The notes under the pieces were generated by a model. It was not told where the DNA came from and searched no databases. It worked only from the letters and a program-made list of their open reading frames with translations. The translations under genes were made by a program, and so were the position numbers. A DNA stretch of 64,000 nucleotides from an uncultured Tateyamaria sp. (lineage in GTDB: Bacteria > Pseudomonadota > Alphaproteobacteria > Rhodobacterales > Rhodobacteraceae), in the NCBI RefSeq assembly GCF_947503415.1, contig NZ_CANNDS010000001.1, positions 2,018,501-2,082,500 of the forward strand. Reading direction: 5' to 3'. Below are positions 1 to 64,000 of this stretch, piece after piece (position 1 is the first letter of the stretch; each line of letters starts with the position of its first letter).

Positions 1-1
1 C

Positions 2-190
2 GCGCCGCTGCCGCAAATCTCTTTCTGCCCGACGGGTGGGGTGAGCATGGCCAATGCCGACAGCTACCTCAGCCTGCCGAATGTCGTCTGTGCGGGTGGC
101 AGCTGGGTGGCCCCCAAGGACAAGGTGTTGGCTGGAGACTGGGCCGGGATCGAAGCACTGGCGCGGGAGGCGGCTGGCTTGGCGCGATAG
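2..190 (+). CDS. eda: KDPG/KHG aldolase, C-terminal fragment
   Basis: Only the last 62 codons lie in the window; the gene begins upstream. The readable frame starts at base 2 and ends with TAG at 188-190. The peptide contains [10 protein letters not shown] and [11 protein letters not shown], the phosphate-binding end of the class I TIM-barrel 2-dehydro-3-deoxyphosphogluconate aldolases. The family cleaves KDPG to pyruvate and glyceraldehyde-3-phosphate in the Entner-Doudoroff pathway, the usual sugar route in roseobacters. A hairpin shared with rpmE follows. The call rests on the C-terminus alone. Confidence 0.85.
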
Positions 191-240
191 GCGTTGCGGC
201 GTTGAGAAAATTCGGCGAATTTTCTTGGTCGCTCAATAAA

Positions 241-267
241 AAAGGCCACCCGCACTGGGTGGCCTTT
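241..267. terminator. Bidirectional rho-independent terminator between eda and rpmE
   Basis: An 11-bp stem (AAAGGCCACCC / GGGTGGCCTTT) closes a short loop. It has A residues on one side and TTT on the other. It lies between the converging 3' ends of eda (plus) and rpmE (minus) and could stop transcription from both. Confidence 0.8.
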
Positions 268-289
268 GTCGTTTCTCTGGCAGATCGGT

Positions 290-511
290 TTAGAAACCCA
301 GACCTGCGTACTTGTTCTTGAACTTCGACACACGGCCGCCAGTGTCCATCAGGCGCGACGAACCACCCGTCCACGCAGGATGTACGGAGGGGTCGATGTC
401 CAGCGACAGCTGGTCGCCTTCCTTGCCCCATGTCGATTTCATTTGAACCACTGTGCCGTCCGTCATCTTGACGTCGATGATGTGGTAGTCGGGATGCGTA
501 TCGGCCTTCAT
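290..511 (-). CDS. rpmE: 50S ribosomal protein L31
   Basis: A 73-residue protein starting [10 protein letters not shown], with [12 protein letters not shown] and a C-terminal [13 protein letters not shown], typical of alphaproteobacterial bL31. No CxxC zinc pair is visible, so it is the zinc-independent form. The ATG overlaps the rplS stop by four bases (ATGA), which points to translational coupling. It is the last gene of the rplS-rpmE pair and is followed by the terminator shared with eda. Confidence 0.95.
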
Positions 512-894
512 GCCTTGGCTCCTTCGGACTTGGGTTTGTAGTTGGTGACTTCCGCGATCCGGGCCGATTTGCCGCGGCGGGTGCGGAGGTAGTACAGTTT
601 GGCGCGACGCACACGACCGCGGCGGACCACGGTGATGCTGTCGATGTTGGTCGAATAGAGGGGGAACACCCGCTCTACGCCTTCGCCAAAGGAAATCTTT
701 CGAACGGTGAACGATCCGGCAATGCCGTGGCCGTTGTTGCGGGCGATGCAGACGCCTTCGTAGTTCTGGACACGGGTGCGCGTGCCTTCGGTCACCTTGT
801 AGCCGACGCGGATGGTGTCACCGGCTTTGAAGTCGGGGATGTCTTTCCCCAGGGCGGCAATTTGCTCCGCCTCGATTTGTGCGATCAGGTCCAT
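508..894 (-). CDS. rplS: 50S ribosomal protein L19
   Basis: A 128-residue bL19 with [13 protein letters not shown], the [17 protein letters not shown] core and the basic [14 protein letters not shown] stretch. I start at MDLIAQ (894) because GGAG sits eight bases upstream; the in-frame ATG at 909 lies before that Shine-Dalgarno sequence. L19 sits at the 30S/50S interface. It normally follows trmD directly, but here an RTX gene lies between them, so rplS-rpmE probably has its own promoter in the 236-bp gap at 895-1130. Confidence 0.95.
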
Positions 895-1130
895 TGACCA
901 TCTCCTCATGATGCTCGTGGTTTTTCCACGAAGGTTTGTCGCGCCTCAGAGCTCTGTATCTTCACCGGGTCCACCGCAGTGCCCGCCAGAGGTCAGGTCA
1001 TCATTTCTGTATGGATCTGGTGCGAGAGGTTCGTGCCGAAGAAGACACCACGCGCCAAATCGTCCGAATCCAGTAACCGGGTCCGAACAAGCGCCGTATA
1101 GGCGCAGGCTGGAAACGGGTCAAGGGGGCG

Positions 1131-2531
1131 TCAGGCGGTCAGCGCGTCGTACTCGGCCTGATTTAGAAGGACGATGTCATTCACGGAAAACGACGTGTTG
1201 TCGATCTGGTGGTAATGCGCTCGGGGGATGTCATCGAAGTAAAGGTTGTCGGCTTCCCGTGCGCGCAATTCCTGCCAATCGTCATTGTCATACAGGTCTA
1301 TCCTGTTTGAGGGGAATTCCTCCGCAATCGCGCGATACGGCTGTTCAATTGTCACGCGCGCGACCACTTCATCGTCCACACGAACTTCGAATTGATATGC
1401 GGATGCCCATCCTGGATAGTAATTGTTCGCTTCTGCCGTGAGCGTGACCGTCGGTGTGCCTTCGCCCGTGTGCAAGATCGCCAGCGTGTCGGTATCCAAG
1501 TCGAAATCATGGATGGTGGCAGCGCTGTCTGACCATTGGTCTTCCTCTGCTGAGACAAGATCCTCGTTGTGCGACGAATGCGCGACGACGAACAGTTCCG
1601 AACCGTCTTCGTCATAGCCCTGGTCGTTGTCGGACAGCACGATTGTGTCGTTGCCAATCCCGCCATGCAGAATGTCCCGTGATGCGCCCTGGATGCCGTC
1701 CACTGGTCTGCCGATCTCCGCAGCAACCAAGACGTCATCACCCGCGCCGCCAAGAACGGTGTCCTCCCCCTCTCCGCCTATAACGGTGTCGTTGCCGTCG
1801 TCACCGAAGGTGGAATCGTCGCCATCCCCGCCTGAGACCCCATCATCTCCGGTCCCACCGCTGATGGTGTCGTCTCCTGCACCACCGCGGGCCAAATCGT
1901 CACCGCTGCCGCCGATGACGTTGTCGTTGCCGTCATTGCCCTTGAGAGTGTCGTTGCCGTCGCCACCGTCGACCGTGTCATCGCCGGCCTCTGCCTTGAG
2001 GTCGTCGTTCCCGCGTTCACCGATCAGCACATCGTTGCCCGCACCGCCCAGCACCGTGTCGTTGCCGGACCTTCCGTTCAGGACGTCGTTTCCATTTCCA
2101 CCGTCAAGATCGTCATTGCCGGATGCGCCCGACAGGGTGTCGTCGCCTGCGCCCCCGTCGATTGTGTCGCGACCTTGCCCGCCGTCCAGCCAGTCGTTGC
2201 CCGCGCCGCCGGTGATTTCGTCCTGACCCATGTCGCCAAAGGCACTGTCGTCGCCCGCACCGCCGTCAATGAGGTCGTTGTTGCGCGCGCCACGCAGCTC
2301 ATCGTCATCCTCTCCACCGGTCAGCGTGTCATGGCCCCAGCCACCAATCAGCGTGTCGTTGCCCGCGTCGCCGCTCAGATCATCGTTGCCATGCTGGCCG
2401 TTGATCAGATCGTCGCCGTCGCCCCCCTCAACAACGTCGCTGCCATGTGTGCCCCTGATCTCGTCATCCTGATCGGTCGCCACAAAAACAGCGCCAGCTG
2501 ACAGGCCAAGCATCGCCAAAAGGTATAGCAT
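1131..2531 (-). CDS. RTX (hemolysin-type calcium-binding) repeat protein
   Basis: A 466-residue protein. A short hydrophobic N-terminus (MLYLLAMLGLSAGAVFVAT) is followed from about residue 20 to 290 by nearly uninterrupted glycine/aspartate nonapeptides of the GGxGxDxLxG type, which form Ca2+-binding beta-rolls in this family. The last 170 residues are an acidic domain I do not recognise. I chose the ATG at 2531 because GGGGGA lies eight bases upstream; a GTG at 2585 is in frame but has no such site. Such proteins are usually surface-bound or exported by type I systems, but no exporter lies in the window. It separates trmD from rplS. Confidence 0.85.
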   Translation of the reverse strand: MLYLLAMLGLSAGAVFVATDQDDEIRGTHGSDVVEGGDGDDLINGQHGNDDLSGDAGNDTLIGGWGHDTLTGGEDDDELRGARNNDLIDGGAGDDSAFGDMGQDEITGGAGNDWLDGGQGRDTIDGGAGDDTLSGASGNDDLDGGNGNDVLNGRSGNDTVLGGAGNDVLIGERGNDDLKAEAGDDTVDGGDGNDTLKGNDGNDNVIGGSGDDLARGGAGDDTISGGTGDDGVSGGDGDDSTFGDDGNDTVIGGEGEDTVLGGAGDDVLVAAEIGRPVDGIQGASRDILHGGIGNDTIVLSDNDQGYDEDGSELFVVAHSSHNEDLVSAEEDQWSDSAATIHDFDLDTDTLAILHTGEGTPTVTLTAEANNYYPGWASAYQFEVRVDDEVVARVTIEQPYRAIAEEFPSNRIDLYDNDDWQELRAREADNLYFDDIPRAHYHQIDNTSFSVNDIVLLNQAEYDALTA

Positions 2532-2663
2532 ATAGAGTGTCCCCCAGGACGTCCGAGACGCTTGAGCGCGCCGTTTTACGACCACTACCAGAGGCTGCCC
2601 GGATTTGTGTCAGATTTCTTCAGAAAAAATGGCTGCGATGCTAAATAAACAGATATGCGGCAT

Positions 2664-2686
2664 ACTGTTTCCAAATGCGAAACAGT
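2664..2686. promoter_or_regulatory. Inverted repeat upstream of the RTX gene
   Basis: A perfect 8-bp inverted repeat, ACTGTTTC and GAAACAGT, with a 7-base spacer. It lies ten bases past the trmD stop and about 130 bp before the RTX start. No T-run follows on either strand, so an operator or attenuating hairpin is as likely as a terminator. Confidence 0.35.
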
Positions 2687-2695
2687 GTGGTGGGG

Positions 2696-3487
2696 CTAAG
2701 GGGTGGTATCCCGCTTGGCCCAAAGGTCGGGCCGACGTTCTCGGGTCAGCTTTTCGGACATCTTCTGTCGCCATTCGGCGATCTTGCCGTGGTTGCCGTT
2801 CATCAACACGTCTGGAATGTCATGCCCCTCCCATGTGGCAGGGCGCGTGTATTGGGGATGCTCCAATAACCCGCTGGAATGGCTTTCCTCAACTGCGCTC
2901 TCCGCATTGCCGAGCACACCGGGCAGCAGCCGTACAGTGGCATCCAGCATCGCCTGCGCTGCAATCTCGCCCCCGGTCATCACGAAGTCACCCAGTGACA
3001 CCTCGGTGACGCCCCAATGCTCCAGCACGCGTTCGTCCACGCCCTCGAACCGGCCACACAGCATGGTGACACCGTCACAGCGCGCCAGATCGCGGGCCAT
3101 GGTCTGATCAAAGCGCTGTCCCCGCGGGGACATGTACAGGATCGGCCAGCGCCCGCGCGCGTGGGCTTGCGCCTCGGCCAACGCTGCACTGACCACATCG
3201 GCGCGCAGAACCATGCCAGCGCCGCCGCCCGCAGGTGTGTCATCGACATTGCGGTGCTTGCCGATGCCGTGGGCGCGCAGGTCATGGGTATGCAATTGCC
3301 ATTTGCCGTCCTGTAGCGCCTTGCCCGTCAGGGATGCGCCCAGCACACCCGGAAAGGTCTCTGGAAACAGGGTCACGATGCGGGCTTGCCATACGCCGAC
3401 AAGATCAGGGGCCTCGTCCATCAGAGATGTGGGTTTGGACGTGGGGCGGATCGCCTTGCGGCCATGTGATTTTGCAGCAGGTTTCAT
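2696..3487 (-). CDS. trmD: tRNA (guanine-N1)-methyltransferase
   Basis: A 263-residue SPOUT-class enzyme that makes m1G37 next to the anticodon and so prevents frameshifting. Visible signatures are ARIVTLFPETFPG, the knot motifs MLCGRFEGVDERVLE and SLGDFVMTGGE, and the C-terminal LLEHPQYTRPATWEG. I start at MKPAAKSHG (3487) rather than the upstream ATG at 3529, for family length. About 30 extra basic residues precede the conserved core. It belongs to the rimM-trmD-rplS translation cluster but is flanked by unrelated insertions on both sides. Confidence 0.93.
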   Translation of the reverse strand: MKPAAKSHGRKAIRPTSKPTSLMDEAPDLVGVWQARIVTLFPETFPGVLGASLTGKALQDGKWQLHTHDLRAHGIGKHRNVDDTPAGGGAGMVLRADVVSAALAEAQAHARGRWPILYMSPRGQRFDQTMARDLARCDGVTMLCGRFEGVDERVLEHWGVTEVSLGDFVMTGGEIAAQAMLDATVRLLPGVLGNAESAVEESHSSGLLEHPQYTRPATWEGHDIPDVLMNGNHGKIAEWRQKMSEKLTRERRPDLWAKRDTTP

Positions 3488-3563
3488 TGTGGCTCTCGTA
3501 GGGCTGGCGCGGCCTGTGTATGCGGGCAACCGAGGTGCGATGGCAAGGTACGACGTATGTGGG

Positions 3564-4343
3564 TCAACCGTGCTGCTTTTTCAGGGCTTTGCGCGCCGCG
3601 CGGTAGGCGTCGCCTTTCAAATCGGATCTGTTCAGAGCCAGCAGAGCGTCGCGCGCCGCTTGTGGCATACCGACATTTGCGCGGGGCTGGGGGCGCATTC
3701 TGGTGCGCACAGAGGGAGGGAGCCCGGTTAGATCAAGGATCGGATCGAGAGGGCCCAGTGCGAGGTTGGCGGACTGTTCCAGCTTCTGTTCTTCAACGGC
3801 GACATCAGGACATCTGCGTCGAACATCAGCGATGATCTCGTCAAAATCTGCTGAGCGGGCGTATGTTTCGGCATATTCCTGAGCAGATCGCTTGATGCGG
3901 ATGGCCCGCAGGTGCTGCGTATGACAACTGCGCAGCCACGGGTCCGGCGCGCGGGTTGTGTAGACCAGTGTTACATCCATGTCCGGACGCGCAGCGGTCC
4001 ATGCCGACACCAGGGCCTCCGCCAGTTGTGGCGTGGCATCATAGGTGGTCAATCCACGTCGCCCCGGCATGTGGCCGCTCAGATCCTCGGAACTGATCAG
4101 CATCGGGACGTCGTCCTGCCATCCTGCCAGCAGTTCGGCGGCTTCATATCGGACGTAGGCAAGGTCAACCGGTTTACGGCTTGCCGACCATGCACGCGTT
4201 GCCTCGCACAGTGCGTGCATGTCGGCTCGCAAGGTGATGTGCAGGTGCCCGTCCAGGATATCCCGGTTGGCTTGCAGTGTCTTCTGAACCGACTTCGTGC
4301 CCGTTTTGTGAAAGCCCAGATGCGCGATCAGGCGCGCCGTCAT
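3564..4343 (-). CDS. Sulfotransferase-like protein
   Basis: A 259-residue protein whose N-terminus, [15 protein letters not shown] (about residues 9-23), matches the 5'-phosphosulfate (PAPS) binding loop of sulfotransferase-like proteins. The rest is weakly recognisable; [16 protein letters not shown] would be the strand with the 3'-phosphate-binding Arg/Ser. The substrate is unknown. The ATG overlaps the rimM stop by four bases, so it is co-translated with rimM, an unusual place for such an enzyme. Confidence is good for the fold and low for the activity. Confidence 0.7.
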
Positions 4344-4852
4344 GTATCGAACAGACCTTCGGGCGGGTCCGCGATGATACGGCGGGCTGACATGTCGACT
4401 GTGGGGACCGCGGATTTGGTGAAGGGCAACAGTACAGTCGTGGTCGCACCGGGTGCATGTACTTCCAAAAGATCACTTGCCCCGTGATTTTGCACGGATT
4501 TCACGCGCCCCAATGACGCACCGCCGGTATCAAAGACATCGAGCCCGACCAGATCGGTATAATAGAATTCATCATCCGGCAGATGAGGAAGCTGCTCACG
4601 GCGCGCAAATAGCTGCGTGCCCTTGAGCGCATCGGCCTCTTCCTTGGTTGCAACTTCTGCAATCCGCACCACAAAGCCGTTCTTCATCGGACGGACAATC
4701 GCGAGAGAGAAGGCGCGATTGCCATCTTCGGTTGTGAGAGGGCTGTAGGTTTCGATATCGTCGGGATTGGCGCAGAACGACTTGAGACGCACTTCACCCT
4801 GCACGCCGTAAGAGCCGCCGATGGCACCCACACAGATCAGATCGTCACTCAC
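4340..4852 (-). CDS. rimM: Ribosome maturation factor RimM
   Basis: RimM binds S19 and assists maturation of the 30S head. The N-terminal barrel shows [21 protein letters not shown] and the PRC-barrel half shows [12 protein letters not shown] and [18 protein letters not shown] choose the GTG at 4852 (170 residues): GGAG lies nine bases upstream and the start then overlaps the preceding small gene by eight bases. The longer ATG start at 4894 adds 14 atypical residues. Confidence 0.92.
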
Positions 4853-4982
4853 TCCAGCATACTCCGTCTCGCATCGCGCCACCTTGACCCGCACACGCCT
4901 CAGCCGCTTGGCTGCGTTCGAACATCAAACCGGCCACGAAGGCGATCAGGATCAGGACAGTTGTGCGGATCAATCCGAACAT
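4845..4982 (-). CDS. Small single-pass membrane protein upstream of rimM
   Basis: A 45-residue protein, [22 protein letters not shown] followed by a short periplasmic tail with two Cys ([16 protein letters not shown]). It has one N-terminal membrane helix. GGAGAG eight bases before the ATG at 4982 supports this start. The tail resembles small roseobacter proteins with a C...GG...GVC pattern; the function is unknown. Its stop overlaps the rimM GTG. Confidence 0.65.
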
Positions 4983-5167
4983 CGGCTCACTCTCCGGTCC
5001 GGTTTGGACCATGCGGTGCATTTGCGACACGACACAGCGATTTGTCCAGTCTGTGGTTGCGTTGGTCGGGTGTGCTCGCCTAGTGATAGCTCACCGCGTC
5101 AGACAGCGCGGCAATGGAGAATTTATGTCGGTATAAGCGGGCACATGCCCCCGGCGTCGTGTAAACG

Positions 5168-5245
5168 ATGCAAGCAATGAACAAAATGCTCGCTTTGGCG
5201 ATGCTGTTGGTTTGTGCCCTTGGCTGTCTTGCTCACGATCTGTGA
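5168..5245 (+). CDS. Possible 25-residue lipopeptide
   Basis: A tiny frame with a hydrophobic signal-like stretch ending in LGC, reminiscent of a lipobox, and only five residues after the Cys. No clear ribosome-binding site precedes it. It may be a degraded entericidin-like gene or chance. It lies in the gap between the divergent small membrane gene and the GNAT gene. Confidence 0.2.
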   Translation: MQAMNKMLALAMLLVCALGCLAHDL

Positions 5246-5281
5246 GCGCATCTAACTTATTGAAATACTGAAAGGATGGCT

Positions 5282-5743
5282 ATGCCAGACCTCTATCAAA
5301 CGCGCCCTGCGCGCGACACCGACATCCCTTTTCTTGCCCCCATCGCCGAGGCTACCTTGTTTCCGGGTGACATGTTGCCCGACATGATGGCCCCGGCCTT
5401 GAGTGGGGACAGCGAGGACCTTTGGCTGGTGGTGGAGCAGGACGGCGCGCCCGTCGGCTTTGCCTTTGCCCAGCCCGAGGCGTTGACCGATCGCACGTGG
5501 AACTTGCGGGCGATTGCGACGGATCCCGGCCTGCATGGCAAGGGGGCAGGGACAGCGCTGATTGGCGCGGTCGAGACCCGATTGGCTGAGGCGCGTCTAT
5601 TGGTGATCGACACCACGCAGACCGAAGATCAGGACCGCGCGCGCCGGTTTTATGCGGCGCGTGGGTATGATCATGTCGCGACCATTCCGGCCTTCTTTGG
5701 CCCGGATGAAGACAAGGTGACCTTTGTCAAAACGCTGACCTGA
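5282..5743 (+). CDS. GNAT family N-acetyltransferase
   Basis: A 153-residue Gcn5-related acetyltransferase. The acetyl-CoA motif A is LRAIATDPGLHGKGAGTALI (Q/RxxGxG/A form), and the C-terminal RARRFYAARGYDHVATI is motif B. The AAAGG six bases upstream favours the second ATG (5282) over 5276. The substrate cannot be read from sequence. It is followed at about 110 bp by an SMR transporter on the same strand. Confidence 0.85.
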   Translation: MPDLYQTRPARDTDIPFLAPIAEATLFPGDMLPDMMAPALSGDSEDLWLVVEQDGAPVGFAFAQPEALTDRTWNLRAIATDPGLHGKGAGTALIGAVETRLAEARLLVIDTTQTEDQDRARRFYAARGYDHVATIPAFFGPDEDKVTFVKTLT

Positions 5744-5851
5744 CGGTTGGCACAGCATGGGCGGCAATGTCTGCCCATGCTTTTCTTCTTGCCTCCGGCG
5801 ACGCGCTGCCTAAGTTGTGAACCGATTAGTTCCAAATTTGAGGCGCGCACG

Positions 5852-6169
5852 ATGGCATGGTTTTATCTTGGCTTGGCAGCCATTTTCGAAGTGACGTTTG
5901 CGATGAGCATGAAATACGCAAATGGTTTCACAAATGCTAAGGCGACGGTCGTAACCATTGTGGCCGTCATCGCGGGCATCGGTTTTCTGACATTGGCGTT
6001 GCGGGATTTGCCGGTGAGTGTGGCCTATCCAATCTGGACGGCTGTTGGCACGTTGGGCACCGTCGCCTTGGGATATGCGTTTCTGGGAGAGGCGCTGACG
6101 CCGCTCAAGGTCTTGTCTGCATTGATGATTGTGGCGGGTGTTGCGGGTTTGAAAATCTCCGCCGGTTAG
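5852..6169 (+). CDS. SMR family efflux protein (SugE/Gdx-like)
   Basis: A 105-residue protein with four membrane helices, typical of small multidrug resistance dimers. MAWFYLGLAAIFEVTFAMSM carries the essential helix-1 Glu, and AYPIWTAVGTLG and the final LMIVAGVAGLKISAG are conserved. The FEV...K-YANGFT arrangement looks more like the SugE/guanidinium-exporter branch than EmrE, though this is only a reading of the helix-1 motif. Its stop overlaps the bluB stop (convergent). Confidence 0.85.
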   Translation: MAWFYLGLAAIFEVTFAMSMKYANGFTNAKATVVTIVAVIAGIGFLTLALRDLPVSVAYPIWTAVGTLGTVALGYAFLGEALTPLKVLSALMIVAGVAGLKISAG

Positions 6170-6792
6170 CGGCTTTCGATGATCAGATCGTGGCGGTGCT
6201 CCCACCCGGTGTGTTCGAGTTCGGGGGTGTCCGCCTGTTCCTCGGGCCAGCCGACGCACATGTAGGCCACCAGTGACCATGCGTCCGGCACGTTCAGATC
6301 GCGGCAAAGCTGGTCGGGATCAAGGATGGACACCCACCCCATGCCCAGCCCTTCGGACCGGGCGGCGAGCCACATCAGCGTCACGGCCCCCACCACGGAA
6401 TAGCGGCGCATTTCCGGCATTGTGCCAGCGCCCAGACCCGATCCTTGAGTGGTGCTGTCATCGCAGAAAATGGCAAGGTGTTCAGGGGCTTCGGCCATGC
6501 CGGAGAGCTTGAGCTGGCTGTATTTTTCTGCCCTGTCGCCGTCATAGCCCGCAAGGGCCTGCGCGTTGGCGGTCTTGTAGTTGTCGAGGGCGGCGGCGCG
6601 GGCGGTGTCGCTTTGGACACGGATGATGCGCCAGGGCTCGGACAGACCCACGGAGGGGGCCAGCGAAAACGTGTCGAGGCAGCGCATCAGCACTGCCTCG
6701 GGCACGGGATCTGAGCGAAAGCGGCGCACATCGCGCCGCCACGCCATCAGGGTCAAAAGCTGGTTGCGAAACTCATCCGGGAATGTGTCCAC
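6166..6792 (-). CDS. bluB: 5,6-dimethylbenzimidazole synthase BluB
   Basis: A flavin-destroying nitroreductase-fold enzyme that converts FMNH2 and O2 to the lower ligand of B12. Visible motifs are LMAWRRDVRRFRSDPVPE, LAPSVGLSEPWRIIRV, and VVGAVTLMWLAARSEGLGMGWVS, which separate BluB from general nitroreductases. The frame stays open back through rpsP; I take the GTG at 6792 (208 residues), preceded by AGGGA and 16 bases downstream of the rpsP stop. cobD and cobC lie 20 kb away, so B12 genes are scattered. Confidence 0.85.
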   Translation of the reverse strand: MDTFPDEFRNQLLTLMAWRRDVRRFRSDPVPEAVLMRCLDTFSLAPSVGLSEPWRIIRVQSDTARAAALDNYKTANAQALAGYDGDRAEKYSQLKLSGMAEAPEHLAIFCDDSTTQGSGLGAGTMPEMRRYSVVGAVTLMWLAARSEGLGMGWVSILDPDQLCRDLNVPDAWSLVAYMCVGWPEEQADTPELEHTGWEHRHDLIIESR

Positions 6793-6808
6793 CAGCTCAA
6801 GTCCCTGA

Positions 6809-7198
6809 TTACTCTGCTGTTTCTTCAGCAGGCGCTTCTTCGGCGGGTGCTTCGGATGCGGCAGCGGCCTTGGCGGCTTTCTCTTCTGCGCGCTCTTGCG
6901 CTTTCTTGCCGGGCTCACCCTTGTTGGGGTTGTTGCGCTCTTTCTTGTCCATGACGCCTGCAGCTTCGAGCATGCGGGCGATCCGGTCTGTGGGCTGTGC
7001 GCCCTCACCCAGCCAGTATTGCACGCGTTCCATGTTCATTTTCACGCGCTCTTCGCTGTCTTTGGGCAGGAGCGGGTTATAGGTGCCCAGCTTTTCGATG
7101 TAGCGGCCATCGCGGGGCATGCGGCTGTCGGCTGCCACGATGCGGTAGAAGGGACGCTTTTTCGAGCCGCCGCGGGCGAGACGAATTTTCATAGCCAT
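6809..7198 (-). CDS. rpsP: 30S ribosomal protein S16
   Basis: bS16 with [19 protein letters not shown] and [18 protein letters not shown]. At 129 residues it is much longer than the E. coli protein because of a C-terminal tail rich in Lys, Glu and Ala (from about residue 85), common in alphaproteobacteria. AGGA eight bases upstream supports the ATG at 7198. The usual neighbour rimM lies 2 kb further on, separated by bluB and the GNAT/SMR pair. Confidence 0.95.
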
Positions 7199-7227
7199 GG
7201 TGTATTTCCTTTTGTTTTCAGTTGGGT

Positions 7228-7246
7228 GGTGGGCAAATTGCCCACC
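7228..7246. repeat. REP-like palindrome between chorismate mutase and rpsP
   Basis: A perfect 9-bp inverted repeat with one central base, GGTGGGCAA-A-TTGCCCACC, directly after the chorismate mutase stop and followed by CTACG. It resembles the GTGGGCAA-type REP palindromes dispersed in many proteobacterial genomes. It could form a hairpin in the mRNA before rpsP. Confidence 0.55.
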
Positions 7247-7543
7247 CTACGTTTGGTGTTTTTGGTGGTGCTGAATGACTTCAGCGATGATGAAGTTCAG
7301 GAACTTCTTGGCAAATTCCGGGTCCAGATCGGCCCGATTTGCCAAATCTTCGAGCCGTGCGATCTGTGCTGCTTCGCGCGTCGGATCGGAGGGCGGAAGG
7401 TCGTGTTCGGCCTTGAGTTTCCCCACGGCCTGCGTGTGTTTGAACCGCTCGCCCAGAGTATAGACGAGGATCGCATCGAGCCGGTCGATGCTGGCGCGAT
7501 GATCGGCCAGCACCTCGGCGGCGCGGGTGACAGCGTCGGTCAT
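7247..7543 (-). CDS. Chorismate mutase (AroQ type)
   Basis: A 98-residue all-helical monofunctional AroQ enzyme. The first helix RASIDRLDAILVYTLGERFKHT carries the active-site Arg, the middle has VGKLKAEHDLPPSDPTREAAQIARLE with the catalytic Lys and Glu side chains, and the third helix ends the protein. It converts chorismate to prephenate for Phe and Tyr synthesis. It sits between the ffh operon and rpsP. Confidence 0.88.
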   Translation of the reverse strand: MTDAVTRAAEVLADHRASIDRLDAILVYTLGERFKHTQAVGKLKAEHDLPPSDPTREAAQIARLEDLANRADLDPEFAKKFLNFIIAEVIQHHQKHQT

Positions 7544-7578
7544 GGGCGGTCCTTTCGGGGTCCAAAATACCCGGCAAA

Positions 7579-7626
7579 CAGGGTGTCACCCCCCGTGCAC
7601 CATGCGTACACCCCTCGTGCACCCCC
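7579..7626. repeat. 48-bp phased repeat element, copy 1
   Basis: Four CACC-containing units spaced exactly 11 bp apart (CACC at 7587, 7598, 7609 and 7620), the last three in the form GTGCACC or GTACACC. A copy identical at 45 of 48 positions lies at 21585-21632. It is intergenic, 36 bp upstream of the chorismate mutase start. No known element is assigned. Confidence 0.7.
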
Positions 7627-7651
7627 ACCGTGAAGGTGGGGTAAGGTTTCG

Positions 7652-8248
7652 TTAATCAAGTGCCCATCCTTTCGGTTTGAACATCGGGTCGGCGTAGTGG
7701 CCGATTTCCATCTCGATCCCGTGCGCCAATTGGCTGCCATCCAGCGCTTGCGGTGACGGGTGGCGGTAGACGGCGTCGGAGCCGTCGATGGTCTGTGCCG
7801 TCTTGTCTTTGATCGCGCCCAGACGCTCGGCCAGCCGGATGCTGTCGAGGTTCATTGGGTCGATATAGCTGACCGCCCCGTCCCAGCCGCCTGCGTAGTA
7901 ATGCGCGCGTACGGCATGCGTGGCTTCGAGCGCGTAGCCCTTGCCGGATTTGTCGGGCCAGATGATCCAGGCGATTTCCCGTTCGGGCCAACCCGCCGGC
8001 TGCCAACCGCCCGCCATGCCGTAGGTTTCATCCGTGTCCTTGTCGTGGATCATCCACATGCCGAAGCCGCGAATGTCCCAGTGCCCGATCTCTGCGGCAT
8101 AAAGCATCCACGCCTCATAGGCATTGAGCGGCCCACCCATGAAGCGCGACCGGTACGACGCGAAGGTCGCCTTGAAGTTCGGGTAATCCTCGGGCTGGGG
8201 ACCGCGCAGCATAAGGCGCCGTGTTTCGAGTGTGGGGATATCGGTCAT
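7652..8248 (-). CDS. GNAT family N-acetyltransferase (RimJ/RimL-type), copy 3
   Basis: A 198-residue Acetyltransf_3-type protein: TLETRRLMLRGPQPEDYPNF, a conserved FMGGPL segment, ERIAW-like strand EREIAWIIWPDKSGKGYALE (acetyl-CoA loop) and NLDSIRLAERLGA. It has a longer C-terminus than its two upstream paralogues. Its ATG overlaps the stop of the preceding acetyltransferase by four bases. The substrate is unknown. Confidence 0.85.
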   Translation of the reverse strand: MTDIPTLETRRLMLRGPQPEDYPNFKATFASYRSRFMGGPLNAYEAWMLYAAEIGHWDIRGFGMWMIHDKDTDETYGMAGGWQPAGWPEREIAWIIWPDKSGKGYALEATHAVRAHYYAGGWDGAVSYIDPMNLDSIRLAERLGAIKDKTAQTIDGSDAVYRHPSPQALDGSQLAHGIEMEIGHYADPMFKPKGWALD

Positions 8249-8769
8249 GCGGGCCGTCCATGGCGGTAGACGACCGTGTCGGCCTGCGTTTCACCAGCGG
8301 GCAGTGGGGCTTCGGCATCCAGGACCGCCCCGAGCCGCGACGCCAGCGCTTCGGACCGGCTGTTGCCGGGGGTGATGTAGCTGACGACGCTTTGGGCGTC
8401 TGTGTTGGACCAGTACCAGTCGCGCGCCGCGGCGGCGGCTTCGGCGGCATAGCCTTTGCCTTCGAAGTCTTGCAGCAGGACCCATCCCAGCTCGGGTTCG
8501 GGGAAGTGGTGCGGTTGATTGATGCCGACCTGCCCAATGAATGCGCCGTCATCGGTCCGGGTGACGCCCCAACTGCCAAAGCCCTTGAGCTGCCAACTGC
8601 CCACCTCGGCTGCGATCCAGTACCACATCTGCTTGGCCTCGACCGGGCCGCCCATGTATTGCGCGCGGTCCGTGGCGAACAGCGCATAAAGCGGGTCAAA
8701 GTCAGACATCATGTGCGCGCGTAACGTCAGCCGATCCGTGGTGAGGGTGGGAGCGATAGGATGGGTCAC
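8245..8769 (-). CDS. GNAT family N-acetyltransferase (RimJ/RimL-type), copy 2
   Basis: A 174-residue paralogue of its neighbours: TLTTDRLTLRAHMMSDFDPL, YMGGPVEAKQMW, PEPELGWVLLQDFEGKGYA and the SRSEALASRLGA helix. It is the middle of three in-frame overlapping acetyltransferases (ATGA junctions on both sides), so the three are very likely co-expressed from the ffh side. Whether they modify a protein N-terminus or a small molecule cannot be seen. Confidence 0.85.
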   Translation of the reverse strand: MTHPIAPTLTTDRLTLRAHMMSDFDPLYALFATDRAQYMGGPVEAKQMWYWIAAEVGSWQLKGFGSWGVTRTDDGAFIGQVGINQPHHFPEPELGWVLLQDFEGKGYAAEAAAAARDWYWSNTDAQSVVSYITPGNSRSEALASRLGAVLDAEAPLPAGETQADTVVYRHGRPA

Positions 8770-9278
8770 GGTGCCGCCGCCTCTGGTCCGGGGTGGCGAT
8801 AGATCATCAACCGTCCATGGCGGGGGTGGTCGTGATCCTTTTCGCGCACGGCGCCCATGGCTTCGGCCACGCGGACCGAGGCGTCATTGCCGGGTGCAAT
8901 CATGCTCATGACCGTGGTCCAGCCAAGTGTGCCGTAGGCATAGTCACGCGCGGCGCGGCCAGCCTCGCTTGCAAAGCCCTGGCCGAGGCCGGACCAGATA
9001 TACCAGCCCACTTCGGGTTCGGGCCAGTCGTATGGGTTGTGCAGGCCAACAAGCCCGATCGCCGCGTCGTCATCCTTGCGCGTGACCATCCAACGGCCAT
9101 ATCCGCGCAACGACCAGTGGCCGATGACCTGACACAGGTAGCGCCATGTTTCCGCTTCGTTCAGCGGCCCACCCACATGTTTGGAGGCGTCCGTCGCATA
9201 GAAGGCAGCGAAGGGGTCAATGTCCTGGGGCCCGGGTGCGCGCAGGATCAGGCGCTCTGTGGTCAGGGTGGGGATCAT
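8766..9278 (-). CDS. GNAT family N-acetyltransferase (RimJ/RimL-type), copy 1
   Basis: A 170-residue protein: MIPTLTTERLILRAPGPQDI, HVGGPLNEAETWRYL, PEPEVGWYIWSGLGQGFASE (motif A) and NDASVRVAEAMGA. Together with the next two genes it forms a tandem family sharing the GGPL motif and the ExGW strand. The ATG overlaps the NIPSNAP gene stop by four bases. Confidence 0.87.
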   Translation of the reverse strand: MIPTLTTERLILRAPGPQDIDPFAAFYATDASKHVGGPLNEAETWRYLCQVIGHWSLRGYGRWMVTRKDDDAAIGLVGLHNPYDWPEPEVGWYIWSGLGQGFASEAGRAARDYAYGTLGWTTVMSMIAPGNDASVRVAEAMGAVREKDHDHPRHGRLMIYRHPGPEAAAP

Positions 9279-9607
9279 AGTCCGAGTTCCTCGACCGATG
9301 CGCCTTCCAGCACGGGGCGGGTGAAGGTGCGGTCAAAGCTGAGGATGCAGCCGGTGTCTTGGGCGTGCCGGTAGGCGCGCTGGCATTCGCCGTCTTGGGC
9401 CATCTCGATGCGATAGGCTTCGTAGGCGGCGAGCGACGGGAAGGAGAACGTTGCCCAGGCTTTGTTATTGGCCCCTTCGGAGGGCAGGAAGTAGCCGTGA
9501 TGGGTGCCGCCCATGCGGTTCACGAGGTGTATCCACGCGCGGGCGTAGACCTCGAACGCATCGACCTTTGTGGGGTCGATCACATATGTGATGAGCGCGG
9601 TTATCAT
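9275..9607 (-). CDS. NIPSNAP family protein
   Basis: A 110-residue ferredoxin-like alpha/beta barrel protein: ITALITYVIDPTKVDAFEVYARAWIHLVNRMGGTHHGYFLP and a C-terminal RSF-like FDRTFTRPVLEG. NIPSNAP proteins resemble dimeric stress-responsive barrels; their bacterial role is unknown. The ATG overlaps the ffh stop by four bases, tying it to ffh expression. Confidence 0.8.
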   Translation of the reverse strand: MITALITYVIDPTKVDAFEVYARAWIHLVNRMGGTHHGYFLPSEGANNKAWATFSFPSLAAYEAYRIEMAQDGECQRAYRHAQDTGCILSFDRTFTRPVLEGASVEELGL

Positions 9608-11103
9608 TTCTTTTTGCCGAACCCCGACAGGCCCGGGGGCAGGGGCATGCCGCCGCCAAGACCCGGCAAGCCGCCGGGCATCTTGCCGCCAAGCTGTTTG
9701 GCTGCCGCCTCAAGCTGGGCCTGATCCATGTTGCCCATGTCGGGCATGCCACCTTTGCCGCCCATCATCGCCTTCATGGCTTGCTTCATCATGCCGCCTT
9801 TGCCCTTGCCGAGCTTTTTCATCATGTCCGACATCTGGCGGTGCATTTTCAGGAGCTTGTTGAGGTCGCTGACTTCCATCCCCGACCCGCGCGCGATGCG
9901 TTTCTTGCGGCTGGCTTGCAGGATTTGCGGGTTGGCGCGCTCTTTTTTGGTCATGGACGAGATCATAGCGATCTGCTGCTTCAGGATCTTGTCGTCAAAG
10001 CCTGCGTCGGCCACCTGTTTCGACAATTTCCCCATGCCGGGCATCATGCCCATCATGCCTTCCATACCGCCCATCTTGAGCATCTGTTCGAGCTGCATGC
10101 GAAGATCGTTCATGTTGAACTGACCTTTGGCCATGCGCTTCATCATGCGCTCGGCCTGTTCGGCCTCGATGGTTTCCTGCGCTTTTTCGACGAGAGAGAC
10201 GATGTCGCCCATGCCGAGGATGCGACCCGCGATGCGCTCGGGCTCGAACGTCTCAAGCGCGTCCATCTTTTCGCCAAGGCCCACGAACTTGATGGGCTTT
10301 CCGGTGACGGCGCGCATGGACAAGGCGGCACCGCCGCGTCCATCGCCGTCCATCCGGGTCAGGACCACGCCGGTGATGCCGATCCGGTCGTCAAAGTTCT
10401 GAGCGGTGTTGACGGCGTCCTGACCTGTCAGGCCATCCACCACGAGGATGGTTTCGCGCGGGGTGGCGACATCCCGGACCTGTTCGACCTGGGTCATCAG
10501 CTCTTCGTCGATGGAGAGGCGGCCCGCCGTGTCGAGCATGTAAACGTCGTAGCCGCCCATGCTGGCTTGGGTCTTGGCGCGTTTCGCGATCTGGACGGGG
10601 TTCTCGCCCTTGACGATGGGCAAGGTGTCGACGCCGATCTGGGTGCCGAGGATTGCAAGCTGTTCCATGGCCGCAGGGCGGTTCACGTCGAGCGAGGCCA
10701 TGAGCACGCGCTTGCCGTCACGCTCGGTGAGGCGTTTGGCGAGTTTGGCCGTGGTGGTGGTTTTACCGCCACCTTGCAGGCCGACCATCAGGATCGGGGC
10801 GGGGGGACTGTCGATTTTCAAGGCGCCCGGTTCGCCTTCGCCCTTGAGCGTATCGACAAGCGCGTCGTGCACGATCTTGACGACCTGCTGGCCGGGGGTG
10901 ATCGACTTGGTGACGGCCTGGCCTGTCGCCTGCTCCTGCACCGCTTTGACAAAGTCGCGAGCCACGGGAAGGGACACATCCGCCTCAAGCAGGGCCACGC
11001 GGACCTCGCGGAGGGCGGTTTTCACGTCCTCGTCGCTGAGCGCGCCCTGTTTGGTCAGCCGGTCGAAGACACCGGAGAGGCGTTCGGAGAGATTTTCAAA
11101 CAT
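9604..11103 (-). CDS. ffh: Signal recognition particle protein Ffh
   Basis: A 499-residue SRP GTPase that binds 4.5S RNA and signal sequences and delivers ribosomes to FtsY. The N domain starts MFENLSERLSGVFDRL; the G domain has P-loop GLQGGGKTTTTAK (about 108-120), DTAGR and TRMDGDGRGGAAL; the M domain is methionine-rich (MLKMGGMEGMMGMMPGM) with a Gly/Met-rich tail. The frame is open further upstream, but the family start is the ATG at 11103. The 4.5S RNA gene is not in the window. It leads a five-gene chain with four ATGA overlaps. Confidence 0.97.
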   Translation of the reverse strand: MFENLSERLSGVFDRLTKQGALSDEDVKTALREVRVALLEADVSLPVARDFVKAVQEQATGQAVTKSITPGQQVVKIVHDALVDTLKGEGEPGALKIDSPPAPILMVGLQGGGKTTTTAKLAKRLTERDGKRVLMASLDVNRPAAMEQLAILGTQIGVDTLPIVKGENPVQIAKRAKTQASMGGYDVYMLDTAGRLSIDEELMTQVEQVRDVATPRETILVVDGLTGQDAVNTAQNFDDRIGITGVVLTRMDGDGRGGAALSMRAVTGKPIKFVGLGEKMDALETFEPERIAGRILGMGDIVSLVEKAQETIEAEQAERMMKRMAKGQFNMNDLRMQLEQMLKMGGMEGMMGMMPGMGKLSKQVADAGFDDKILKQQIAMISSMTKKERANPQILQASRKKRIARGSGMEVSDLNKLLKMHRQMSDMMKKLGKGKGGMMKQAMKAMMGGKGGMPDMGNMDQAQLEAAAKQLGGKMPGGLPGLGGGMPLPPGLSGFGKKK

Positions 11104-11242
11104 GGGCCTGCATCCTTTCGACCGTTGCGTTGACCTGAACTTAAGATCAGGCGGTGGGTTTCCCAAGGAACGGTCCGAAACGAAAAGCACCCCCGTGGGC
11201 GCAACGCGCTGACGGAGGGCGATCCCGGTGTGACCCAAGGGA

Positions 11243-11264
11243 CCGGAAGTTATGATACTTCCGG
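11243..11264. promoter_or_regulatory. Inverted repeat in the ffh/flavodoxin divergent region
   Basis: A perfect 8-bp inverted repeat CCGGAAGT - TATGAT - ACTTCCGG with a 6-base AT spacer, about midway between the divergent starts of ffh (11103) and the flavodoxin gene (11433). It looks like a dimeric regulator site or a hairpin. The rest of this 329-bp gap holds the tandem repeat listed next and no gene that I can support. Confidence 0.45.
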
Positions 11265-11317
11265 GTGTTGGCGCGGAGGTATGCCACGCCCGCGCGCGAG
11301 TCAAGACGTACAGCACA

Positions 11318-11357
11318 GCGCAGGTCCGCCATGTGAAGCGCAGGTCCGCCATGTGAA
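11318..11357. repeat. Perfect 20-bp tandem duplication upstream of ffh and the flavodoxin gene
   Basis: Two head-to-tail identical 20-bp units with the core CAGGTCCGCCATGTGAA. The 20-bp period is about two helical turns, so both units face the same side of the DNA. It is not part of a coding sequence, although the open frame upstream of ffh runs through it. Confidence 0.6.
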
Positions 11358-11432
11358 AAGAGAACGCGGTTTGATTTACCGCAACGTGCCGCGCCGTCCG
11401 ATCGCCTACCCTGCTTGCAGGGAGGTAAGACC

Positions 11433-11990
11433 ATGCGAACACTGATCGTATACGGAACCGTGGAAGGGCAGACCCGCAAGATCGCGGATGCCGTGAAGGC
11501 GCACCTTCAGGAGGCGGGAGAGGAGGTGGTTCTTGTCGATACGTCCGAAAGGACCGGAACGATGTCATTTGACGGCGTGGACCGGGTCATTCTGGCGGCT
11601 TCGGTCCATGAACGCCGCCATCCCAAACCGTTTGAAGTCTTTGTGGCGTCCAGTCGGGACGACCTGAGCCGAAGGCCAATGCTTTTTCTTTCGGTCAGCC
11701 TGAAAGCGGCCTTTGCTGACGGGCGCGAGGAAGCGCAGGAATATGTGGACGAAATGAAGTTGCGGACCGGCCTGAACCCGACCATGGAACTGCTTGTGCC
11801 GGGTGCCATTCGCTCGGAAAGCTATGACTTTTACGCGGCCCAGGTCTTGCGCCATGTGGTGCTGGCCGGTCAGGATGTCGACCCGTCCGCGCGTGACCAC
11901 GAGTTTACCGACTGGGACGCGCTGAAGGCTGCGGTCACCCGTTTCCTGACGGACACCGCGACGGCGAAAGAGCCGGAGACGGGTCATTAG
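11433..11990 (+). CDS. Flavodoxin-domain protein (HemG/protoporphyrinogen oxidase-like)
   Basis: A 185-residue flavodoxin-fold protein. MRTLIVYGTVEGQTRKIADAV is the FMN phosphate loop, and ILAASVHERRHPKPFEVFV is the second flavin loop, with the ASVH pattern of menaquinone-dependent protoporphyrinogen oxidase HemG. GGAGG precedes the ATG at 11433 with good spacing. HemG activity is not assured: many roseobacter homologues are only annotated as flavodoxin-domain proteins. Confidence 0.75.
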   Translation: MRTLIVYGTVEGQTRKIADAVKAHLQEAGEEVVLVDTSERTGTMSFDGVDRVILAASVHERRHPKPFEVFVASSRDDLSRRPMLFLSVSLKAAFADGREEAQEYVDEMKLRTGLNPTMELLVPGAIRSESYDFYAAQVLRHVVLAGQDVDPSARDHEFTDWDALKAAVTRFLTDTATAKEPETGH

Positions 11991-11999
11991 CGCAAGCAG

Positions 12000-12044
12000 G
12001 AAACGGACCAGCCGTTTCGCGATCCGGGCACGTTCCGCGCCCGG
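12000..12044. terminator. Two hairpins between convergent genes
   Basis: A 7-bp stem (GAAACGG / CCGTTTC, 12000-12018) and a 6-bp stem (CCGGGC / GCCCGG, 12024-12044) lie between the ends of the flavodoxin and cytochrome genes. Neither has a T-run, so intrinsic termination is only a possibility. Confidence 0.35.
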
Positions 12045-12074
12045 AATGGTGGTCGTCCGTCCGGGTTTGGTGCG

Positions 12075-12473
12075 CTATTCCTGAATGCTTTCGAGATAGG
12101 CCATCAGGTCCACAATGGGCTTGCTGGTCAGGATCGGTTGGCCGGTTTCGGCCTTGAGCGCGGTATCCTCGCCCTCGAAATACCAGCCGTAGACCGGCAT
12201 GGGCGAGCCATGGCTGACCAATGGATCACGACCATCGATGCGGGATACGACGCGCCCGACAGGGAAGGTGCCGTCGTTGCGGGCCGCCAAATCGCGCAAG
12301 CTGGGCGGCTGAAGCAGGAGGGCGGGACGCATCGGGCCATCACCCTCGGCAGTCAGTCCGTGGCAGGTTGCGCAATGACGTTGGTACAGGTCTGCCCCGG
12401 TTTCGATGTCCTGACCCATGGCCGTCAGCGGAGCGCTGCATATAAGAGTGAGGGTCGCGAAGAGATGTTTCAT
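12075..12473 (-). CDS. Periplasmic c-type cytochrome
   Basis: A 132-residue class I cytochrome c. A signal peptide (MKHLFATLTLICSAPLTAMGQ) is followed by the haem site CATCH at about residues 34-38 and a Met ligand candidate in GSPMPVYGW. AGGAG precedes the ATG. It probably shuttles electrons in the periplasm; no oxidase or dehydrogenase partner lies beside it. Confidence 0.87.
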   Translation of the reverse strand: MKHLFATLTLICSAPLTAMGQDIETGADLYQRHCATCHGLTAEGDGPMRPALLLQPPSLRDLAARNDGTFPVGRVVSRIDGRDPLVSHGSPMPVYGWYFEGEDTALKAETGQPILTSKPIVDLMAYLESIQE

Positions 12474-12586
12474 GGTCCGTCTCCTGTCTGGTACGGCTGC
12501 TAGTCTAGGGACAGGTGCGCATCAGCGCTCTGATCCTGATCAAGTTCTGACCGGTTTTTTCGCGCTATGCAAAAGGGATGACATCC

Positions 12587-13147
12587 ATGACACCGCTCTT
12601 TGCGCCACAAGCGTATAACAATGCGTGGTCCAATCATCGGTTGCACCGGGCCTGCGCCGGGTTGACGGAAGAGGAGTTGGCCGCGGCCCGGCCGTCGTTT
12701 TTCGGTTCCATCATCGGCACGTTGAATCACATCCTGATTGTTGATCTTTTCTATGTCTCGGCGCTTGAAGGTGCGTGCGTGGGGCCATCTGCTTTTGCGG
12801 ATGAGGTTCCTCATTCGGACTTGCCAAGCCTGCGGGCGGCACAGCGAGATGTGGATCGCCGCCTTATCGCCGTCACCGAAGATGCAACCCTGTCTGACCC
12901 GACGCGGTTGGTGCAAATGCAGCGCGAGGCCGGTGTGCAGGAGGAACGGTTTGACCGGACATTCCTGCATTTGATCCAGCATCAGATACACCACCGGGGG
13001 CAGGTGCACGCACTGCTGAGCATGACGCAGGTCCCACCCCCGCAACTCGACGAATTCTATATGGAGTGGGAGACGGATGCTGTTCGGCGCGCGCCTGACT
13101 TGGCCGAGATGGGCGTGAGCGATGCGGACATCTGGGGCGGGCGCTAG
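12587..13147 (+). CDS. DinB family protein
   Basis: A 186-residue four-helix DinB/YfiT-like protein. Metal-binding histidines are visible in GTLNHILIVD and in HLIQHQIHHRGQVHALL. These proteins are metal-dependent transferases or thiol-related enzymes of mostly unknown substrate. The AAAGGG at 12571-12577 touches the first ATG (12578), so I start at the second (12587). The stop overlaps the convergent neighbour by three bases. Confidence 0.85.
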   Translation: MTPLFAPQAYNNAWSNHRLHRACAGLTEEELAAARPSFFGSIIGTLNHILIVDLFYVSALEGACVGPSAFADEVPHSDLPSLRAAQRDVDRRLIAVTEDATLSDPTRLVQMQREAGVQEERFDRTFLHLIQHQIHHRGQVHALLSMTQVPPPQLDEFYMEWETDAVRRAPDLAEMGVSDADIWGGR

Positions 13148-13608
13148 ACTGCGCGCCGATAGCTGCGCAGCCAGTCGTTGACGGCCATGGCCGATCGGCG
13201 AGGGCCATTGCCGGACAGAAATGCCTCGACCAGCGGATAGGGTGCTGTGCCGTCCTGAAAGGTCAGGACCGGGCGGGCCGTGTCGGAAAAATCCTCCACG
13301 TCGGCCCGGCGCACAGTATCAAGGCTATGGACGGCGTTCTGGTATCTAAAAAGCGTGCGGCGCTGGAGTGTGACGGTGCCTGCCTTGGCATCGAAGATCA
13401 CCTGATCGCGCTTGATGGCCATGGCGAAGATACCCAGAGGAATGCCTGCACCAAACAACACCGTCAACAGCCCTGCAGTTTCGCCGGCTGCAAGCAATCC
13501 AAGACCCGCCGCTGCACATGCGATGATGCATACGATCAATCCACCACCCAGAACCCACGGGGCGTGGGCCAATATCAACTGGCTCGGCAGGTTGCGAACA
13601 ACGGTCAT
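13144..13608 (-). CDS. Membrane protein with PH-like tail, function unknown
   Basis: A 154-residue protein with two membrane helices (about residues 16-65) followed by a soluble half that reads like a small beta-sheet domain: VIFDAKAGTVTLQRRTLFRYQ, then VLTFQDGTAPYPLVEAF. The layout resembles bacterial PH-like membrane proteins, but I do not recognise a named family. No strong ribosome-binding site is visible before the ATG at 13608. Confidence 0.6.
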   Translation of the reverse strand: MTVVRNLPSQLILAHAPWVLGGGLIVCIIACAAAGLGLLAAGETAGLLTVLFGAGIPLGIFAMAIKRDQVIFDAKAGTVTLQRRTLFRYQNAVHSLDTVRRADVEDFSDTARPVLTFQDGTAPYPLVEAFLSGNGPRRSAMAVNDWLRSYRRAV

Positions 13609-13650
13609 GTGCACAGGCTAAAGGTTGAACAGAGCGCCATGCAATATCCG

Positions 13651-13685
13651 AAAAACCCCCGCAAACCGAGTTTGCGGGGGCTGCT
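13651..13685 (-). terminator. Rho-independent terminator of azoR
   Basis: On the minus strand a strong stem CCCCCGCAAA / TTTGCGGGGG (13656-13665 with 13671-13680) is followed by TTTTT. It lies 20 bases after the azoR stop. Confidence 0.85.
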
Positions 13686-13705
13686 TTTAGCTGTGTTGAT
13701 GCGGT

Positions 13706-14278
13706 TCAGGCCGCCAATTTTTCGATATTTGCCTTGGCATCCGCGATGGCTTCTTCGCCTTGCGCCATGACCCGGTCGGCTGCGATCACTTCGACATCGT
13801 GGATGCCGATGAAGCCCATGATATGCTTGAGGTAGCCGGTGGCGAAGTCGATCTCGCTGCCGACAGGCGTGCCGCCGGTCGCAATCGCGATGATCGCGCG
13901 CTTGCCTTCCAGAAGGCCAACAGGGCCGGTTTCGCTGTATTTGAATGTGACACCGGCGCGGGCGACCAGATCAATCCACGCTTTGAGCGCTGAGGGTACG
14001 CCGAAATTATACACAGGCGCGCCGATGACGATGGTGTCGGCGGCTTTCAGCTCTTCCACCAGACTGTCGGACAGTGCCAGCGTGTCACGCTGTGCGGCGT
14101 CACGGTCGTCTGCGGGTGTGAAGTTGGCGTTGACCCAGGTTTCGGTGATTTGCGGCAGGGCCTCGGTCAGGTCGCGGCGGATCACGTCGCCGCCCAGTTT
14201 GGCGACGATGCCTGCGCTGAGGTCACGTGTGACGGAGCCTTGGGTGCGGGCGGAGCTGTCGATGTGCAGAATGGTCAT
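13706..14278 (-). CDS. azoR: FMN-dependent NADH-azoreductase
   Basis: A 190-residue flavodoxin-like quinone/azo reductase: MTILHIDSSARTQGSVTR (FMN phosphate site), IGAPVYNFGVPSALKAWIDLVARAGVTF and AIIAIATGGTPVG. It reduces quinones and azo dyes using NADH and serves in electrophile and thiol-stress defence. It is transcribed divergently from a LysR regulator that probably controls it, and it ends at a clear terminator. Confidence 0.92.
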   Translation of the reverse strand: MTILHIDSSARTQGSVTRDLSAGIVAKLGGDVIRRDLTEALPQITETWVNANFTPADDRDAAQRDTLALSDSLVEELKAADTIVIGAPVYNFGVPSALKAWIDLVARAGVTFKYSETGPVGLLEGKRAIIAIATGGTPVGSEIDFATGYLKHIMGFIGIHDVEVIAADRVMAQGEEAIADAKANIEKLAA

Positions 14279-14329
14279 TGTCGGGTCCTCGCTATTGGGT
14301 ATGAATGTCTCTGTGCTGACAGAATTAGG

Positions 14330-14351
14330 AATTGCAAATTTGAACGCAATT
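14330..14351. promoter_or_regulatory. Candidate LysR operator between azoR and its regulator
   Basis: AATTGC - 10 bases - GCAATT, a perfect 6-bp inverted repeat in the 123-bp divergent region. The spacing and AT content fit a LysR-type site that would serve both promoters. Confidence 0.5.
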
Positions 14352-14401
14352 ACCGAAAATCAACAGCATCTGTTAGAATTTGCACAGAGATCATTTTGCC
14401 G

Positions 14402-15283
14402 ATGGACAATTGGGACGAGATCAAGACCGCGTATCAGGTGGCGCGCATGGGCACCGTCAGCGGTGCTGCCGAAGTGTTGGGCGTGCACCATGCTACTGTT
14501 ATTCGCCACATCGACGCGCTTGAGGGGCGTCTGGGTGTAAAGCTGTTCCAGCGCCACGCCCGTGGCTATACCCCGACCGAGGCAGGCGATGATCTGTTTC
14601 GCGTGGCCCAGGCCACCGACGATCAGTTCAGCCAACTTGTGGGGCGCATCAAGGGACGCGGCACCGAAGTGTCGGGCGAATTGGTTGTGACGTCGCTTGT
14701 CACGATGGCCCCGCGCATGGCCCCCGTATTGACCGAGTTTCAGCAGGCTCACCCGGACGTGGTGGTGCGTTACCTGACGGGTGAGCGTCTGTTCCGGCTT
14801 GAGTACGGGGAGGCGCATGTCGCCATCCGCGCGGGCAATGCACCCGATCAGCCTGACAATGTGGTGCAGCCTTTCGTGCGTCAGTCGATGGGTCTTTACG
14901 CCACGAAGTCCTATGTCGATGAACACGGCCTGCCCGAGGACATCACAAACGCCAATGGGCATCGGTTTGTCAGCCATGATGCTGCCGATAACCGTGCGCC
15001 TTTTCACAAGTGGCTGCGTTCTCAGGTTACGGAAGACGACATTACCTTCCGGTCCACGGATGTCCGCGCTTTGGAACAGGCCGTGCTTGCCGGGGCTGGC
15101 ATTGGGTTCTTGCCGGTTATGGAGGCGCGGGCCAACCCTGATCTGGTGGAGATCATGACCCCGCGCGAGGATTGGTCGTCGCCCCTGTGGCTTGTCACCC
15201 ATGTGGACCTGCATCGCACCAACAAGGTGCAGGCGTTCCTGACCTTCCTGAAAGAAAAATCGAAGCACTGGCAGGTTCTGTGA
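14402..15283 (+). CDS. LysR family transcriptional regulator (azoR-linked)
   Basis: A 293-residue regulator. The helix-turn-helix is MDNWDEIKTAYQVARMGTVS through GAAEVLGVHHATVIRHIDALE, followed by LGVKLFQRHARGYTPTEAG and a periplasmic-binding-like effector domain from about residue 90. Position and orientation suggest it controls azoR, probably in response to a quinone or electrophile. The next gene starts inside its stop codon. Confidence 0.9.
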   Translation: MDNWDEIKTAYQVARMGTVSGAAEVLGVHHATVIRHIDALEGRLGVKLFQRHARGYTPTEAGDDLFRVAQATDDQFSQLVGRIKGRGTEVSGELVVTSLVTMAPRMAPVLTEFQQAHPDVVVRYLTGERLFRLEYGEAHVAIRAGNAPDQPDNVVQPFVRQSMGLYATKSYVDEHGLPEDITNANGHRFVSHDAADNRAPFHKWLRSQVTEDDITFRSTDVRALEQAVLAGAGIGFLPVMEARANPDLVEIMTPREDWSSPLWLVTHVDLHRTNKVQAFLTFLKEKSKHWQVL

Positions 15284-16170
15284 CTGCTGGATTGCGCGGC
15301 CATGCGGCCATGTTGCTGTTTTCGGCGCTGGTTGCGGGATCGTTTTCGCTGGGGGCCATGGCTGCGAACGAGATTGCACCTGCGGCCCTGAACGCGGCCC
15401 GGTTCTGGTTGGCGGCACTGGTGATTGGCGTGGCCGTGATGGCGCGGGGCGGGGTGCCCCGGTCGGCATTGCAGGCCCCGTGGCGCTATGCGCTGCTGGG
15501 CGGGCTCTTCGCCATATACTTCGTTTTGATGTTCGAGGGGTTGAAGACGGCCGCGCCTGTCAGCGCCGCGGCGGTCTTTACCCTGACGCCAGTGATGTCG
15601 GGCGTCTTTGGCTACATCTTGCTGCGCCAGATCACGACGCCGCGCATGGCGCTGGCGTTGTCCATCGGGGCAGCGGGTGCGTTGTGGGTGATTTTTCGCG
15701 CGGATCTGTCCGCGTTCCTGGCGTTCGAAGTGGGTCGCGGCGAAATCATCTATTTCTTCGGCTGTCTGAGCCATGCGATCTACACGCCCATGGTGCGCAA
15801 GATGAACAGGGGCGAGCCTGCGGTGGTTTTTACCTTCGGAATGCTGATCGCGGGGGCCGTGTTGCTGACGCTGTGGGGCTGGCGCGATCTGGTGGCGACG
15901 CCGTGGTCGGAGTTGCCGCGCATAGTCTGGATCACGCTGGTCTACATCTCGATCTTCGCGTCTGCGGCCACGTTTGTGTTGCTGCAATTTGCAACACTGC
16001 GTCTGCCGTCGGCCAAGGTGATGGCCTATACTTACCTCACCCCAAGCTGGGTGATCCTGTGGGAGGTGGCATTGGGCAACGGGGTGCCGCCGGGCATCGT
16101 GTGGGTTGGTGTCGGGTTGACGATCGTCGCGCTGTATCTGCTGCTCAGGGATGACGAGCGCCCGGCCTAG
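15280..16170 (+). CDS. EamA/DMT family exporter
   Basis: A 296-residue protein with ten predicted membrane segments in two EamA halves: MLLFSALVAGSFSLGAMAANE to about residue 140, then a second half ending YTYLTPSWVILWEVALGNG. I start at the GTG at 15280, which overlaps the LysR stop (GTGA), since the longer frame runs inside that gene. Drug/metabolite transporters usually export small metabolites; coupling to the LysR gene suggests the same stress signal. Confidence 0.85.
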   Translation: MTAGLRGHAAMLLFSALVAGSFSLGAMAANEIAPAALNAARFWLAALVIGVAVMARGGVPRSALQAPWRYALLGGLFAIYFVLMFEGLKTAAPVSAAAVFTLTPVMSGVFGYILLRQITTPRMALALSIGAAGALWVIFRADLSAFLAFEVGRGEIIYFFGCLSHAIYTPMVRKMNRGEPAVVFTFGMLIAGAVLLTLWGWRDLVATPWSELPRIVWITLVYISIFASAATFVLLQFATLRLPSAKVMAYTYLTPSWVILWEVALGNGVPPGIVWVGVGLTIVALYLLLRDDERPA

Positions 16171-16493
16171 TTGCCGGGCAGTTCCTTGGCCAGAAAACGT
16201 TCAAACGCATCGAGGTTCACGGGTTCGAACTGACCGAACCCCTGCATCCAGACAGAGGCCGCGCGCATCGCGTCTGGTTCCAGCTTGCACCATTTCACGC
16301 GGCCCCGCTTTTCTTGGCTTATCAGGCCCGCGCGCGTGAGGATGGTGAGGTGTTTCGAGATGGCGGCCAGCGACATCTCGAACGGTTCAGCCACGTCCGT
16401 GACAGCCATATCGTCCTCAAGAAGCATCGACAGGATCGCCCGCCTTGTGGGATCGGCGAGGGCAGAGAACACGGTATCAAGTGGATCGGCCAT
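16167..16493 (-). CDS. ArsR/SmtB family transcriptional regulator
   Basis: A 108-residue winged-helix protein: VFSALADPTRRAILSMLLEDDMAV, helix 3 MSLAAISKHLTILTRAGLIS and wing QEKRGRVKWCKLEPD. No metal-binding Cys cluster is seen in the recognition helix, so it belongs to the non-metal branch often paired with SRPBCC or START-domain genes. No such partner is adjacent. Its stop overlaps the EamA stop. Confidence 0.88.
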   Translation of the reverse strand: MADPLDTVFSALADPTRRAILSMLLEDDMAVTDVAEPFEMSLAAISKHLTILTRAGLISQEKRGRVKWCKLEPDAMRAASVWMQGFGQFEPVNLDAFERFLAKELPGN

Positions 16494-16531
16494 GGCCCGT
16501 CATACCGGGGCGGCGGGCCAAGGGGAAGCAA

Positions 16532-16741
16532 TCAGAGAAACGGGTGCCTGCTGTCGCGCGATGGCCAATGGTGGGACATCAGTTCGCGTTCATGGGGCGT
16601 CAGACCGATATCGCGGGCGATGTGGTCGGTCATTGGGGGCAAAGCGGTCCCTTTGATCGATTTGGGTTTCCGTATCTGCTGCCAAATTTTGGCACAAGTA
16701 GAGAGGGCGCGCAAAAGCGCGTTTGAACGAGTGAGGAGCAT
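16532..16741 (-). CDS. Small DUF1127-like protein
   Basis: A 69-residue basic protein starting MLLTRSNALLRAL, with a C-terminal helix HIARDIGLTPHERE that matches the xxRDIGLxxxE pattern of DUF1127 proteins. Those are small regulators, some of phosphate and carbon metabolism and RNA turnover. GAGG six bases upstream supports the ATG at 16741. The frame stays open for 330 codons upstream, antisense to the LysR gene, but only this part looks coding. Confidence 0.55.
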   Translation of the reverse strand: MLLTRSNALLRALSTCAKIWQQIRKPKSIKGTALPPMTDHIARDIGLTPHERELMSHHWPSRDSRHPFL

Positions 16742-16818
16742 GGTAGGCCTCGTTTGTTGAGGGATGCGCTGATATTGCGCCAGTCCCGTCCCGATCACAA
16801 ACAGAGTTGTTTGACATG

Positions 16819-16841
16819 ACTTGTGCGTTTTGTGCACAAGT
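16819..16841. promoter_or_regulatory. Inverted repeat in front of the LysR gene
   Basis: ACTTGTGC - 7 bases - GCACAAGT, a perfect 8-bp inverted repeat that ends five bases before the LysR ATG (16847) and just after a TTGACA at 16812. It is placed to act as an autorepressor site. Confidence 0.45.
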
Positions 16842-16846
16842 AGTGC

Positions 16847-17746
16847 ATGTCCCGCACCTTGCCCCCGCTCAACGCCCTGCGCGCGTTCGAGGCTGCCGCG
16901 CGCCACGAAAGCTTCAGTCGCGCAGCGGAGGAACTTGGCGTCAGCCATTCCGCCATCAGCCGTCATGTGCGGGGGCTGGAGGCGCGCTTGGGTGTCCAAC
17001 TGTTCCGCGACGCCTCGCGCGGTGTGGCCCTGACGGCGGAAGGCGGGCACTACTTGCAACGCATCACGCCGGCCTTTGATGTGATCGGAGAGGCGACCGA
17101 GGGACTGGCCGACACCCCCGCGGGCCGTGTGGTGGTCAACAGCGAGCCCGTGTTTGCGGCGAAGATCATGATCCCGCTGATGGCCAAGTTCCAGCGCGAC
17201 CTGCCCGAGGTCGAGTTGCGGCTGGTCGGGTCGAACGAACTGGCCGATCTGGACCGCTACGAGGCGGACCTTGCCATCCGTTATGCCAAGACCGGGCATT
17301 TGAACGAACCGTCGGATCTGCTCAGCGACGCACCGATCTATCCGTTCGCAGCACCCGGCTACCTCAAGGATGACATCTTGCGCCCTGAGCATCTGACGCA
17401 AATGCCGTTGCTGCGGGACCGTGGCCCGAACATCTGGATTGATTGGGTGGCGCTGGCCGGATTTGACGTTGACGTGCCCGACCCGCCCTGGCGTATGCGC
17501 GCGGCGCTGGCGCTGGAAATGGCGGTACACGGGGCGGGCATCTACCTTGGAGCGTCTGATGGCACCCATCTGGACGAGGCGGCCGGGCGCTTGATGCGCG
17601 TGTCGGATGTGGGGTTTCGGCAGGGGTCGTTTCACTTGCTGACCAGCGGTCAGGCTGGCCGACGCAAGGCGGTTCGGTCGGTGCGGACATGGTTGCTGGA
17701 TCATACGAAAGCGCTGCGCAGTGGAGAAGATCAACCAAATGGTTGA
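16847..17746 (+). CDS. LysR family transcriptional regulator (GcvA-like)
   Basis: A 299-residue regulator beginning MSRTLPPLNALRAFEAAARH, with recognition helix FSRAAEELGVSHSAISRHVRGLE and the LGVQLF turn, the form typical of the GcvA subgroup. The effector domain runs from about residue 90. The divergent small DUF1127-like gene and the palindrome before its start suggest auto- and cross-regulation. The target is unknown. Confidence 0.9.
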   Translation: MSRTLPPLNALRAFEAAARHESFSRAAEELGVSHSAISRHVRGLEARLGVQLFRDASRGVALTAEGGHYLQRITPAFDVIGEATEGLADTPAGRVVVNSEPVFAAKIMIPLMAKFQRDLPEVELRLVGSNELADLDRYEADLAIRYAKTGHLNEPSDLLSDAPIYPFAAPGYLKDDILRPEHLTQMPLLRDRGPNIWIDWVALAGFDVDVPDPPWRMRAALALEMAVHGAGIYLGASDGTHLDEAAGRLMRVSDVGFRQGSFHLLTSGQAGRRKAVRSVRTWLLDHTKALRSGEDQPNG

Positions 17747-17931
17747 ATGAAGCGTTTAAGGATTTTTGGCGCATTGCGCGGGTGCGGCGGGTTGTCCTTT
17801 GGATTTCCGACGTAATTATTTCACATTGAAAACAAAGCGATAGGGGGCGTTTGCCCAGCCCTCTCGTTGCGTTGACTCACACGCGCACCCGACATATCCA
17901 ACCCGGGAACCAAATGACGGGACAAAGGCGC

Positions 17932-18267
17932 GTGACCGACCCCGAAGACACAGATCGACTGAAGGCCCTGAGCGCCCGCATCGACGCCGTCAAGGAAGAG
18001 CACGCACCGAAACCCCGCACGCCGGATCATCACTCTCAGGCTCAATTGGCCTGGCGCATGGTGATTGAACTGGTGGCCGGTCTGGGGATCGGGTTTGGCA
18101 TGGGATACGGGCTGGACGCGCTGTTCGGCACTTCACCGTTTCTCATGATCATATTTTTGTTTCTGGGCTTCGCGGCCGGCGTCAAGACGATGATGCGCAG
18201 CGCGGCAGAGGTCCAGAGCATGCGAGAGGCCGAAGAGGCCGAACAAGACGACGCCCCGCGGGGCTAG
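17932..18267 (+). CDS. atpI: ATP synthase accessory protein I
   Basis: A 111-residue protein with a charged N-terminus and two membrane helices, [17 protein letters not shown] and [20 protein letters not shown], as in AtpI/AtpZ proteins that help assemble the c-ring. I take the GTG at 17932, where the alphaproteobacterial homologues usually begin; an ATG at 17914 is in frame and possible. It is the first gene of the Fo operon. Confidence 0.85.
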
Positions 18268-18282
18268 GACGGAGAGAGCCGA

Positions 18283-19035
18283 ATGGCAGATGAAGCACAC
18301 GGTGGCGGTGGCCTTTCATTCCACCCGATGGATCAGTTCGAAGTCAAAGCGCTGTTCGGCGGCTCTGACATCCATTGGTACACAATCACCAACGTGACGC
18401 TGTGGCTGGCGCTGGCCATCCTCGCCGTGATTGGCCTGCTGGTGCTGACAACCTCCAAGCGCGATACCGTGCCGGGCCGTGGCCAATCCATTGCCGAGCT
18501 GATGTACGGCTTTGTCTACAAGATGGTCGAAGACGTCACGGGCAAGGACGGGATCAAGTATTTTCCCTACATCATGACACTGTTCATGTTCATCCTCTGC
18601 GCCAACTTCCTTGGCCTGATCCCGATGTCGTTCACAACCACGTCGCACATCGCGGTCACCGCAATCCTTGGCTTCGGCGTGTTCTTTGCCGTGACCATTC
18701 TGGGCTTCGTCAAGAACGGTGCGTCGTTCTTGGGCCTGTTCTGGGTTTCCAGCGCGCCGCTGCCGCTGCGCCCCATCTTGGCGATCATCGAGATCATCTC
18801 GTATTTCGTGCGCCCCGTGAGCCACTCCATTCGTCTGGCGGGCAACATGATGGCGGGCCACGCGGTTCTCAAAGTGTTCGCAGGCTTTGCCCAAGTGGCA
18901 GCCATTGCCCCCGTCGCCATCATCGGCGTCATGGCGATCTACGGGCTCGAAGTGCTGGTGTCGGCCATTCAGGCCTACGTCTTCACGATCCTCACATGCG
19001 TGTATCTCAAGGACGCACTGCACCCGCATCACTAA
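18283..19035 (+). CDS. atpB: F0F1 ATP synthase subunit a
   Basis: A 250-residue membrane protein of the proton channel. [20 protein letters not shown] contains the essential Arg of helix 5, and the final helix has [22 protein letters not shown]. Genes run atpI-atpB-atpE-atpF'-atpF in the order usual for alphaproteobacteria, where F1 genes are in a separate operon. Confidence 0.97.
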
Positions 19036-19097
19036 TGTATGGCGGGGCTGATCCCGCCGGACACAACTACCAACTTCCAATCGTAAGGAGAATTCTC

Positions 19098-19322
19098 ATG
19101 GAAGGTGAACTCGCACACATCGGCGCAGGTCTCGCAGCAATCGGTTCCGGCGCAGCCGCAATCGGTGTGGGCCACGTGGCTGGCAACTTCCTCGCTGGCG
19201 CTCTGCGCAACCCGTCGGCAGCTGCCGGCCAGACAGCGACCCTGTTCATTGGCATCGCCTTCGCAGAAGCTCTGGGGATCTTCTCGTTCCTCGTCGCTCT
19301 GCTGCTGATGTTCGCCGTCTAA
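19098..19322 (+). CDS. atpE: F0F1 ATP synthase subunit c
   Basis: A 74-residue hairpin of two membrane helices. The polar loop RNP is at residues 37-39, and the proton-carrying acid is Glu57 in [16 protein letters not shown] lies before the ATG at 19098. The fit with H+-type c-subunits is good; no Na+ ligand set is visible. Confidence 0.97.
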
Positions 19323-19433
19323 GACGTACCCGACGCATTCCTTACGATCGGGCGGCGTGATACGCTTACGCTGCCCGAAGTAACGGCTCGCAATTCGGCC
19401 CTGTTATGGGGCGAACTCAAGGGAACGACCGAT

Positions 19434-19970
19434 ATGGCGGAAAACACAAACGCTGCAGGCGAAGTGGCAGCAGGCGCGCCTCCGGGCATGCCGCAGCTGA
19501 ACCCGGATTACTTTGCCAACCAGATCTTCTGGCTGATCATCACGCTGTTGGTGATCTATTTCGTGCTGTCGCGCGTGGCCCTGCCGCGGATCGCGGCCAT
19601 CCTTGCCGAACGGCAGGGGACCATCACAAATGACATCGCCGCGGCAGAGGATCTGAAAGCCAAGGCAGAGGCTGCCGAAGCAGCCTATGACAAAGCGCTG
19701 GCCGATGCCCGTGCCGAAGCGCAACGCATCTCGGGCGAAACCAAGGCGGCCATTCAAGCCGACCTCGACGTCGCCATCGAAAAAGCGGATGCAGAGATTG
19801 CGGCCAAGGCGTCCGAAAGCGAAAAGGCCATCGCCGACATTCGCGCCGGCGCGCATGACGCGATCAAGGAAGTGGCAAAGGACGCCGCCAAGGACATCGT
19901 CGCCCTGATGGGTGGCAAGGCCGACGCCAAGTCCATCACAGCCGCCGTCAATGCCCGGATGAAAGGTTAA
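19434..19970 (+). CDS. F0F1 ATP synthase subunit b'
   Basis: A 178-residue peripheral-stalk subunit. An N-terminal linker is followed by one membrane helix ([20 protein letters not shown]) and a long Ala/Glu/Lys-rich coiled coil. It is the diverged b' copy (often named atpX, atpG or atpF2), found with b in photosynthetic bacteria and alphaproteobacteria. Confidence 0.93.
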
Positions 19971-19974
19971 GATC

Positions 19975-20550
19975 ATGCGTTATCTCACCCTGACATCACT
20001 GGCCGTTCTGGCTGCAGGCCCGGCCATGGCGGCCTCGAAAAATCCGTTCTCCGCAGAGTTCTGGAAGCTCAGCAACACGGACCTGATCGTCCTGATCGCG
20101 TTCATCCTGTTCATCGGCGTCCTGTTCTATTTCAAGGTGCCGGGCATGATCTCGAAAATGCTGGACGACCGCGCAAGCGGCATCCAGTCCGAGATCAACG
20201 AAGCCCGCGCGCTGCGGGAAGAAGCGCAGACCTTGCTGGCCTCTTACGAGCGCAAGCAGAAGGAAGTGCAAGGCCAGGCGGACAAGATCGTCGCACAGGC
20301 CAAGAAAGACGCGGAAGCGGCTGCGGAACAGGCCCGTGCTGACCTGAAAACATCCATCGAGCGCCGTTTGGCAGCTGCGACGGACCAGATCGCATCGGCC
20401 GAAGCAAGCGCTGTCAAAGAGGTGCGCGACACCGCCGCCGTAGTGGCCGTGCAAGCCGCCCGCGACGTGATCGCCAAGCAGATGACAGCGGCGGACGGCA
20501 ATAAGCTGATCGACGACGCCATCGCAGAAGTGGACGCGCGCCTGCACTAA
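19975..20550 (+). CDS. atpF: F0F1 ATP synthase subunit b
   Basis: A 191-residue b subunit. It starts with a signal-like segment (MRYLTLTSLAVLAAGPAMA) that many alphaproteobacterial b subunits keep, then a membrane helix LIVLIAFILFIGVLFYFKVPG and a long coiled coil. It begins four bases after the b' stop and is followed by the operon terminator. Confidence 0.95.
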   Translation: MRYLTLTSLAVLAAGPAMAASKNPFSAEFWKLSNTDLIVLIAFILFIGVLFYFKVPGMISKMLDDRASGIQSEINEARALREEAQTLLASYERKQKEVQGQADKIVAQAKKDAEAAAEQARADLKTSIERRLAAATDQIASAEASAVKEVRDTAAVVAVQAARDVIAKQMTAADGNKLIDDAIAEVDARLH

Positions 20551-20576
20551 GCGGCCCCCCACCAAACGCATCAGGA

Positions 20577-20605
20577 AACCCCGGCCATTTGCGCCGGGGT
20601 TTTTC
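20577..20605 (+). terminator. Terminator of the Fo operon
   Basis: A 9-bp stem AACCCCGGC / GCCGGGGTT with a 7-base loop, followed by TTTT, 27 bases after the atpF stop. Confidence 0.9.
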
Positions 20606-20621
20606 ATTTCTTCCGGCTGAA

Positions 20622-20661
20622 AATATCTCGGGGGAGGCCGCAGGCCGGGGGCAGAGCCCCC
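20622..20661. repeat. GC-rich hairpin element of the kind dispersed in roseobacters
   Basis: After ATATCTC come two nested inverted repeats, GGCC-GCA-GGCC and GGGGGC-AGA-GCCCCC. Sequences of this form recur after gene ends in Rhodobacteraceae, as far as I recall. Only one copy is in this window, so its repetitiveness cannot be shown here. Confidence 0.4.
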
Positions 20662-20696
20662 TGAAACCTGGCGTCGCGCGCAGCGCGTCCTTGAAA

Positions 20697-21464
20697 TCAG
20701 GCACCCGTTTCGTGATCCAGCCGTTGCCGCGCAATCTCTTCATTATGCTCGGCTTTTTGCTGATCGCGCAGGGCGCGTTCCACATAATCGAGATGGGCAT
20801 GAACGGCCGTGCGGGCGGCATCCGGGTCGCGGGTTTGCAGGGCTTCGTTGATCTGGCGGTGCTGGTCCAGAAGCGCCTGCCGGGTCGTCCGCTGCTTGAA
20901 CATGATCTGGCGATTGTAGAACACGCCGTCGCGCAGCAGCTGGTACATCGACCGCATCATGTGCAGCATGATGACGTTGTGGCTGGCCTCGATAATCGCC
21001 ATGTGGAACTGCGCATCCAGCCGCGCCTCTTCCTCTCCATTGCGTTTGGGATGGGCGGCTTCCATCTTCTCGAACACCTTTTGCACGACGGCCAGGTCGG
21101 TGTCCGAGGCAAGGCGGGCGGCGCGTTCGGCGGCCAGCCCCTCCATGTCCCGGCGAAAGCTCAGATAGTCGAACACCGCCTCGTCGTGGCGGGCAAAAAG
21201 CTCAGTCAAAGCAGGGGCAAAGGCCGATCCGAGCACGTCGGCCACGTAGACGCCCGCGCCCGGTTTTGCGGTCAGCAACCCGGTCTCTTGCAAGGTGCCG
21301 ATGGCGTCGCGGAGGGACGGGCGGGACACGCCCATACGCTCGGCCAGATCGCGTTCCGGGGGCAGCCGCTCGCCGGGTCGCAGGATGCCGCGCAGGATCA
21401 ATTGCTCAATCTGCCGGATCACGGCAGCAGAGAGTTTGTCGGGCTGGACGGGGCGAAAGGGCAT
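20697..21464 (-). CDS. GntR/FadR family transcriptional regulator
   Basis: A 255-residue regulator. The winged helix covers AVIRQIEQLILRGILRPGERLPPERDLAERMGVSRPSLRDAI; the C-terminal FCD domain has Asp and His candidates in EEARLDAQFHMAIIEASHN and LDQHRQINEAL for metal and carboxylate binding. The subgroup resembles PdhR/LldR. I start at MPFRPVQPDK (21464); the longer frame has 29 atypical residues. No obvious target gene is adjacent. Confidence 0.88.
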   Translation of the reverse strand: MPFRPVQPDKLSAAVIRQIEQLILRGILRPGERLPPERDLAERMGVSRPSLRDAIGTLQETGLLTAKPGAGVYVADVLGSAFAPALTELFARHDEAVFDYLSFRRDMEGLAAERAARLASDTDLAVVQKVFEKMEAAHPKRNGEEEARLDAQFHMAIIEASHNVIMLHMMRSMYQLLRDGVFYNRQIMFKQRTTRQALLDQHRQINEALQTRDPDAARTAVHAHLDYVERALRDQQKAEHNEEIARQRLDHETGA

Positions 21465-21584
21465 GGGCTCTCCGGTAGAATTGGTAAAATCATATGACCA
21501 ATACGCCGGGGGTGCAATCCGCGATGGTTGGGGGTCATCGCAGGCCATCATTCACCTTGTTTTCATAAAGATTGACGCCAAACA

Positions 21585-21632
21585 CAGGGTGTCACCCCCC
21601 GTGCACCCTGCGTACACCCCCTGTGCACCCCC
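21585..21632. repeat. 48-bp phased repeat element, copy 2
   Basis: Identical at 45 of 48 positions to 7579-7626 and in the same orientation, with CACC units again every 11 bp. It lies in the 252-bp gap between the divergent GntR gene and the lipoprotein gene, about 120 bp from the GntR start. No gene is seen in this gap. Confidence 0.7.
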
Positions 21633-21716
21633 AACGCACGCAGACCCCAGAGTTAACGCAACGCGCGCCTGGGCTTCTTCATGAGATGTTAACCAATACG
21701 CAGGCTTTGTGGCGGT

Positions 21717-22121
21717 ATGCGTCTGTTTCTTCCTTTGCTGTTGCTGCTGGCCGCATGCAACACGCCCGGGCCCCATTTCCGGGGATTGCCTGCCACGACT
21801 GTGACCGTGGACGGGTCCACCTTTGACGTGCGCGTCAACGGGCGGTTGGCAGAGGCATTGCGCACCAATATGGAATATGCCCCCCGCTTTGGCCCCATCA
21901 AACACCGCGCCGCCAAGGCGATGGAGATGGTCAGCGGCTGCACTGTCAAAGAGGTGCGCGGGGACCAGGCACTGGCCACGGGAATTCTGGATTGTGGCAA
22001 GGGCGGACCACGCATTGACCGGCTGAAACCGCAAGGGGAATACAGCTGTTACACCCTCGACAGCTATGTCAGCCCCGCAACGGGTGAGTTGGTTCTGGAT
22101 GTCGATTGCACCGTGATCTGA
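21717..22121 (+). CDS. Lipoprotein of unknown function
   Basis: A 134-residue protein with a lipoprotein signal (MRLFLPLLLLLAAC, acylated Cys at 14). The mature part has three further Cys (SGCTVKEV, ILDCGKGG, YSCYTLDS) plus a near-terminal Cys, so disulfides are likely. No family is recognised. Confidence 0.7.
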   Translation: MRLFLPLLLLLAACNTPGPHFRGLPATTVTVDGSTFDVRVNGRLAEALRTNMEYAPRFGPIKHRAAKAMEMVSGCTVKEVRGDQALATGILDCGKGGPRIDRLKPQGEYSCYTLDSYVSPATGELVLDVDCTVI

Positions 22122-22212
22122 GGCGCGTGACCGCAATATCTTGTGGATAACCTGCGTGTATCCGCACATTATGGGGTGGCGCCGTTGACAGGAGTGCCGC
22201 GTCCCGTTCACC

Positions 22213-25200
22213 ATGTCAGCCCAACAAGACTCAGCAGGGCAGCCATTCGTGCGCTTTTCAAAACTCAAACTGACCGGCTTCAAATCCTTTGTGGACCCCA
22301 CCGATCTGATCATCGCGGATGGTCTGACGGGCGTTGTGGGCCCCAATGGCTGTGGCAAGTCGAACCTGCTGGAAGCGCTGCGCTGGGTGATGGGCGAAAA
22401 CCGCCCCACGGCGATGCGCGGTGGCGGGATGGAGGATGTGATCTTTGCCGGGGCCGCCACGCGGCCCGCGCGCAATTTTGCCGAGGTCAGCCTGCATATC
22501 GACAATTCGGAGCGGTTGGCCCCTGCGGGGTTCAACGATCAGGACGCGCTTGAGATTGTGCGCCGCATCACGCGGGACGTGGGCAGCGCCTATAAGACAA
22601 ATGGCAAGGATGTGCGGGCGCGGGATGTGCAGATGCTTTTTGCCGATGCCTCCACCGGCGCGCATTCGCCCGCGCTGGTCCGGCAGGGTCAGATTGCTGA
22701 GTTGATCAACGCCAAGCCCAAGAACCGCCGTCGTATCCTTGAGGAAGCGGCGGGGATTTCGGGCCTGTATCAGCGCCGTCACGAGGCGGAGTTGAAGCTG
22801 AAAGGGGCGGAGCAGAACCTGTCCCGCGTCGATGATGTGATCGAGCAACTGGCGGCGCAATTGGCGCAACTGGCCCGGCAAGCGCGGCAAGCGGCGCGGT
22901 ATCGCGAGATTGGCGATCTGTTGCGCAAGGCCGAGGGCCAGTTGCTGTACCGGCGCTGGCGTGAGGCGGACGAGGCGCGCGCCGCTGCAGATGAGGAATT
23001 GCGGGGCCGCACCACCGCTGCGGCGCAGGCCGAGGGCGCTGTGCAAGTGTCTGCTAGGGCCCGGCAAGCCGGTGAGGATGCTTTGCCCCCCTTGCGCGAG
23101 GAAGATGCCATTGCGGCAGCTGTCGTGCAGCGTTTGGCCGTGCAGCGCGATACCCTGTCCGATCAGGAGCGGCAGGCAGAGCAGACCATTGAAACGCTGA
23201 CGGGTCGCATTGCGCAATTGGCGCGGGACATCGAGCGTGAAGGTGGTCTGAACAAGGATGCGGGCGAGACGATTGCCCGGCTCGAATGGGAAGCGTCCGA
23301 GATTGCCAAGGCGAGTGAGGGCCATGAAGCGCTGCTTGCAGAGGCCGCCGAGGGAGCGCGTGAGGCCGGTCAGGTGTTGCAGGCCCGCGAGAGCGATCAG
23401 TCCGACCGGACCGAGGATGTGGCGCGTTTGGCGGCCCGTCATGGATCGGCGCAAAGATTGCTTGAGGACAACCGCAAGGTGGAAGCCAAGTCCGAGGCCG
23501 AGGCCGATAAGGCGCGTGATGCCGTGGCGACCAGCCGTGCCGCGCTCGACAAGGCAGGTGTGGATTTTGAGGCCGCGCAGGCTGCGGCGACAGAGGCCGA
23601 GGCCACAGCGCAGCGGGCCGATGCCACGTTGCTGGCCGCCGAGGAGGCCCGTGCCGAGACGCAAGGCCGCGAGGCGGATGCGCGGGCCGAACGGTCAGAG
23701 GCGGAGGGCGAGATGAACGCCCTGCGTGCGGAGGCCGGTGCCCTGGCTAAGCTTGTGGAGCGGGACACGGCTGAGGGTGGACAGATCCTGGACCGGTTGC
23801 AGGTGCAACAGGGGTTTGAGAAGGCCCTTGGCGCAGCCTTGGCCGATGATTTGCGAGCGCCCGAGGTCGATGCCGACGGCCCGTCGGGGTGGTCCGTGCT
23901 CCCTGCTTATGATCGGGATCAGCCTTTGCCGGATGGCGTCACGGCCCTGACCCAGCATGTGTCCGTGCCTGAGGTGTTGCAGCGCCGGATGTCGCAGATT
24001 GGTCTGGTGGATGCCGACGATGCGGCCCGGTTGCAGCCCCTGTTGCTGCCCGGTCAGCGCCTTGTGTCTGTGGAAGGCGATGTGTGGCGTTGGGACGGGT
24101 TCCGCGCCTGGGCCGAGGATGCGCCGAGTGCTGCGGCCCTGCGCTTGCAGCAGTTGAACCGGCTGGAAGAATTGAAGCAGTCGTTGGAGCATGCGTCCTC
24201 CCGTGCCGAAGGCGCGCGGCAGGCGCATGAGGCGTTGACCGCCCGCATGGCGGAGTTGACCGAAGCAGATAAACAGGCCCGTCATGCCCGACGCGAGGCG
24301 GACCGGATGGTGGCAGACGCCGCCCGTGCGTTGAGTCGGGCGGAGGCGGATCGCAATCTGGCGGAGGGGCGTTTGGAATCCCTTGGGTTGGCTGTGACCC
24401 GGCATGAGGAAGACGCCATGGCCGCCCGTGCACGGGTGGCGGAGGCCGAGGGGGCGCTGGCGGATTTGCCGGATCTGGACGCGGCGCGGGCCGAGGTCGA
24501 GGATCTGCGCATGACTGTCGAGGCCGCCCGCATCACCATGATGTCGCGCCGGTCCGCCCATGACGATCTGCGCCGCACGGGCGAGGCGCGGGTGAAGCGC
24601 GCGCAGGAGATCACCAAAGAGATCAGCGGCTGGCGGCATCGCCTTGAGACTGCCGAGCGTCGGACAGCGGAGTTGGTGGACCGCAAGGGAACGTCCGAGG
24701 CCGAACTGAAAGAGGCGCAGGCCGCGCCCGGTGAATTGGCGGCCAAACGCGAGGCCCTGAGCGAAGAGATTGCACGGGCCGAGGCACGCAAGGCGGAGGC
24801 CGCCAATGCGCTGTCGGAGGCTGAGGGCCGGTTGCGCGATGCGACCCTGGCCGAGCGTGAGGCGGAGCGGTTGGCGTCCGAGGCCCGCGAGGCTCGCGCC
24901 CGGTCCGAGGCGCGGTCGGAAGCGGCGCGCGAGACCGTTGCCTATGCCGCGGAACGTATCGCGGAAGAGCAGCAGATGACGCCGAACCAGTTGCTGACGG
25001 CGTTGGATGTCGCCCCGGATCAGATGCCGGGGGCGGAGACGCTGGAGACCGAAGTGGGCCGCTTGAAACGTCAGCGCGATGCGCTGGGGGCTGTGAACCT
25101 GCGGGCCGAGGAAGATGCCAAGGAGGTGCAGGAGGAGCATGATACGCTGGTGGGCGAGAAGGCCGATCTTGAGGAAGCCATCAAGACCCTGCGCAGCGGC

Positions 25201-25704
25201 ATTGCCAGTCTGAACCGGGAAGGACGCGAGCGGTTGTTGACGGCGTTCGAGCAGGTGAATTCCAACTTCTCGCTGCTCTTTACCCACCTCTTTGGGGGCG
25301 GTGAGGCGAATTTGGTTATGGTGGAAAGTGAGGATCCGCTTGAGGCTGGTCTTGAGATCATGTGCCAACCGCCGGGCAAAAAGCTGTCGACGCTGAGCCT
25401 GTTGTCAGGGGGCGAGCAGACGCTGACGGCCATGGCGCTGATCTTTGCCGTGTTCCTTGCGAACCCCGCGCCGATCTGTGTGCTGGACGAGGTGGACGCG
25501 CCTTTGGACGATGCCAACGTGACGCGCTTCTGCGATCTGCTGGACGAGATGTGTCGCCGCACCGACACGCGGTTCCTGATCATCACGCACCATGCGGTGA
25601 CGATGGCCCGCATGGACCGGTTGTTCGGGGTGACGATGGCCGAGCAAGGCGTGAGCCAATTGGTGTCCGTGGACCTGAAGAAGGCGGAGACGATGGTCGC
25701 CTGA
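22213..25704 (+). CDS. smc: Chromosome partition protein SMC
   Basis: An 1,163-residue SMC ATPase that condenses and segregates the chromosome with ScpA/ScpB. The N-terminal head has KLTGFKSFVDPTDLII and Walker A GPNGCGKSN (about 43-51). A long Ala/Glu/Arg coiled coil surrounds the hinge at about 520-660. The C-terminal head has signature LSLLSGGEQTLTAMAL and Walker B PICVLDEVDAPLDDANV. Homologues often begin near VRFSKLKL, so a GTG at 22249 is an alternative start. Large open frames on the opposite strand here are codon-bias shadows. Confidence 0.96.
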   Translation: MSAQQDSAGQPFVRFSKLKLTGFKSFVDPTDLIIADGLTGVVGPNGCGKSNLLEALRWVMGENRPTAMRGGGMEDVIFAGAATRPARNFAEVSLHIDNSERLAPAGFNDQDALEIVRRITRDVGSAYKTNGKDVRARDVQMLFADASTGAHSPALVRQGQIAELINAKPKNRRRILEEAAGISGLYQRRHEAELKLKGAEQNLSRVDDVIEQLAAQLAQLARQARQAARYREIGDLLRKAEGQLLYRRWREADEARAAADEELRGRTTAAAQAEGAVQVSARARQAGEDALPPLREEDAIAAAVVQRLAVQRDTLSDQERQAEQTIETLTGRIAQLARDIEREGGLNKDAGETIARLEWEASEIAKASEGHEALLAEAAEGAREAGQVLQARESDQSDRTEDVARLAARHGSAQRLLEDNRKVEAKSEAEADKARDAVATSRAALDKAGVDFEAAQAAATEAEATAQRADATLLAAEEARAETQGREADARAERSEAEGEMNALRAEAGALAKLVERDTAEGGQILDRLQVQQGFEKALGAALADDLRAPEVDADGPSGWSVLPAYDRDQPLPDGVTALTQHVSVPEVLQRRMSQIGLVDADDAARLQPLLLPGQRLVSVEGDVWRWDGFRAWAEDAPSAAALRLQQLNRLEELKQSLEHASSRAEGARQAHEALTARMAELTEADKQARHARREADRMVADAARALSRAEADRNLAEGRLESLGLAVTRHEEDAMAARARVAEAEGALADLPDLDAARAEVEDLRMTVEAARITMMSRRSAHDDLRRTGEARVKRAQEITKEISGWRHRLETAERRTAELVDRKGTSEAELKEAQAAPGELAAKREALSEEIARAEARKAEAANALSEAEGRLRDATLAEREAERLASEAREARARSEARSEAARETVAYAAERIAEEQQMTPNQLLTALDVAPDQMPGAETLETEVGRLKRQRDALGAVNLRAEEDAKEVQEEHDTLVGEKADLEEAIKTLRSGIASLNREGRERLLTAFEQVNSNFSLLFTHLFGGGEANLVMVESEDPLEAGLEIMCQPPGKKLSTLSLLSGGEQTLTAMALIFAVFLANPAPICVLDEVDAPLDDANVTRFCDLLDEMCRRTDTRFLIITHHAVTMARMDRLFGVTMAEQGVSQLVSVDLKKAETMVA

Positions 25705-25758
25705 GCCGGTCACCGCGTCGTGACGTGCAGTGCGCAATGGTCGTGCTACCCTTGGTTC

Positions 25759-26109
25759 ATGCGACTGATATTCCTGCTGACCCTTTGTGCCACGTCCGCA
25801 TTTGCCGACGGTTGGGCCGTGCGCGAGACGGACAAGGTTCTGGACCGGCAGGCGGTCATTGCCCTGCTTGAAGGGAGTGCGTTGACGTTCTTTGATGATG
25901 GGCAGTCCAAGTTTTCTGCGGGGGGTGCTTATTCCTACACCTACGCCAATGGCGGCGGGACCGCGTTCGGGGCCTATGAGGTGGGCGAGGACGGCACTGT
26001 ATGTATCGCCTTTCGCAACGGGTTTGGCCGCTGCGATCGCTATGTCGAAAGTGCCGGGCGTGTGGTCATGCTGACGGAAAATGGGGAGCGGTTCCCGGTC
26101 CGTCCATAG
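25759..26109 (+). CDS. Small secreted protein of unknown function
   Basis: A 116-residue protein with signal peptide MRLIFLLTLCATSAFA. The mature part has GGAYSYTYANGGGTAFGAYEVGEDGTVCIAFRNGFGRCDRYV, which reads as a small beta-rich domain with two Cys. It resembles short periplasmic proteins found in rhodobacters without a known role. It converges on the transglycosylase gene. Confidence 0.65.
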   Translation: MRLIFLLTLCATSAFADGWAVRETDKVLDRQAVIALLEGSALTFFDDGQSKFSAGGAYSYTYANGGGTAFGAYEVGEDGTVCIAFRNGFGRCDRYVESAGRVVMLTENGERFPVRP

Positions 26110-26177
26110 GTCTTTTTGGCGGGAACTATTCTGATCAGGCCCGGACAGGCGCTCGGGCCATCACAGGTGCACCACTG

Positions 26178-27350
26178 TCAAAGCCGACCCAGCAACGCGG
26201 GCGTCGGCCAAGCGTCTGCTGGCAGGCCCAGACGCGTCTGTTCCGCCTGCACTGCGGCGCGTGTGCCTGCCCCCAGAATGCCGTCGATCTTGCCCACGTC
26301 ATGACCACGCGCCTGCAATTTGCGCTGCAATTGCTTCATCTGATCCGGACCAAGCCCCGCATCCGGTGTGCCCGCGTCATAGACCTGCGCCCCATCCAGC
26401 CGCGTTGCGAAATAGGCGGCTGTCAGCACATAGGTGAAGGACTGGTTCCATTCGAAATACACATCGAAATTCGGGTAGGCGAGGAACGCTGGCCCCTTGT
26501 GCCCTTGTGGCAGGATCAGAGAAGCGGGCAGGTTTGTCAGCGACCCGCTGCGCGCACGGACGCCCATTGCTTGCCATTCTGCGATGGAGCGGGGTTTGCC
26601 AACCCCACTCTGGCTCCAATCCATCCGGCTTGGCACGGTGACCTCTTGCAGCCACGGTTGACCTGCGCGCCAGCCGAAATGTTGCAGCATCTTGCCGCCG
26701 GACAGGAGCGCGTCCGGGGCGGATGACTTAAGCCGCACAGCGCCGTCGCCGTCGCCATCAACACCATTCTCTATGATGTCGGCGGGCAGCATTTGGACCA
26801 TGCCGATCTCTCCCGCCCATGCGCCCGTGGTGCGTTGCGGGTCAAAGTTGCCGTCGGCGAACAGTTGCATGGCGGCAAAGACCTGTGGGCGAAACAGGTC
26901 CGGCCTGCGGCAATCATGGGCCAGTGTCGCCAATGCGTTGGCCGTGTTGAAGTCACCCTGAAATGCCCCGTAATCCGTCTCGAACGCCCAAAATGCCAAG
27001 AGCACGTGACGATCCACACCATACTCGCGTTCGACGCGGTCAAAGATGCCGTCCCATTGCTGCGCCTTCGCCCGCCCTGCATTGATGCGGTTTTGCGAGA
27101 TCAGACGCCGGGAGAAGTCGATGAACGGGCGTTGGAAGACGCCTTGGGCGCGGTCGGCGCGCAGGACGGCTGGGTCCTGGCGGACGGATGCGAGGAATTG
27201 GTCAGCCGTTGCCGGGGCGATGCCGCGCGCCACGGCTTCGGATTTCAACCCCGCCTTGAAGTTTGAGAAGCTGCCGCCGCATTCGGCCAGTGCAACCGTG
27301 GGTGCCATCGCCATGAAGGCCAGTGTCGCCGCGTGTTTCAGAATACCCAA
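26178..27350 (-). CDS. Lytic murein transglycosylase (MltB type)
   Basis: A 390-residue periplasmic enzyme. I start at a TTG (27350): GGAG lies seven bases upstream and the product then has a complete signal peptide ending TVALAE. The SLT_2 domain has LLAFWAFETDYGAFQGDFN with the catalytic Glu, and IGMVQMLPADIIENGVDGDGDG. A peptidoglycan-binding domain closes the protein (KLQARGHDVGKIDGILGAGT). It cleaves glycan strands to anhydromuropeptides. It overlaps the cobD stop by 13 bases. Confidence 0.87.
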   Translation of the reverse strand: MGILKHAATLAFMAMAPTVALAECGGSFSNFKAGLKSEAVARGIAPATADQFLASVRQDPAVLRADRAQGVFQRPFIDFSRRLISQNRINAGRAKAQQWDGIFDRVEREYGVDRHVLLAFWAFETDYGAFQGDFNTANALATLAHDCRRPDLFRPQVFAAMQLFADGNFDPQRTTGAWAGEIGMVQMLPADIIENGVDGDGDGAVRLKSSAPDALLSGGKMLQHFGWRAGQPWLQEVTVPSRMDWSQSGVGKPRSIAEWQAMGVRARSGSLTNLPASLILPQGHKGPAFLAYPNFDVYFEWNQSFTYVLTAAYFATRLDGAQVYDAGTPDAGLGPDQMKQLQRKLQARGHDVGKIDGILGAGTRAAVQAEQTRLGLPADAWPTPALLGRL

Positions 27351-28258
27351 AAGATCACTCCTACCAAACCAAGCAGGCCCACGGTCAGGCCCCAGGCTTT
27401 CCACACCATCGACAGTGCGGCGTCAATATCTGCAGGTCGCAGCTCTTGTTGCCCTGAGGCGTTGACCCATGCCAGATCCTCGACCTTGCCATGGTAGGAG
27501 CGGGGGCCGGCCAGAGCGATGTTCAGTGCGCGCGCCATGGCCGCTTCGGGCCATCCGGCGTTGGGGGACTTGTGCAGGCGCGCATCGTTGGAAATGTTGG
27601 GCCAGTCCCGGGCCACCCCGCCAATCGCTGCGAACAGTGCGCCGGTCAGGCGGGCTGGTATCCAGTTCAGGACGTCGTCAAGCCGCGCCGCTGCCCAGCC
27701 GAACGCAGCATGGCGGGGTGTCAGATAGCCGATCATGCTGTCAGCCGTATTGACCACCTTGTAGATGAGGATGCCGGGCACGCCCCCGATCAGAAACCAG
27801 AACGCAGGCGCGATGACGCCGTCGCTGAAATTCTCGGACAGGCTCTCGATGCCCGCGCGTGCCACCTGCGATGGCGACGACGCGCTGACATCCCGACTGA
27901 CGATCATCGCGACGGCCCGGCGCCCTTCATCAACGGATTGGCGCAGCCCGTGCGCAACTGCGGCGACATGCGACACAAGGGACCGATGCGCGAGGAGGAT
28001 TGCCGCCACGAGAAGCTCAATCACCCACCCAGCTTGTGCGATGGTCCAACCGATCAAGGCGGCGCCACCGACAAGCAGTGCCACGACCAGAACTCCCCGC
28101 GTGCGCGCGTTGGGGCCTGTGTTGAGATGCGTATCCAACCAGCCCACAGCGCGCCCCATCAGCACAGCGGGGTGGGGCAGGCGGGACCACAGCCACCGCG
28201 GCTCTCCAACCTGTGCGTCCAGCGCCATGGCGAGGGCAAGAACAAGTGCCGCGTTCAA
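27338..28258 (-). CDS. cobD: Adenosylcobinamide-phosphate synthase
   Basis: A 306-residue membrane enzyme (CobD/CbiB) that joins the aminopropanol phosphate arm to adenosylcobyric acid. Motifs are GEPRWLWSRLPHPAVLMGR, ARAGIESLSENFSDGVIAPAF and VNTADSMIGYLTPRHAAFGWAAARLDDVLNWIPAR. Its ATG overlaps the cobC stop by four bases, so the two steps of the aminopropanol arm are translated together. Confidence 0.95.
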   Translation of the reverse strand: MNAALVLALAMALDAQVGEPRWLWSRLPHPAVLMGRAVGWLDTHLNTGPNARTRGVLVVALLVGGAALIGWTIAQAGWVIELLVAAILLAHRSLVSHVAAVAHGLRQSVDEGRRAVAMIVSRDVSASSPSQVARAGIESLSENFSDGVIAPAFWFLIGGVPGILIYKVVNTADSMIGYLTPRHAAFGWAAARLDDVLNWIPARLTGALFAAIGGVARDWPNISNDARLHKSPNAGWPEAAMARALNIALAGPRSYHGKVEDLAWVNASGQQELRPADIDAALSMVWKAWGLTVGLLGLVGVIFWVF

Positions 28259-29193
28259 AGGGCGGCCTCGACCCGTGCCCAGTCTTTGGGATGGGGGAGC
28301 CCCAGACGCAGCCAGCGCGTGCTGTAGGGAAAGACCCGCGACCAGATGTGGTGTTGTGCCAAGCGGTCCTGCCAGGCCTGCGTATCATCCACGTCGTAAA
28401 GCCGGAACAGGGATGTCCCCCCAACGATGTTTGCGCCGCGATGTGCCATGAGCGCATCCAGTCGCTCAGCATCTGTCGCCAGCCGTGTCCGGGTGGCGTC
28501 GGCCCATTCTGCATCTTCCAGTGCTGTCGCTCCGACTTCCAATGCGACCCCCGATACGGGCCACGGTCCCAGCATGTCTGCCAGTCGTGCAATCAGTGCG
28601 GGGTCGCCTATGACGAACCCGAGCCGTAGACCTGCAAGTCCCCAAAATTTGCCAAAGCTCTTGAGCACAAGTGTGCCGGGCCGTGCCGCCAAGGTCATCA
28701 GGCTGTCCTGTTCGGCAACGTCGCAAAAGCTTTCGTCGATAATGGCGAGCGTTGTGTCGATGTCTGCTGATGCCCACATGCGCCCGTCGGGATTGTTCGG
28801 ATGCACCACGACACACGCATCTGCGGGACCCGAAGCACATACCTGCCAACCGTGATGTGCGAAGCTTGCCGCATGTTCATTGTAGGTTGGTGTCTGGATG
28901 CGCACCGCGCCGGGTTTTGCGAGCCTTGGAATCTGGGCAATGACGGCAGAGGCGCCGGGTGTCGCCAGAATGTCGGCTGAGGCGGGAACGTCCCAGAAGT
29001 GCCGCGCGGCGGCCACCAACCGCGCGCTTGCTGCAGCATCCGGCAATGCGGTCCAGGCATCTGTTGCGACTGTGGGGACGGGGTAGGGGACTGGATTGAT
29101 GCCGGTGGACAGATCGATCCAATCTGACCGGGTTCCTCCGTGCCGTACAGCGGCTGCATCAAGCCCACCCCCGTGATCTCGCTTTTGAAGCAA
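28255..29193 (-). CDS. cobC: Threonine-phosphate decarboxylase (CobC)
   Basis: A PLP-dependent fold type I enzyme of about 312 residues that supplies aminopropanol phosphate for B12. RDHGGGLDAAAVRHGG and WIDLSTGINP mark the N-terminus; the PLP Lys lies in LKSFGKFWGLAGLRLG, with NPNNPDGR-like HPNNPDGRMW upstream. I prefer a TTG at 29193, which has AGGGGG upstream; an ATG at 29235 is also possible. No cobalamin riboswitch was seen upstream. Confidence 0.87.
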   Translation of the reverse strand: MLQKRDHGGGLDAAAVRHGGTRSDWIDLSTGINPVPYPVPTVATDAWTALPDAAASARLVAAARHFWDVPASADILATPGASAVIAQIPRLAKPGAVRIQTPTYNEHAASFAHHGWQVCASGPADACVVVHPNNPDGRMWASADIDTTLAIIDESFCDVAEQDSLMTLAARPGTLVLKSFGKFWGLAGLRLGFVIGDPALIARLADMLGPWPVSGVALEVGATALEDAEWADATRTRLATDAERLDALMAHRGANIVGGTSLFRLYDVDDTQAWQDRLAQHHIWSRVFPYSTRWLRLGLPHPKDWARVEAAL

Positions 29194-29307
29194 AATGCAA
29201 GTCCCCCTTGCCGATTGTGGCCATTTCGGCGGCATTTGGCCCGCTCAAAGCGGAATGTCGCGCAGTTTTCAAGAGTACGCCGATCCGTTAACGAATAATG
29301 TGAATCA

Positions 29308-29322
29308 TTAACTGATTGTTAA
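29308..29322 (+). promoter_or_regulatory. Candidate CtrA-binding site (TTAA-N7-TTAA)
   Basis: TTAA CTGATTG TTAA matches the full CtrA consensus spacing. It lies 55 bp upstream of the receiver gene start and within the 184-bp divergent region shared with cobC. Additional TTAA half-sites are just upstream (for example at 29288-29291). CtrA controls motility and gene-transfer-agent genes in this family. Confidence 0.55.
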
Positions 29323-29377
29323 GACAATCTTGCCCAGTACTTAAAACGAGGGCCATGTTGGGTGGCTCGGAGTGACC

Positions 29378-29737
29378 ATGAACGTATTGATTGTAGAGAG
29401 TCGGCGTGAGCTTGGGGTGCTGTGGAAGCGGCATCTTGAGCGACAGGGTGCCGTTGTCTCCCTGGTCCAGGGGCAAGACGAGGCCGTTGAGCATCTGTCT
29501 GATCACGCGGCGGACATTATCGTCATGGACCTTGTTCTGGACGAGGGCAGCGCTTTGGCCGTCGCCGATTTTGCGAGCTATCGTCATCCTAACGCGCGGG
29601 TCATCTTTGTGACCGACACGACGTTCTTCTCGGACGGATCGATCTTCAACCATTCCAGCAATGCCTGCGCCTTTTTGCCAGCGGGCACGCCGCCAGAAGA
29701 CCTGGCGGCCATGGTCGAGCACTACGGGGTCAGCTGA
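29378..29737 (+). CDS. Stand-alone response-regulator receiver protein, degenerate
   Basis: A 119-residue CheY-like receiver with no output domain. MNVLIVESRRELG starts strand 1; Asp51 in IIVMDLVLDEG fits the phosphate acceptor and VIFVTDTT has the switch Thr. The usual acidic pair is reduced to a single Glu7 followed by Ser, and the conserved Lys is missing (AFLPAGTP instead of the usual LxKP). GGAG precedes the ATG at 29378. Phosphorylation may be weak or absent, so it could act as a binding decoy or scaffold. Confidence 0.8.
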   Translation: MNVLIVESRRELGVLWKRHLERQGAVVSLVQGQDEAVEHLSDHAADIIVMDLVLDEGSALAVADFASYRHPNARVIFVTDTTFFSDGSIFNHSSNACAFLPAGTPPEDLAAMVEHYGVS

Positions 29738-30713
29738 GCGCGTCGCGCCCGTGCGGCGCATCAAAGTCCAGAACCGGATTGATGGGCACGATTCTGTGCG
29801 GATTGATGCTTTCGTGGCTGTAGTGATAGTGGCGCACGATGTGATCCATGTTCACCGTCTCGGCCACGCCGGGCACCTGATACAGCTCGCGCGTAAAGGC
29901 CCAGAGGTGCGGGTAATCCATCAGCCGCTTGCGGTTGCACTTGAAGTGCAGGTGATAGACCGCATCGAACCGCACCAGTGTCGTCCAGAGCCGCCAGTCG
30001 GCCTCGGTCAGCCGGTTGCCCATCAGATAGCGTGCGCCTGACAGCCGGTCCTCGAGCCAATCCATCGTATCAAAGAGCGGATGAACCGCGTCGTCATACG
30101 CCTCTTGCGTGGTGGCGAAGCCGGACTTGTAAACGCCGTTGTTGAACGTGTCATAGATGCGGTCGTTCACCGGCTCCATGTCGCCACGCAAGTCTTCGGG
30201 CCAGTAATCGGCGGTGTTGCCAGTGATGTTGTCAAAGGCCGAATTGAACATGCGGATGATCTCGGAGCTTTCGTTGCTCACGATGGTTTCGCGGTGTTTG
30301 TCCCACAGGATCGGCACGGTCACGCGGCCCGAAAACTGGGGATCGGCCTTGGTATAGATGTCGCGGGCAAAGGGAAGATCATAGAGCGTGTCGCCGGTGG
30401 CACCCTTGTCATCTGTCTCAAACGTCCAACCCTCGGACAGCATGTCGGGGTGCACGGCAGAAAGGCTGATATGGTCCTCAAGCCCCTTGAGCTTGCGGAA
30501 GACCAGTGCGCGATGTGCCCATGGGCAAGCGTAGGAGACATAGAGATGATAGCGTCCGCTGTCGGCCTTGAACCCATCTGTACCCGAAGGACCGGCGCTG
30601 CCATCTGCAGTGATCCAGTTGCGGAACTTGGCCTGGCTGCGCTGGAACTTTCCACCGCTTTTTTTCGTGTCGTACCACTGGTCGTGCCAGATGCCGTCTA
30701 CCAAAAGGCCCAT
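29730..30713 (-). CDS. Glutathionyl-hydroquinone reductase (Xi-class GST)
   Basis: A 327-residue enzyme with a glutaredoxin-like N-terminal half and an all-helical C-terminal half. The active Cys is in YVSYACPWAHRAL (about residue 63), the hallmark of YqjG/EcmB proteins. PFARDIY, VPILWDK and SNESSEIIRMFN follow. It removes glutathione from glutathionyl-hydroquinones. It converges on the receiver gene with an eight-base overlap. Confidence 0.93.
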   Translation of the reverse strand: MGLLVDGIWHDQWYDTKKSGGKFQRSQAKFRNWITADGSAGPSGTDGFKADSGRYHLYVSYACPWAHRALVFRKLKGLEDHISLSAVHPDMLSEGWTFETDDKGATGDTLYDLPFARDIYTKADPQFSGRVTVPILWDKHRETIVSNESSEIIRMFNSAFDNITGNTADYWPEDLRGDMEPVNDRIYDTFNNGVYKSGFATTQEAYDDAVHPLFDTMDWLEDRLSGARYLMGNRLTEADWRLWTTLVRFDAVYHLHFKCNRKRLMDYPHLWAFTRELYQVPGVAETVNMDHIVRHYHYSHESINPHRIVPINPVLDFDAPHGRDALS

Positions 30714-30936
30714 GCCGCTTCTCCTGCTTGTGCTGGGTCAGATGTAGCGGTTGCGGATTTTCGCGCAACGCGCCTGTTGTGCGCATTGCGCCTGCGTTTG
30801 TGCACACACATATGAGAAAGACCGGAGTCACAGGAAAGCCACATTTCGAAAGACTCCTGCCATGTCATTGGAATTTAACTGGAACGACTCATTTGTCGGA
30901 CATCTTCTGCCGTGGGGACGGAAAGGAAAGACTGCC

Positions 30937-31290
30937 ATGTCGACATTCGTACCGAAGGAAGTGCAAGCGGGGCTGGATAGCGCGCGTCTGCAATCTTTGA
31001 AAGCTGCATCGCGCCTGCGCCTTGCCGCAGATGGGAACACATATCCTGTTCTGCGCATGTGGAAGACCGGGTTTTCGATGACCTCCGACGCTCCGCATAT
31101 GCGGGGATATGTGGACCTCTATGATGGGGCAATCCACCTGTTCCAATGCCTGATCGTGGCGTCCGACGAGGAGTTGGGCGAGATGCGGTACGAGTTCAAA
31201 CGGCTGACGGCGGTGGCGGAAAAACCCGCGCTGGATTTCGTCAGGGCCGAAGACGCCCCGGTGGCGTTGCTGACCCGCGAGGTGGACTGA
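30937..31290 (+). CDS. Conserved hypothetical protein
   Basis: A 117-residue soluble protein. It has a short helix (VQAGLDSARLQSLKAAS) and then a beta-rich part, LRLAADGNTYPVLRMWKTGFSM and HMRGYVDLYDGAIHLFQCLIV, ending with an acidic tail. The strand pattern is compatible with a small barrel such as PilZ, but the RxxxR motif is absent and I cannot assign it. AGGA before the ATG at 30937 decides the start against an upstream in-frame ATG at 30862. Confidence 0.65.
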   Translation: MSTFVPKEVQAGLDSARLQSLKAASRLRLAADGNTYPVLRMWKTGFSMTSDAPHMRGYVDLYDGAIHLFQCLIVASDEELGEMRYEFKRLTAVAEKPALDFVRAEDAPVALLTREVD

Positions 31291-31413
31291 GCGCAGCCGC
31301 GTTCACGCGGCGTGCGATGGAAGTGTCGGAGCGAGACTGAGTGTTCTCTGGAGGCGATGGACCGGTCATGGAGTGTTCAGATCGGTTAAGCGGCAACCGT
31401 CGCGGTTAAGGAA

Positions 31414-31686
31414 TTACGGGCCGGGTCCGAAACGGCCGGAGGTCTTCCAGAGGACGCCTGTTCCGACCAGACATCCAGCCACGAATTCAAACAATGCAAC
31501 GCGCCCGACGAGGGCGTTTATCCATACAAATCCCAAGAGCAGTCCCAGCAGCAATACGGTTCCCAGCGCGGTTTGGACCGCCGCCTTGTATTGCGCTTTC
31601 CAGCCGGTCCGATTGACTTTGACCATCAGGACGCCAATCGCCAGCGGAAAGGAGAGAAAGGCAAGCCAGACGAGGATGGCTGACAT
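31414..31686 (-). CDS. Putative small membrane protein
   Basis: A 90-residue hydrophobic protein with three likely membrane helices (residues 3-22, about 37-58 and 62-80). It starts MSAILVWLAFLSFPL. The ribosome-binding site is weak. A 205-codon open frame on the other strand is less convincing. Unknown function. Confidence 0.45.
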   Translation of the reverse strand: MSAILVWLAFLSFPLAIGVLMVKVNRTGWKAQYKAAVQTALGTVLLLGLLLGFVWINALVGRVALFEFVAGCLVGTGVLWKTSGRFGPGP

Positions 31687-31872
31687 TGGTGGTTCCGTGC
31701 GTGCCGCCGTTGAGCGGACTGGTTATGTGACCACGTTTAAGGTGGCGGATATGGCTCCGGAAGGGCATCCCGGTTATGGCAAGTGGGGCGCGTGCCCAGC
31801 AGACAAATCCGCCGGATCACGAAAGTTGCGCCCCGCCGGGACTTGGCGAGGCGCGTGTTCCTTGCGTTCAGA

Positions 31873-34800
31873 TCAGCCGAGCAAGATGTCGTTCGGAGAT
31901 GTATCAAGGCCGATGATCAACGGGTCGTGGTCTGACGCGGCAAACTGGCTGCCTTCGAAGAAGTTCGGATTGTTGAACGCCGAATTGTAGTTGAGCAGGT
32001 CCGGTTCATCGGCGTTGATATGCCACTCTGCCGCGCCGGTGATCATGCCGAGCATATCGCCAGATGCGATGGCGTGATCCAACGCGCCCCGTTGGCCGTC
32101 AAAGACAAAGCTGTATGCTTCGTCCTGGCCGATGAATTCGTCGATCAGATCGACAAGGTCGGGGTCGTCCGTCAGCGTCTGGACAGGATCCTCCTGCGCA
32201 TAGGCGTTGAGATCACCCATGATGATGAAGTTCGTGACGCCACCGCCCATGTAGTCGTTTTCGATCCACGTCTGCACTTCGGCGGCCGCGTCTGCGCGAA
32301 CCTGGTTCCAGAAGCCCTGGCCGTCGCCCTGATCATAGTTGGGATCGTTGATGAGCGCGTCGATATCGGCCTGCGTGATGTCCGTGCCGCCACCATCGAG
32401 GTAGTCCTGTGCGGCCTCGACCAGCCCGTCCAGCCCGCTTGGACCTTTGGACTTGAAGTGGTTCGATACGATTGTGAACGTCTCACCGGTTTCATTGTCC
32501 TCGAAAGTGGCCGCAACAGCGGGACGGTTCCTTTGGAAATCACCGACCTGGTCTCCCGTTGGCACCACCGCGTTCAGCACTTCGGCCAAGGCAAAGGTTG
32601 TGGCCGCAGAGCTTTCTTCGAACGCAAGGAAGTCAGACCCCACGACCGACACCGCGTTGGCGTCATAGACAATGCCGGTGGTGATCGCGTCGGTGCCGAT
32701 AAAGCCCGCATCGGTCGTCGGATCGACAAACGCGTAGTCTGCGCCTGATCCAGTGAGGGCCGCTTCGTCGTTCAGTGCCCCGACGAGTGTGGCAATGGCC
32801 GAGTCCGCGCCAAAGCCCCCATTCTCGATCTCTTGCAGGGCAAAAACCTCGGCCCCCGTACCGGTCATGGCTTCGACCAGTTTTTCGGTTTGGCGTTCCA
32901 GATCGCCCTCGGAGGCGGCGCCGCGTGGGTTGAGGTCGTTGGGCCCCGAACCGCCATCACCGACCAGAGTGGAGAAGTAGTTCAGCACGTTGACCGATGC
33001 GATCTGGATGTCGCCCCCGACATCCGGCGCTGTCTGTTCGCGCGCGCCGGAATTGGTGCTTTCGTCGATGTTCAGCGTGCCTTCGACCAGCATCCGGTAC
33101 TCGCCAAAGCCAAAGGTCATGATCCCCGTGGTTGGTCCGTCGATCTCCGCCCCGAGCCGGAGCGTGGGTCCGGTTTCGGTGAAGGTATCGCCCGCATCAA
33201 GGAAGCCATTGCCATTGTCGCCGGGCGACGTGTTGGGGATGTACTGGAATTCGTCGGCGTTTTGCGCAGAATTCCCGTCATCGATCAGCAGCCGGTTGTT
33301 GGCATTCTCTTCCGCCAGTGCTGCGACATCGGCGGCTTCGGTCTGGGCATCGAAAAGCTGGGTTGGTTGTGTCTGTATGCCGGCCGACACGGTGATTTCG
33401 CCAAAGCGGTCGAGATTGAAATTCTCGATCACCGTGATGTTTTCCCCATCAATCCCGCTGTCGAGGGAGAAGCGCATGCCTTCGATCGCCTCGAAGTTCT
33501 GTGCCGCGCCGCTGAGCAGAACGGTGGCTGCCGTTGGCAGGTCGTTGCCCGATGAGACAACGCGGACCGTGTCCTGACCCAATTGCGTGGTGCCAAAGAA
33601 TTCGTCGACCACACCGCGCACGACAACCAGATCGCCGACCTGTGGCTGGTTCGTCCCACCCGTGAAGACAAAGATACCTTCGGATGTCTGCGCATCGGCG
33701 TCATTGTCGGCGTCCTCTTCCTGCAGGAAATATCCGTCCGATGTGACGTAGGTGACGATTGCCTCGACCGTGACAACTTGATCGACCAGTTCGCTTTCCG
33801 CGCCATCGCCCTGAATGTCCGAGATCAGAACCCGGTCATCATCATCCAGCACCACGACAGAGGCGCTGTCCGTGGTGATATCGCCGCCCACGGGGTTGGC
33901 GAGGGTGACGGTGAAGGTTTCATCGTCTTCGATCACGGTGTCGCCCGTCACTGCAAAGGTCACCGTGGCGCAGGTTTGACCGGCGGCAAACTGAACCGTT
34001 CCCGCGGGAGGCACCCCACCGAAATCGGCGGCATCGACGTCACCACCAATGGCGAAATCAACGCTTCCTGCTTCGGACACATCGCCGTCGCGGGTAATCT
34101 CGAACGTGACTTCGGTGACGCCATCGTCGCCCTCGAACACATCGCCGCTGTCGGTCGAGACGGCATAGGTCGGTGGCTCCGGCTCTCCGACGCCGCCTTC
34201 GCCCGCGCCTTCGATCACGATGTTCTGGAAGGCGAACGCCTCGGACCCGCCATCAGTGTTGGCGGTGAATGTCAGGTTCAGGGTCGCGCCGGTGCCCTCG
34301 ATCGTAGCGCTGAGCGTTTGCAGGACGTTGGAGAGAACCTCACCCGACCCCGACAGGGTCAGCGGGTCGTCGAGGGACACAACACTGCCACCGGCAAGCG
34401 TGTAGTCAAGCGTTGCCGTATCGTCCGTGACGAAGTCAAACAACGACATCTCGGTGCCGCCATCGATGTTGTAGGTAAAGCTGAAACTGTCCGTGCCTTC
34501 GAAGTCACCCATCGCTCCGGCGTCGAGCGACAGTATCAAGTCGGTGAACCCGGAGATATCAAAAGCCCATGTCGCCGACACCGGACCGGTTGTGTCGCCG
34601 TTGACGGTATCGGTGGCGCCAAAAAACGGGTCTGTGTTGCCGTCGCTGTCGATGATGCCAAGGCTGTCACCGGGGAAGGTGGCGGCGCTGTCGTCAATCA
34701 GGCTGAAGGGTATTGATGCGCTTGTGCCGACTTGGAAGACGCCAAATCCGTCGCCCGCGCTTGAGAAAACCGGGGCGTTGTTGGTGAACGAAATCAGGTT

Positions 34801-36510
34801 CACGTCCGCTTCGCCCGTCAGCGCCGAAGCCACCACCTGCAGCACGGACGGTGCCGTATCCTCAATAACCAGATTCTGTATGGCGAACGCTTCTGACCCG
34901 CCGTCGCTGCTGCCGGTCAATGTGACGTTCAGCACGGATCCGGTTCCGGCCAAGTCTGCGCTGAGTGTCTGGAGCGTGTTGGACAAAACCTCGCCCGTGC
35001 CGGCCACGATCAGTGGATCGTCCAGAGATACTTCGGTGCCGCCGGCCAAGGTATAGGTGCCTGTTGCGTCTTCGTCAGCTACGAATTCGAACAGCACAAT
35101 GTCGGGGCCACCGTCTATGTTGTAAGTCAGCGCAAAGCTGTCGGAGCTTTCGAAATCGCCCATGGCGCCGACATCCACGCTGAGGCTGAGATCGCTCGCG
35201 CCTGAGACGTCGAAGCTCCACGTTGCTGAAACGGGGCCATCATTGTCTGCGTTCTGCGTGTCGGTCGCACCAAAGAACACATCCGTGTTGCTGTTGCTGT
35301 CGATGATGCCAAGCATGTCGCCCGGGAACACGGCGGCGCTGTCGTCGATCAGACTGAATGGAACGGAGCCTGCACCGGCCTGGAATAACCCGAACCCGTC
35401 CGCAGCACTCGAAAATGCGGGCGCCGTGTTTACGAAACCCAGCAGTCCCAGCGATGCGCTTCCGACCATGTCAAAGGCAATGGGTGTTGATCCCGTCCCG
35501 CCGGTCGGGGGCGCGGGAACCACCTGTACCGCAACGCTCCGTGTCGTGCTTTGCGTGCCGTCCGATACCGTCAGTTCAAGGTCGTAGATGTTGTCGCCAC
35601 CCTGATCGAGCGGATTTGCCAATTCAGGCGGCGCGGTAAAACTGATTGCACCTGTCGCGGCATCGATCGTGAACAGGTCCGCATCCGGGCCCGACAACGA
35701 GAAGGTCAAAGCGTCGCCATCAAGGTCGCTGGCGTCGATCACGGCCTGAACCGTGCTGTTGCCTTCGATCAGACAAATCTGGTCGACTGTCAGCAGGTTG
35801 GGCGCGTCGTTTTCGCCCGTGATGGTCACAGTCACGGTGGCGGTGTCCGTCCCGCCGCGTCCGTCGTCCACGACATAGGTGAACGTGTCCGTTGCGGTTT
35901 CACCCGCAGCCAGAAAATCAAAAAGGGTGCCCGGATCGTAGCTGATCTCGCCTCCGGCAAACTTCACTGTGGCCCCTGCCGCGCTTGTGGCCGAGACGTC
36001 TGTGATTTCGGTCGTGTCCCCGTCGAATTCACGATCATTCGCCAGCAATGTGTCTGTCGCGAGTGTCAGGGTCGCGTTTTCTGTGGTTGAAACGGCATCG
36101 TCGCCTGCAAGCACCGCGTTGTTCTGGCCGTTCAGAAACAGGGTGTAGTCGTCAGCGGCAAAGTACAGAGCCTCGATACTGTAGAGCTTGTCCCGGCCTG
36201 CATCCTCGACGTCTGGATTGGTGGAGGTGACGGTGGTCGGTCCCCAGCGGCCCTTTGTGCTGATGGAGTAATCGTCGACAGCACCTGCATATTGGGCCGT
36301 ATCGAACCCGAGCCCGCCGAAGATGCGGTCGTTTCCGGCACCGCCGTTGATCGTATCGTTGCCGAATCCGGCAAAGACCAAATCGTTACCGGCCCCCGAC
36401 GAGATTGAATCGTGCCCACCGAATGCAAAGACGACGTCCCGGCCGTCTGTTCCCGTCAGGGTATCTGCCCCAAAAGATCCAAATTCAAAGTTGCGCTGAT
36501 GACGGCCCAT
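31873..36510 (-). CDS. Giant RTX-containing extracellular nuclease (ExeM/NucH type)
   Basis: A 1,545-residue modular protein. In order: RTX repeats (about 11-73), VCBS/cadherin-like domains (130-330), two copies of a ~210-residue beta-rich domain (342-552 and 553-767), a Calx-beta domain (780-890), a nuclease-linked OB-fold (893-1060), and an endonuclease/exonuclease/phosphatase domain from about 1165 with FALQEIE, GDLNAYAQEDP and ASDHDPLII as catalytic motifs. GGGGGAA before the ATG at 36510 and the roseobacter-like RTX N-terminus decide this start over 36717. It probably degrades extracellular DNA for phosphate or biofilm release; the type I exporter is not in the window. Confidence 0.88.
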   Translation of the reverse strand: MGRHQRNFEFGSFGADTLTGTDGRDVVFAFGGHDSISSGAGNDLVFAGFGNDTINGGAGNDRIFGGLGFDTAQYAGAVDDYSISTKGRWGPTTVTSTNPDVEDAGRDKLYSIEALYFAADDYTLFLNGQNNAVLAGDDAVSTTENATLTLATDTLLANDREFDGDTTEITDVSATSAAGATVKFAGGEISYDPGTLFDFLAAGETATDTFTYVVDDGRGGTDTATVTVTITGENDAPNLLTVDQICLIEGNSTVQAVIDASDLDGDALTFSLSGPDADLFTIDAATGAISFTAPPELANPLDQGGDNIYDLELTVSDGTQSTTRSVAVQVVPAPPTGGTGSTPIAFDMVGSASLGLLGFVNTAPAFSSAADGFGLFQAGAGSVPFSLIDDSAAVFPGDMLGIIDSNSNTDVFFGATDTQNADNDGPVSATWSFDVSGASDLSLSVDVGAMGDFESSDSFALTYNIDGGPDIVLFEFVADEDATGTYTLAGGTEVSLDDPLIVAGTGEVLSNTLQTLSADLAGTGSVLNVTLTGSSDGGSEAFAIQNLVIEDTAPSVLQVVASALTGEADVNLISFTNNAPVFSSAGDGFGVFQVGTSASIPFSLIDDSAATFPGDSLGIIDSDGNTDPFFGATDTVNGDTTGPVSATWAFDISGFTDLILSLDAGAMGDFEGTDSFSFTYNIDGGTEMSLFDFVTDDTATLDYTLAGGSVVSLDDPLTLSGSGEVLSNVLQTLSATIEGTGATLNLTFTANTDGGSEAFAFQNIVIEGAGEGGVGEPEPPTYAVSTDSGDVFEGDDGVTEVTFEITRDGDVSEAGSVDFAIGGDVDAADFGGVPPAGTVQFAAGQTCATVTFAVTGDTVIEDDETFTVTLANPVGGDITTDSASVVVLDDDDRVLISDIQGDGAESELVDQVVTVEAIVTYVTSDGYFLQEEDADNDADAQTSEGIFVFTGGTNQPQVGDLVVVRGVVDEFFGTTQLGQDTVRVVSSGNDLPTAATVLLSGAAQNFEAIEGMRFSLDSGIDGENITVIENFNLDRFGEITVSAGIQTQPTQLFDAQTEAADVAALAEENANNRLLIDDGNSAQNADEFQYIPNTSPGDNGNGFLDAGDTFTETGPTLRLGAEIDGPTTGIMTFGFGEYRMLVEGTLNIDESTNSGAREQTAPDVGGDIQIASVNVLNYFSTLVGDGGSGPNDLNPRGAASEGDLERQTEKLVEAMTGTGAEVFALQEIENGGFGADSAIATLVGALNDEAALTGSGADYAFVDPTTDAGFIGTDAITTGIVYDANAVSVVGSDFLAFEESSAATTFALAEVLNAVVPTGDQVGDFQRNRPAVAATFEDNETGETFTIVSNHFKSKGPSGLDGLVEAAQDYLDGGGTDITQADIDALINDPNYDQGDGQGFWNQVRADAAAEVQTWIENDYMGGGVTNFIIMGDLNAYAQEDPVQTLTDDPDLVDLIDEFIGQDEAYSFVFDGQRGALDHAIASGDMLGMITGAAEWHINADEPDLLNYNSAFNNPNFFEGSQFAASDHDPLIIGLDTSPNDILLG

Positions 36511-36846
36511 GTCGTTTCCCCCGTAAAATAGACGTTCTTGGCTTGAGCTCTCATCTAATTGTAAAAGTTGGTGAACAGTCGAACGAGAATTTGTGTCGAG
36601 AGCGATTTCGCCCAAAGGTTGTGACTTCGGCGTCGCGAAATTGAGCAGATCGGCAAGATGTTGCCGTGGCACCTTTGGTTGACGCCCCGTTTTTCCGTTC
36701 GACTTGCGCTTTGGCAAACGCCTCCGAACGGAGTGATTTGCTGTCCATCACGTGCGGCGCGCTGTAGCGCGATTGGCACTGGCGCCGCGCGGGCCGTTTC
36801 GAAGATGGTGCTTTCCGCCCCTGCGCGGCAGGGCAGCAGGGGCCGT
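36511..36846. other. 336-bp gap between the nuclease and the phosphoribosyltransferase
   Basis: This holds the upstream region of the nuclease gene. The nuclease frame stays open for 69 more codons but reads as an unlikely Lys/Arg-rich leader. No hairpin terminator for the phosphoribosyltransferase gene, and no other gene, is evident. Confidence 0.5.
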
Positions 36847-37503
36847 CTAGCCCCGGATGGCTTCGGGACTTTTTGTGCGACCGGCTGCTGGGAATGTCCG
36901 CTCTGGCTGGTAGGTTCCGAAGCTGGACAGGGTTTGCGCGTTGCATTCCGTCTGCCACGGCGTGTTTTGCAGGACAGCTGTGACCACTTTGTAGCTTTCG
37001 CGGTAGACGTTCGTGGCTGCGTTCTCTTCCATGGCAATCGCCACCATGCCCGCCACCTTGCCGCCTTGCCGTTCGATCAGGCGAACTGCGCCGTCCATTG
37101 TCCCGCCGGTTTCGACCCATTGATCGGCAATCAACACCCGCGTGCCTTTTGCAAACGCCGGTGTGCGCATTTCCATGTCCTGTGTCCGGCCTGAGTAGTT
37201 GCCGTAGCTGACCTTGTCCGTGTCGACGCAAAGCTTGCCTGATTTGCGGATCGGCAGAAAGCCACGTCCCAATCGTGCACCCAGTGCCGCGCCAAGCACA
37301 AAACCCATGGCGTCCAGCCCGGCGACAACGTCGATGTCGTCAGCGTTCAGGTCGGCGCACAGATCATCCAGCAGATCATCGAACGCCGCCGCGTTGATGT
37401 AGATTGATGTTGGATCAAGCCACGCAAACTGAGGACCCTTTGTGTTCGGCGACATGAGCGACAAGTACCAGCGCGCGTCACGGGGGCCTTTGAGATCGGT
37501 CAT
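36847..37503 (-). CDS. Phosphoribosyltransferase (adenine PRT-like)
   Basis: A 218-residue type I PRTase. The PRPP loop reads TRVLIADQWVETGGTMDGA (about 118-136), where the usual second acidic residue of the DD pair is Gln. DDIDVVAGLDAMGFVLGAALGARLG is the conserved strand-helix before the hood, and FLPIRKSGKL the flexible-loop start. It probably attaches ribose-5-phosphate to a purine-like base. The ATG overlaps the stop of the TIM-barrel gene by four bases, so the two form an operon divergent from the LysR gene. Confidence 0.78.
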   Translation of the reverse strand: MTDLKGPRDARWYLSLMSPNTKGPQFAWLDPTSIYINAAAFDDLLDDLCADLNADDIDVVAGLDAMGFVLGAALGARLGRGFLPIRKSGKLCVDTDKVSYGNYSGRTQDMEMRTPAFAKGTRVLIADQWVETGGTMDGAVRLIERQGGKVAGMVAIAMEENAATNVYRESYKVVTAVLQNTPWQTECNAQTLSSFGTYQPERTFPAAGRTKSPEAIRG

Positions 37504-38246
37504 ACTGTTTCTCCTTGTTTGCGGGTGATCGCGAGCAACGCGTCCAGCCGCGCGGGATCGATGTTGTAGAAATCGCCCGGATAATTGATGCCCGTCGCAA
37601 CCAGAAAGCAGTTCACGAGGCCGCAATATTCCGCGGCATTCTCAGGTGTGATCCCCGAGGCAAGTGCCAGTGGCGCATCGCCGATTGCGTTCCGGAAGGT
37701 TTCCATTTTCGACAGATCCGCCTCGTGCCCTGTGGCGATGCCGGATGTTGTCACGACATCCAGATAGGGCACGGAGAGCCGGGCGGCCCGGGCGTATTGT
37801 TCTTCGGGCACGGAGCGCTGTTTCTTGAATGCGACGCCGCCAAGGTAGACGCCGGTCCAACCGCTTTGCTTGCGTATGCGCGCAATGTCCTCTGCGATGT
37901 CCTGTTGATCGACACGCTCATCTATCCGCGCGTCGTCGGCCCAATAAGCGTCGATCTGGCAGCCGTCCCCGGCCAATTGCCCGAGGATGGGAAAGGCAAT
38001 GTCGCCGGGTTGATCCAGAAAGTTCACGCCGAGCCAAAGGTCGGGGCGGGCGGCCCGAACCTCTTTGAGGATGGGCAGGAACTCTTCCATGGAGAAATCG
38101 TGATTGATGAGGAACGCCCCGGGACAGCCTGCGGCGTCCACCGTGTCGAGATTTCGCAGCGCCTGACCCGCATCCAACACGTGGATGACCGGTGTCACGA
38201 GTGTTTCCGGACCTCGCAGGGCTGTTGTGAAGTCTTGGTGTGTCAA
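37500..38246 (-). CDS. TIM-barrel protein (BtpA-like)
   Basis: A 248-residue alpha/beta barrel. PVIHVLDAGQALRNLDTV, DLWLGVNFLDQPGDIAFPIL, GVYLGGVAFKKQR and a final phosphate-type site PLALASGITPENAAEYCG and FLVATGI fit BtpA-like or related phosphate-binding barrels, which in other bacteria neighbour base or sugar genes. I start at a TTG (38246) with GGAG six bases upstream. It is coupled to the downstream PRTase, suggesting it makes or consumes a phosphoribosylated intermediate. The reaction is not known. Confidence 0.6.
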   Translation of the reverse strand: MTHQDFTTALRGPETLVTPVIHVLDAGQALRNLDTVDAAGCPGAFLINHDFSMEEFLPILKEVRAARPDLWLGVNFLDQPGDIAFPILGQLAGDGCQIDAYWADDARIDERVDQQDIAEDIARIRKQSGWTGVYLGGVAFKKQRSVPEEQYARAARLSVPYLDVVTTSGIATGHEADLSKMETFRNAIGDAPLALASGITPENAAEYCGLVNCFLVATGINYPGDFYNIDPARLDALLAITRKQGETV

Positions 38247-38323
38247 GGATGACTCCGGGGTTGCGCAGACAAGCCTAGCCAAGAAGCTGAAATTTCAAAA
38301 ATTGATAGTTGATATGTATTCAT

Positions 38324-38340
38324 AAATTTCCAAAATGGAT
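38324..38340. promoter_or_regulatory. Shared operator candidate, divergent LysR/TIM-barrel region
   Basis: AAATTTCCAAAATGGAT lies between the two divergent starts. A copy with 15 of 17 identical positions is at 39250-39266 in front of the transporter genes. It is probably the binding site of the LysR regulator encoded between them. Confidence 0.55.
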
Positions 38341-38342
38341 GT

Positions 38343-39221
38343 GTGCCAAAGAATATTCCAACCGATCTGCTTCGCAGTTTTGTGACCGTTGTCGATCTCG
38401 GCGGGTTTACCAAAGCAGCCAAGGCGCTTGGTCGCACGCAACCTGCCGTCAGCCTTCAGATCCGCAGGCTGGAGGATCTGTTGCAAACCAAGCTGATCAG
38501 GACGGCCGGACGCCAATTCAGGCTGACCGATGATGGTGTGGCTCTTGGCCCTTATGCCCGCCAGCTGTTGCGGTTGAATGATGATATCGTTGCGCATTTC
38601 GCAGATTCCGCGCTCGCGGGATGGATACGCGTGGGTGTGCCCACGGACTTTTCACATAGCTTTTTGCTTGAAGCGATATCAGAATTTGCAGCGCGCCATC
38701 CTGATGTGCGCATCGAAATCGAAAGTATGCTGTCTTCGGACCTGCGGGTCGCTTTGGCGGATGATCGGCTCGATATCACGGTCGCTCTCGTCCCTGAAGG
38801 CAACGTGCCGTACCTGGTGGAGACGACCGCGATTGAGCCGCTTTGGGCGTTGAAGAAAGACGCGTCTTTTGATCCCAAAAAACCGGTTCCCATCGTACGC
38901 CACCCAGACCCTTGCGAATACGCGTCACGGATGCGCAATGCGCTGCGAACCTCTGGCCGTGGCTGGCGGACGGTTCTGGTGTCGCGCGATGTTGAAGGGC
39001 TGCAATCCGCGGTTCTGGCCGGCTTGGGCGCCACCGCGCTGACGCCAGCCACTCTGAAACCCGGCATGCGCATAGTGCGCGACGACGAAGGCTTTCCTGC
39101 GCTTACACAATTGAGCATCGGCCTGTTTTACAAACATGCTGTGCTTCATGATGCAGGGCACGCGCTGACGCAGCACCTGCTTGATCATATCCGGAAAAAC
39201 GACAAACCGGATTTTGCATAA
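38343..39221 (+). CDS. LysR family regulator of the nucleobase module
   Basis: A 292-residue regulator with helix-turn-helix LLRSFVTVVDLGGFTKAAKA and LGRTQPAVSLQIRRLEDLLQ, then LTDDGVALGPYARQLL and an effector-binding domain. The likely start is the GTG at 38343. It sits between the TIM-barrel/PRTase pair (divergent) and the ABC transporter-deaminase genes (same strand), and near-identical 17-bp motifs flank it on both sides, so it is the likely regulator of both arms. Confidence 0.9.
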   Translation: MPKNIPTDLLRSFVTVVDLGGFTKAAKALGRTQPAVSLQIRRLEDLLQTKLIRTAGRQFRLTDDGVALGPYARQLLRLNDDIVAHFADSALAGWIRVGVPTDFSHSFLLEAISEFAARHPDVRIEIESMLSSDLRVALADDRLDITVALVPEGNVPYLVETTAIEPLWALKKDASFDPKKPVPIVRHPDPCEYASRMRNALRTSGRGWRTVLVSRDVEGLQSAVLAGLGATALTPATLKPGMRIVRDDEGFPALTQLSIGLFYKHAVLHDAGHALTQHLLDHIRKNDKPDFA

Positions 39222-39249
39222 GCAAAATTTATCGACGTATACAAACTGC

Positions 39250-39266
39250 AAATTTCCCAAATGCAT
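39250..39266. promoter_or_regulatory. Shared operator candidate, upstream of the transporter operon
   Basis: AAATTTCCCAAATGCAT, 15 of 17 identical to 38324-38340, located 94 bp before the substrate-binding protein start. It probably marks the promoter of the import operon. Confidence 0.55.
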
Positions 39267-39359
39267 CGAGTCGTGACTAACCTTGGCTGCAAGCGATGAG
39301 GGGGACGCGTGAAACATGCGCTTTGCCCCCACCATCGGTGCAATCAACAAGGAGGTCCC

Positions 39360-40487
39360 ATGTCCCAATCGAAGATGACATTCACCCGGCGCGGATTGCT
39401 GACGAGCGCTGCTGGCGCCGCGTTGACGGTACCGATGATCAACCGGGCATGGGCCCAGGACCCGGTGCAGATCAACATGCTGGCGTGGTACGGTCATGCC
39501 GAGCCGGATATCGTTGCCGAGTTCGAGGCGGAGAATAACGTCAAGTTCGTGCCCAAATACTATGCGGGCGGGGACAACATGTTGGCACTGATCGCCCAGT
39601 CCCCTCCGGGAACGTATGACCTTATCCTATCGGATGCAGAATTCGTTCAGCAACTGAACGCAGCCGGGTATATCGACGAAATGGACGCATCGCTGTTTCC
39701 ATTCGATGATTTCTACCCTGAATATCAGAACTTCCCCGGGCACTGGACCGGTGACCAGCTTTGGTCCGTCATGGTGCGGTACGGTCTGCTGGGCGTGTCC
39801 TACAACACCGACGCACTGACAGCCGAAGAAGCCATGAGTTACAATGCGTTCTGGAACCCGAAAGTCACCGGCAAGGTTGGCCATTTTGACTGGCACTTGC
39901 CGAGCCTCGGGCAGATTTCGTTGCTGAACGGTAACCGCAACCCGTCGCCGTTCGATATTGACGGTGGGGCTTGGGATGCCTTGCAGGAAAAGACGCTGAG
40001 CCTCAAACCGCAGGTCGGTGGATATTTCGACTATGGCGGCTCTTTCTCATCGCTCAAGAACGGTGAGATGCTGGCGATGTGCGGTATCGGCGACTGGATC
40101 ACAGGCGTGCTTCAGAAAGACGGCGCACCTGTGGCCAGTGTCATTCCAGAGGAGGGCGGCGTTCAATGGACCGAGAGCTATTCCATCGGCAAAGGGTCCA
40201 GCAAGCAGGACGTCGTCAACAAGTTCATCCAGTACATGCTGAGCCCGCGCGGACAGGTCAAATCGATTGAGATGGCAGCTTATCCGGGTCTGTCGCCAAC
40301 CAAGTCAGGCTGGGCCGCCATTCAGGACGCGAACCCCGCCGAGGCAGACCGTTCCGGCATGATAGAGGGCCACGCCCAAAGCCCGATCAAGCTGCTGTCC
40401 GAAGGGCGGCTGTTCTTCCGCGACATTCCCCGGCAACAAACGCTGGAGGACTGGAACGATTTCTGGTCGGAATACAAAACAGCCTGA
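39360..40487 (+). CDS. ABC transporter substrate-binding protein (PotD-like)
   Basis: A 375-residue periplasmic protein. A twin-arginine signal (TFTRRGLLTSAAGAALTVPM, cleavage near AWA) implies Tat export of a folded protein. The mature part is PotD/PotF-like: VQINMLAWYGHAEPDIVAEFE and QSPPGTYDLILSDAEFVQQL. AAGGAGG lies directly upstream of the ATG at 39360. With the deaminase in the same operon the ligand is more likely a nucleobase-like compound than a polyamine, but that is inference. Confidence 0.88.
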   Translation: MSQSKMTFTRRGLLTSAAGAALTVPMINRAWAQDPVQINMLAWYGHAEPDIVAEFEAENNVKFVPKYYAGGDNMLALIAQSPPGTYDLILSDAEFVQQLNAAGYIDEMDASLFPFDDFYPEYQNFPGHWTGDQLWSVMVRYGLLGVSYNTDALTAEEAMSYNAFWNPKVTGKVGHFDWHLPSLGQISLLNGNRNPSPFDIDGGAWDALQEKTLSLKPQVGGYFDYGGSFSSLKNGEMLAMCGIGDWITGVLQKDGAPVASVIPEEGGVQWTESYSIGKGSSKQDVVNKFIQYMLSPRGQVKSIEMAAYPGLSPTKSGWAAIQDANPAEADRSGMIEGHAQSPIKLLSEGRLFFRDIPRQQTLEDWNDFWSEYKTA

Positions 40488-40549
40488 GCTGTGGTGACAT
40501 GGCACCCGTGCCGCCCTTGTGGTGCGGGTGATTTCTGCTGAAAGACTTC

Positions 40550-41392
40550 ATGGCGAAACGAGACGCAACCTATCCCTATGTCTGGCGACTGCCGCTGCTG
40601 ATCTGGCAGGGGCTGTTTTTCGTCGGACCACTGCTTTTGATGGTCGCAATGTCCTTTTGGTTGGTGCGCAACTACCGGATGGAGCCGGATTTCGTTCTCA
40701 ACAACTGGGATCGGATGCTGAGCCGCGGCTTCTTTTGGGACGCCTATTTCGTGACCTTCTGGCGGGCAACGCTCGCGGCCACACTTGCAAGCCTGATTGC
40801 CTTCCCCGCGTCCTTTGCGTTGGCCTTTCGCACTTCGGATACGGTGCGTCGCTGGGCGGTTTTCTTTCTGATAGTCCCGTTCTTCACGTCCTATCTTGTG
40901 CGTATTTACGCGTGGCAGGTGCTTTTGGCGGGCAGTGGCCCTTTGAATGCGATTCTCGGGTTCTTTGGGTTGGGTCCATACACGATGCTCAACTCCGGTT
41001 TTGGTGTGATGGTTGGATACATGACGCTGGTGTTGCCGCTGGTTGTCATCCTGCAGACCTTCAGTCTGGCCGCAGTCGATCGGTCATTGATTGAGGCTGC
41101 GCGCAATCTTGGGGCCAATCCGCGCGAGACCCTGTTTCGCGTCATCGTACCGGCGGCCAAGGTCGGATTGATCATTGGATTTGTGTTCGCCTTCATCCTG
41201 ACCTTCGGCGATTTTGTGAGCCCGTTCTATTTGGGGGGATCGAACCCGCCGACGCTGTCCATCCTGATCGTTGATACAACCAAATCCGGACAACAATGGC
41301 CCCGTGCCGCCGTTGTCGCGGTTATGATGATTGTCACGCTGTTTGTGGTTGCCTTTGGTGCTGTCGCCGCAGCCTACAGGCGGAGGGCGTAA
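40550..41392 (+). CDS. ABC transporter permease 1 (PotB-like)
   Basis: A 280-residue inner-membrane permease with about six helices. The EAA loop reads SLIEAARNLGANPRETLFRVIVPAAKVG, the coupling helix for the ATPase. It is preceded by the binding protein and starts 63 bp after it. Confidence 0.9.
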   Translation: MAKRDATYPYVWRLPLLIWQGLFFVGPLLLMVAMSFWLVRNYRMEPDFVLNNWDRMLSRGFFWDAYFVTFWRATLAATLASLIAFPASFALAFRTSDTVRRWAVFFLIVPFFTSYLVRIYAWQVLLAGSGPLNAILGFFGLGPYTMLNSGFGVMVGYMTLVLPLVVILQTFSLAAVDRSLIEAARNLGANPRETLFRVIVPAAKVGLIIGFVFAFILTFGDFVSPFYLGGSNPPTLSILIVDTTKSGQQWPRAAVVAVMMIVTLFVVAFGAVAAAYRRRA

Positions 41393-41395
41393 GGC

Positions 41396-42175
41396 ATGCG
41401 TCTGGGAAACACCCTGTCGTGGGTCTATCTGACGGCGTTGTTTGCCTTCGTCTTTGCACCCATCGTGACGAGCATGGTGTTCTCATTCAACTCTGACCGG
41501 TTTCCGACGGTCCCGTTGGGTGAGTTTACGTTGCAATGGTATCAAACAGCCTTTTCCCGGCCCGAAGTCTGGACGGCATTTCGCAATTCACTGATTGTGG
41601 CAGCCGCAGCGGCGGCCCTGTCCACGTGCCTGGGGTTTGCGACCGCCTACACAGATTTCCGGTACGGGTTCCGCTTCAAGAACGCATACCTGGCGCTGGC
41701 CTTGCTGCCGCCCACCATTCCGCTGGTCATCATGGGGCTGGCGATGTTGGCGTGGCTGTCCCGGCTGGGGCTGTCAGGCACATTGCCGGGTATCATTATT
41801 GCCCACACAGTTATGGGAGCGCCCTTTGCCATGGCGATTTGCAGATTGCGCTTGCAGCAGATGGACCCGTCGTTGGAGGCCGCAGCCTGGAACCTTGGTG
41901 CGTCCCCTTGGCGGGCGATGCGTTCCGTCGTGATACCGTTTTGCGCGCCTGCCATCATCTCGGCCTACTGCCTGACGGCGGCGGTCAGCTTTGATGAATT
42001 CATTGTCGCGTGGTTCGTCTCGGGCCTGAACAAAACGGTGCCGGTGATGATCCTTGAAATCCTTCAAGGCAATGTCGATCCACAGATCAATGCCATCGGG
42101 ACCGTCGTGTTTCTGACGTCGATGACCCTCGTCATCGTGGCACAACTTCTTATCCTCAGAAAGTCCGCGAAATGA
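41396..42175 (+). CDS. ABC transporter permease 2 (PotC-like)
   Basis: A 259-residue permease with about six helices and EAA loop SLEAAAWNLGASPWRAMRSVVIP. It begins four bases after permease 1 and its stop overlaps the ATPase start by four bases. It forms the membrane heterodimer with permease 1. Confidence 0.9.
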   Translation: MRLGNTLSWVYLTALFAFVFAPIVTSMVFSFNSDRFPTVPLGEFTLQWYQTAFSRPEVWTAFRNSLIVAAAAAALSTCLGFATAYTDFRYGFRFKNAYLALALLPPTIPLVIMGLAMLAWLSRLGLSGTLPGIIIAHTVMGAPFAMAICRLRLQQMDPSLEAAAWNLGASPWRAMRSVVIPFCAPAIISAYCLTAAVSFDEFIVAWFVSGLNKTVPVMILEILQGNVDPQINAIGTVVFLTSMTLVIVAQLLILRKSAK

Positions 42176-43227
42176 CCGAAGCTGATCCACTTGTCGACTT
42201 CTCGGGTATCAAGAAAAGCTATGGCCCGTTCGAGGCCGTCAAAGCGCTCGACCTCACCATCGGGCGTGGTGAGTTCGTGGCCATCATGGGGCCTTCGGGC
42301 TGTGGCAAGACAACAAGCTTGCGCATGTTGGCGGGCTTGGAAACGCCAACCGCCGGGACCATACGCATTGATGGGAAGGCGATGAACAACGTGTCTGTGC
42401 ACGACCGCGACACGCCGCTGGTCTGGCAATCCCTGGCCTTGTTTCCGTTTCTGAACGTCAAGGAAAATGTCGAGTTCGGCCTGAAAATGCGCGGGGTCCC
42501 CGCCAGCGAGCGTGACGCCCGCGCAATGTTGTGGTTGGACCGCATGGGGCTCAAAGGGTTCGAAACACGCCGGATCGACGACCTGTCCGGCGGCCAGCGA
42601 CAACGCGTTGCATTGGCGCGGTCGCTTGTGACCGAACCTCAGATGCTGTTGCTGGACGAGCCGTTGTCCGCGCTTGATGCGCATCTGGTCATTCGGATGC
42701 AGGGTGTTCTGACCAAGTTGCAGAAAGAGCTGGGGATCACCTTTGTCTACGTGACCCATTCGCAATCCGAAGCCTTCGCGATGGCGGACCGGGTTGTCAT
42801 CATGGGGCAGGGTGAAATCGCGCAGATCGGCACACCCCAAGAGATATTTCGCGCGCCTAAAAACCGGTTTGTGGCTGAGTTCGTCGGACGCAACAATATT
42901 CTGGAAGGGACCGTGACCGGCGGCATCATCATAATCGACGGTACAGAGTATCCATTGCCCGGTGCCACGGAAGGCCACACGGAGATTGTGGTGGCCGCTG
43001 ATCGTATGGAAATACATGATACCCCGCCTTCGACAGCCGCCATCCCGGCCGATTTCGTATCGGAGGAATTCGCGGGCACAGGTATCATCTGCTATTTCGA
43101 AGGACCGGGCGGCGAGGAACTGAAGGCGCAAGTGAACGAGACACAGCTTGCGGCATTGTCGCCGGAACCCGGCCAGCGGTTCTGGCTGAGTTGGTCGCCC
43201 GATGCAGCCCATGTGATGGAGGATTAG
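42172..43227 (+). CDS. ABC transporter ATP-binding protein (PotA-like)
   Basis: A 351-residue ATPase: Walker A GPSGCGKTTS (about 40-49), signature LSGGQRQRVALARSL, Walker B MLLLDEPLSALD and switch His in TFVYVTHSQSEAF. A C-terminal TOBE domain (from about residue 245) is present, as in importers of the polyamine/thiamine/iron group. It energises uptake by the two permeases. It overlaps permease 2 by four bases. Confidence 0.93.
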   Translation: MTEADPLVDFSGIKKSYGPFEAVKALDLTIGRGEFVAIMGPSGCGKTTSLRMLAGLETPTAGTIRIDGKAMNNVSVHDRDTPLVWQSLALFPFLNVKENVEFGLKMRGVPASERDARAMLWLDRMGLKGFETRRIDDLSGGQRQRVALARSLVTEPQMLLLDEPLSALDAHLVIRMQGVLTKLQKELGITFVYVTHSQSEAFAMADRVVIMGQGEIAQIGTPQEIFRAPKNRFVAEFVGRNNILEGTVTGGIIIIDGTEYPLPGATEGHTEIVVAADRMEIHDTPPSTAAIPADFVSEEFAGTGIICYFEGPGGEELKAQVNETQLAALSPEPGQRFWLSWSPDAAHVMED

Positions 43228-43232
43228 CGCAT

Positions 43233-44474
43233 ATGACTTTTGATCTGCTCGTCAAAAACGGTCTTCTGCCCGATGGCCGCACGGTCGATATCGCAATTGC
43301 GGATGGTATGATCGCGGCAGTGGAACCCGACATCACTGCTGACGCCGCTCAGGTCGTTGACGCAGGTGGTAAATTGGTGAGCCCGCCATTTGTCGACGCG
43401 CACTTCCACATGGATGCGACACAAAGCTACGGCACACCGCGGGTCAACATGTCGGGCACGTTGCTCGAGGGGATCGCGCTTTGGGGTGAGTTGAAAAAAC
43501 TGCAATCCCGAGAGGACATTGTGGCCCGTGCCCTGAGCTATTGCCGTGAGGCGATTGGGAAAGGCGTACTGGCGATCCGCAGCCATGTGGACGTCACCGA
43601 CAAGAGCTTTCAAACCGTTGAGGCATTGCTTGAGGTGCGTGACCATGTGCGCGACGTACTGGACCTGCAGCTTGTCGCCTTTCCGCAAGACGGCTGGTTC
43701 AGGTCCGCGACAGCGGAAGCGAACGTTGTGCGTGCACTGGATGCGGGTGTGGATGTGGTTGGCGGCATCCCGCATTTCGAACGGACGATGACCGATGGTG
43801 CTGCGGCAGTGCGGGCCGCCTGTGAACTGGCGGCGGACCGTGGTCTGATGGTTGATCTGCACTGCGATGAAAGTGATGACCCGCTCAGCCGCCACATTGA
43901 AACATTGGCATCCGAGACGATCCGCTGTGGGCTTCAGGGCCGCACGACCGGATCGCATCTGACGTCGATGCATTCCATGGACAACTACTATGTAGCCAAG
44001 CTGCTGCCGTTGATCGCAGAGGCGCGCGTGTCGGCGATCCCCAACCCACTGATCAACATCACCTTGCAGGGGCGCATGGACAGCTACCCGAAACGGCGCG
44101 GCATGACGCGTGTGCCGGAGTTGCTGGCGGCCGGGGTTACTGCGGCCTTTGGACAGGATTGCGTGCGGGATCCTTGGTATCCGCTGGGGTCCGGCGACAT
44201 GTTGGACGTCGCCCATATGGGTCTGCACGTTGCCCATATGACCGCACCCGATGCCATGCGAACCGCGTTTGACATGGTGACCCGAACGCCAGCGCAGATC
44301 ATGGGGATGGAATTTGGTCTGGAACCCGGAAAGCGGGGCAGTCTTGTGGTTCTGGATGCGATGGATCGGATAGATGCCTTGCGCCTGCGCCCTGCACGCC
44401 TTTTCGTCGTCTCAAACGGGCGCGTGGTGGCGCGGACTAATCCTTCGGTCACGGATCTGACGGTCGACTTCTGA
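43233..44474 (+). CDS. codA: Cytosine deaminase-like amidohydrolase
   Basis: A 413-residue metal-dependent amidohydrolase collinear with E. coli CodA: PPFVDAHFHMDATQSYG (His57, His59), VAFPQDGWF (Gln152), VDLHCDESDD (His210, Glu213), GSHLTSMHSMDN (His242) and AFGQDCVRDPWYPLG (Asp309). By my alignment the residue after the catalytic Asp is Cys310, where E. coli has Asp314, a substrate-contacting residue, so cytosine itself may not be the substrate. I start at 43233 with GGAGG upstream. It is the last gene of the import operon. Confidence 0.82.
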   Translation: MTFDLLVKNGLLPDGRTVDIAIADGMIAAVEPDITADAAQVVDAGGKLVSPPFVDAHFHMDATQSYGTPRVNMSGTLLEGIALWGELKKLQSREDIVARALSYCREAIGKGVLAIRSHVDVTDKSFQTVEALLEVRDHVRDVLDLQLVAFPQDGWFRSATAEANVVRALDAGVDVVGGIPHFERTMTDGAAAVRAACELAADRGLMVDLHCDESDDPLSRHIETLASETIRCGLQGRTTGSHLTSMHSMDNYYVAKLLPLIAEARVSAIPNPLINITLQGRMDSYPKRRGMTRVPELLAAGVTAAFGQDCVRDPWYPLGSGDMLDVAHMGLHVAHMTAPDAMRTAFDMVTRTPAQIMGMEFGLEPGKRGSLVVLDAMDRIDALRLRPARLFVVSNGRVVARTNPSVTDLTVDF

Positions 44475-44602
44475 CAGATGGATGCCGAAGTCGGGGGCGT
44501 GCCTCCTTGAAAGTGCGCGCTGGCACACGTCAGGGCATTGCGATTGACTGCCAAAATCAGCTGTGCACCATATTCCCCATTTAAGAAGGGGAGATTTTAC
44601 AT

Positions 44603-45448
44603 ATGACCCGCGCATTTTTGCTGGTGCTTTTTCTTTGTCTGCATCCAGTTGCCGCAGCGGCTGAGTGGCGGATCGGACCGGGCTCGGAAATCTTCGTCGG
44701 CTACGACTCTGCTTTTGGCGTGACGGCGCAAGGGGGTGCGCTTGGCGTCATGTGTCTGGATCGCCAGCCATTCCTTTGGACACAGGGTTGGGCTGCCGCC
44801 GTTGCTGGGGCGGAGCGTGTCGAACAGTTCGCCGTGATTGTGGACGGGGTCAGCTTTGTGATCAATGGAACCCATGTGCCGCCGGACGGGCTTTGGTACG
44901 GCACCCCGCCATCCGGACTGGTCGAAGCATTGAAGTCAGGGTCACAGGCCGCAATCGGGACGCAAAACCAGCCTCCGGTCAGTGTGTCGCTGCGCGGGTC
45001 GTCGCGTGCATTGGCTACTGTTCTGGACGGATGCAGCACTGTGGCGGCAAGTCCGACACCGGCCGTACCTGGTGCGCTGCTGGACCAATTGATCACATCA
45101 GCCTGCGGTGGCGGCTATGCACTGGCGCAAGGGGCCGAGTTCACCGGTCGTCTGGACGGGGATGACAGGCCCGACATCATTCTGAATTGGGCTGGCGTCA
45201 CCTGTGATGACCGCTCAAAAGGCCGCGGAGCTGGATTTTGCGGGGCCGCATTTTGCACCATTGATCTGGTATTTACGCAGACGGGGGGACGACAACAGAT
45301 CCTTGGCGTGAACCCGAGGCTTGTTGATCGCGCCTACGGCCTGAGTGCGTTGCAAACCACCACGCAAGGACAGACATGCGGTGGACCAGCGCAGGTCTGT
45401 GACGTGATCTGGACGTGGAACGGAACCCAAATGGAGGCGCAGCCATGA
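44603..45448 (+). CDS. Secreted protein of unknown function
   Basis: A 281-residue protein with signal peptide MTRAFLLVLFLCLHPVAAAA. Six or more Cys (VMCLDRQ, LDGCSTV, TSACGGG, VTCDDR, GFCGAAFC, TCGG) suggest disulfides. The middle has DGDDRPDIILNWAGVTCDD, a VCBS/FG-GAP-like D-rich strand. The next gene overlaps it by four bases (ATGA), so the two are co-translated. Confidence 0.75.
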   Translation: MTRAFLLVLFLCLHPVAAAAEWRIGPGSEIFVGYDSAFGVTAQGGALGVMCLDRQPFLWTQGWAAAVAGAERVEQFAVIVDGVSFVINGTHVPPDGLWYGTPPSGLVEALKSGSQAAIGTQNQPPVSVSLRGSSRALATVLDGCSTVAASPTPAVPGALLDQLITSACGGGYALAQGAEFTGRLDGDDRPDIILNWAGVTCDDRSKGRGAGFCGAAFCTIDLVFTQTGGRQQILGVNPRLVDRAYGLSALQTTTQGQTCGGPAQVCDVIWTWNGTQMEAQP

Positions 45449-46956
45449 GGTGTTTCGCCTTCATCGCATTGATTGCAATGCCTTTTGTCGCAACTGCACA
45501 GACCGCGGACGAGCTCTTTTTGTTCGGAGCCATGGTGGAAGGCCCCGAAGGGACACCCGTTGCAACCGCGACGGCGATCGGAGGGGAGCCGGGGAACCTT
45601 GTTTTCGTGACGGGGCGCGCTGTCGCGGAAACACCCGGGGTTTGCGTCAAGACGTGGGAGCAGTCTGCCTGCCATAGCGTGACCAGTTATATCCCCATGC
45701 CTGGGCATGACAGTCTGGCACTGATCTCCATTGCACCGACCCAAGAGGAGATGAACGCCAAGTTCGCAAATGTTGCGATGACGCGCCAACCGTTGACCAG
45801 CACATATGATCCTGCCTCGGCCGACGGACTGTCCTTCATGACGCAAAACGCGCTGGGTGGCTGGGAACGCCCGTTGGCGCTTGCCACGCCGTCCGGTCGA
45901 AGTGGTGATCGGGTGATCTTGCGCAGTGACGCCTTCAACACGCTCAGTATCGGCGCGCCGGTTTCACATCCCACGAATGGGCTTGTCGGGTTGATCGCGC
46001 GTGCGGGTGACGGCAGCGGGGCGCTTTTGCCCATCGCTGATGCGTTGCGGGCAACCCAAGCTGCGGGCGTGGCAACAGCCGCCTGGATGATGCCCGCTGG
46101 CGCGCCGGATGGAGGTGGCTTGCCGCCGCGCGTGGCCAGTGAAATTGGGCGAATGATCATCTTCCATGACTACAGCGATCTCGGGTACATCGGCGGTTAT
46201 TACAGCGCAAGTCAGGGCACCGGCTTCGATGAAAGCTTTCAGACGGTTGTCAGCTATTCTGTATGGGAGGTTGATCTGAACGGTGGCGGCGGGACACGGA
46301 TCGCGCAGATCGACAGGACAGTCCCATTGGTGCCTGTGGGTATGGCGATGGAAGCCCCGTTTACCGGACGACCCGGCGATCATCTTGCAACATGCGTGAC
46401 CCATGCCACGCCGTCGTCAGGCGGACGCCCCGTATTTGTGGTGCAGTTCTGGCGCAGTGTGCCAGAACGGTACAACCCCAATACCGACAGCAAGGACTAC
46501 GATCAGGCGGCCAGTCCCATGCTCGGATGGGCTGACGGCGAAACTCATTGCATTGACGCGCTTCGACAGATGGGAACGGACAGGCTTGCCGCCCTTGCGA
46601 ATGGCACTGCGGCCTTTGCGGAAGAGACAATTGCCACGTCGAACGCGGGAAGCTCTGCGCCCACTGGCACGTGGCAATCGCGCCCGAACTGGGATGCGAC
46701 CGGGCGCGACGGACAGACATTTGACCTTGGCGATGGTATAGCGCTGACCACGGGCTGCACGGCGAGCAAGGAGCGGGTCGTTGCTGTCGAGCCGGGTGTT
46801 ACTCTGACTGCCATCAATGGACAGGTGCCGATGGATGGGCCGAACGGCATTCGCTTCGTTTTGCTTCCGCCTTCGACAGAAGGGTCGCTCGCGCTCGTAC
46901 TCTCCGGCGATGCCCGAACACTGTCGCTGCCAGCAGGTACGGGCACCTGCGAATAA
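45445..46956 (+). CDS. Secreted trypsin-like fold protein, probably inactive
   Basis: A 503-residue protein with signal peptide MRCFAFIALIAMPFVATA. The first 190 residues read like a trypsin fold: a strand LVFVTGRAV where active proteases have the TAAHC motif, HDSLALIS with an Asp (residue 89), and LSIGAPVSHPTNGLVGLIA where they have GDSGGPV. By this alignment the His and Ser of the triad are missing. The remaining 310 residues contain two beta-rich regions of unknown type. It probably binds rather than cuts a partner. The family call is tentative. Confidence 0.55.
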   Translation: MRCFAFIALIAMPFVATAQTADELFLFGAMVEGPEGTPVATATAIGGEPGNLVFVTGRAVAETPGVCVKTWEQSACHSVTSYIPMPGHDSLALISIAPTQEEMNAKFANVAMTRQPLTSTYDPASADGLSFMTQNALGGWERPLALATPSGRSGDRVILRSDAFNTLSIGAPVSHPTNGLVGLIARAGDGSGALLPIADALRATQAAGVATAAWMMPAGAPDGGGLPPRVASEIGRMIIFHDYSDLGYIGGYYSASQGTGFDESFQTVVSYSVWEVDLNGGGGTRIAQIDRTVPLVPVGMAMEAPFTGRPGDHLATCVTHATPSSGGRPVFVVQFWRSVPERYNPNTDSKDYDQAASPMLGWADGETHCIDALRQMGTDRLAALANGTAAFAEETIATSNAGSSAPTGTWQSRPNWDATGRDGQTFDLGDGIALTTGCTASKERVVAVEPGVTLTAINGQVPMDGPNGIRFVLLPPSTEGSLALVLSGDARTLSLPAGTGTCE

Positions 46957-47095
46957 TTGGGAGTTTTGAAGCCTTATCCGCTTGTCCTTAGTGTCTTTGG
47001 CGCGTGCGTGCCTCAACTGACGATGTAGGACGTCCGTGCGTTTTGGCACTGTATGAATGCACCCATGTGGAACGCGACTATGGGAATGGTGGTAG

Positions 47096-47123
47096 CGCTG
47101 GCGCCGATAATTTAGCGCCAGCG
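47096..47123. terminator. Hairpin between convergent genes
   Basis: A perfect 9-bp stem CGCTGGCGC / GCGCCAGCG with a 10-base AT-rich loop, between the end of the trypsin-like gene and the end of the subtilisin gene (minus). There is no T-run on either side, so rho-independent termination is uncertain. The 175-bp gap holds no gene that I can support. Confidence 0.5.
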
Positions 47124-47132
47124 GTGTTGGTA

Positions 47133-49592
47133 TTACCCGAGTTTCTTCGGGTCACGCCTCTTGGTCCATTGCCAGCTCACACGGCCAAGCTCTTGCCCTT
47201 TGTAGAATTGCCCGATGGACAGCGCATTGCCGGGACGCCCGTATTTCGACAGGCCTTCGACGATGAAGCGACATTTTAGCTGGGCGTTTGCCCCCAAGAT
47301 CACTTTCGGCACCACCATGCGGCGCGCAGACGGTATCAGGATGCGTGCGCGCTGACGTTTGTCCGTGAACTCGCATTTCAGATCCAGTTCACCACAGATG
47401 GCATGGGCCAACTGTACCGGCACATCCATCGTAACCTGCACTTCGCGTGGCAATCGGCGATCAATCACGAAGTCAAACACACGGCGTTCCTGATCCGGGA
47501 AGTTCACGATCAGAAAGTCCTGTATCGACGGATCGCCAGCTGGGTCGTCAATGTCATCGACAACATTGAAGTTGCGCCAGGCCACGTTGTTGTTGTCCCG
47601 GATAAAGCTGCTGAAGCTGGGAAAACTTGCAGGCAGCACCGGGGCCGGGTCCGCCGGATGATCGAGGATCGCGACAAAACAATAGTGACCGGGACCGGGA
47701 ATATCCGCCTCCTGCCATGTGACACCATCAGCCACAACAAGGCTGTCGTCGTCAGGTGCCGTCACTGGGGCTGTCGTGCCGATCAGGTTCCACATGTTTG
47801 GCGTGACAAGCGTTGACACCTCGCTCCAGAAGACCCTGGCTGTTACGTTGTTGGCTGTCTGGCTGCCACGGTTACGCATGCGGACATAGATGAAATTGTC
47901 CTGTCCGGCTTCGACCTGATACCCGAGCGTGGTCGAATTCTCAGTGCCCGATCCTTCACCAAAGCTGGCTTGGGGATCGGCGACGGGTACAGGGCGCACG
48001 ATCACATCGGGGCTGGCGCTGACACCACCCGACGACGGAATGCTGCCATCATCACCGATGTTATCACGCACATAGACGTCGGCAGACAGGCCGAGGTTCC
48101 CTTCGAGGATCGCACGCAGATCGGGCATCACGCCGATGTTGCCAGCCACCATCGGGCCCTGCGCCGTGCCGGTTGCAGGGTTCGACAGGATGAGCCGCAT
48201 CTGCGAGGGGGACAGCCGGGCGCCGGTGGCATTCTCGTGCATCGCCTGCACAACCATGCCTGCCCCCGTGACAATCGGCGTGGCAGAACTGGTGCCGTTG
48301 AAGGCGTTCGCATATCGGTCGTCCGGACCGGTGCCGGGGTCCAGCGTCCCGTATCCGGCCGTTACCACGTTCTGACCCCATCCATAGCAGTTCACACGGG
48401 CACCGAAGGACGAAAACCCCGCCCGCTCATGGGGAACTGTATCAATAGCCGCGCCGCAGATTATGGCGCCACTGTCGCGGAAGTCCGCAGAGGCAGGGTT
48501 GAGGATATTCAGGCCGCCAACCATCAGGGTGTCGAGGTTGACCGACCCGTTCCCTGCCGCTTCAAACACGATCCGCCCAAGGGCACTTGCCAATCGGGTC
48601 GCGTCAAATGCGTCGTCGACCCGTTCCACGGGGGCGCCGCCGATCTGTATCTCGAGAATGATGCAGTCACCCGCATTCAGCGCGTTAATCGCAGCGACAA
48701 TGGCATTGGTGAAGTCTGCCGAGGTGTTTGTGGCTGCGTCGTAGTAGGAGGATGCGTGGACGACAGCCGCCGCATTCGCGATGCCGACAACGCCGACGGT
48801 GTTGTCCACGGCGATCATCTCACCCAGAACGGCGGTGCCGTGGTTCTCGCTTGCAGGACGATTGTCCCCATTCAGCAAGGTCGGAGCCTTTGCCACGTAG
48901 TCTTCGTGGGCCAGCCGCCAACCACGTTCGACATCGACAACTCCCATGCCGTCTCCGCATCCTGCAGGCTGCGTCCATGCCCACCGGGCATCGATCCCCG
49001 TCGGCGCGGCATCGAGATACCCTTGTTGGGCATTGTAGGGGTCATTGGCAGGGTTTACGGCCGGATCGTCACCATTTTCCTGTGGGTAGGCGCTGTCTAC
49101 GCCAGCCGTCGCCTGGAGCCGTTTGGCAATCTCGCTTTCCCGGCCACCATGGTTGCGGGCATCGACAACCCAATAGTTCAGCAGGCTGTGAAGTGGCGGA
49201 AACGGGCTTTGCCGGGCAATGCTTTCCATCTCGCGCAACTGGCCGGGCCTGACTGCGGTGACAAGTCGCCGCCCTTCGCCAAGGTCGAATTCGTCCATGA
49301 GTTTGGCAAGGCTTGTCAGGTTCATCGCTTTGGCGACCTCTGCAAGCGTGTCGGCATCATCCAGCGCGTGAACGTTGTCCACCTCTGCCAGTCTGATCAC
49401 GATGAATCCTGACCGTTCACCTTCCTTCTGCGGCGGGTCTTCGTTGATGTCCGGCCCGTCCGACTGGACGACGCCGGGCACATTGCCCAGACGTCCGGCA
49501 AGCTGGCTGGTCAGGTCCTTCTTGGTGATGGTGCGCAAGGGAGTGTTGATCGCATTACTCAAAATATCAGTGCGAAAGCGCCCTGTGAACAT
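47133..49592 (-). CDS. Subtilisin-family (S8) serine protease
   Basis: An 819-residue protein. After a ~190-residue N-terminal region comes an S8 domain with an intact triad: Asp220 (GMGVVDVERGW), His251 (SENHGTAVLGEM), oxyanion Asn348 (FEAAGNGS) and Ser435 (FNGTSSATPIVTGAG). The last 300 residues are beta-rich, including a NTTLGYQVE-like segment and a basic tail. There is no N-terminal signal peptide, so it is cytoplasmic or uses a non-classical route. TAGGAG precedes the ATG. It faces the secreted pair convergently. Confidence 0.85.
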   Translation of the reverse strand: MFTGRFRTDILSNAINTPLRTITKKDLTSQLAGRLGNVPGVVQSDGPDINEDPPQKEGERSGFIVIRLAEVDNVHALDDADTLAEVAKAMNLTSLAKLMDEFDLGEGRRLVTAVRPGQLREMESIARQSPFPPLHSLLNYWVVDARNHGGRESEIAKRLQATAGVDSAYPQENGDDPAVNPANDPYNAQQGYLDAAPTGIDARWAWTQPAGCGDGMGVVDVERGWRLAHEDYVAKAPTLLNGDNRPASENHGTAVLGEMIAVDNTVGVVGIANAAAVVHASSYYDAATNTSADFTNAIVAAINALNAGDCIILEIQIGGAPVERVDDAFDATRLASALGRIVFEAAGNGSVNLDTLMVGGLNILNPASADFRDSGAIICGAAIDTVPHERAGFSSFGARVNCYGWGQNVVTAGYGTLDPGTGPDDRYANAFNGTSSATPIVTGAGMVVQAMHENATGARLSPSQMRLILSNPATGTAQGPMVAGNIGVMPDLRAILEGNLGLSADVYVRDNIGDDGSIPSSGGVSASPDVIVRPVPVADPQASFGEGSGTENSTTLGYQVEAGQDNFIYVRMRNRGSQTANNVTARVFWSEVSTLVTPNMWNLIGTTAPVTAPDDDSLVVADGVTWQEADIPGPGHYCFVAILDHPADPAPVLPASFPSFSSFIRDNNNVAWRNFNVVDDIDDPAGDPSIQDFLIVNFPDQERRVFDFVIDRRLPREVQVTMDVPVQLAHAICGELDLKCEFTDKRQRARILIPSARRMVVPKVILGANAQLKCRFIVEGLSKYGRPGNALSIGQFYKGQELGRVSWQWTKRRDPKKLG

Positions 49593-49910
49593 GGGAAATC
49601 TCCTAAATAAATATTTAAAAACAGCGTATTAAATCAAGTTGACGAGAGCGCGTGCGAAAAATGAATGCACCCGCCCCGCGTGAATAGTAACACATTTTTG
49701 GTGCCATCGCAAAGCAGGCGAGGTTCGGCAACGGATGCACATGCCGTCAGGACACTGGTGATTTGGGCTTAGACTTGGCTGATTTTGTTGGTCCGTCGGG
49801 CAGACCAAATGGCGCTTCGGAAACATGCAGTTTCAATGAATGCCCGAGGTATTCCCGCGCAAGGTGCACCGATTGCCGTGCGGCATTTCGAAAGATCGGT
49901 CGCCCGCCCG
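49593..49910. other. Gap between the protease and patB
   Basis: A 318-bp stretch. The first part (49600-49650) is AT-rich and contains the protease promoter region. A hairpin TTGGTC - 9 bases - GACCAA at 49788-49808 may end patB transcription. Open frames here lack credible starts and are not called. Confidence 0.45.
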
Positions 49911-51080
49911 TTACTGCAAATCCCCAAAAGCTTGCGCGAGGCGTTCCACCGCTTCCTGCACCCGCGTGCGGGGTGTTGCGATGTTGAACCTTAACCAGCT
50001 GTCCCCGCCTTGGCCGAACGTCGGACCGTGGTTGACGGCAATGCAGGCGTCCTTTTCGACGCGTTTCGTGAATTCCTCGCGCGACATGCCGGTTCCGTCG
50101 AAATCGACCCATGACAGGTAGGTTGCTTCGAGTGGCATGGAGTATAGACCGGGGATCGCATTGACCCCTTCGTCGAATAGCTTGCGGTTGCCGTCCAGAT
50201 AATCGACCAACTCATCTACCCACACGGCTCCGTCGGGAGAATATGCGGCTGTCGCCATGAACAGCCCGAATGAATTGGGCGAGAGGCCCAAGCCTGCCAT
50301 GCGCTGCGCGAATTTCGCACGTAGGTCGGGGTCGCGGATGATGACGTTGCCAGAGTGCGAGCCTGCGATGTTGAAAGTCTTGGTTGTGGCCGTCATCATG
50401 ATCAGCCGATCCTCGATCCCTTCGATATGCGTCATGGGGATGTGCGTGTGACCGGGCATGACCAGATCGTGGTGAATTTCGTCCGAAACAAGGATCAGGT
50501 TGTGCCGCTTGGCAAAGGCCGCGACCCCTTCCAGTTCATCGCGCGTCCAGACCCGGCCACCGGGGTTGTGCGGCGAGCAGAGGATGACCATGGTTTCGGA
50601 CCCGTCGAGCTGGGCGTCCCAAGTGTCGAAGTCCATCTCGTACCGGCCGTTTGCCAAAGGCAATTCACATTCCACGACCCGGCGATTGTTGGCTTTGATC
50701 ACCTTGGCGAAGGCGTGGTACACGGGCGTGAACAGGACCACCCCGTCGCCCGGTTGGGTGTAGGTCTCCACGCACATGGCGGTGCCGTTGACCAGCCCGT
50801 GCGTGGTGAAGATATGATCAGGATTTACTGTCCAGTTGTGACGTTCCTTCATCCACCATTGGATGGCTTCGCGGTATTTGCTGTCGTCCCCGAAATAACC
50901 AAAGACACCATGATCGATTTGTGCCTGCACCGCGTCGAGCACACATTGCGGCGGGCGAAAGTCCATATCGGCCACCCACATGGCCAGGCCCTTGTCGCCA
51001 TCAACGCCGTAGATCGCCTCCATCATGTCCCATTTGACGCAATGGCTGCCGCGGCGGTCGATGATGGTATCAAAGCTCAT
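49911..51080 (-). CDS. patB: Cystathionine beta-lyase (MalY/PatB)
   Basis: A 389-residue fold type I PLP enzyme: MWVADMDFRPPQCVLDAV, CSPHNPGGRVWTRDEL, VSDEIHHDLVMPGH and the PLP Lys in MTATTKTFNIAG. The family cleaves cystathionine or other C-S bonds to pyruvate, ammonia and a thiol. MalY-like and C-DES-like proteins are not separable by sequence alone. It lies divergent from the def genes. Confidence 0.9.
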   Translation of the reverse strand: MSFDTIIDRRGSHCVKWDMMEAIYGVDGDKGLAMWVADMDFRPPQCVLDAVQAQIDHGVFGYFGDDSKYREAIQWWMKERHNWTVNPDHIFTTHGLVNGTAMCVETYTQPGDGVVLFTPVYHAFAKVIKANNRRVVECELPLANGRYEMDFDTWDAQLDGSETMVILCSPHNPGGRVWTRDELEGVAAFAKRHNLILVSDEIHHDLVMPGHTHIPMTHIEGIEDRLIMMTATTKTFNIAGSHSGNVIIRDPDLRAKFAQRMAGLGLSPNSFGLFMATAAYSPDGAVWVDELVDYLDGNRKLFDEGVNAIPGLYSMPLEATYLSWVDFDGTGMSREEFTKRVEKDACIAVNHGPTFGQGGDSWLRFNIATPRTRVQEAVERLAQAFGDLQ

Positions 51081-51178
51081 GGGTGTCTCCGGTCATTGGT
51101 TGAGAGGCAGGCTAGCGTGCACGTGCGCGGGTGCAAGGGGACATTGCACGGCAAGGTCGGTTGTCTTACATGCAGGGC

Positions 51179-51697
51179 ATGAAACGACCCATTATCTTGC
51201 ACCCCGATCCACGCTTGAAAAAGTCGGCTGTTGCTGTGCCCGATCTGTCGGATGAATTGCGCAGCCTCGCTGATGATATGCTGGAGACGATGTATGACGC
51301 ACCAGGCATCGGTCTGGCGGCGCCGCAGGTGGGCGTGCTGACCCGTTTGATCGTTCTGGACTGCGTGAAAGCCGATGATGAACCGCCCCGACCGCTGGTC
51401 ATGTTCAACCCCGAGATCGTGGGGTCATCGGACGAATTGAACACCTACGAAGAGGGGTGCCTTTCGATCCCTGATCAGTTTGCCGATGTGACCCGACCAG
51501 CTGAGGTTGAGGTGCGGTGGATTGACCGTGATGGAAACGAGCGACATGAGTCCATGGACGGGCTGTGGGCAACATGTGTGCAGCACGAGATTGATCACCT
51601 CGATGGCAAGTTGTTCATCGATTACCTCAAACCCCTCAAACGCCAGATGATCACCCGCAAGATGGTCAAACTGAAGCGGGAGCGTGCGCGGGCATGA
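51179..51697 (+). CDS. def: Peptide deformylase 1
   Basis: A 172-residue deformylase that removes the formyl group from nascent proteins. Motif I GIGLAAPQVG (44-52), motif II EEGCLSIP with metal ligand Cys94, and motif III QHEIDHLDG with His136, catalytic Glu137 and His140 are all intact. I start at 51179 (MKRPIILHPD); two upstream in-frame ATGs look unlikely. It is the first of three overlapping paralogues before fmt. Confidence 0.95.
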   Translation: MKRPIILHPDPRLKKSAVAVPDLSDELRSLADDMLETMYDAPGIGLAAPQVGVLTRLIVLDCVKADDEPPRPLVMFNPEIVGSSDELNTYEEGCLSIPDQFADVTRPAEVEVRWIDRDGNERHESMDGLWATCVQHEIDHLDGKLFIDYLKPLKRQMITRKMVKLKRERARA

Positions 51698-52194
51698 GCC
51701 TGCGCAATATCCTGAAGTGGCCGCATCCTTGCCTTGAGGCGGTATGTGCACCGGTTGAGGCGGTTACCCCTGAAGTGCGCACCTTGGCGGCCGATATGCT
51801 TGAGACAATGTATGCGGCGCCGGGACGGGGCCTGGCAGCGCCGCAGATTGGCGAGATGCTGCGCCTGTTTGTCATGGATGCAACCTGGAAAGAGGGTGAG
51901 CCTTCGCCCGTCATCTGCATCAATCCTGACATTCTGGACCGCAGCGATGATGTCGAGATTGCAGGCGAAGGGTGCCTGTCGATCCCCGGTGTGACAGCTC
52001 AGGTGGAGCGTCCTGCGTCCGTGCGGATGGTGTGGACCGATCTGGATGGTGTGGTGCAGGAACAATGGCTGACCGGCTTTGCCGCGCGTTGTGCCCAGCA
52101 TGAGTTGGATCATCTGGATGGAATTCTGACCCTGGACCGAGTGGACGATGTGCAGCGCGAAACCATTCTGGACGCCTATGAGGCGCAGACGTGA
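51694..52194 (+). CDS. Peptide deformylase 2
   Basis: A 166-residue paralogue. Motif I is [10 protein letters not shown] (Arg replaces the usual Ile/Val), motif II EGCLSIPG (Cys94) and motif III HELDHLDG (His136, Glu137, His140) are intact, so it should be active. Its ATG overlaps the def1 stop by four bases (ATGA). Why a second active enzyme is kept is not evident. Confidence 0.9.
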   Translation: MSLRNILKWPHPCLEAVCAPVEAVTPEVRTLAADMLETMYAAPGRGLAAPQIGEMLRLFVMDATWKEGEPSPVICINPDILDRSDDVEIAGEGCLSIPGVTAQVERPASVRMVWTDLDGVVQEQWLTGFAARCAQHELDHLDGILTLDRVDDVQRETILDAYEAQT

Positions 52195-52691
52195 TCGTGC
52201 GCCCGTTCATTCCGTGGCCGGACAAGCGCTTGCGAACGCCTGCGGAAGACGTGACTGAAATTACAGATGCGGTGCGGGACATCTGGGCAGATATGGTCGA
52301 TGCAATGATTGCGATGCCCGGTCATGGTGTGGGGCTTGCCGCCCCGCAGATCGGTGTCATGCTGCGCCTTGCCGTGGTCGACGCTGCACCGGATCGAAGC
52401 CGCCGGGTCCTGCTGGCGAACCCGGAAATCCTGTCATCTGACCCCGAGATCGTGAAGGGCACGGAAGCGAGCCCGAATCTGCCCGGTGTGTCCGCAGAGA
52501 TCGCGCGGCCCAAAGCTGTGACCGTGCGTTTTCTCAATGAACAGGGCGTCATCGACCGCCGCGACTTTGCCGGGTTGGAAGCGCGCAGCGTGCAGCACCA
52601 GATTGATCACCTTGCAGGGCGGATGTTCTTTGACAATCTGGGGCGGGTGAAGCGCGATATGCTGCTGCGCAAGGCAAGGAAGGCAACCTGA
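52191..52691 (+). CDS. Peptide deformylase-like protein, catalytic residues lost
   Basis: A 166-residue third copy. Motif [11 protein letters not shown] is kept, but motif II reads EASPNLPG, so the metal-ligand Cys94 is Ser, and motif III reads HQIDHLAG, so catalytic Glu137 is Gln. It should not be an active deformylase. Size and the rest of the fold are preserved, so it is not simply decaying; a ribosome- or partner-binding role is possible. The GTG start overlaps the def2 stop by four bases. Confidence 0.85.
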
Positions 52692-52692
52692 T

Positions 52693-53598
52693 ATGCGCCT
52701 GATCTTTATGGGAACGCCGGATTTTTCGGTCTCGGCCTTGGACGCGCTGCACAGTGCCGGCCACGAGATTGTCTGTGTCTATACGCAGCCGCCGCGCCCT
52801 GCCGGGCGAGGCAAGAAGGATCGCCCCAGCCCGGTGCAGGTGCGCGCCGAGGCGTTGGGATTGCAAGTGCGCCATCCGGTGTCCCTGCGCAATGAGGCGG
52901 CGCAAGCGGAGTTTGCAGCCTTGAACGCCGATATCGCGGTGGTTGTGGCGTATGGTTTGATCCTGCCGCAGCCCATTCTGGATGCGCCGGCCCATGGTTG
53001 TCTGAACATCCACGCGAGCCTTTTGCCGCGCTGGCGCGGGGCGGCGCCCATTCACCGTGCGATTATGGCGGGCGATGCCGAAACGGGCGTGTGCATCATG
53101 CAGATGGAGGCGGGTCTGGACACCGGTCCGGTTCTTATGCGGGAAGTAACGCCGATTGGACCTGACGAGACGACTGCGGTGCTGCATGTCCGACTTGCGG
53201 GGATTGGCGCTGAATTGATCGTCAATACGCTGGCGCAATTGCCTGACCTTTCGGCAATGCCGCAGCCCGAGGAGGGCGTGACCTACGCCCACAAGATCGA
53301 CAAGGCCGAAGCCGCTATTGACTGGAGCCGCGATGCCGTCGAGGTCGACCGTCAGATCCGCGGGTTGTCAACCTTTCCGGGCGCGTGGGTCGAGCATGCT
53401 GGCTTGCGCATCAAGGTACTTGGGTCAGAACTTGCGGACGGGCAGGGCACACCTGGAACGCTGCTGGATGGTGCGCTGACCGTCGCATGTGGAACCGGTG
53501 CCGTACGCTTGACCCGCTTGCAACGGGCGGGCAAAGGCGCGCAGGATGCTGAAGTGTTTTTGCGCGGGATGCCGATGACCAAAGGCACGCAACTGTAG
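52693..53598 (+). CDS. fmt: Methionyl-tRNA formyltransferase
   Basis: A 301-residue enzyme that formylates initiator Met-t[22 protein letters not shown], the [20 protein letters not shown] folate/catalytic region and the C-terminal OB-fold with [15 protein letters not shown] are clear. It starts one base after the third def gene, so formylation and deformylation genes form one operon. Confidence 0.97.
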
Positions 53599-53608
53599 GA
53601 GAGCGGGC

Positions 53609-53845
53609 ATGTTTCCCACCCTGATCGGAACCGTCGTCATTGCAGGCATCGTTGGCTACCTGTCGGAAAAGACACGCTTTACCCATAATGGGATTTTGCA
53701 GTCGATCATCATCTGCATCGGTGGCGCGTTCCTGTTCTACTTTGTGCGGCTGATGTTCGGATTTGGGTTCTCCAGCCCCGGTTTGAACGCGATTGTATCG
53801 TCCGTTGGCGCGCTGATCATCGTGCCGACCCATTGGCGCAAGTAA
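53609..53845 (+). CDS. Small membrane protein (GlsB/YeaQ/YmgE-like)
   Basis: A 78-residue protein with three hydrophobic segments: MFPTLIGTVVIAGIVGYLSE, LQSIIICIGGAFLFYFVRLMFG and a C-terminal IVSSVGALIIVPTHWRK. The pattern fits transglycosylase-associated YeaQ/YmgE proteins, but the call is weak. GGAGAG precedes the ATG; it follows fmt by ten bases and is probably co-transcribed. Confidence 0.65.
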   Translation: MFPTLIGTVVIAGIVGYLSEKTRFTHNGILQSIIICIGGAFLFYFVRLMFGFGFSSPGLNAIVSSVGALIIVPTHWRK

Positions 53846-53858
53846 GCGGGCGGATGGT

Positions 53859-54146
53859 TCAGTGGCGCGCGCCGGGTTGTCCCACATGCCCATGTGGCGT
53901 CGTTCGGAAGTTCGGGCCAAGATGGCTTGAGGGTTTGGCCAGTCGAACATTGGGCGAAAGATGACTGGACGGCTTTGCCGCGCGGAACCCTGACGTCAAC
54001 CCCTTGGGGCGTTGCAACTGAATAATGGTTTGGTTTTTGTGGAGGTTGCTGCCGGTTCGGGTGTGATCACCGGCCTGTACCATCGACGCGGACACAACGC
54101 TGGCAGCCACCACATTTATCCAGAAAAACCGTGTGCGTTGTGTCAT
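53859..54146 (-). CDS. Possible small secreted protein
   Basis: A 95-residue frame with a plausible signal peptide (TRFFWINVVAASVVSASMVQAG) and GAAGG six bases before the ATG. The tail contains a duplicated AKPSSHL segment. It lies beside two confirmed exported basic proteins, which supports it a little, but no homology is visible and it could be a shadow. Confidence 0.35.
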   Translation of the reverse strand: MTQRTRFFWINVVAASVVSASMVQAGDHTRTGSNLHKNQTIIQLQRPKGLTSGFRAAKPSSHLSPNVRLAKPSSHLGPNFRTTPHGHVGQPGARH

Positions 54147-54158
54147 GCCGCGCCTTCA

Positions 54159-54479
54159 TTAAAACCGTTTCTTGATGATAATCCGCGAACGGGTCTTTGG
54201 GTGGTGCCGGTAACCACGGTATTTTAGCCGATGTGGATGCCGAAAACTACGATGATGAAAGCTGCGGTGTCGTTTCAGACTGCGGTGCTTGAAACCACGA
54301 TGTTTGTGCACGCTGCGTTTCTTGACCTTGAACTTGGCCTCAACAACCTCAGTCGGTTCGGAAATCAGGTGAAGTCCGGGATCTGTTACCGTGGCACGAG
54401 AAGGCCCCGCGCCCATAAGCGCGACGGTCGTGGCAATGGCTGCGATAAGAAACGGGGTCTTTGTCATCTTCAGGGCCAT
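54159..54479 (-). CDS. Exported Arg/His/Lys-rich protein
   Basis: A 106-residue protein with signal peptide MTKTPFLIAAIATTVALMGAG. The mature part is extremely basic: KFKVKKRSVHKHRGFKHRSL, then repeated H-R-S-F/H-R-S-L units and a final IIIKKRF. AGGAGAG before the ATG (54479) decides the start. A paralogue lies at 54750-55025. It may bind polyanions such as lipopolysaccharide, DNA or peptidoglycan; function unknown. Confidence 0.75.
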   Translation of the reverse strand: MALKMTKTPFLIAAIATTVALMGAGPSRATVTDPGLHLISEPTEVVEAKFKVKKRSVHKHRGFKHRSLKRHRSFHHRSFRHPHRLKYRGYRHHPKTRSRIIIKKRF

Positions 54480-54691
54480 GTCGCTCTCCTGCTTTTGGTG
54501 CGCGGGTGTGCCGTGCATATTCAAAAGCTAGGGCCGCTCGACCTCTGCGATAAGGGCAGAGCTGTGCACATGCGCGTGTGCAGTGGGTGCTCAGGATCGG
54601 TCTGATCGTTAAAAAGGTGCTTTTGAAACAGGGGATTGGCTGCTCACGACGCAATCACGTCCGGGGCGCAATCTACTGTTCAAACAGCAAG

Positions 54692-54720
54692 ACGGCCCGC
54701 CTGGGGGAGGAGCGGGCCGT
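54692..54720 (-). terminator. Terminator of the Lys-rich exported protein gene
   Basis: A 9-bp stem ACGGCCCGC / GCGGGCCGT with an 11-base loop, 30 bases beyond the stop of the gene at 54750. On the minus strand CTTGCTGTTT follows, a weak T-tract. Confidence 0.6.
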
Positions 54721-54749
54721 TCGCATTCGTGCGCACTGAAAGCGCTGCA

Positions 54750-55025
54750 TCAGAAGAATTTCTTGAATTTTTTCTTCGTGACGAATTTTTTCTTGGGCGA
54801 GACGTATTTCTTTTTCTTCACGCCGTGGAATTTGTAGCCGTGGTGGAACTTGTGCTTCTTCAGTTTCACTTTGAAGTTTGCATCAATCACCTGAGCACTT
54901 TCGACATCTACGGCCGTGGCGCTGGCCCAAACTGCATTGGCGCTGGCGGGGCTGAGGCTTGTCAGTGTAACGGCAGTGGCCATGGCTGCGATCAGAAGCG
55001 GGGTCTTTGTGGCTGTCAGTTTCAT
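54750..55025 (-). CDS. Exported Lys/His-rich protein
   Basis: A 91-residue protein with signal peptide MKLTATKTPLLIAAMATAVT up to about residue 30. Its start (TKTPLLIAAMAT) matches that of the paralogue downstream. The mature end is nearly all Lys, His, Phe and Tyr (KLKKHKFHHGYKFHGVKKKK). AAGGAG lies eight bases before the ATG. The pair looks like a duplicated family of exported polycations. Confidence 0.78.
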   Translation of the reverse strand: MKLTATKTPLLIAAMATAVTLTSLSPASANAVWASATAVDVESAQVIDANFKVKLKKHKFHHGYKFHGVKKKKYVSPKKKFVTKKKFKKFF

Positions 55026-55283
55026 CTTCTCTTCTCCTTAGCGTTAGGGCCGGTATGGCCGTTCGTCTTGGGAAAGAGATAGCGGAAAAGGGCTGTAACA
55101 ATAAGGGACCAAACGGTCACAAACTGTCATGGAAATGGTAGATTTGAGTGAGAAATTCAGAGCCGTTTGTCGATTAAGTGTATTTGAATCAAGGCAGTAA
55201 GGTCCAAAAATCTTGTAACAAACGGCCCGAATTCTTTTTTGGATTAGGTGTTTTTTGGCCTGTTTACCCGAAGTGCCCCTGCG

Positions 55284-55739
55284 TCACTTGCTCTTGAACG
55301 GGGCCATACCTGCCCGCGCAAGCTCGTCCGCACGTTCGTTTTCAGGGTGCCCTGCGTGTCCCTTGACCCATTCCCACGTCACATCATGCCTTGCCTGCGC
55401 AGAATCGAGCCGTTGCCAGAGATCAGCATTGGCGACGGGTTTCTTTGATGCATTTTTCCATCCGTTGCGTTTCCAGCCGTGAATCCAGCTGGTGATCCCG
55501 TTTTTGACGTAGTTGCTGTCCGTCACGACGGTGATGGTGCTGGCCCGGTCGAGCGCTTCAAGTGCTGCGATGGCGGCCATCAGCTCCATCTTGTTGTTGG
55601 TGGTCTGCGCCTCGCCCCCTTTCAGCTCGCGTTCCTTGACGATCGTATCGCCGTCCATCGCGCGCAAGAGGGCGCCCCAGCCGCCCGGGCCGGGATTGCC
55701 GGAGCAGGCACCGTCTGTGTAGGCGAACAGCTTAGGCAA
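55284..55739 (-). CDS. rnhA: Ribonuclease HI
   Basis: A 151-residue enzyme that cleaves the RNA of RNA-DNA hybrids. Asp9 ([16 protein letters not shown]), Glu52 ([11 protein letters not shown]), Asp74 ([12 protein letters not shown]) and the final ERADELAR Asp are the catalytic carboxylates. The basic protrusion [18 protein letters not shown] is present. It overlaps the methyltransferase gene by eight bases. The 258-bp AT-rich gap at 55026-55283 holds no gene that I can support. Confidence 0.96.
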
Positions 55740-56322
55740 TGGCTTGCAACACGATGAAGGGCGCCACTTCGCCGGACAGACCCGCCTCTTCCCCGGTGCG
55801 AGTGTAGGTCACGGTGAAACCGGTGGCTGTCAGCACCTCGTTCAACTGCGCTTCGGTCATGTAGGAATAGAGCCGCCCAATGCTGTCGCGCGATTCTCCG
55901 GTGCCGAGTTTAGTGCCAAAGTGGAAAATGCCGCCCGGTTTAAGGGCGCGATGGATAGCCGCGAACTGATCGGGCCACCGGCTGAGCGGTGTGTGCAGCA
56001 TTGAGAAGTTGGCCCAGATGCCGTCAAACGTATCGGTTTGCGTCAGGTCATCATACCCTGCTTGCCGCGCGGTAACACCCGGGTAGGCTTGGGCCAGTGC
56101 AAGCATTTCAAGCACCGGGTCCCATGCGTGCGCATCCAGCCCCGCCTGTGCCATGGCACCAGCGGCAAAGCCTGGCCCGCACCCGATATCGAGAATGGAG
56201 CCGCCCGCAGGGATGGCTGCAATGAATTTCTGGATCATCGGGTTTTCGCCCGTCTCCTGCACCATGTCCGCATATTCAGCGGCCTTGGACGCATAAACGT
56301 CGAGTGTCTCGCGGTCGCTCAT
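55732..56322 (-). CDS. Class I SAM-dependent methyltransferase
   Basis: A 196-residue enzyme. The SAM-binding motif I is [20 protein letters not shown] (about residues 40-59), followed by motif II acid in HAWDPVLEM and motif [26 protein letters not shown] follows. The substrate is unknown. Its ATG directly abuts the stop of the DUF3429 gene, and it overlaps rnhA. Confidence 0.85.
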
Positions 56323-56772
56323 TCAGATCACCGTTATGGTCAGGCAGGCCACGACGATCGCCGTGAGCAAGAGCCGCAGTTGCATCCACCACGGTGGAGT
56401 CAGCCCCCAGCGGGAGAAGGAAAAGTCGAGCATCAGAAGACCTACGAAGCCGATGATCAGGTTGAGCGCAGCACTTGTTGGCCCGCCTCCGGTCATGAAG
56501 AAGGCCCACAAGGCCGGGATCACCGACAGGGCGTAGCCCGTTGCGGCCTGCGCACCGCTGGCTTTGGTTGCGAAGCCCCACAGCACACCCGACATGAACG
56601 ACAGGATCACTGAACCATAGAACAGTTGAACATATGGCCCAACGAAACGTGGTCCCATGTATTTCTGCCCAAACGCGGCAAGATCGGGCCTGAGCACGGT
56701 GGCCGCGCCCCACAGGAAGGGGATCAGGCCGGCAAGGCCAAGGATCAAAGCTGCACGTGGGATCTGCGTCAT
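56323..56772 (-). CDS. DUF3429-like membrane protein
   Basis: A 149-residue protein with four to five membrane helices; PRAALILGLAGLIPFLWGA, LFYGSVILSFMSGVLWGFA and the C-terminal RLLLTAIVVACLTITVI are typical of DUF3429 (small proteobacterial membrane proteins of unknown role). I take the ATG at 56772; the longer frame overlaps LysE. Confidence 0.8.
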   Translation of the reverse strand: MTQIPRAALILGLAGLIPFLWGAATVLRPDLAAFGQKYMGPRFVGPYVQLFYGSVILSFMSGVLWGFATKASGAQAATGYALSVIPALWAFFMTGGGPTSAALNLIIGFVGLLMLDFSFSRWGLTPPWWMQLRLLLTAIVVACLTITVI

Positions 56773-56863
56773 GGGTCGGAAATCGGTTTGGTTTGTTGGG
56801 TGCCCGGGGTGTCGGCCGTTTTGGTGCCGTTGACAAGGTGCAAACCGGCCTGCTTGTCGCCAG

Positions 56864-57478
56864 TCATGCCCGTTCAAAGGCTAAACGACCTGCGAGCGCT
56901 GCAAAAATGGCGGCGAAGCTGCGCGACAGCCAGCGCATGACAGTTTCTGAGCCGAGAACCCAATGCCGCGCGGCAGCCGCGAAGGTGCCATAAAGAACAA
57001 AGACTGCAAAGGTCATAGCCATGAAAACGAGGCCAAGCGTGGTCATCTCCATAGTGGCTGTAGCGGCGTTGCCCGACAGGAAAGGCGGCAGGAGGGCGAG
57101 AAAGAAGATCGACAGCTTCGGGTTCAGGATGTTAATCAACGCGCCCCGCCGCGCAATCCGCCATCCTGCATCTGCGCTGCGTTGGGATGAGATGTTCAGT
57201 GCCCCGCCAGACCGCAGGCTGCCCCAGGCAAGGTACAGCAGGTAAGCGACGCCTGCGAATTTCACGATGTTAAAAAGCAGTGCAGAGGTGTGCAGGATCG
57301 CCGCCAGCCCCAGCGTCGCGGCGGCCAGGTGCGGCACGATACCGAAAGTGCAGCCCAGTGCCGCCCAAAGTGCGGCGCGCCTGCCTTGCCCAAGCCCAAG
57401 GGCAAGGGTGTAGATGACGCCGGTGCCCGGCGCGATGACGACCACAAGGGCGGTGAGCAGAAATTGGAGTGAGAGCAT
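56864..57478 (-). CDS. LysE family exporter
   Basis: A 204-residue amino-acid or metabolite exporter with six membrane segments. The conserved start is LLTALVVVIAPGTGVIYTLALGLGQGRRAALWAALGC; RRGALINILNPKLSIFFLALLP is the mid-domain signature. It lies upstream of the DUF3429, methyltransferase and rnhA genes on the same strand. Confidence 0.88.
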   Translation of the reverse strand: MLSLQFLLTALVVVIAPGTGVIYTLALGLGQGRRAALWAALGCTFGIVPHLAAATLGLAAILHTSALLFNIVKFAGVAYLLYLAWGSLRSGGALNISSQRSADAGWRIARRGALINILNPKLSIFFLALLPPFLSGNAATATMEMTTLGLVFMAMTFAVFVLYGTFAAAARHWVLGSETVMRWLSRSFAAIFAALAGRLAFERA

Positions 57479-57551
57479 GGAGTGCGCCTTCTGGATGTCT
57501 GTGCCGACGCTAGGCGCAGACGGTTGTGCGGTAAAGGGAGGATGCGCTTGC

Positions 57552-57755
57552 TCAGGACCTGTGGTCGGTCAGCTGGGTGACCAAAGGCACCACTGCTTGC
57601 ATCAGCGGGACCATCAGCCCGGTCAGCAGCAGTGTTTGACCCATCAGTGGCCACTGCTCGATCATCTCGCCCAGTAGGGTCAGCAGCGCGGTGATCGTGA
57701 CCCACGCTGCTGCCCAAGTGATCAGGAGACGGCGCACGTCATGCCACCCAAGCAT
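57552..57755 (-). CDS. Small membrane protein
   Basis: A 67-residue protein with two hydrophobic segments (LLITWAAAWVTITALLTLL and LLLTGLMVPLMQAVVPLV). It begins inside the end of the aldo/keto reductase gene (17-base overlap), so it is probably co-translated with it. No family is recognised. Confidence 0.55.
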   Translation of the reverse strand: MLGWHDVRRLLITWAAAWVTITALLTLLGEMIEQWPLMGQTLLLTGLMVPLMQAVVPLVTQLTDHRS

Positions 57756-58524
57756 CTGCGTTTTCCTGCAGGTGCGCGATGCGGGTTGTGCCGGGGATCA
57801 CCAGCATGTTTGGCGCGCGCGCCAACAGCGTCTGCAGAGCGTGTTGCGGATTGACCGTTGCGCCGTGTTTCATCGGGTTTGCGCCCAAGGGTCCGTGCGG
57901 CACGAAAGCAATGCCTTGGTCATCAAGCCAGTCAATCAGCTTTTCGAGCGCGTCGTCGCGGGTGTCAGCGGGTGAATACCTGTTCTGGACAGCGGCGATG
58001 GGTGCGACTTTCTGGGCCTCTTCCACTTGGGCACGGGTGACATTCGACAGACCGATCATATCGATCTTGCCCGCTTGTCGCGCCTGTTCCAACGCCGCGA
58101 CACTTTCAGCGATCGGCGTTACGCCATCCGGCATGTGCACATAGTAAAGATCGATCCGATCGGTGCGCAGGTTCGCCAGGCTTTCATCGAGGTGCCGCAA
58201 GAGGGTGGCACCGGATGTATCCCGTGACATGCTGGTGGCGTCTTTTTCCACGCCGCCTTTGGATGCGATGAACATGTCGCCATAGGTACCATCGTCGGTC
58301 AGTAACGCATCTGCGATCAGCCGCTCGTTGTGGTGCGGACCGTAGGCCCGCGCAGTGTCGATGTGGTTGACCCCAAGCTCACGCGCCTGTCGCAAGAGGT
58401 CGATGCCGCCTTGCCAGTCTGGGTAGGAGCCGAAGTTGCGGGGCTGCCCGGTGAGGCGCATTGCCCCGAAGCCAATGCGGTTCACGGTTCTGCCATTGGC
58501 AAAGCTGAAAGTTGTCTGTGTCAT
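57739..58524 (-). CDS. Aldo/keto reductase
   Basis: A 261-residue NADPH-dependent barrel. The catalytic tetrad is visible as Asp (HIDTARAYGPH), Tyr (same segment), Lys (FIASKGGVEK) and His (DLYYVHMPD). It may reduce an aldehyde or ketone; the substrate is unknown. It is divergent from a LysR regulator that probably controls it. Confidence 0.9.
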   Translation of the reverse strand: MTQTTFSFANGRTVNRIGFGAMRLTGQPRNFGSYPDWQGGIDLLRQARELGVNHIDTARAYGPHHNERLIADALLTDDGTYGDMFIASKGGVEKDATSMSRDTSGATLLRHLDESLANLRTDRIDLYYVHMPDGVTPIAESVAALEQARQAGKIDMIGLSNVTRAQVEEAQKVAPIAAVQNRYSPADTRDDALEKLIDWLDDQGIAFVPHGPLGANPMKHGATVNPQHALQTLLARAPNMLVIPGTTRIAHLQENADAWVA

Positions 58525-58586
58525 TGTGCGGGTCCTTTTCCGTTTGCGATGACAGAAAGGTACGTGTCGTTGCGAATATCGGTAGC

Positions 58587-58597
58587 CGTATGATACG
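58587..58597. promoter_or_regulatory. Palindrome in the AKR/LysR divergent region
   Basis: CGTAT-G-ATACG, a perfect 5-bp inverted repeat 24 bp before the LysR start and 63 bp before the reductase start. A further GCGTATGAC half-site overlaps the LysR ATG. It is a candidate LysR operator. Confidence 0.4.
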
Positions 58598-58620
58598 TAA
58601 CACTGCTATGCGTTTGGCGT

Positions 58621-59511
58621 ATGACATCACGATTTGATCGCCTGTCTCTGTTGGATACGTTCGTACGCGTGGCCGAGCGCCGGTCGCTCTCTGCAGCGGC
58701 GCGCGATCTGGATGTGTCGCAACCTTCAGTGTCACGGCAATTGGCAGCTCTGGAAGCACGCCTGGGCGTGGTCCTCATGCGCCGCACCACCCATGATGTG
58801 ACGTTGACACCGGATGGCCTCGACCTGTTGGCAGACGCGCGGCGACTGATCGGCGAATGGGAAGCAATCGAGGAGCGTACCGCCGAGGGTGGAACGCTTG
58901 CCGGGCGTGTGCGTGTCATTGCGCCTGTGGCCTTGGGTCAAAGCCTGCTTGTCAACGGGACAGCGCGGTTCATGAAACAGCACCCTGACGTCACCGTTGA
59001 TTGGCAGTTGCGTGACGATCCTATCAGGTTTGCCGAGGAAGGGTGCGATTGCTGGCTGAAGGTTGGACCGGTCCCCGATGACACGCTTGTGGTGCGTGAG
59101 CTGGCGCGGGTGGAACGGCTGGTGGTGGGAGCGCCGGAAAGTCTGCCGGAAACGGGCGATGTGGATTTGGCGGCCTTGCCTTGGGTGACTCTAGGCCCGT
59201 TTGAGGGCAACCGGATAGAACTGTTCAATCGGGAGGGGGTCGCAACCGTCTTTTCCGTGTCGCCCCGCATGGCCAGCGACAACATCTTTGCAGTGCAACA
59301 GGCTGTGCGTCAGGGGGTTGGCGTCGCCATCCTGCCGCGATGGTTCGTCGCGTCTGCATTGGACAACGGCATGCTGGTCGATGTTGCACCAGATTGGCGC
59401 GCAGCCCGTTTGCCCGTCAATCTTGCTTTGGCGGCTGGCGCACGCCGCCCGGCACGGGTCGAGGCATTTGCCGAGTATATCGCCGCGTGGTGCGGTGATC
59501 GATTGGGCTGA
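58621..59511 (+). CDS. LysR family transcriptional regulator (AKR-linked)
   Basis: A 296-residue regulator: LLDTFVRVAERRSLSAAARDLDVSQPSVSRQLAALEARLG, then VTLTPDGLDLLADARRL and the effector-binding domain. Divergence from the aldo/keto reductase suggests control of that gene. It converges on ispH. Confidence 0.9.
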   Translation: MTSRFDRLSLLDTFVRVAERRSLSAAARDLDVSQPSVSRQLAALEARLGVVLMRRTTHDVTLTPDGLDLLADARRLIGEWEAIEERTAEGGTLAGRVRVIAPVALGQSLLVNGTARFMKQHPDVTVDWQLRDDPIRFAEEGCDCWLKVGPVPDDTLVVRELARVERLVVGAPESLPETGDVDLAALPWVTLGPFEGNRIELFNREGVATVFSVSPRMASDNIFAVQQAVRQGVGVAILPRWFVASALDNGMLVDVAPDWRAARLPVNLALAAGARRPARVEAFAEYIAAWCGDRLG

Positions 59512-60462
59512 TCAGGCCGGGACGCGCAAGACGCGCGGCACTTTGAACTCCACGTTCTCAACCGCAGTTTCCACCATCTCAACCGTCACGTCATAGCGGT
59601 CGCGAAATGCGTCTATGACTTCGTTGATCAGCACCTCAGGGGCCGACGCACCAGCGGTGATGCCCATGGATGTGATCCCGTCGAGTGCGCGCCAATCAAT
59701 GTCGGTCGCCCGTTGCACCAGCTGGGCATAGCTGCAACCGGCCCGTGCGCCGACCTCAACAAGGCGTTTTGAGTTGGAGGAGTTGGGCGCGCCCACGACC
59801 AACATGGCATCGCACTTGGGGGCCATCGCCTTCACCGCTTCCTGACGGTTGGTGGTGGCGTAACAGATGTCTTCCTTGTGTGGGCCGACGATATTGGGGA
59901 AACGCGTGTGCAGGGCCGCCACGATATCCTTGGTGTCGTCCACGGACAGGGTGGTTTGTGTGACAAACGCCAATTGGTCCGGGTTGCGGACCTGAACGGT
60001 CGCCACATCATCCACCGTTTCCACCAGAAGAACCTCACCGTCGGGCAGCTGCCCCATGGTGCCGACGGTTTCAGGATGGCCTTCGTGGCCGATCATGATC
60101 ATTTGCAAACCGTTGTCGGAATGGCGCTGTGCTTCGATATGTACCTTGCTGACCAAGGGACAGGTGGCGTCGACATAGATCATCTCGCGCGCCTGGGCGG
60201 CTTGGGGCACAGACTTGGGCACACCGTGGGCCGAAAAGATGACAGGCCGATCATCCGGACACTCGCTCAACTCTTCGACAAAGACAGCACCTTTGTCCCG
60301 AAGGCCGTCTACGACGAATTTGTTGTGCACGATCTCGTGCCGCACAAAGACGGGCGCACCCCATTTGGCGAGCGCCATTTCGACGATCTTGATGGCACGG
60401 TCAACGCCTGCGCAAAACCCACGCGGGGCGGCAAGGTAGAGGGTCAATGCAGGCTTTGTCAT
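59512..60462 (-). CDS. ispH: 4-hydroxy-3-methylbut-2-enyl diphosphate reductase
   Basis: A 316-residue [4Fe-4S] enzyme, last step of the MEP pathway to IPP and DMAPP. Cluster Cys residues are Cys17 ([14 protein letters not shown]), one in [12 protein letters not shown] and one in [19 protein letters not shown] and the SHGVP-like SAHGVPKSV are also seen. The stop meets the LysR stop. Confidence 0.97.
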
Positions 60463-60537
60463 GGGCGCACGTCTCCGGGGCAGTGAATGCCCCAGAGGTA
60501 AGGTGTTCGGCGCGCAGGGTCCAGCCCGGCGGGACGT

Positions 60538-61110
60538 TTAGCCTTGGGCCTGAACCCGTTCTTCACGTTCAGGCATCGGTTCGCGCGGAGGCCTGCCGAT
60601 CACGTCCTTGAGCTCGTTCAGTTCGATGAAGTTATCGGCCTGACGGCGCAGATCGTCCGAGATCATTGGTGGCTGGCTGCGAATGGTCGAAACAACCGAC
60701 ACACGCACGCCCTGACGTTGCAGGCTTTCGACCAGAGGCCGGAAGTCGCCGTCACCAGAGAACAGAACGATATGATCGACGCGCGGCGCCAGTTCCATCG
60801 CGTCTACGGCAAGCTCGATGTCCATGTTGCCCTTGACCTTACGCCGACCCATCGAGTCGGTGTATTCCTTGGCCGGTTTGGTCACCATGGTGAAGCCGTT
60901 GTAATTCAGCCAATCCACAAGCGGGCGAATGGGTGAGTATTCGTCATTCTCCAGCAAGGCGGTGTAGTAGAAAGCGCGCAGCAACTTGCCACGACGCATG
61001 AACTCTTGACGCAGTAGTTTGTAGTCGATGTCGAACCCAAGCGCTTTGGCCGCAGCGTAAAGATTTGACCCATCGATGAACAGCGCCAGCCGTTCGTCTT
61101 TGTAAAACAT
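60538..61110 (-). CDS. NYN-domain protein (LabA/DUF88-like)
   Basis: A 190-residue PIN-like nuclease-fold protein. Acidic residues in ALFIDGSNLYAAAKALG, GNMDIELAVDAMEL and VLFSGDGDFRPLVES match the NYN active site. C-terminal SDDLRRQADNFIELNEL is typical of LabA-like proteins. It probably acts on RNA. It lies divergent from folK. Confidence 0.9.
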   Translation of the reverse strand: MFYKDERLALFIDGSNLYAAAKALGFDIDYKLLRQEFMRRGKLLRAFYYTALLENDEYSPIRPLVDWLNYNGFTMVTKPAKEYTDSMGRRKVKGNMDIELAVDAMELAPRVDHIVLFSGDGDFRPLVESLQRQGVRVSVVSTIRSQPPMISDDLRRQADNFIELNELKDVIGRPPREPMPEREERVQAQG

Positions 61111-61211
61111 AAAATGTCCTTCCGAAAATTCGGGTACCGCCTGTGATTTCCGTGAGTGAATGCGTTAAAACGCGAGAAAGACGGTGGATGGAAAAATAGG
61201 TGATTTTAATT

Positions 61212-61823
61212 ATGCCGCAAGTCACGGTTGGGGTCAAAACAGGCGGAACTCTGCCTCAAAATCGGTCAAACATACTAGTTGCCCTAGGGTCAAACATGTC
61301 ATCTGACGTAGGGTCACCCATCGAAACGCTTCAAAAGGCGACCTCTGAGCTCGAAAATTTGGGTGCAGTGATTCGCGGCAAAAGTCGGTTTTTCAGGACC
61401 CCAGCGGTGCCTTCCGGGAGCGGTCCCGATTTTGTGAACGCGGCCCTGGCTATCGATGCGCCATGGTCTGCGCCCGAGACAATTACGCGGCTTCACGAGA
61501 TAGAAGCCGGTTTGGGGCGTCGTCGTGCCGGGCGTTGGGAGCAGAGGATTATCGATCTGGATCTGCTTGCCCACGGTGATGCCATTCGCCCCAACGTAGC
61601 GACGGTGCGTACATGGATGGAATTGCCGCTCGACAAACAGCGCGATACGGCCCCTGGGCAGCTGCTTCTGCCCCACCCTCGCATGCATGAACGTGCCTTT
61701 GTTCTGGTGCCGCTGGCCGACGTCGCCCCGGATTGGGTGCATCCCATCACGCGCCGCAGTGTTGTCGAGATGCGTGATGCGCTGCCGCCTGAGGACCTTT
61801 CTATGATCGTTACAGCCGAATAG
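61212..61823 (+). CDS. folK: HPPK, 2-amino-4-hydroxy-6-hydroxymethyldihydropteridine diphosphokinase
   Basis: A 203-residue folate enzyme. ILVALGSNMSS, SRFFRTPAVPSGSGPDFVNAAL, RWEQRIIDLDLLAHGD and LLLPHPRMHERAFVLVPLADVAP are the conserved blocks that bind ATP and the pterin. I choose the ATG at 61212, eight bases after AGGTGA; the ATG at 61200 is also open. It has about 30 extra N-terminal residues compared with E. coli. Confidence 0.9.
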   Translation: MPQVTVGVKTGGTLPQNRSNILVALGSNMSSDVGSPIETLQKATSELENLGAVIRGKSRFFRTPAVPSGSGPDFVNAALAIDAPWSAPETITRLHEIEAGLGRRRAGRWEQRIIDLDLLAHGDAIRPNVATVRTWMELPLDKQRDTAPGQLLLPHPRMHERAFVLVPLADVAPDWVHPITRRSVVEMRDALPPEDLSMIVTAE

Positions 61824-61895
61824 CCGCTTGTCATTCACCCCAATCGCGCCTAAATAGCGCTCCTCTACCTATTATGGCTGATCTGGAGCACACCC

Positions 61896-62249
61896 ATGGC
61901 CCGCGTGACCGTTGAAGACTGCGTTGACAAGGTTCCGAACCGTTTTGAGCTGGTGATGCTGGCTGCACATCGTGCGCGCGAAATCTCAAGCGGTGCGCCG
62001 ATTACTGTGGATCGCGACAACGACAAGAACCCCGTCGTGTCTCTGCGCGAGATCGCGGAAGAGACGCAGAGCTCGGAAGAGCTGCGCGAGCGTCTGATCG
62101 AATCGAACCAGAGCCAGATCGAGGTCGATGAGGCCGAGGAAGACGCAATGGCGCTTTTGATGGGTGCCGAACAGGACAAGCCGGAAGAAGACAGCATGTC
62201 CGAAGAGATGCTTCTGCGTCAGCTGATGGCCGCCCAAGGCCAAGGCTAA
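61896..62249 (+). CDS. rpoZ: RNA polymerase omega subunit
   Basis: A 117-residue omega with [22 protein letters not shown] and [13 protein letters not shown], then an acidic C-terminal half typical of alphaproteobacteria. It helps fold beta' and is part of the ppGpp site; it sits immediately upstream of the ppGpp synthetase gene. Confidence 0.97.
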
Positions 62250-62271
62250 CGCCGCCCGGGGTGCGGACCAT

Positions 62272-64000
62272 ATGATATCTGCCGACGACCTGATCGCGCT
62301 GGTCCGCAACTACAACCCAAAAACAAACGAAGACCTGATCCGCCGCGCCTATGAGTTCGGCGGTCAGATGCATGATGGTCAGTTCCGTCATTCAGGTGAG
62401 CCGTACTTCACCCATCCGGTCGCTGTGGCTGCCATTCTGACCGAGCAACAGCTGGACGATGCAACCATCGTTACGGCTCTGTTACACGACACGATCGAGG
62501 ACACCAAAGCCAACTACACCATGGTGGCTGACCAGTTCGGCGACGAGGTCGCCAAGCTGGTCGATGGCGTGACGAAACTGACAAATCTGCAGCTGTCGTC
62601 AGTTGAAACCAAGCAGGCAGAAAATTTCCGCAAGCTTTTTATGGCTATGTCAAAAGACATGCGGGTAATTCTCGTAAAATTGAGCGATCGTTTGCACAAC
62701 ATGCGCACGATTAGGTCAATGCGCGCCGATAAGCAGGTGCAAAAAGCGCGCGAGACCATGGATATCTTCGCCCCCCTCGCCGGACGTATGGGTATGCAGT
62801 GGATGCGCGAAGAACTGGAAGATCTGGCGTTCAAAGTGTTGAATCCGGATGCGCGATCTTCGATTATCCGCCGCTTTATTACCATGCAGCGCGAAACCGG
62901 TGACGTCATTCAACGCATTACCGGCGATATGCGTCACGAGTTGGAAAAGGTCGATATCGAGGCGGAGGTATTTGGCCGGGCCAAGAAGCCATATTCCATC
63001 TGGCGCAAGATGCAGGAAAAGGATCAGTCCTTTTCCCGGTTGTCCGACATCTACGGTTTTCGCGTCATCACAGGCACCGAAGAGGACTGCTATCGTGCCT
63101 TGGGGGCCATCCACCAGCGTTGGCGCGCGGTGCCCGGTCGTTTCAAGGACTACATCAGCCAGCCCAAGACCAACGGGTACCGGTCCATCCACACAACCGT
63201 TTCGGGCCGTGACGGCAAGCGCGTCGAAGTGCAGATCAGGACCCGGCAGATGCACGATGTGGCCGAAACCGGTGTGGCCGCGCATTGGTCCTATCGCGAC
63301 GGTGTGCGCTCGCAGAACCCCTTTGCCGTCGATCCGGCCAAGTGGATTTCGCAACTGACCGAGCAATTCGACAGCGAAGAGGATCACGAAGACTTTCTCG
63401 AAGCCGTGAAGCTGGAGATGTATTCGGATCAGGTGTTCTGCTTCACGCCCAAGGGCGAGGTGGTGAAACTGCCCAAGGGGGCCACACCGATTGATTTCGC
63501 CTATGCCATCCACACGCGGATCGGCAACGCTTGCGTCGGTGCTAAAGTGGATGGGATGCGCGTGCCGTTGTGGACGCGCGTCAAAAATGGCCAGTCGGTC
63601 GACATTATTACCGCCGAAGGTCAGACACCTCAGGCCACATGGCTTGAGATTGCGACCACGGGCAAGGCCAAGACAGCGATCCGGAGGTCCCTGCGCGAAG
63701 CGGACCGGGACCGGTTCATCACGCTGGGTCGCGAACTCGCGCGCTCAGCCTTTGCTCACGTTCGCAAGAAGGCGACGGATAAGGCACTGGAAGCAGCAGC
63801 CAAGCATCTGCGTCTGAAGGATGCCGATGAGGTGCTGGCCCGCCTTGGGTCGGCTGAGCTGACAGGACGCGATGTGGTGCAGGCCATATATCCTGATCTG
63901 ACGCCCAAACCCGGCAAGCAGGTGGATGCCCGCCGCGCCGTGATTGGTCTGCTGCCGGGCCAATCCTTTCAACGCGCGACATGTTGCGACCCGCTGCCGG
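62272..64000 (+). CDS. Bifunctional (p)ppGpp synthetase/hydrolase RelA/SpoT, 5' part
   Basis: The window holds the first 576 codons; the gene continues beyond the end. It starts MISADDLIALVRNYNP. The HD hydrolase has His48 and LLHDTIED (His72-Asp73); the synthetase has GRAKKPYSIWRKMQEK, YGFRVIT and PKTNGYRSIHTTVSG; a TGS domain begins near residue 385 (FCFTPKGEVVKLPKGATPIDFAYAIHT). An intact HD motif predicts a bifunctional Rsh that controls the stringent response, as usual for this group. It starts 22 bases after rpoZ. Confidence 0.97.
   Translation, partial: MISADDLIALVRNYNPKTNEDLIRRAYEFGGQMHDGQFRHSGEPYFTHPVAVAAILTEQQLDDATIVTALLHDTIEDTKANYTMVADQFGDEVAKLVDGVTKLTNLQLSSVETKQAENFRKLFMAMSKDMRVILVKLSDRLHNMRTIRSMRADKQVQKARETMDIFAPLAGRMGMQWMREELEDLAFKVLNPDARSSIIRRFITMQRETGDVIQRITGDMRHELEKVDIEAEVFGRAKKPYSIWRKMQEKDQSFSRLSDIYGFRVITGTEEDCYRALGAIHQRWRAVPGRFKDYISQPKTNGYRSIHTTVSGRDGKRVEVQIRTRQMHDVAETGVAAHWSYRDGVRSQNPFAVDPAKWISQLTEQFDSEEDHEDFLEAVKLEMYSDQVFCFTPKGEVVKLPKGATPIDFAYAIHTRIGNACVGAKVDGMRVPLWTRVKNGQSVDIITAEGQTPQATWLEIATTGKAKTAIRRSLREADRDRFITLGRELARSAFAHVRKKATDKALEAAAKHLRLKDADEVLARLGSAELTGRDVVQAIYPDLTPKPGKQVDARRAVIGLLPGQSFQRATCCDPLP

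Follow-up and report, generated by a model that had tools for sequence, protein, structure and literature searches.

A BtpA-like barrel and phosphoribosyltransferase occupy the place of creatininase in an importer cassette predicted to handle a creatinine-class ligand

Introduction

Creatinine is a nitrogen waste of animal muscle and, together with creatine, a nitrogen source from animals and sponges; classical creatinine users have two routes into it, deamination and creatininase. The closest known systems to the cassette described here are the creatininase-type operons of Rhizobiales, Paracoccus, and Microvirga (for example, Paracoccus aminovorans, L173, and Shinella, L172) and of the same-family genome G010 (L200), which share with it the order of LysR regulator, binding protein, two permeases, and ATPase, a divergent enzyme unit, and a similar operator-like gap motif. 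However, the cassette in the window (the whole stretch of DNA analyzed, 64,000 nucleotides) has a barrel-phosphoribosyltransferase (PRTase) pair instead of creatininase, its creatinase lies elsewhere in the genome, and a CodA-like deaminase is extra. UMP synthase, a PRTase fused to a phosphate-binding barrel that binds the ribotide, offers an analogy for the pair; here, though, the order is barrel-PRTase, the PRTase is APRT-like rather than OPRT-like, the context is catabolic, and the barrel is not known to be a decarboxylase. The BtpA/SgcQ family (PF03437, TIGR00259) represents the same barrel class and matches the C-terminal third of the window barrel, which differs in scoring below the curated cut-offs in profile scans and in being tied to a PRTase. 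The CodA cytosine/creatinine deaminases of the amidohydrolase superfamily (PRK07572) match the window deaminase over its full length and above cut-off, except that it has Cys for Asp314 of E. coli CodA. In the available portions of the sources, known creatinine deaminases include CodA homologues, creatinine is degraded by CodA in Corynebacterium (PMC8864220), and CodA is read as creatinine-degrading in sponge metagenomes (PMC6742649).

Organization and conservation of the cassette

Domain calls on the window proteins were made by Pfam/NCBIfam profile search with curated cut-offs. The eight genes originally described, a barrel with its PRTase, a LysR regulator, a four-gene importer, and a deaminase, were all recovered as open reading frames at the positions in Table 1, and the ATGA coupling of barrel and PRTase was confirmed as a 4-base overlap; an alternative TTG start of the barrel lies at 38282. 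The host is a marine bacterium.

Table 1. Features of the window cassette.
Feature	Coordinates	Strand	Basis
APRT-like PRTase, partner of barrel	36847..37503	-	Pribosyltran 43.7 bits, motif LIADQWVETGGT
BtpA-like TIM barrel, 248 aa from TTG start	37500..38246	-	PF03437 28.7 bits, AF2 model
Operator-like motif AAATTGATNNTTNNTATGNNNNCATAA	38299..38325	+	In gap separating barrel from LysR
LysR-type regulator	38343..39221	+	HTH_1 + LysR_substrate
Secreted solute-binding protein, predicted creatinine-class ligand	39360..40487	+	SBP_bac_8
Importer permease 1	40550..41392	+	BPD_transp_1
Importer permease 2	41396..42175	+	BPD_transp_1
Importer ATPase	42172..43227	+	ABC_tran + TOBE_2
CodA-like deaminase (amidohydrolase), predicted creatinine deaminase	43233..44474	+	PRK07572

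A search for the gene neighborhood, proposed with the original prediction, found the genes kept together in relatives as one conserved module: the barrel adjoins the PRTase in 43 of 44 related stretches, and a related Pot-like importer lies near the barrel in 38 of them, its absence from the other six being in some cases due to contig ends. Since the arrangement is seen again in dozens of genomes, it is beyond chance. Barrel and PRTase form a single protein in nine loci, mostly gammaproteobacterial, and a PRPP synthase lies next to the pair in seven. One natural fusion is L059 1494-2861, and culturable carriers of the pair include Thetidibacter halocola and Rhodovulum sp. P5. The window cassette includes the CodA-like deaminase, as do the cassettes of 17 of the 44 stretches, and a yeast-type (FCY1) cytosine deaminase takes its place in five loci (best PDB match 4e-42, next type 5e-16). 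Environmental relatives of the fused protein numbered 969 at E<=1e-40 among 8000 candidates scored, and the 120 listed were 391-496 aa, near the length of the 455-aa query. The operator-like motif had one match in the window and none in 100 shuffles; across 211 fetched stretches its exact core was confined to gaps separating barrel from LysR, at 13 distinct loci including the window's, and a degenerate form occurred in most creatininase/LysR gaps.

The barrel scored 28.7 bits against PF03437 (cut-off 30), with the match over its C-terminal third, and 33.3 bits against TIGR00259 (cut-off 153.4), whereas the newer precomputed Pfam (PF03437.22) includes it. Its AF2 model (pLDDT 93.5) has phosphate-binding barrels as nearest folds, and this analysis found no characterized activity for BtpA relatives. 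The general Pribosyltran domain of the PRTase passed its cut-off; the adenine phosphoribosyltransferase equivalog models stayed below theirs, with a best score of 101 versus 170 bits and the laxest model at 97 versus 125. A canonical PRPP loop has an acidic pair, DD, before TGGT; in the PRPP-loop-like motif of the window PRTase, LIADQWVETGGT, TGGT is kept and the second acid of the pair is Gln, and D-Q-W-V/I-E-T-G-G-T is present in all 31 fused proteins of set A3. This motif, with the adjacent PRPP synthases, makes the phosphoribosylated intermediate suggested earlier plausible.

An importer shared with creatininase operons

The importer had been called Pot-type; the resemblance holds, with PotD and PotF the closest PDB sequences to the binding protein, but the polyamine equivalog models fall far below their cut-offs for the binding protein (62.8 versus 582 bits) and the permeases (102 versus 348 and 158 versus 326). 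Such a unit is, as had been pointed out, non-standard for a cytosine operon. The binding protein, with a twin-arginine-like start (by eye), is 59-65% identical to binding proteins adjoining creatininase in the same gene order, and the window LysR is 43-46% identical to that of creatininase-type cassettes. Compared with orthologues from cassettes that hold both creatininase and creatinase, identity is 55-62% for permease 1, 55-65% for permease 2, and 51-56% for the ATPase; the window unit is orthologous to the LysR-SBP-permease-permease-ATPase unit of creatinine operons. The motifs WYGHAEP, GHFDWHLP, FDYGG, GIGDW, and TES are largely common to both importer types.

Exchange of the barrel-PRTase pair with creatininase

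In other bacteria, the orthologous importers adjoin creatininase and creatinase, and some of these loci also lie near sarcosine oxidase, HyuAB, isochorismatase, or urease genes. In seven annotated or fetched loci (L172, L173, L174, L179, L200, L210, and L211), creatininase is found where the barrel-PRTase pair would be, divergent from LysR-SBP-permeases-ATPase; in three (L175, L201, and L202), it sits between LysR and the binding protein. Among the 13 closest plasmid records (binding protein at least 59% identical), creatininase was within 3 kb in 12, the barrel-PRTase pair in one, and both in none. Across 223 genomes of the same family, the importer (called at E<=1e-90) was present in 20, of which ten had the barrel, five creatininase, none both, and five neither in the stretch; creatininase occurred in eight of the 223. 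No creatininase was found in any of 45 barrel-type stretches or in the window's own genome, and a creatininase-like gene lay elsewhere in 4 of 43 distinct barrel-bearing genomes, one of them only 33% identical. A quick tree of the binding proteins shows at least three swaps between the two enzyme units, two of which rest on L055 and L116, whose rows were flagged as long branches; the binding proteins from G077, which has the barrel, and G010, which has creatininase, pair as sisters with 76% identity.

Creatinase follows the barrel-PRTase genes directly in L037 and L059/L060, where the L059 creatinase has a 1.7e-175 match to PDB 1chm and the L060 copy has an internal stop. The creatinase of the window genome (G000:C1:1561347-1562549) is 56% identical to that of L059, and those of creatininase-type cassettes are 60-64% identical to a barrel-linked creatinase. 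Of 41 barrel genomes, 37 carry a creatinase; treating the duplicates G166 and G663 as one genome makes this 36 of 40. Within the family it was present in all ten barrel genomes (P 0.015), which is weak evidence because creatinase is common there (165 of 248 genomes).

Proposed function and alternatives

Gene content, orthology, and exchange with creatininase together make it moderately likely that the cassette serves creatinine uptake and catabolism, with the barrel-PRTase pair as a non-homologous, perhaps PRPP-dependent, stand-in for creatininase. On this gene context the substrate is probably of the creatinine class; we infer the order of steps and the chemistry. The LysR-controlled Pot-like ABC importer would take in creatinine, or else a cyclic guanidine closely resembling it, to be broken down as a nitrogen supply. 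By one route, the CodA-like enzyme would deaminate creatinine to N-methylhydantoin, whose ring a PuuE-like hydrolase may open in some relatives; by the other, the pair would take over creatininase's step on creatinine in the direction of creatine, and the creatinase encoded elsewhere in the genome would split creatine into sarcosine and urea. Most likely in this second route, the PRTase would add 5-phosphoribosyl from PRPP to the creatinine ring, and the phosphate-binding barrel would open the ring and/or free ribose 5-phosphate. A PRPP-dependent opener working through phosphoribosyl-creatinine, which the barrel would hydrolyze to ribose 5-phosphate and either creatine or its ribosylated form while an adjacent PRPP synthase recharges the sugar, is a tentative proposal. 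Spending PRPP on creatinine is odd, because creatinine hydrolysis needs no energy. Also against creatinine breakdown by a creatininase stand-in, the PRPP loop departs from the canonical form in having DQ where DD is usual, the barrel passed no family cut-off in the profile scans, and a swap between two unrelated cytosine-deaminase families (CodA and yeast FCY1 type) also suits a pyrimidine.

It is possible, if somewhat improbable, that creatinine is the substrate but the pair, rather than standing in for creatininase, acts on a later product (N-methylhydantoin, in place of HyuAB, which depends on ATP) or forms a ribosylated signal or product. The deaminase, where it shares the cassette, would feed N-methylhydantoin to the pair, and PRPP-driven opening would be sensible for this compound, whose classical hydrolase needs ATP in the available portion of PMC6742649; however, five loci (L051, L058, L116, L158, and L159) have the pair and full importer without a deaminase in the stretch, and the creatininase-type cassette L177 has the deaminase and HyuAB without the pair. 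The genome of L116 (G077) carries a CodA-like gene elsewhere, which qualifies the absence at that locus.

In the original prediction, the imported compound was a nucleobase, such as cytosine or 5-methylcytosine, that undergoes deamination and then salvage to a nucleotide; we consider this unlikely. Its CodA homologue is borne out by PRK07572 'cytosine deaminase' (706 bits, cut-off 438), and the yeast-type replacement also fits. E. coli CodA Asp314 is not kept: FGQDCVRDP aligns to FGHDDVFDP of 1k6w, placing Cys at residue 310, and the available portion of PMC6186785 ties this position (numbered Asp315) to 5-methylcytosine activity. The Cys occurs in every listed relative but L069 and L122 (Ser; one genome); however, the family's further CodA paralogues (67-69% identical), which adjoin a different importer of BMP/nucleoside type by weak match, carry it too, so it is no mark of the window cassette. 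With the orthologous importer linked to creatininase and creatinase, and CodA homologues among known creatinine deaminases (available portion of PMC8864220), a nucleobase ligand is probably wrong.

Slightly less probable again is another cyclic guanidine or N-methyl heterocycle (e.g., glycocyamidine or a sponge aminoimidazole) as the true ligand and target of the creatininase/creatinase homologues. A second kind of creatininase cassette has extra amidohydrolase and ureohydrolase genes, beyond what creatinine needs, with Rieske oxygenase and SDR genes in some, and the bins that yielded several of the barrel loci bear names suggestive of sponge samples; however, the TIGR04448 equivalog model (cut-off 235) gives 321 and 325 bits for the two such creatininases scanned, and the simple rhizobial and Paracoccus cassettes hold only creatininase, creatinase, regulator, and importer. 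An ordinary polyamine importer beside unrelated enzymes by chance is very improbable despite its PotD/PotF likeness, given the equivalog scores, the conserved co-occurrence of importer and enzymes, and the binding protein itself, which has W, S, and I at PotD D168, E171, and W229 (polyamine-binding residues) and so lacks two of the three acidic residues with which PotD binds polyamines.

Implications

In the available portion of PMC3141670, Roseobacter litoralis grows on creatinine and a gene for the first step was not found in its genome; on that account, the first enzyme is already recognized as missing in this group, and a non-homologous, possibly PRPP-driven creatininase replacement could fill such gaps. 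The replacement, if real, could also assign a role to the orphan barrel/PRTase family, whose environmental relatives are numerous, and equip creatinine assays with enzymes and a binding protein. Some cassette genes that now bear the names 'spermidine/putrescine transporter', 'cytosine deaminase', or 'adenine phosphoribosyltransferase' could then be given correct ones. Were the opener PRPP-dependent, it would add to creatininase and deamination a third, unrelated route into creatinine, with an ATP-driven ring opening that works at trace creatinine, and would give this branch of BtpA-like barrels its first function.

Conservation of the cassette

All the genes of the original prediction were found at their places in the window, and the overlap of the two open reading frames (ORFs) bore out the coupling by ATGA of the BtpA-like TIM barrel and the APRT-like phosphoribosyltransferase (PRTase). 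The flanks appear unrelated to the cassette: two ORFs on one side matched no Pfam family, and a 1614-aa protein on the other side, with a sub-cut-off C-terminal exo/endonuclease-phosphatase match, is perhaps a secreted nuclease or phosphatase.

Features of the window and of fetched locus stretches (L numbers, own coordinates)
Feature	Stretch	Position	Strand	Remark
1614-aa flanking ORF	window	31873-36717	-	RTX, bacterial Ig/cadherin-like, Calx-beta matches
PRTase	window	36847-37503	-	ORF confirmed
Barrel	window	37500-38246	-	ORF confirmed
Operator-like motif	window	38299-38325		AAATTGATNNTTNNTATGNNNNCATAA; between barrel and LysR
LysR	window	38343-39221	+	ORF confirmed
Binding protein	window	39360-40487	+	ORF confirmed
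Importer permeases	window	40550-41392, 41396-42175		ORFs confirmed
Importer ATPase	window	42172-43227		ORF confirmed
CodA-like deaminase	window	43233-44474		ORF confirmed
Barrel, PRTase, PRPP synthase unit	L097	11953-14311
Distant barrel homologues	L098	9992-11394
	L099	10001-10732
	L100	9971-10708
	L101	9989-10891
	L102	10007-10675
Creatinase and neighbor	L123	10345-12688		G000 C1, outside the window

The barrel was present in 10 of 248 same-family genomes (E<1e-80), and the 31 barrel loci in named genomes belonged for the most part to Rhodobacteraceae, plus some gammaproteobacterial MAGs. Among 44 barrel-bearing stretches (window left out; match, at least 35% identity), 43 had a PRTase match and 38 the binding protein; the module is genuine and conserved as a gene neighborhood. 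The CodA-like deaminase was present in 17 of them; an FCY1-type deaminase, never seen alongside CodA, was present in five. Fifteen stretches carried a PuuE/PgdA-like hydrolase and three carried creatinase; creatininase was found at this identity in none of the 44, nor in L145, a 45th barrel-type stretch at the far end of the G187 contig. Barrel and PRTase form a single ORF in nine loci (L056, L057, L059-L063, L158, L159), and a PRPP synthase gene adjoins the PRTase in seven (L047, L048, L052, L054, L097, L115, L116). The pair and the full importer were accompanied by no deaminase, PuuE-like hydrolase, or creatinase within the stretch in L051, L058, L116, L158, and L159. The L097 unit lies on a Pseudohalocynthiibacter plasmid, close to IS5-type transposases and with the importer absent. 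More distant barrel homologues (29-37%; L098-L102), with no PRTase gene alongside, were located on large Variovorax, Bosea, Delftia, and Pseudomonas plasmids; on the Variovorax plasmid, a PRAI-like barrel gene directly follows.

Creatininase in the place of the barrel-PRTase pair

The importer was found in 20 of 223 family genomes (E<=1e-90), including 10 of 10 barrel genomes (P 2.7e-12) and five of the eight with creatininase (G010, G035, G106, G063, G116; P 1.7e-4). Barrel and creatininase were both absent from the stretch seen in the other five (G022, G086, G128, G200, G212), although the G212 contig stops just past the ATPase and the G022 stretch starts only 3 kb upstream; the importer in G128 neighbors amidase and urea-carboxylase-associated genes. 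A plasmid search with the binding protein returned 23 records at E<=1e-40, and coordinates from a creatininase search placed that gene within 3 kb in 14 of them; creatininase occurred in 12 of the 13 records with at least 59% identity, and the remaining record, from Rhodovulum sp. P5, had the barrel-PRTase pair.

With eleven records covered, ten of the plasmid regions were read with their annotation, and two of the ten lacked creatininase. Creatininase was divergent from LysR-SBP-permease-permease-ATPase, the place of the barrel-PRTase unit in the window, in Shinella, Paracoccus (two), Mesorhizobium (two), Microvirga, and same-family G010 (L200). In Leisingera caerulea, G035, and G106, it shared the importer's strand and was located between the LysR and binding-protein genes; in Azoarcus and Ancylobacter, it was farther off along that strand. 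Nine of these loci, from plasmids and genomes alike, had creatinase directly alongside, Ancylobacter not among them; sarcosine oxidase genes flanked L179 and L211, HyuA/HyuB flanked L176, L177, and L200, and isochorismatase and urease accessory genes also flanked L177. In G008, creatininase immediately adjoined a CodA-like gene.

Four loci (L157, L167, L207, L208) formed a second arrangement, in which creatininase, an additional amidohydrolase, and a ureohydrolase of the agmatinase family all accompanied an importer that was more distant (46-49% for the binding protein, where measured); two of the four retained the CodA-like gene, some also carried GuaD-like deaminase, SDR, PuuE-like, and Rieske genes, and both creatininases scanned exceeded the TIGR04448 cut-off. 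These islands possibly serve a more complex cyclic guanidine. Importer relatives in L178, L206, and L209 (binding protein 50-58%) adjoin amidase and urea-carboxylase-associated genes, with a polysaccharide-deacetylase-type gene in L178 and L209, suggesting a different ligand class.

In a quick maximum-likelihood tree built from 60 binding proteins (SH-aLRT support only; short rows L039 and L122 dropped), the label had to switch between barrel and creatininase three times or more, the exact number being unsure because L055 and L116 (the row of G077) were flagged as long branches. Barrel-bearing G077 and creatininase-bearing G010 were sisters (98), their binding proteins 76% identical (G077 versus window, 61%), and barrel-bearing L055 clustered with the more distant importer type.

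The exact motif core ATTGAT...CATAA occurred in 13 distinct loci (window included) among 211 fetched stretches, always in the barrel/LysR gap. Ten creatininase/LysR gaps scored 11-16 of 19, eight of them at least 13, a score reached by 9 of 600 random 220-base stretches from the same loci. The simple reading is that both cassette types would share an operator.

Ligand and accessory enzymes

Polyamine specificity of the window binding protein seems unlikely, since W and S replace acidic D168 and E171 of PotD, I replaces W229, and E replaces D257, these PotD residues having roles in polyamine binding. A single cationic amidine, creatinine for example, could be accommodated by one aromatic plus one acidic residue. 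Candidate ligand-site motifs, which may line the site, are largely common to barrel-type and creatininase-type binding proteins.

Cys replaces CodA Asp314 in the window and all listed relatives except one genome (L122/L069, Ser); the same Cys occurs in CodA-like paralogues (63-69%) outside the cassette and therefore does not identify the ligand. Nine paralogue loci share a BMP/nucleoside-type ABC importer, so named by a sub-cut-off match and reading; those with this Cys in other family members (L146-L153) are probably a separate nucleobase or nucleoside unit. Two papers document creatinine deaminases among CodA homologues (PMC8864220, PMC6742649).

In L059, creatinase (PDB 1chm, E 1.7e-175) comes right after the fused barrel-PRTase; its longest ORF shares 4 bases with the fusion, and a second gene caller picked a later start. 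A 55% relative occupies the equivalent position in L037, and the 95% copy in L060 contains an internal stop. The FCY1-type gene (one member scanned) matched yeast cytosine deaminase at 4e-42 versus 5e-16 for TadA types; 13 of 248 family genomes had it, including four of the 10 barrel genomes (post hoc P 0.0008). For the PuuE-like gene, the top PDB match was a polysaccharide-deacetylase-fold protein, PuuE allantoinase being weaker; because allantoinase acts by hydantoin chemistry, we guess that the PuuE-like enzyme might hydrolyze N-methylhydantoin. Elsewhere in the window's own genome (L123), the creatinase gene has a neighbor that weakly matches the arginine-deiminase fold and is amidinotransferase-like by reading, hinting at guanidino-acid metabolism.

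Implications for the cassette

A creatininase-like protein occurred elsewhere in 4 of 43 distinct barrel-bearing genomes (44 handles; G166 and G663 are one genome), with identities to the L157 creatininase of 91% (G643), 48% (G666), 41% (G646), and 33% (G659); G643 had no importer beside its pair (L046) within the stretch seen. Spending energy on creatinine hydrolysis needs a reason, whether trace uptake or a different product. Given the probable creatinine link, the importer and deaminase become ordinary, and what is new in the cassette is the enzyme pair predicted to act in creatininase's stead.
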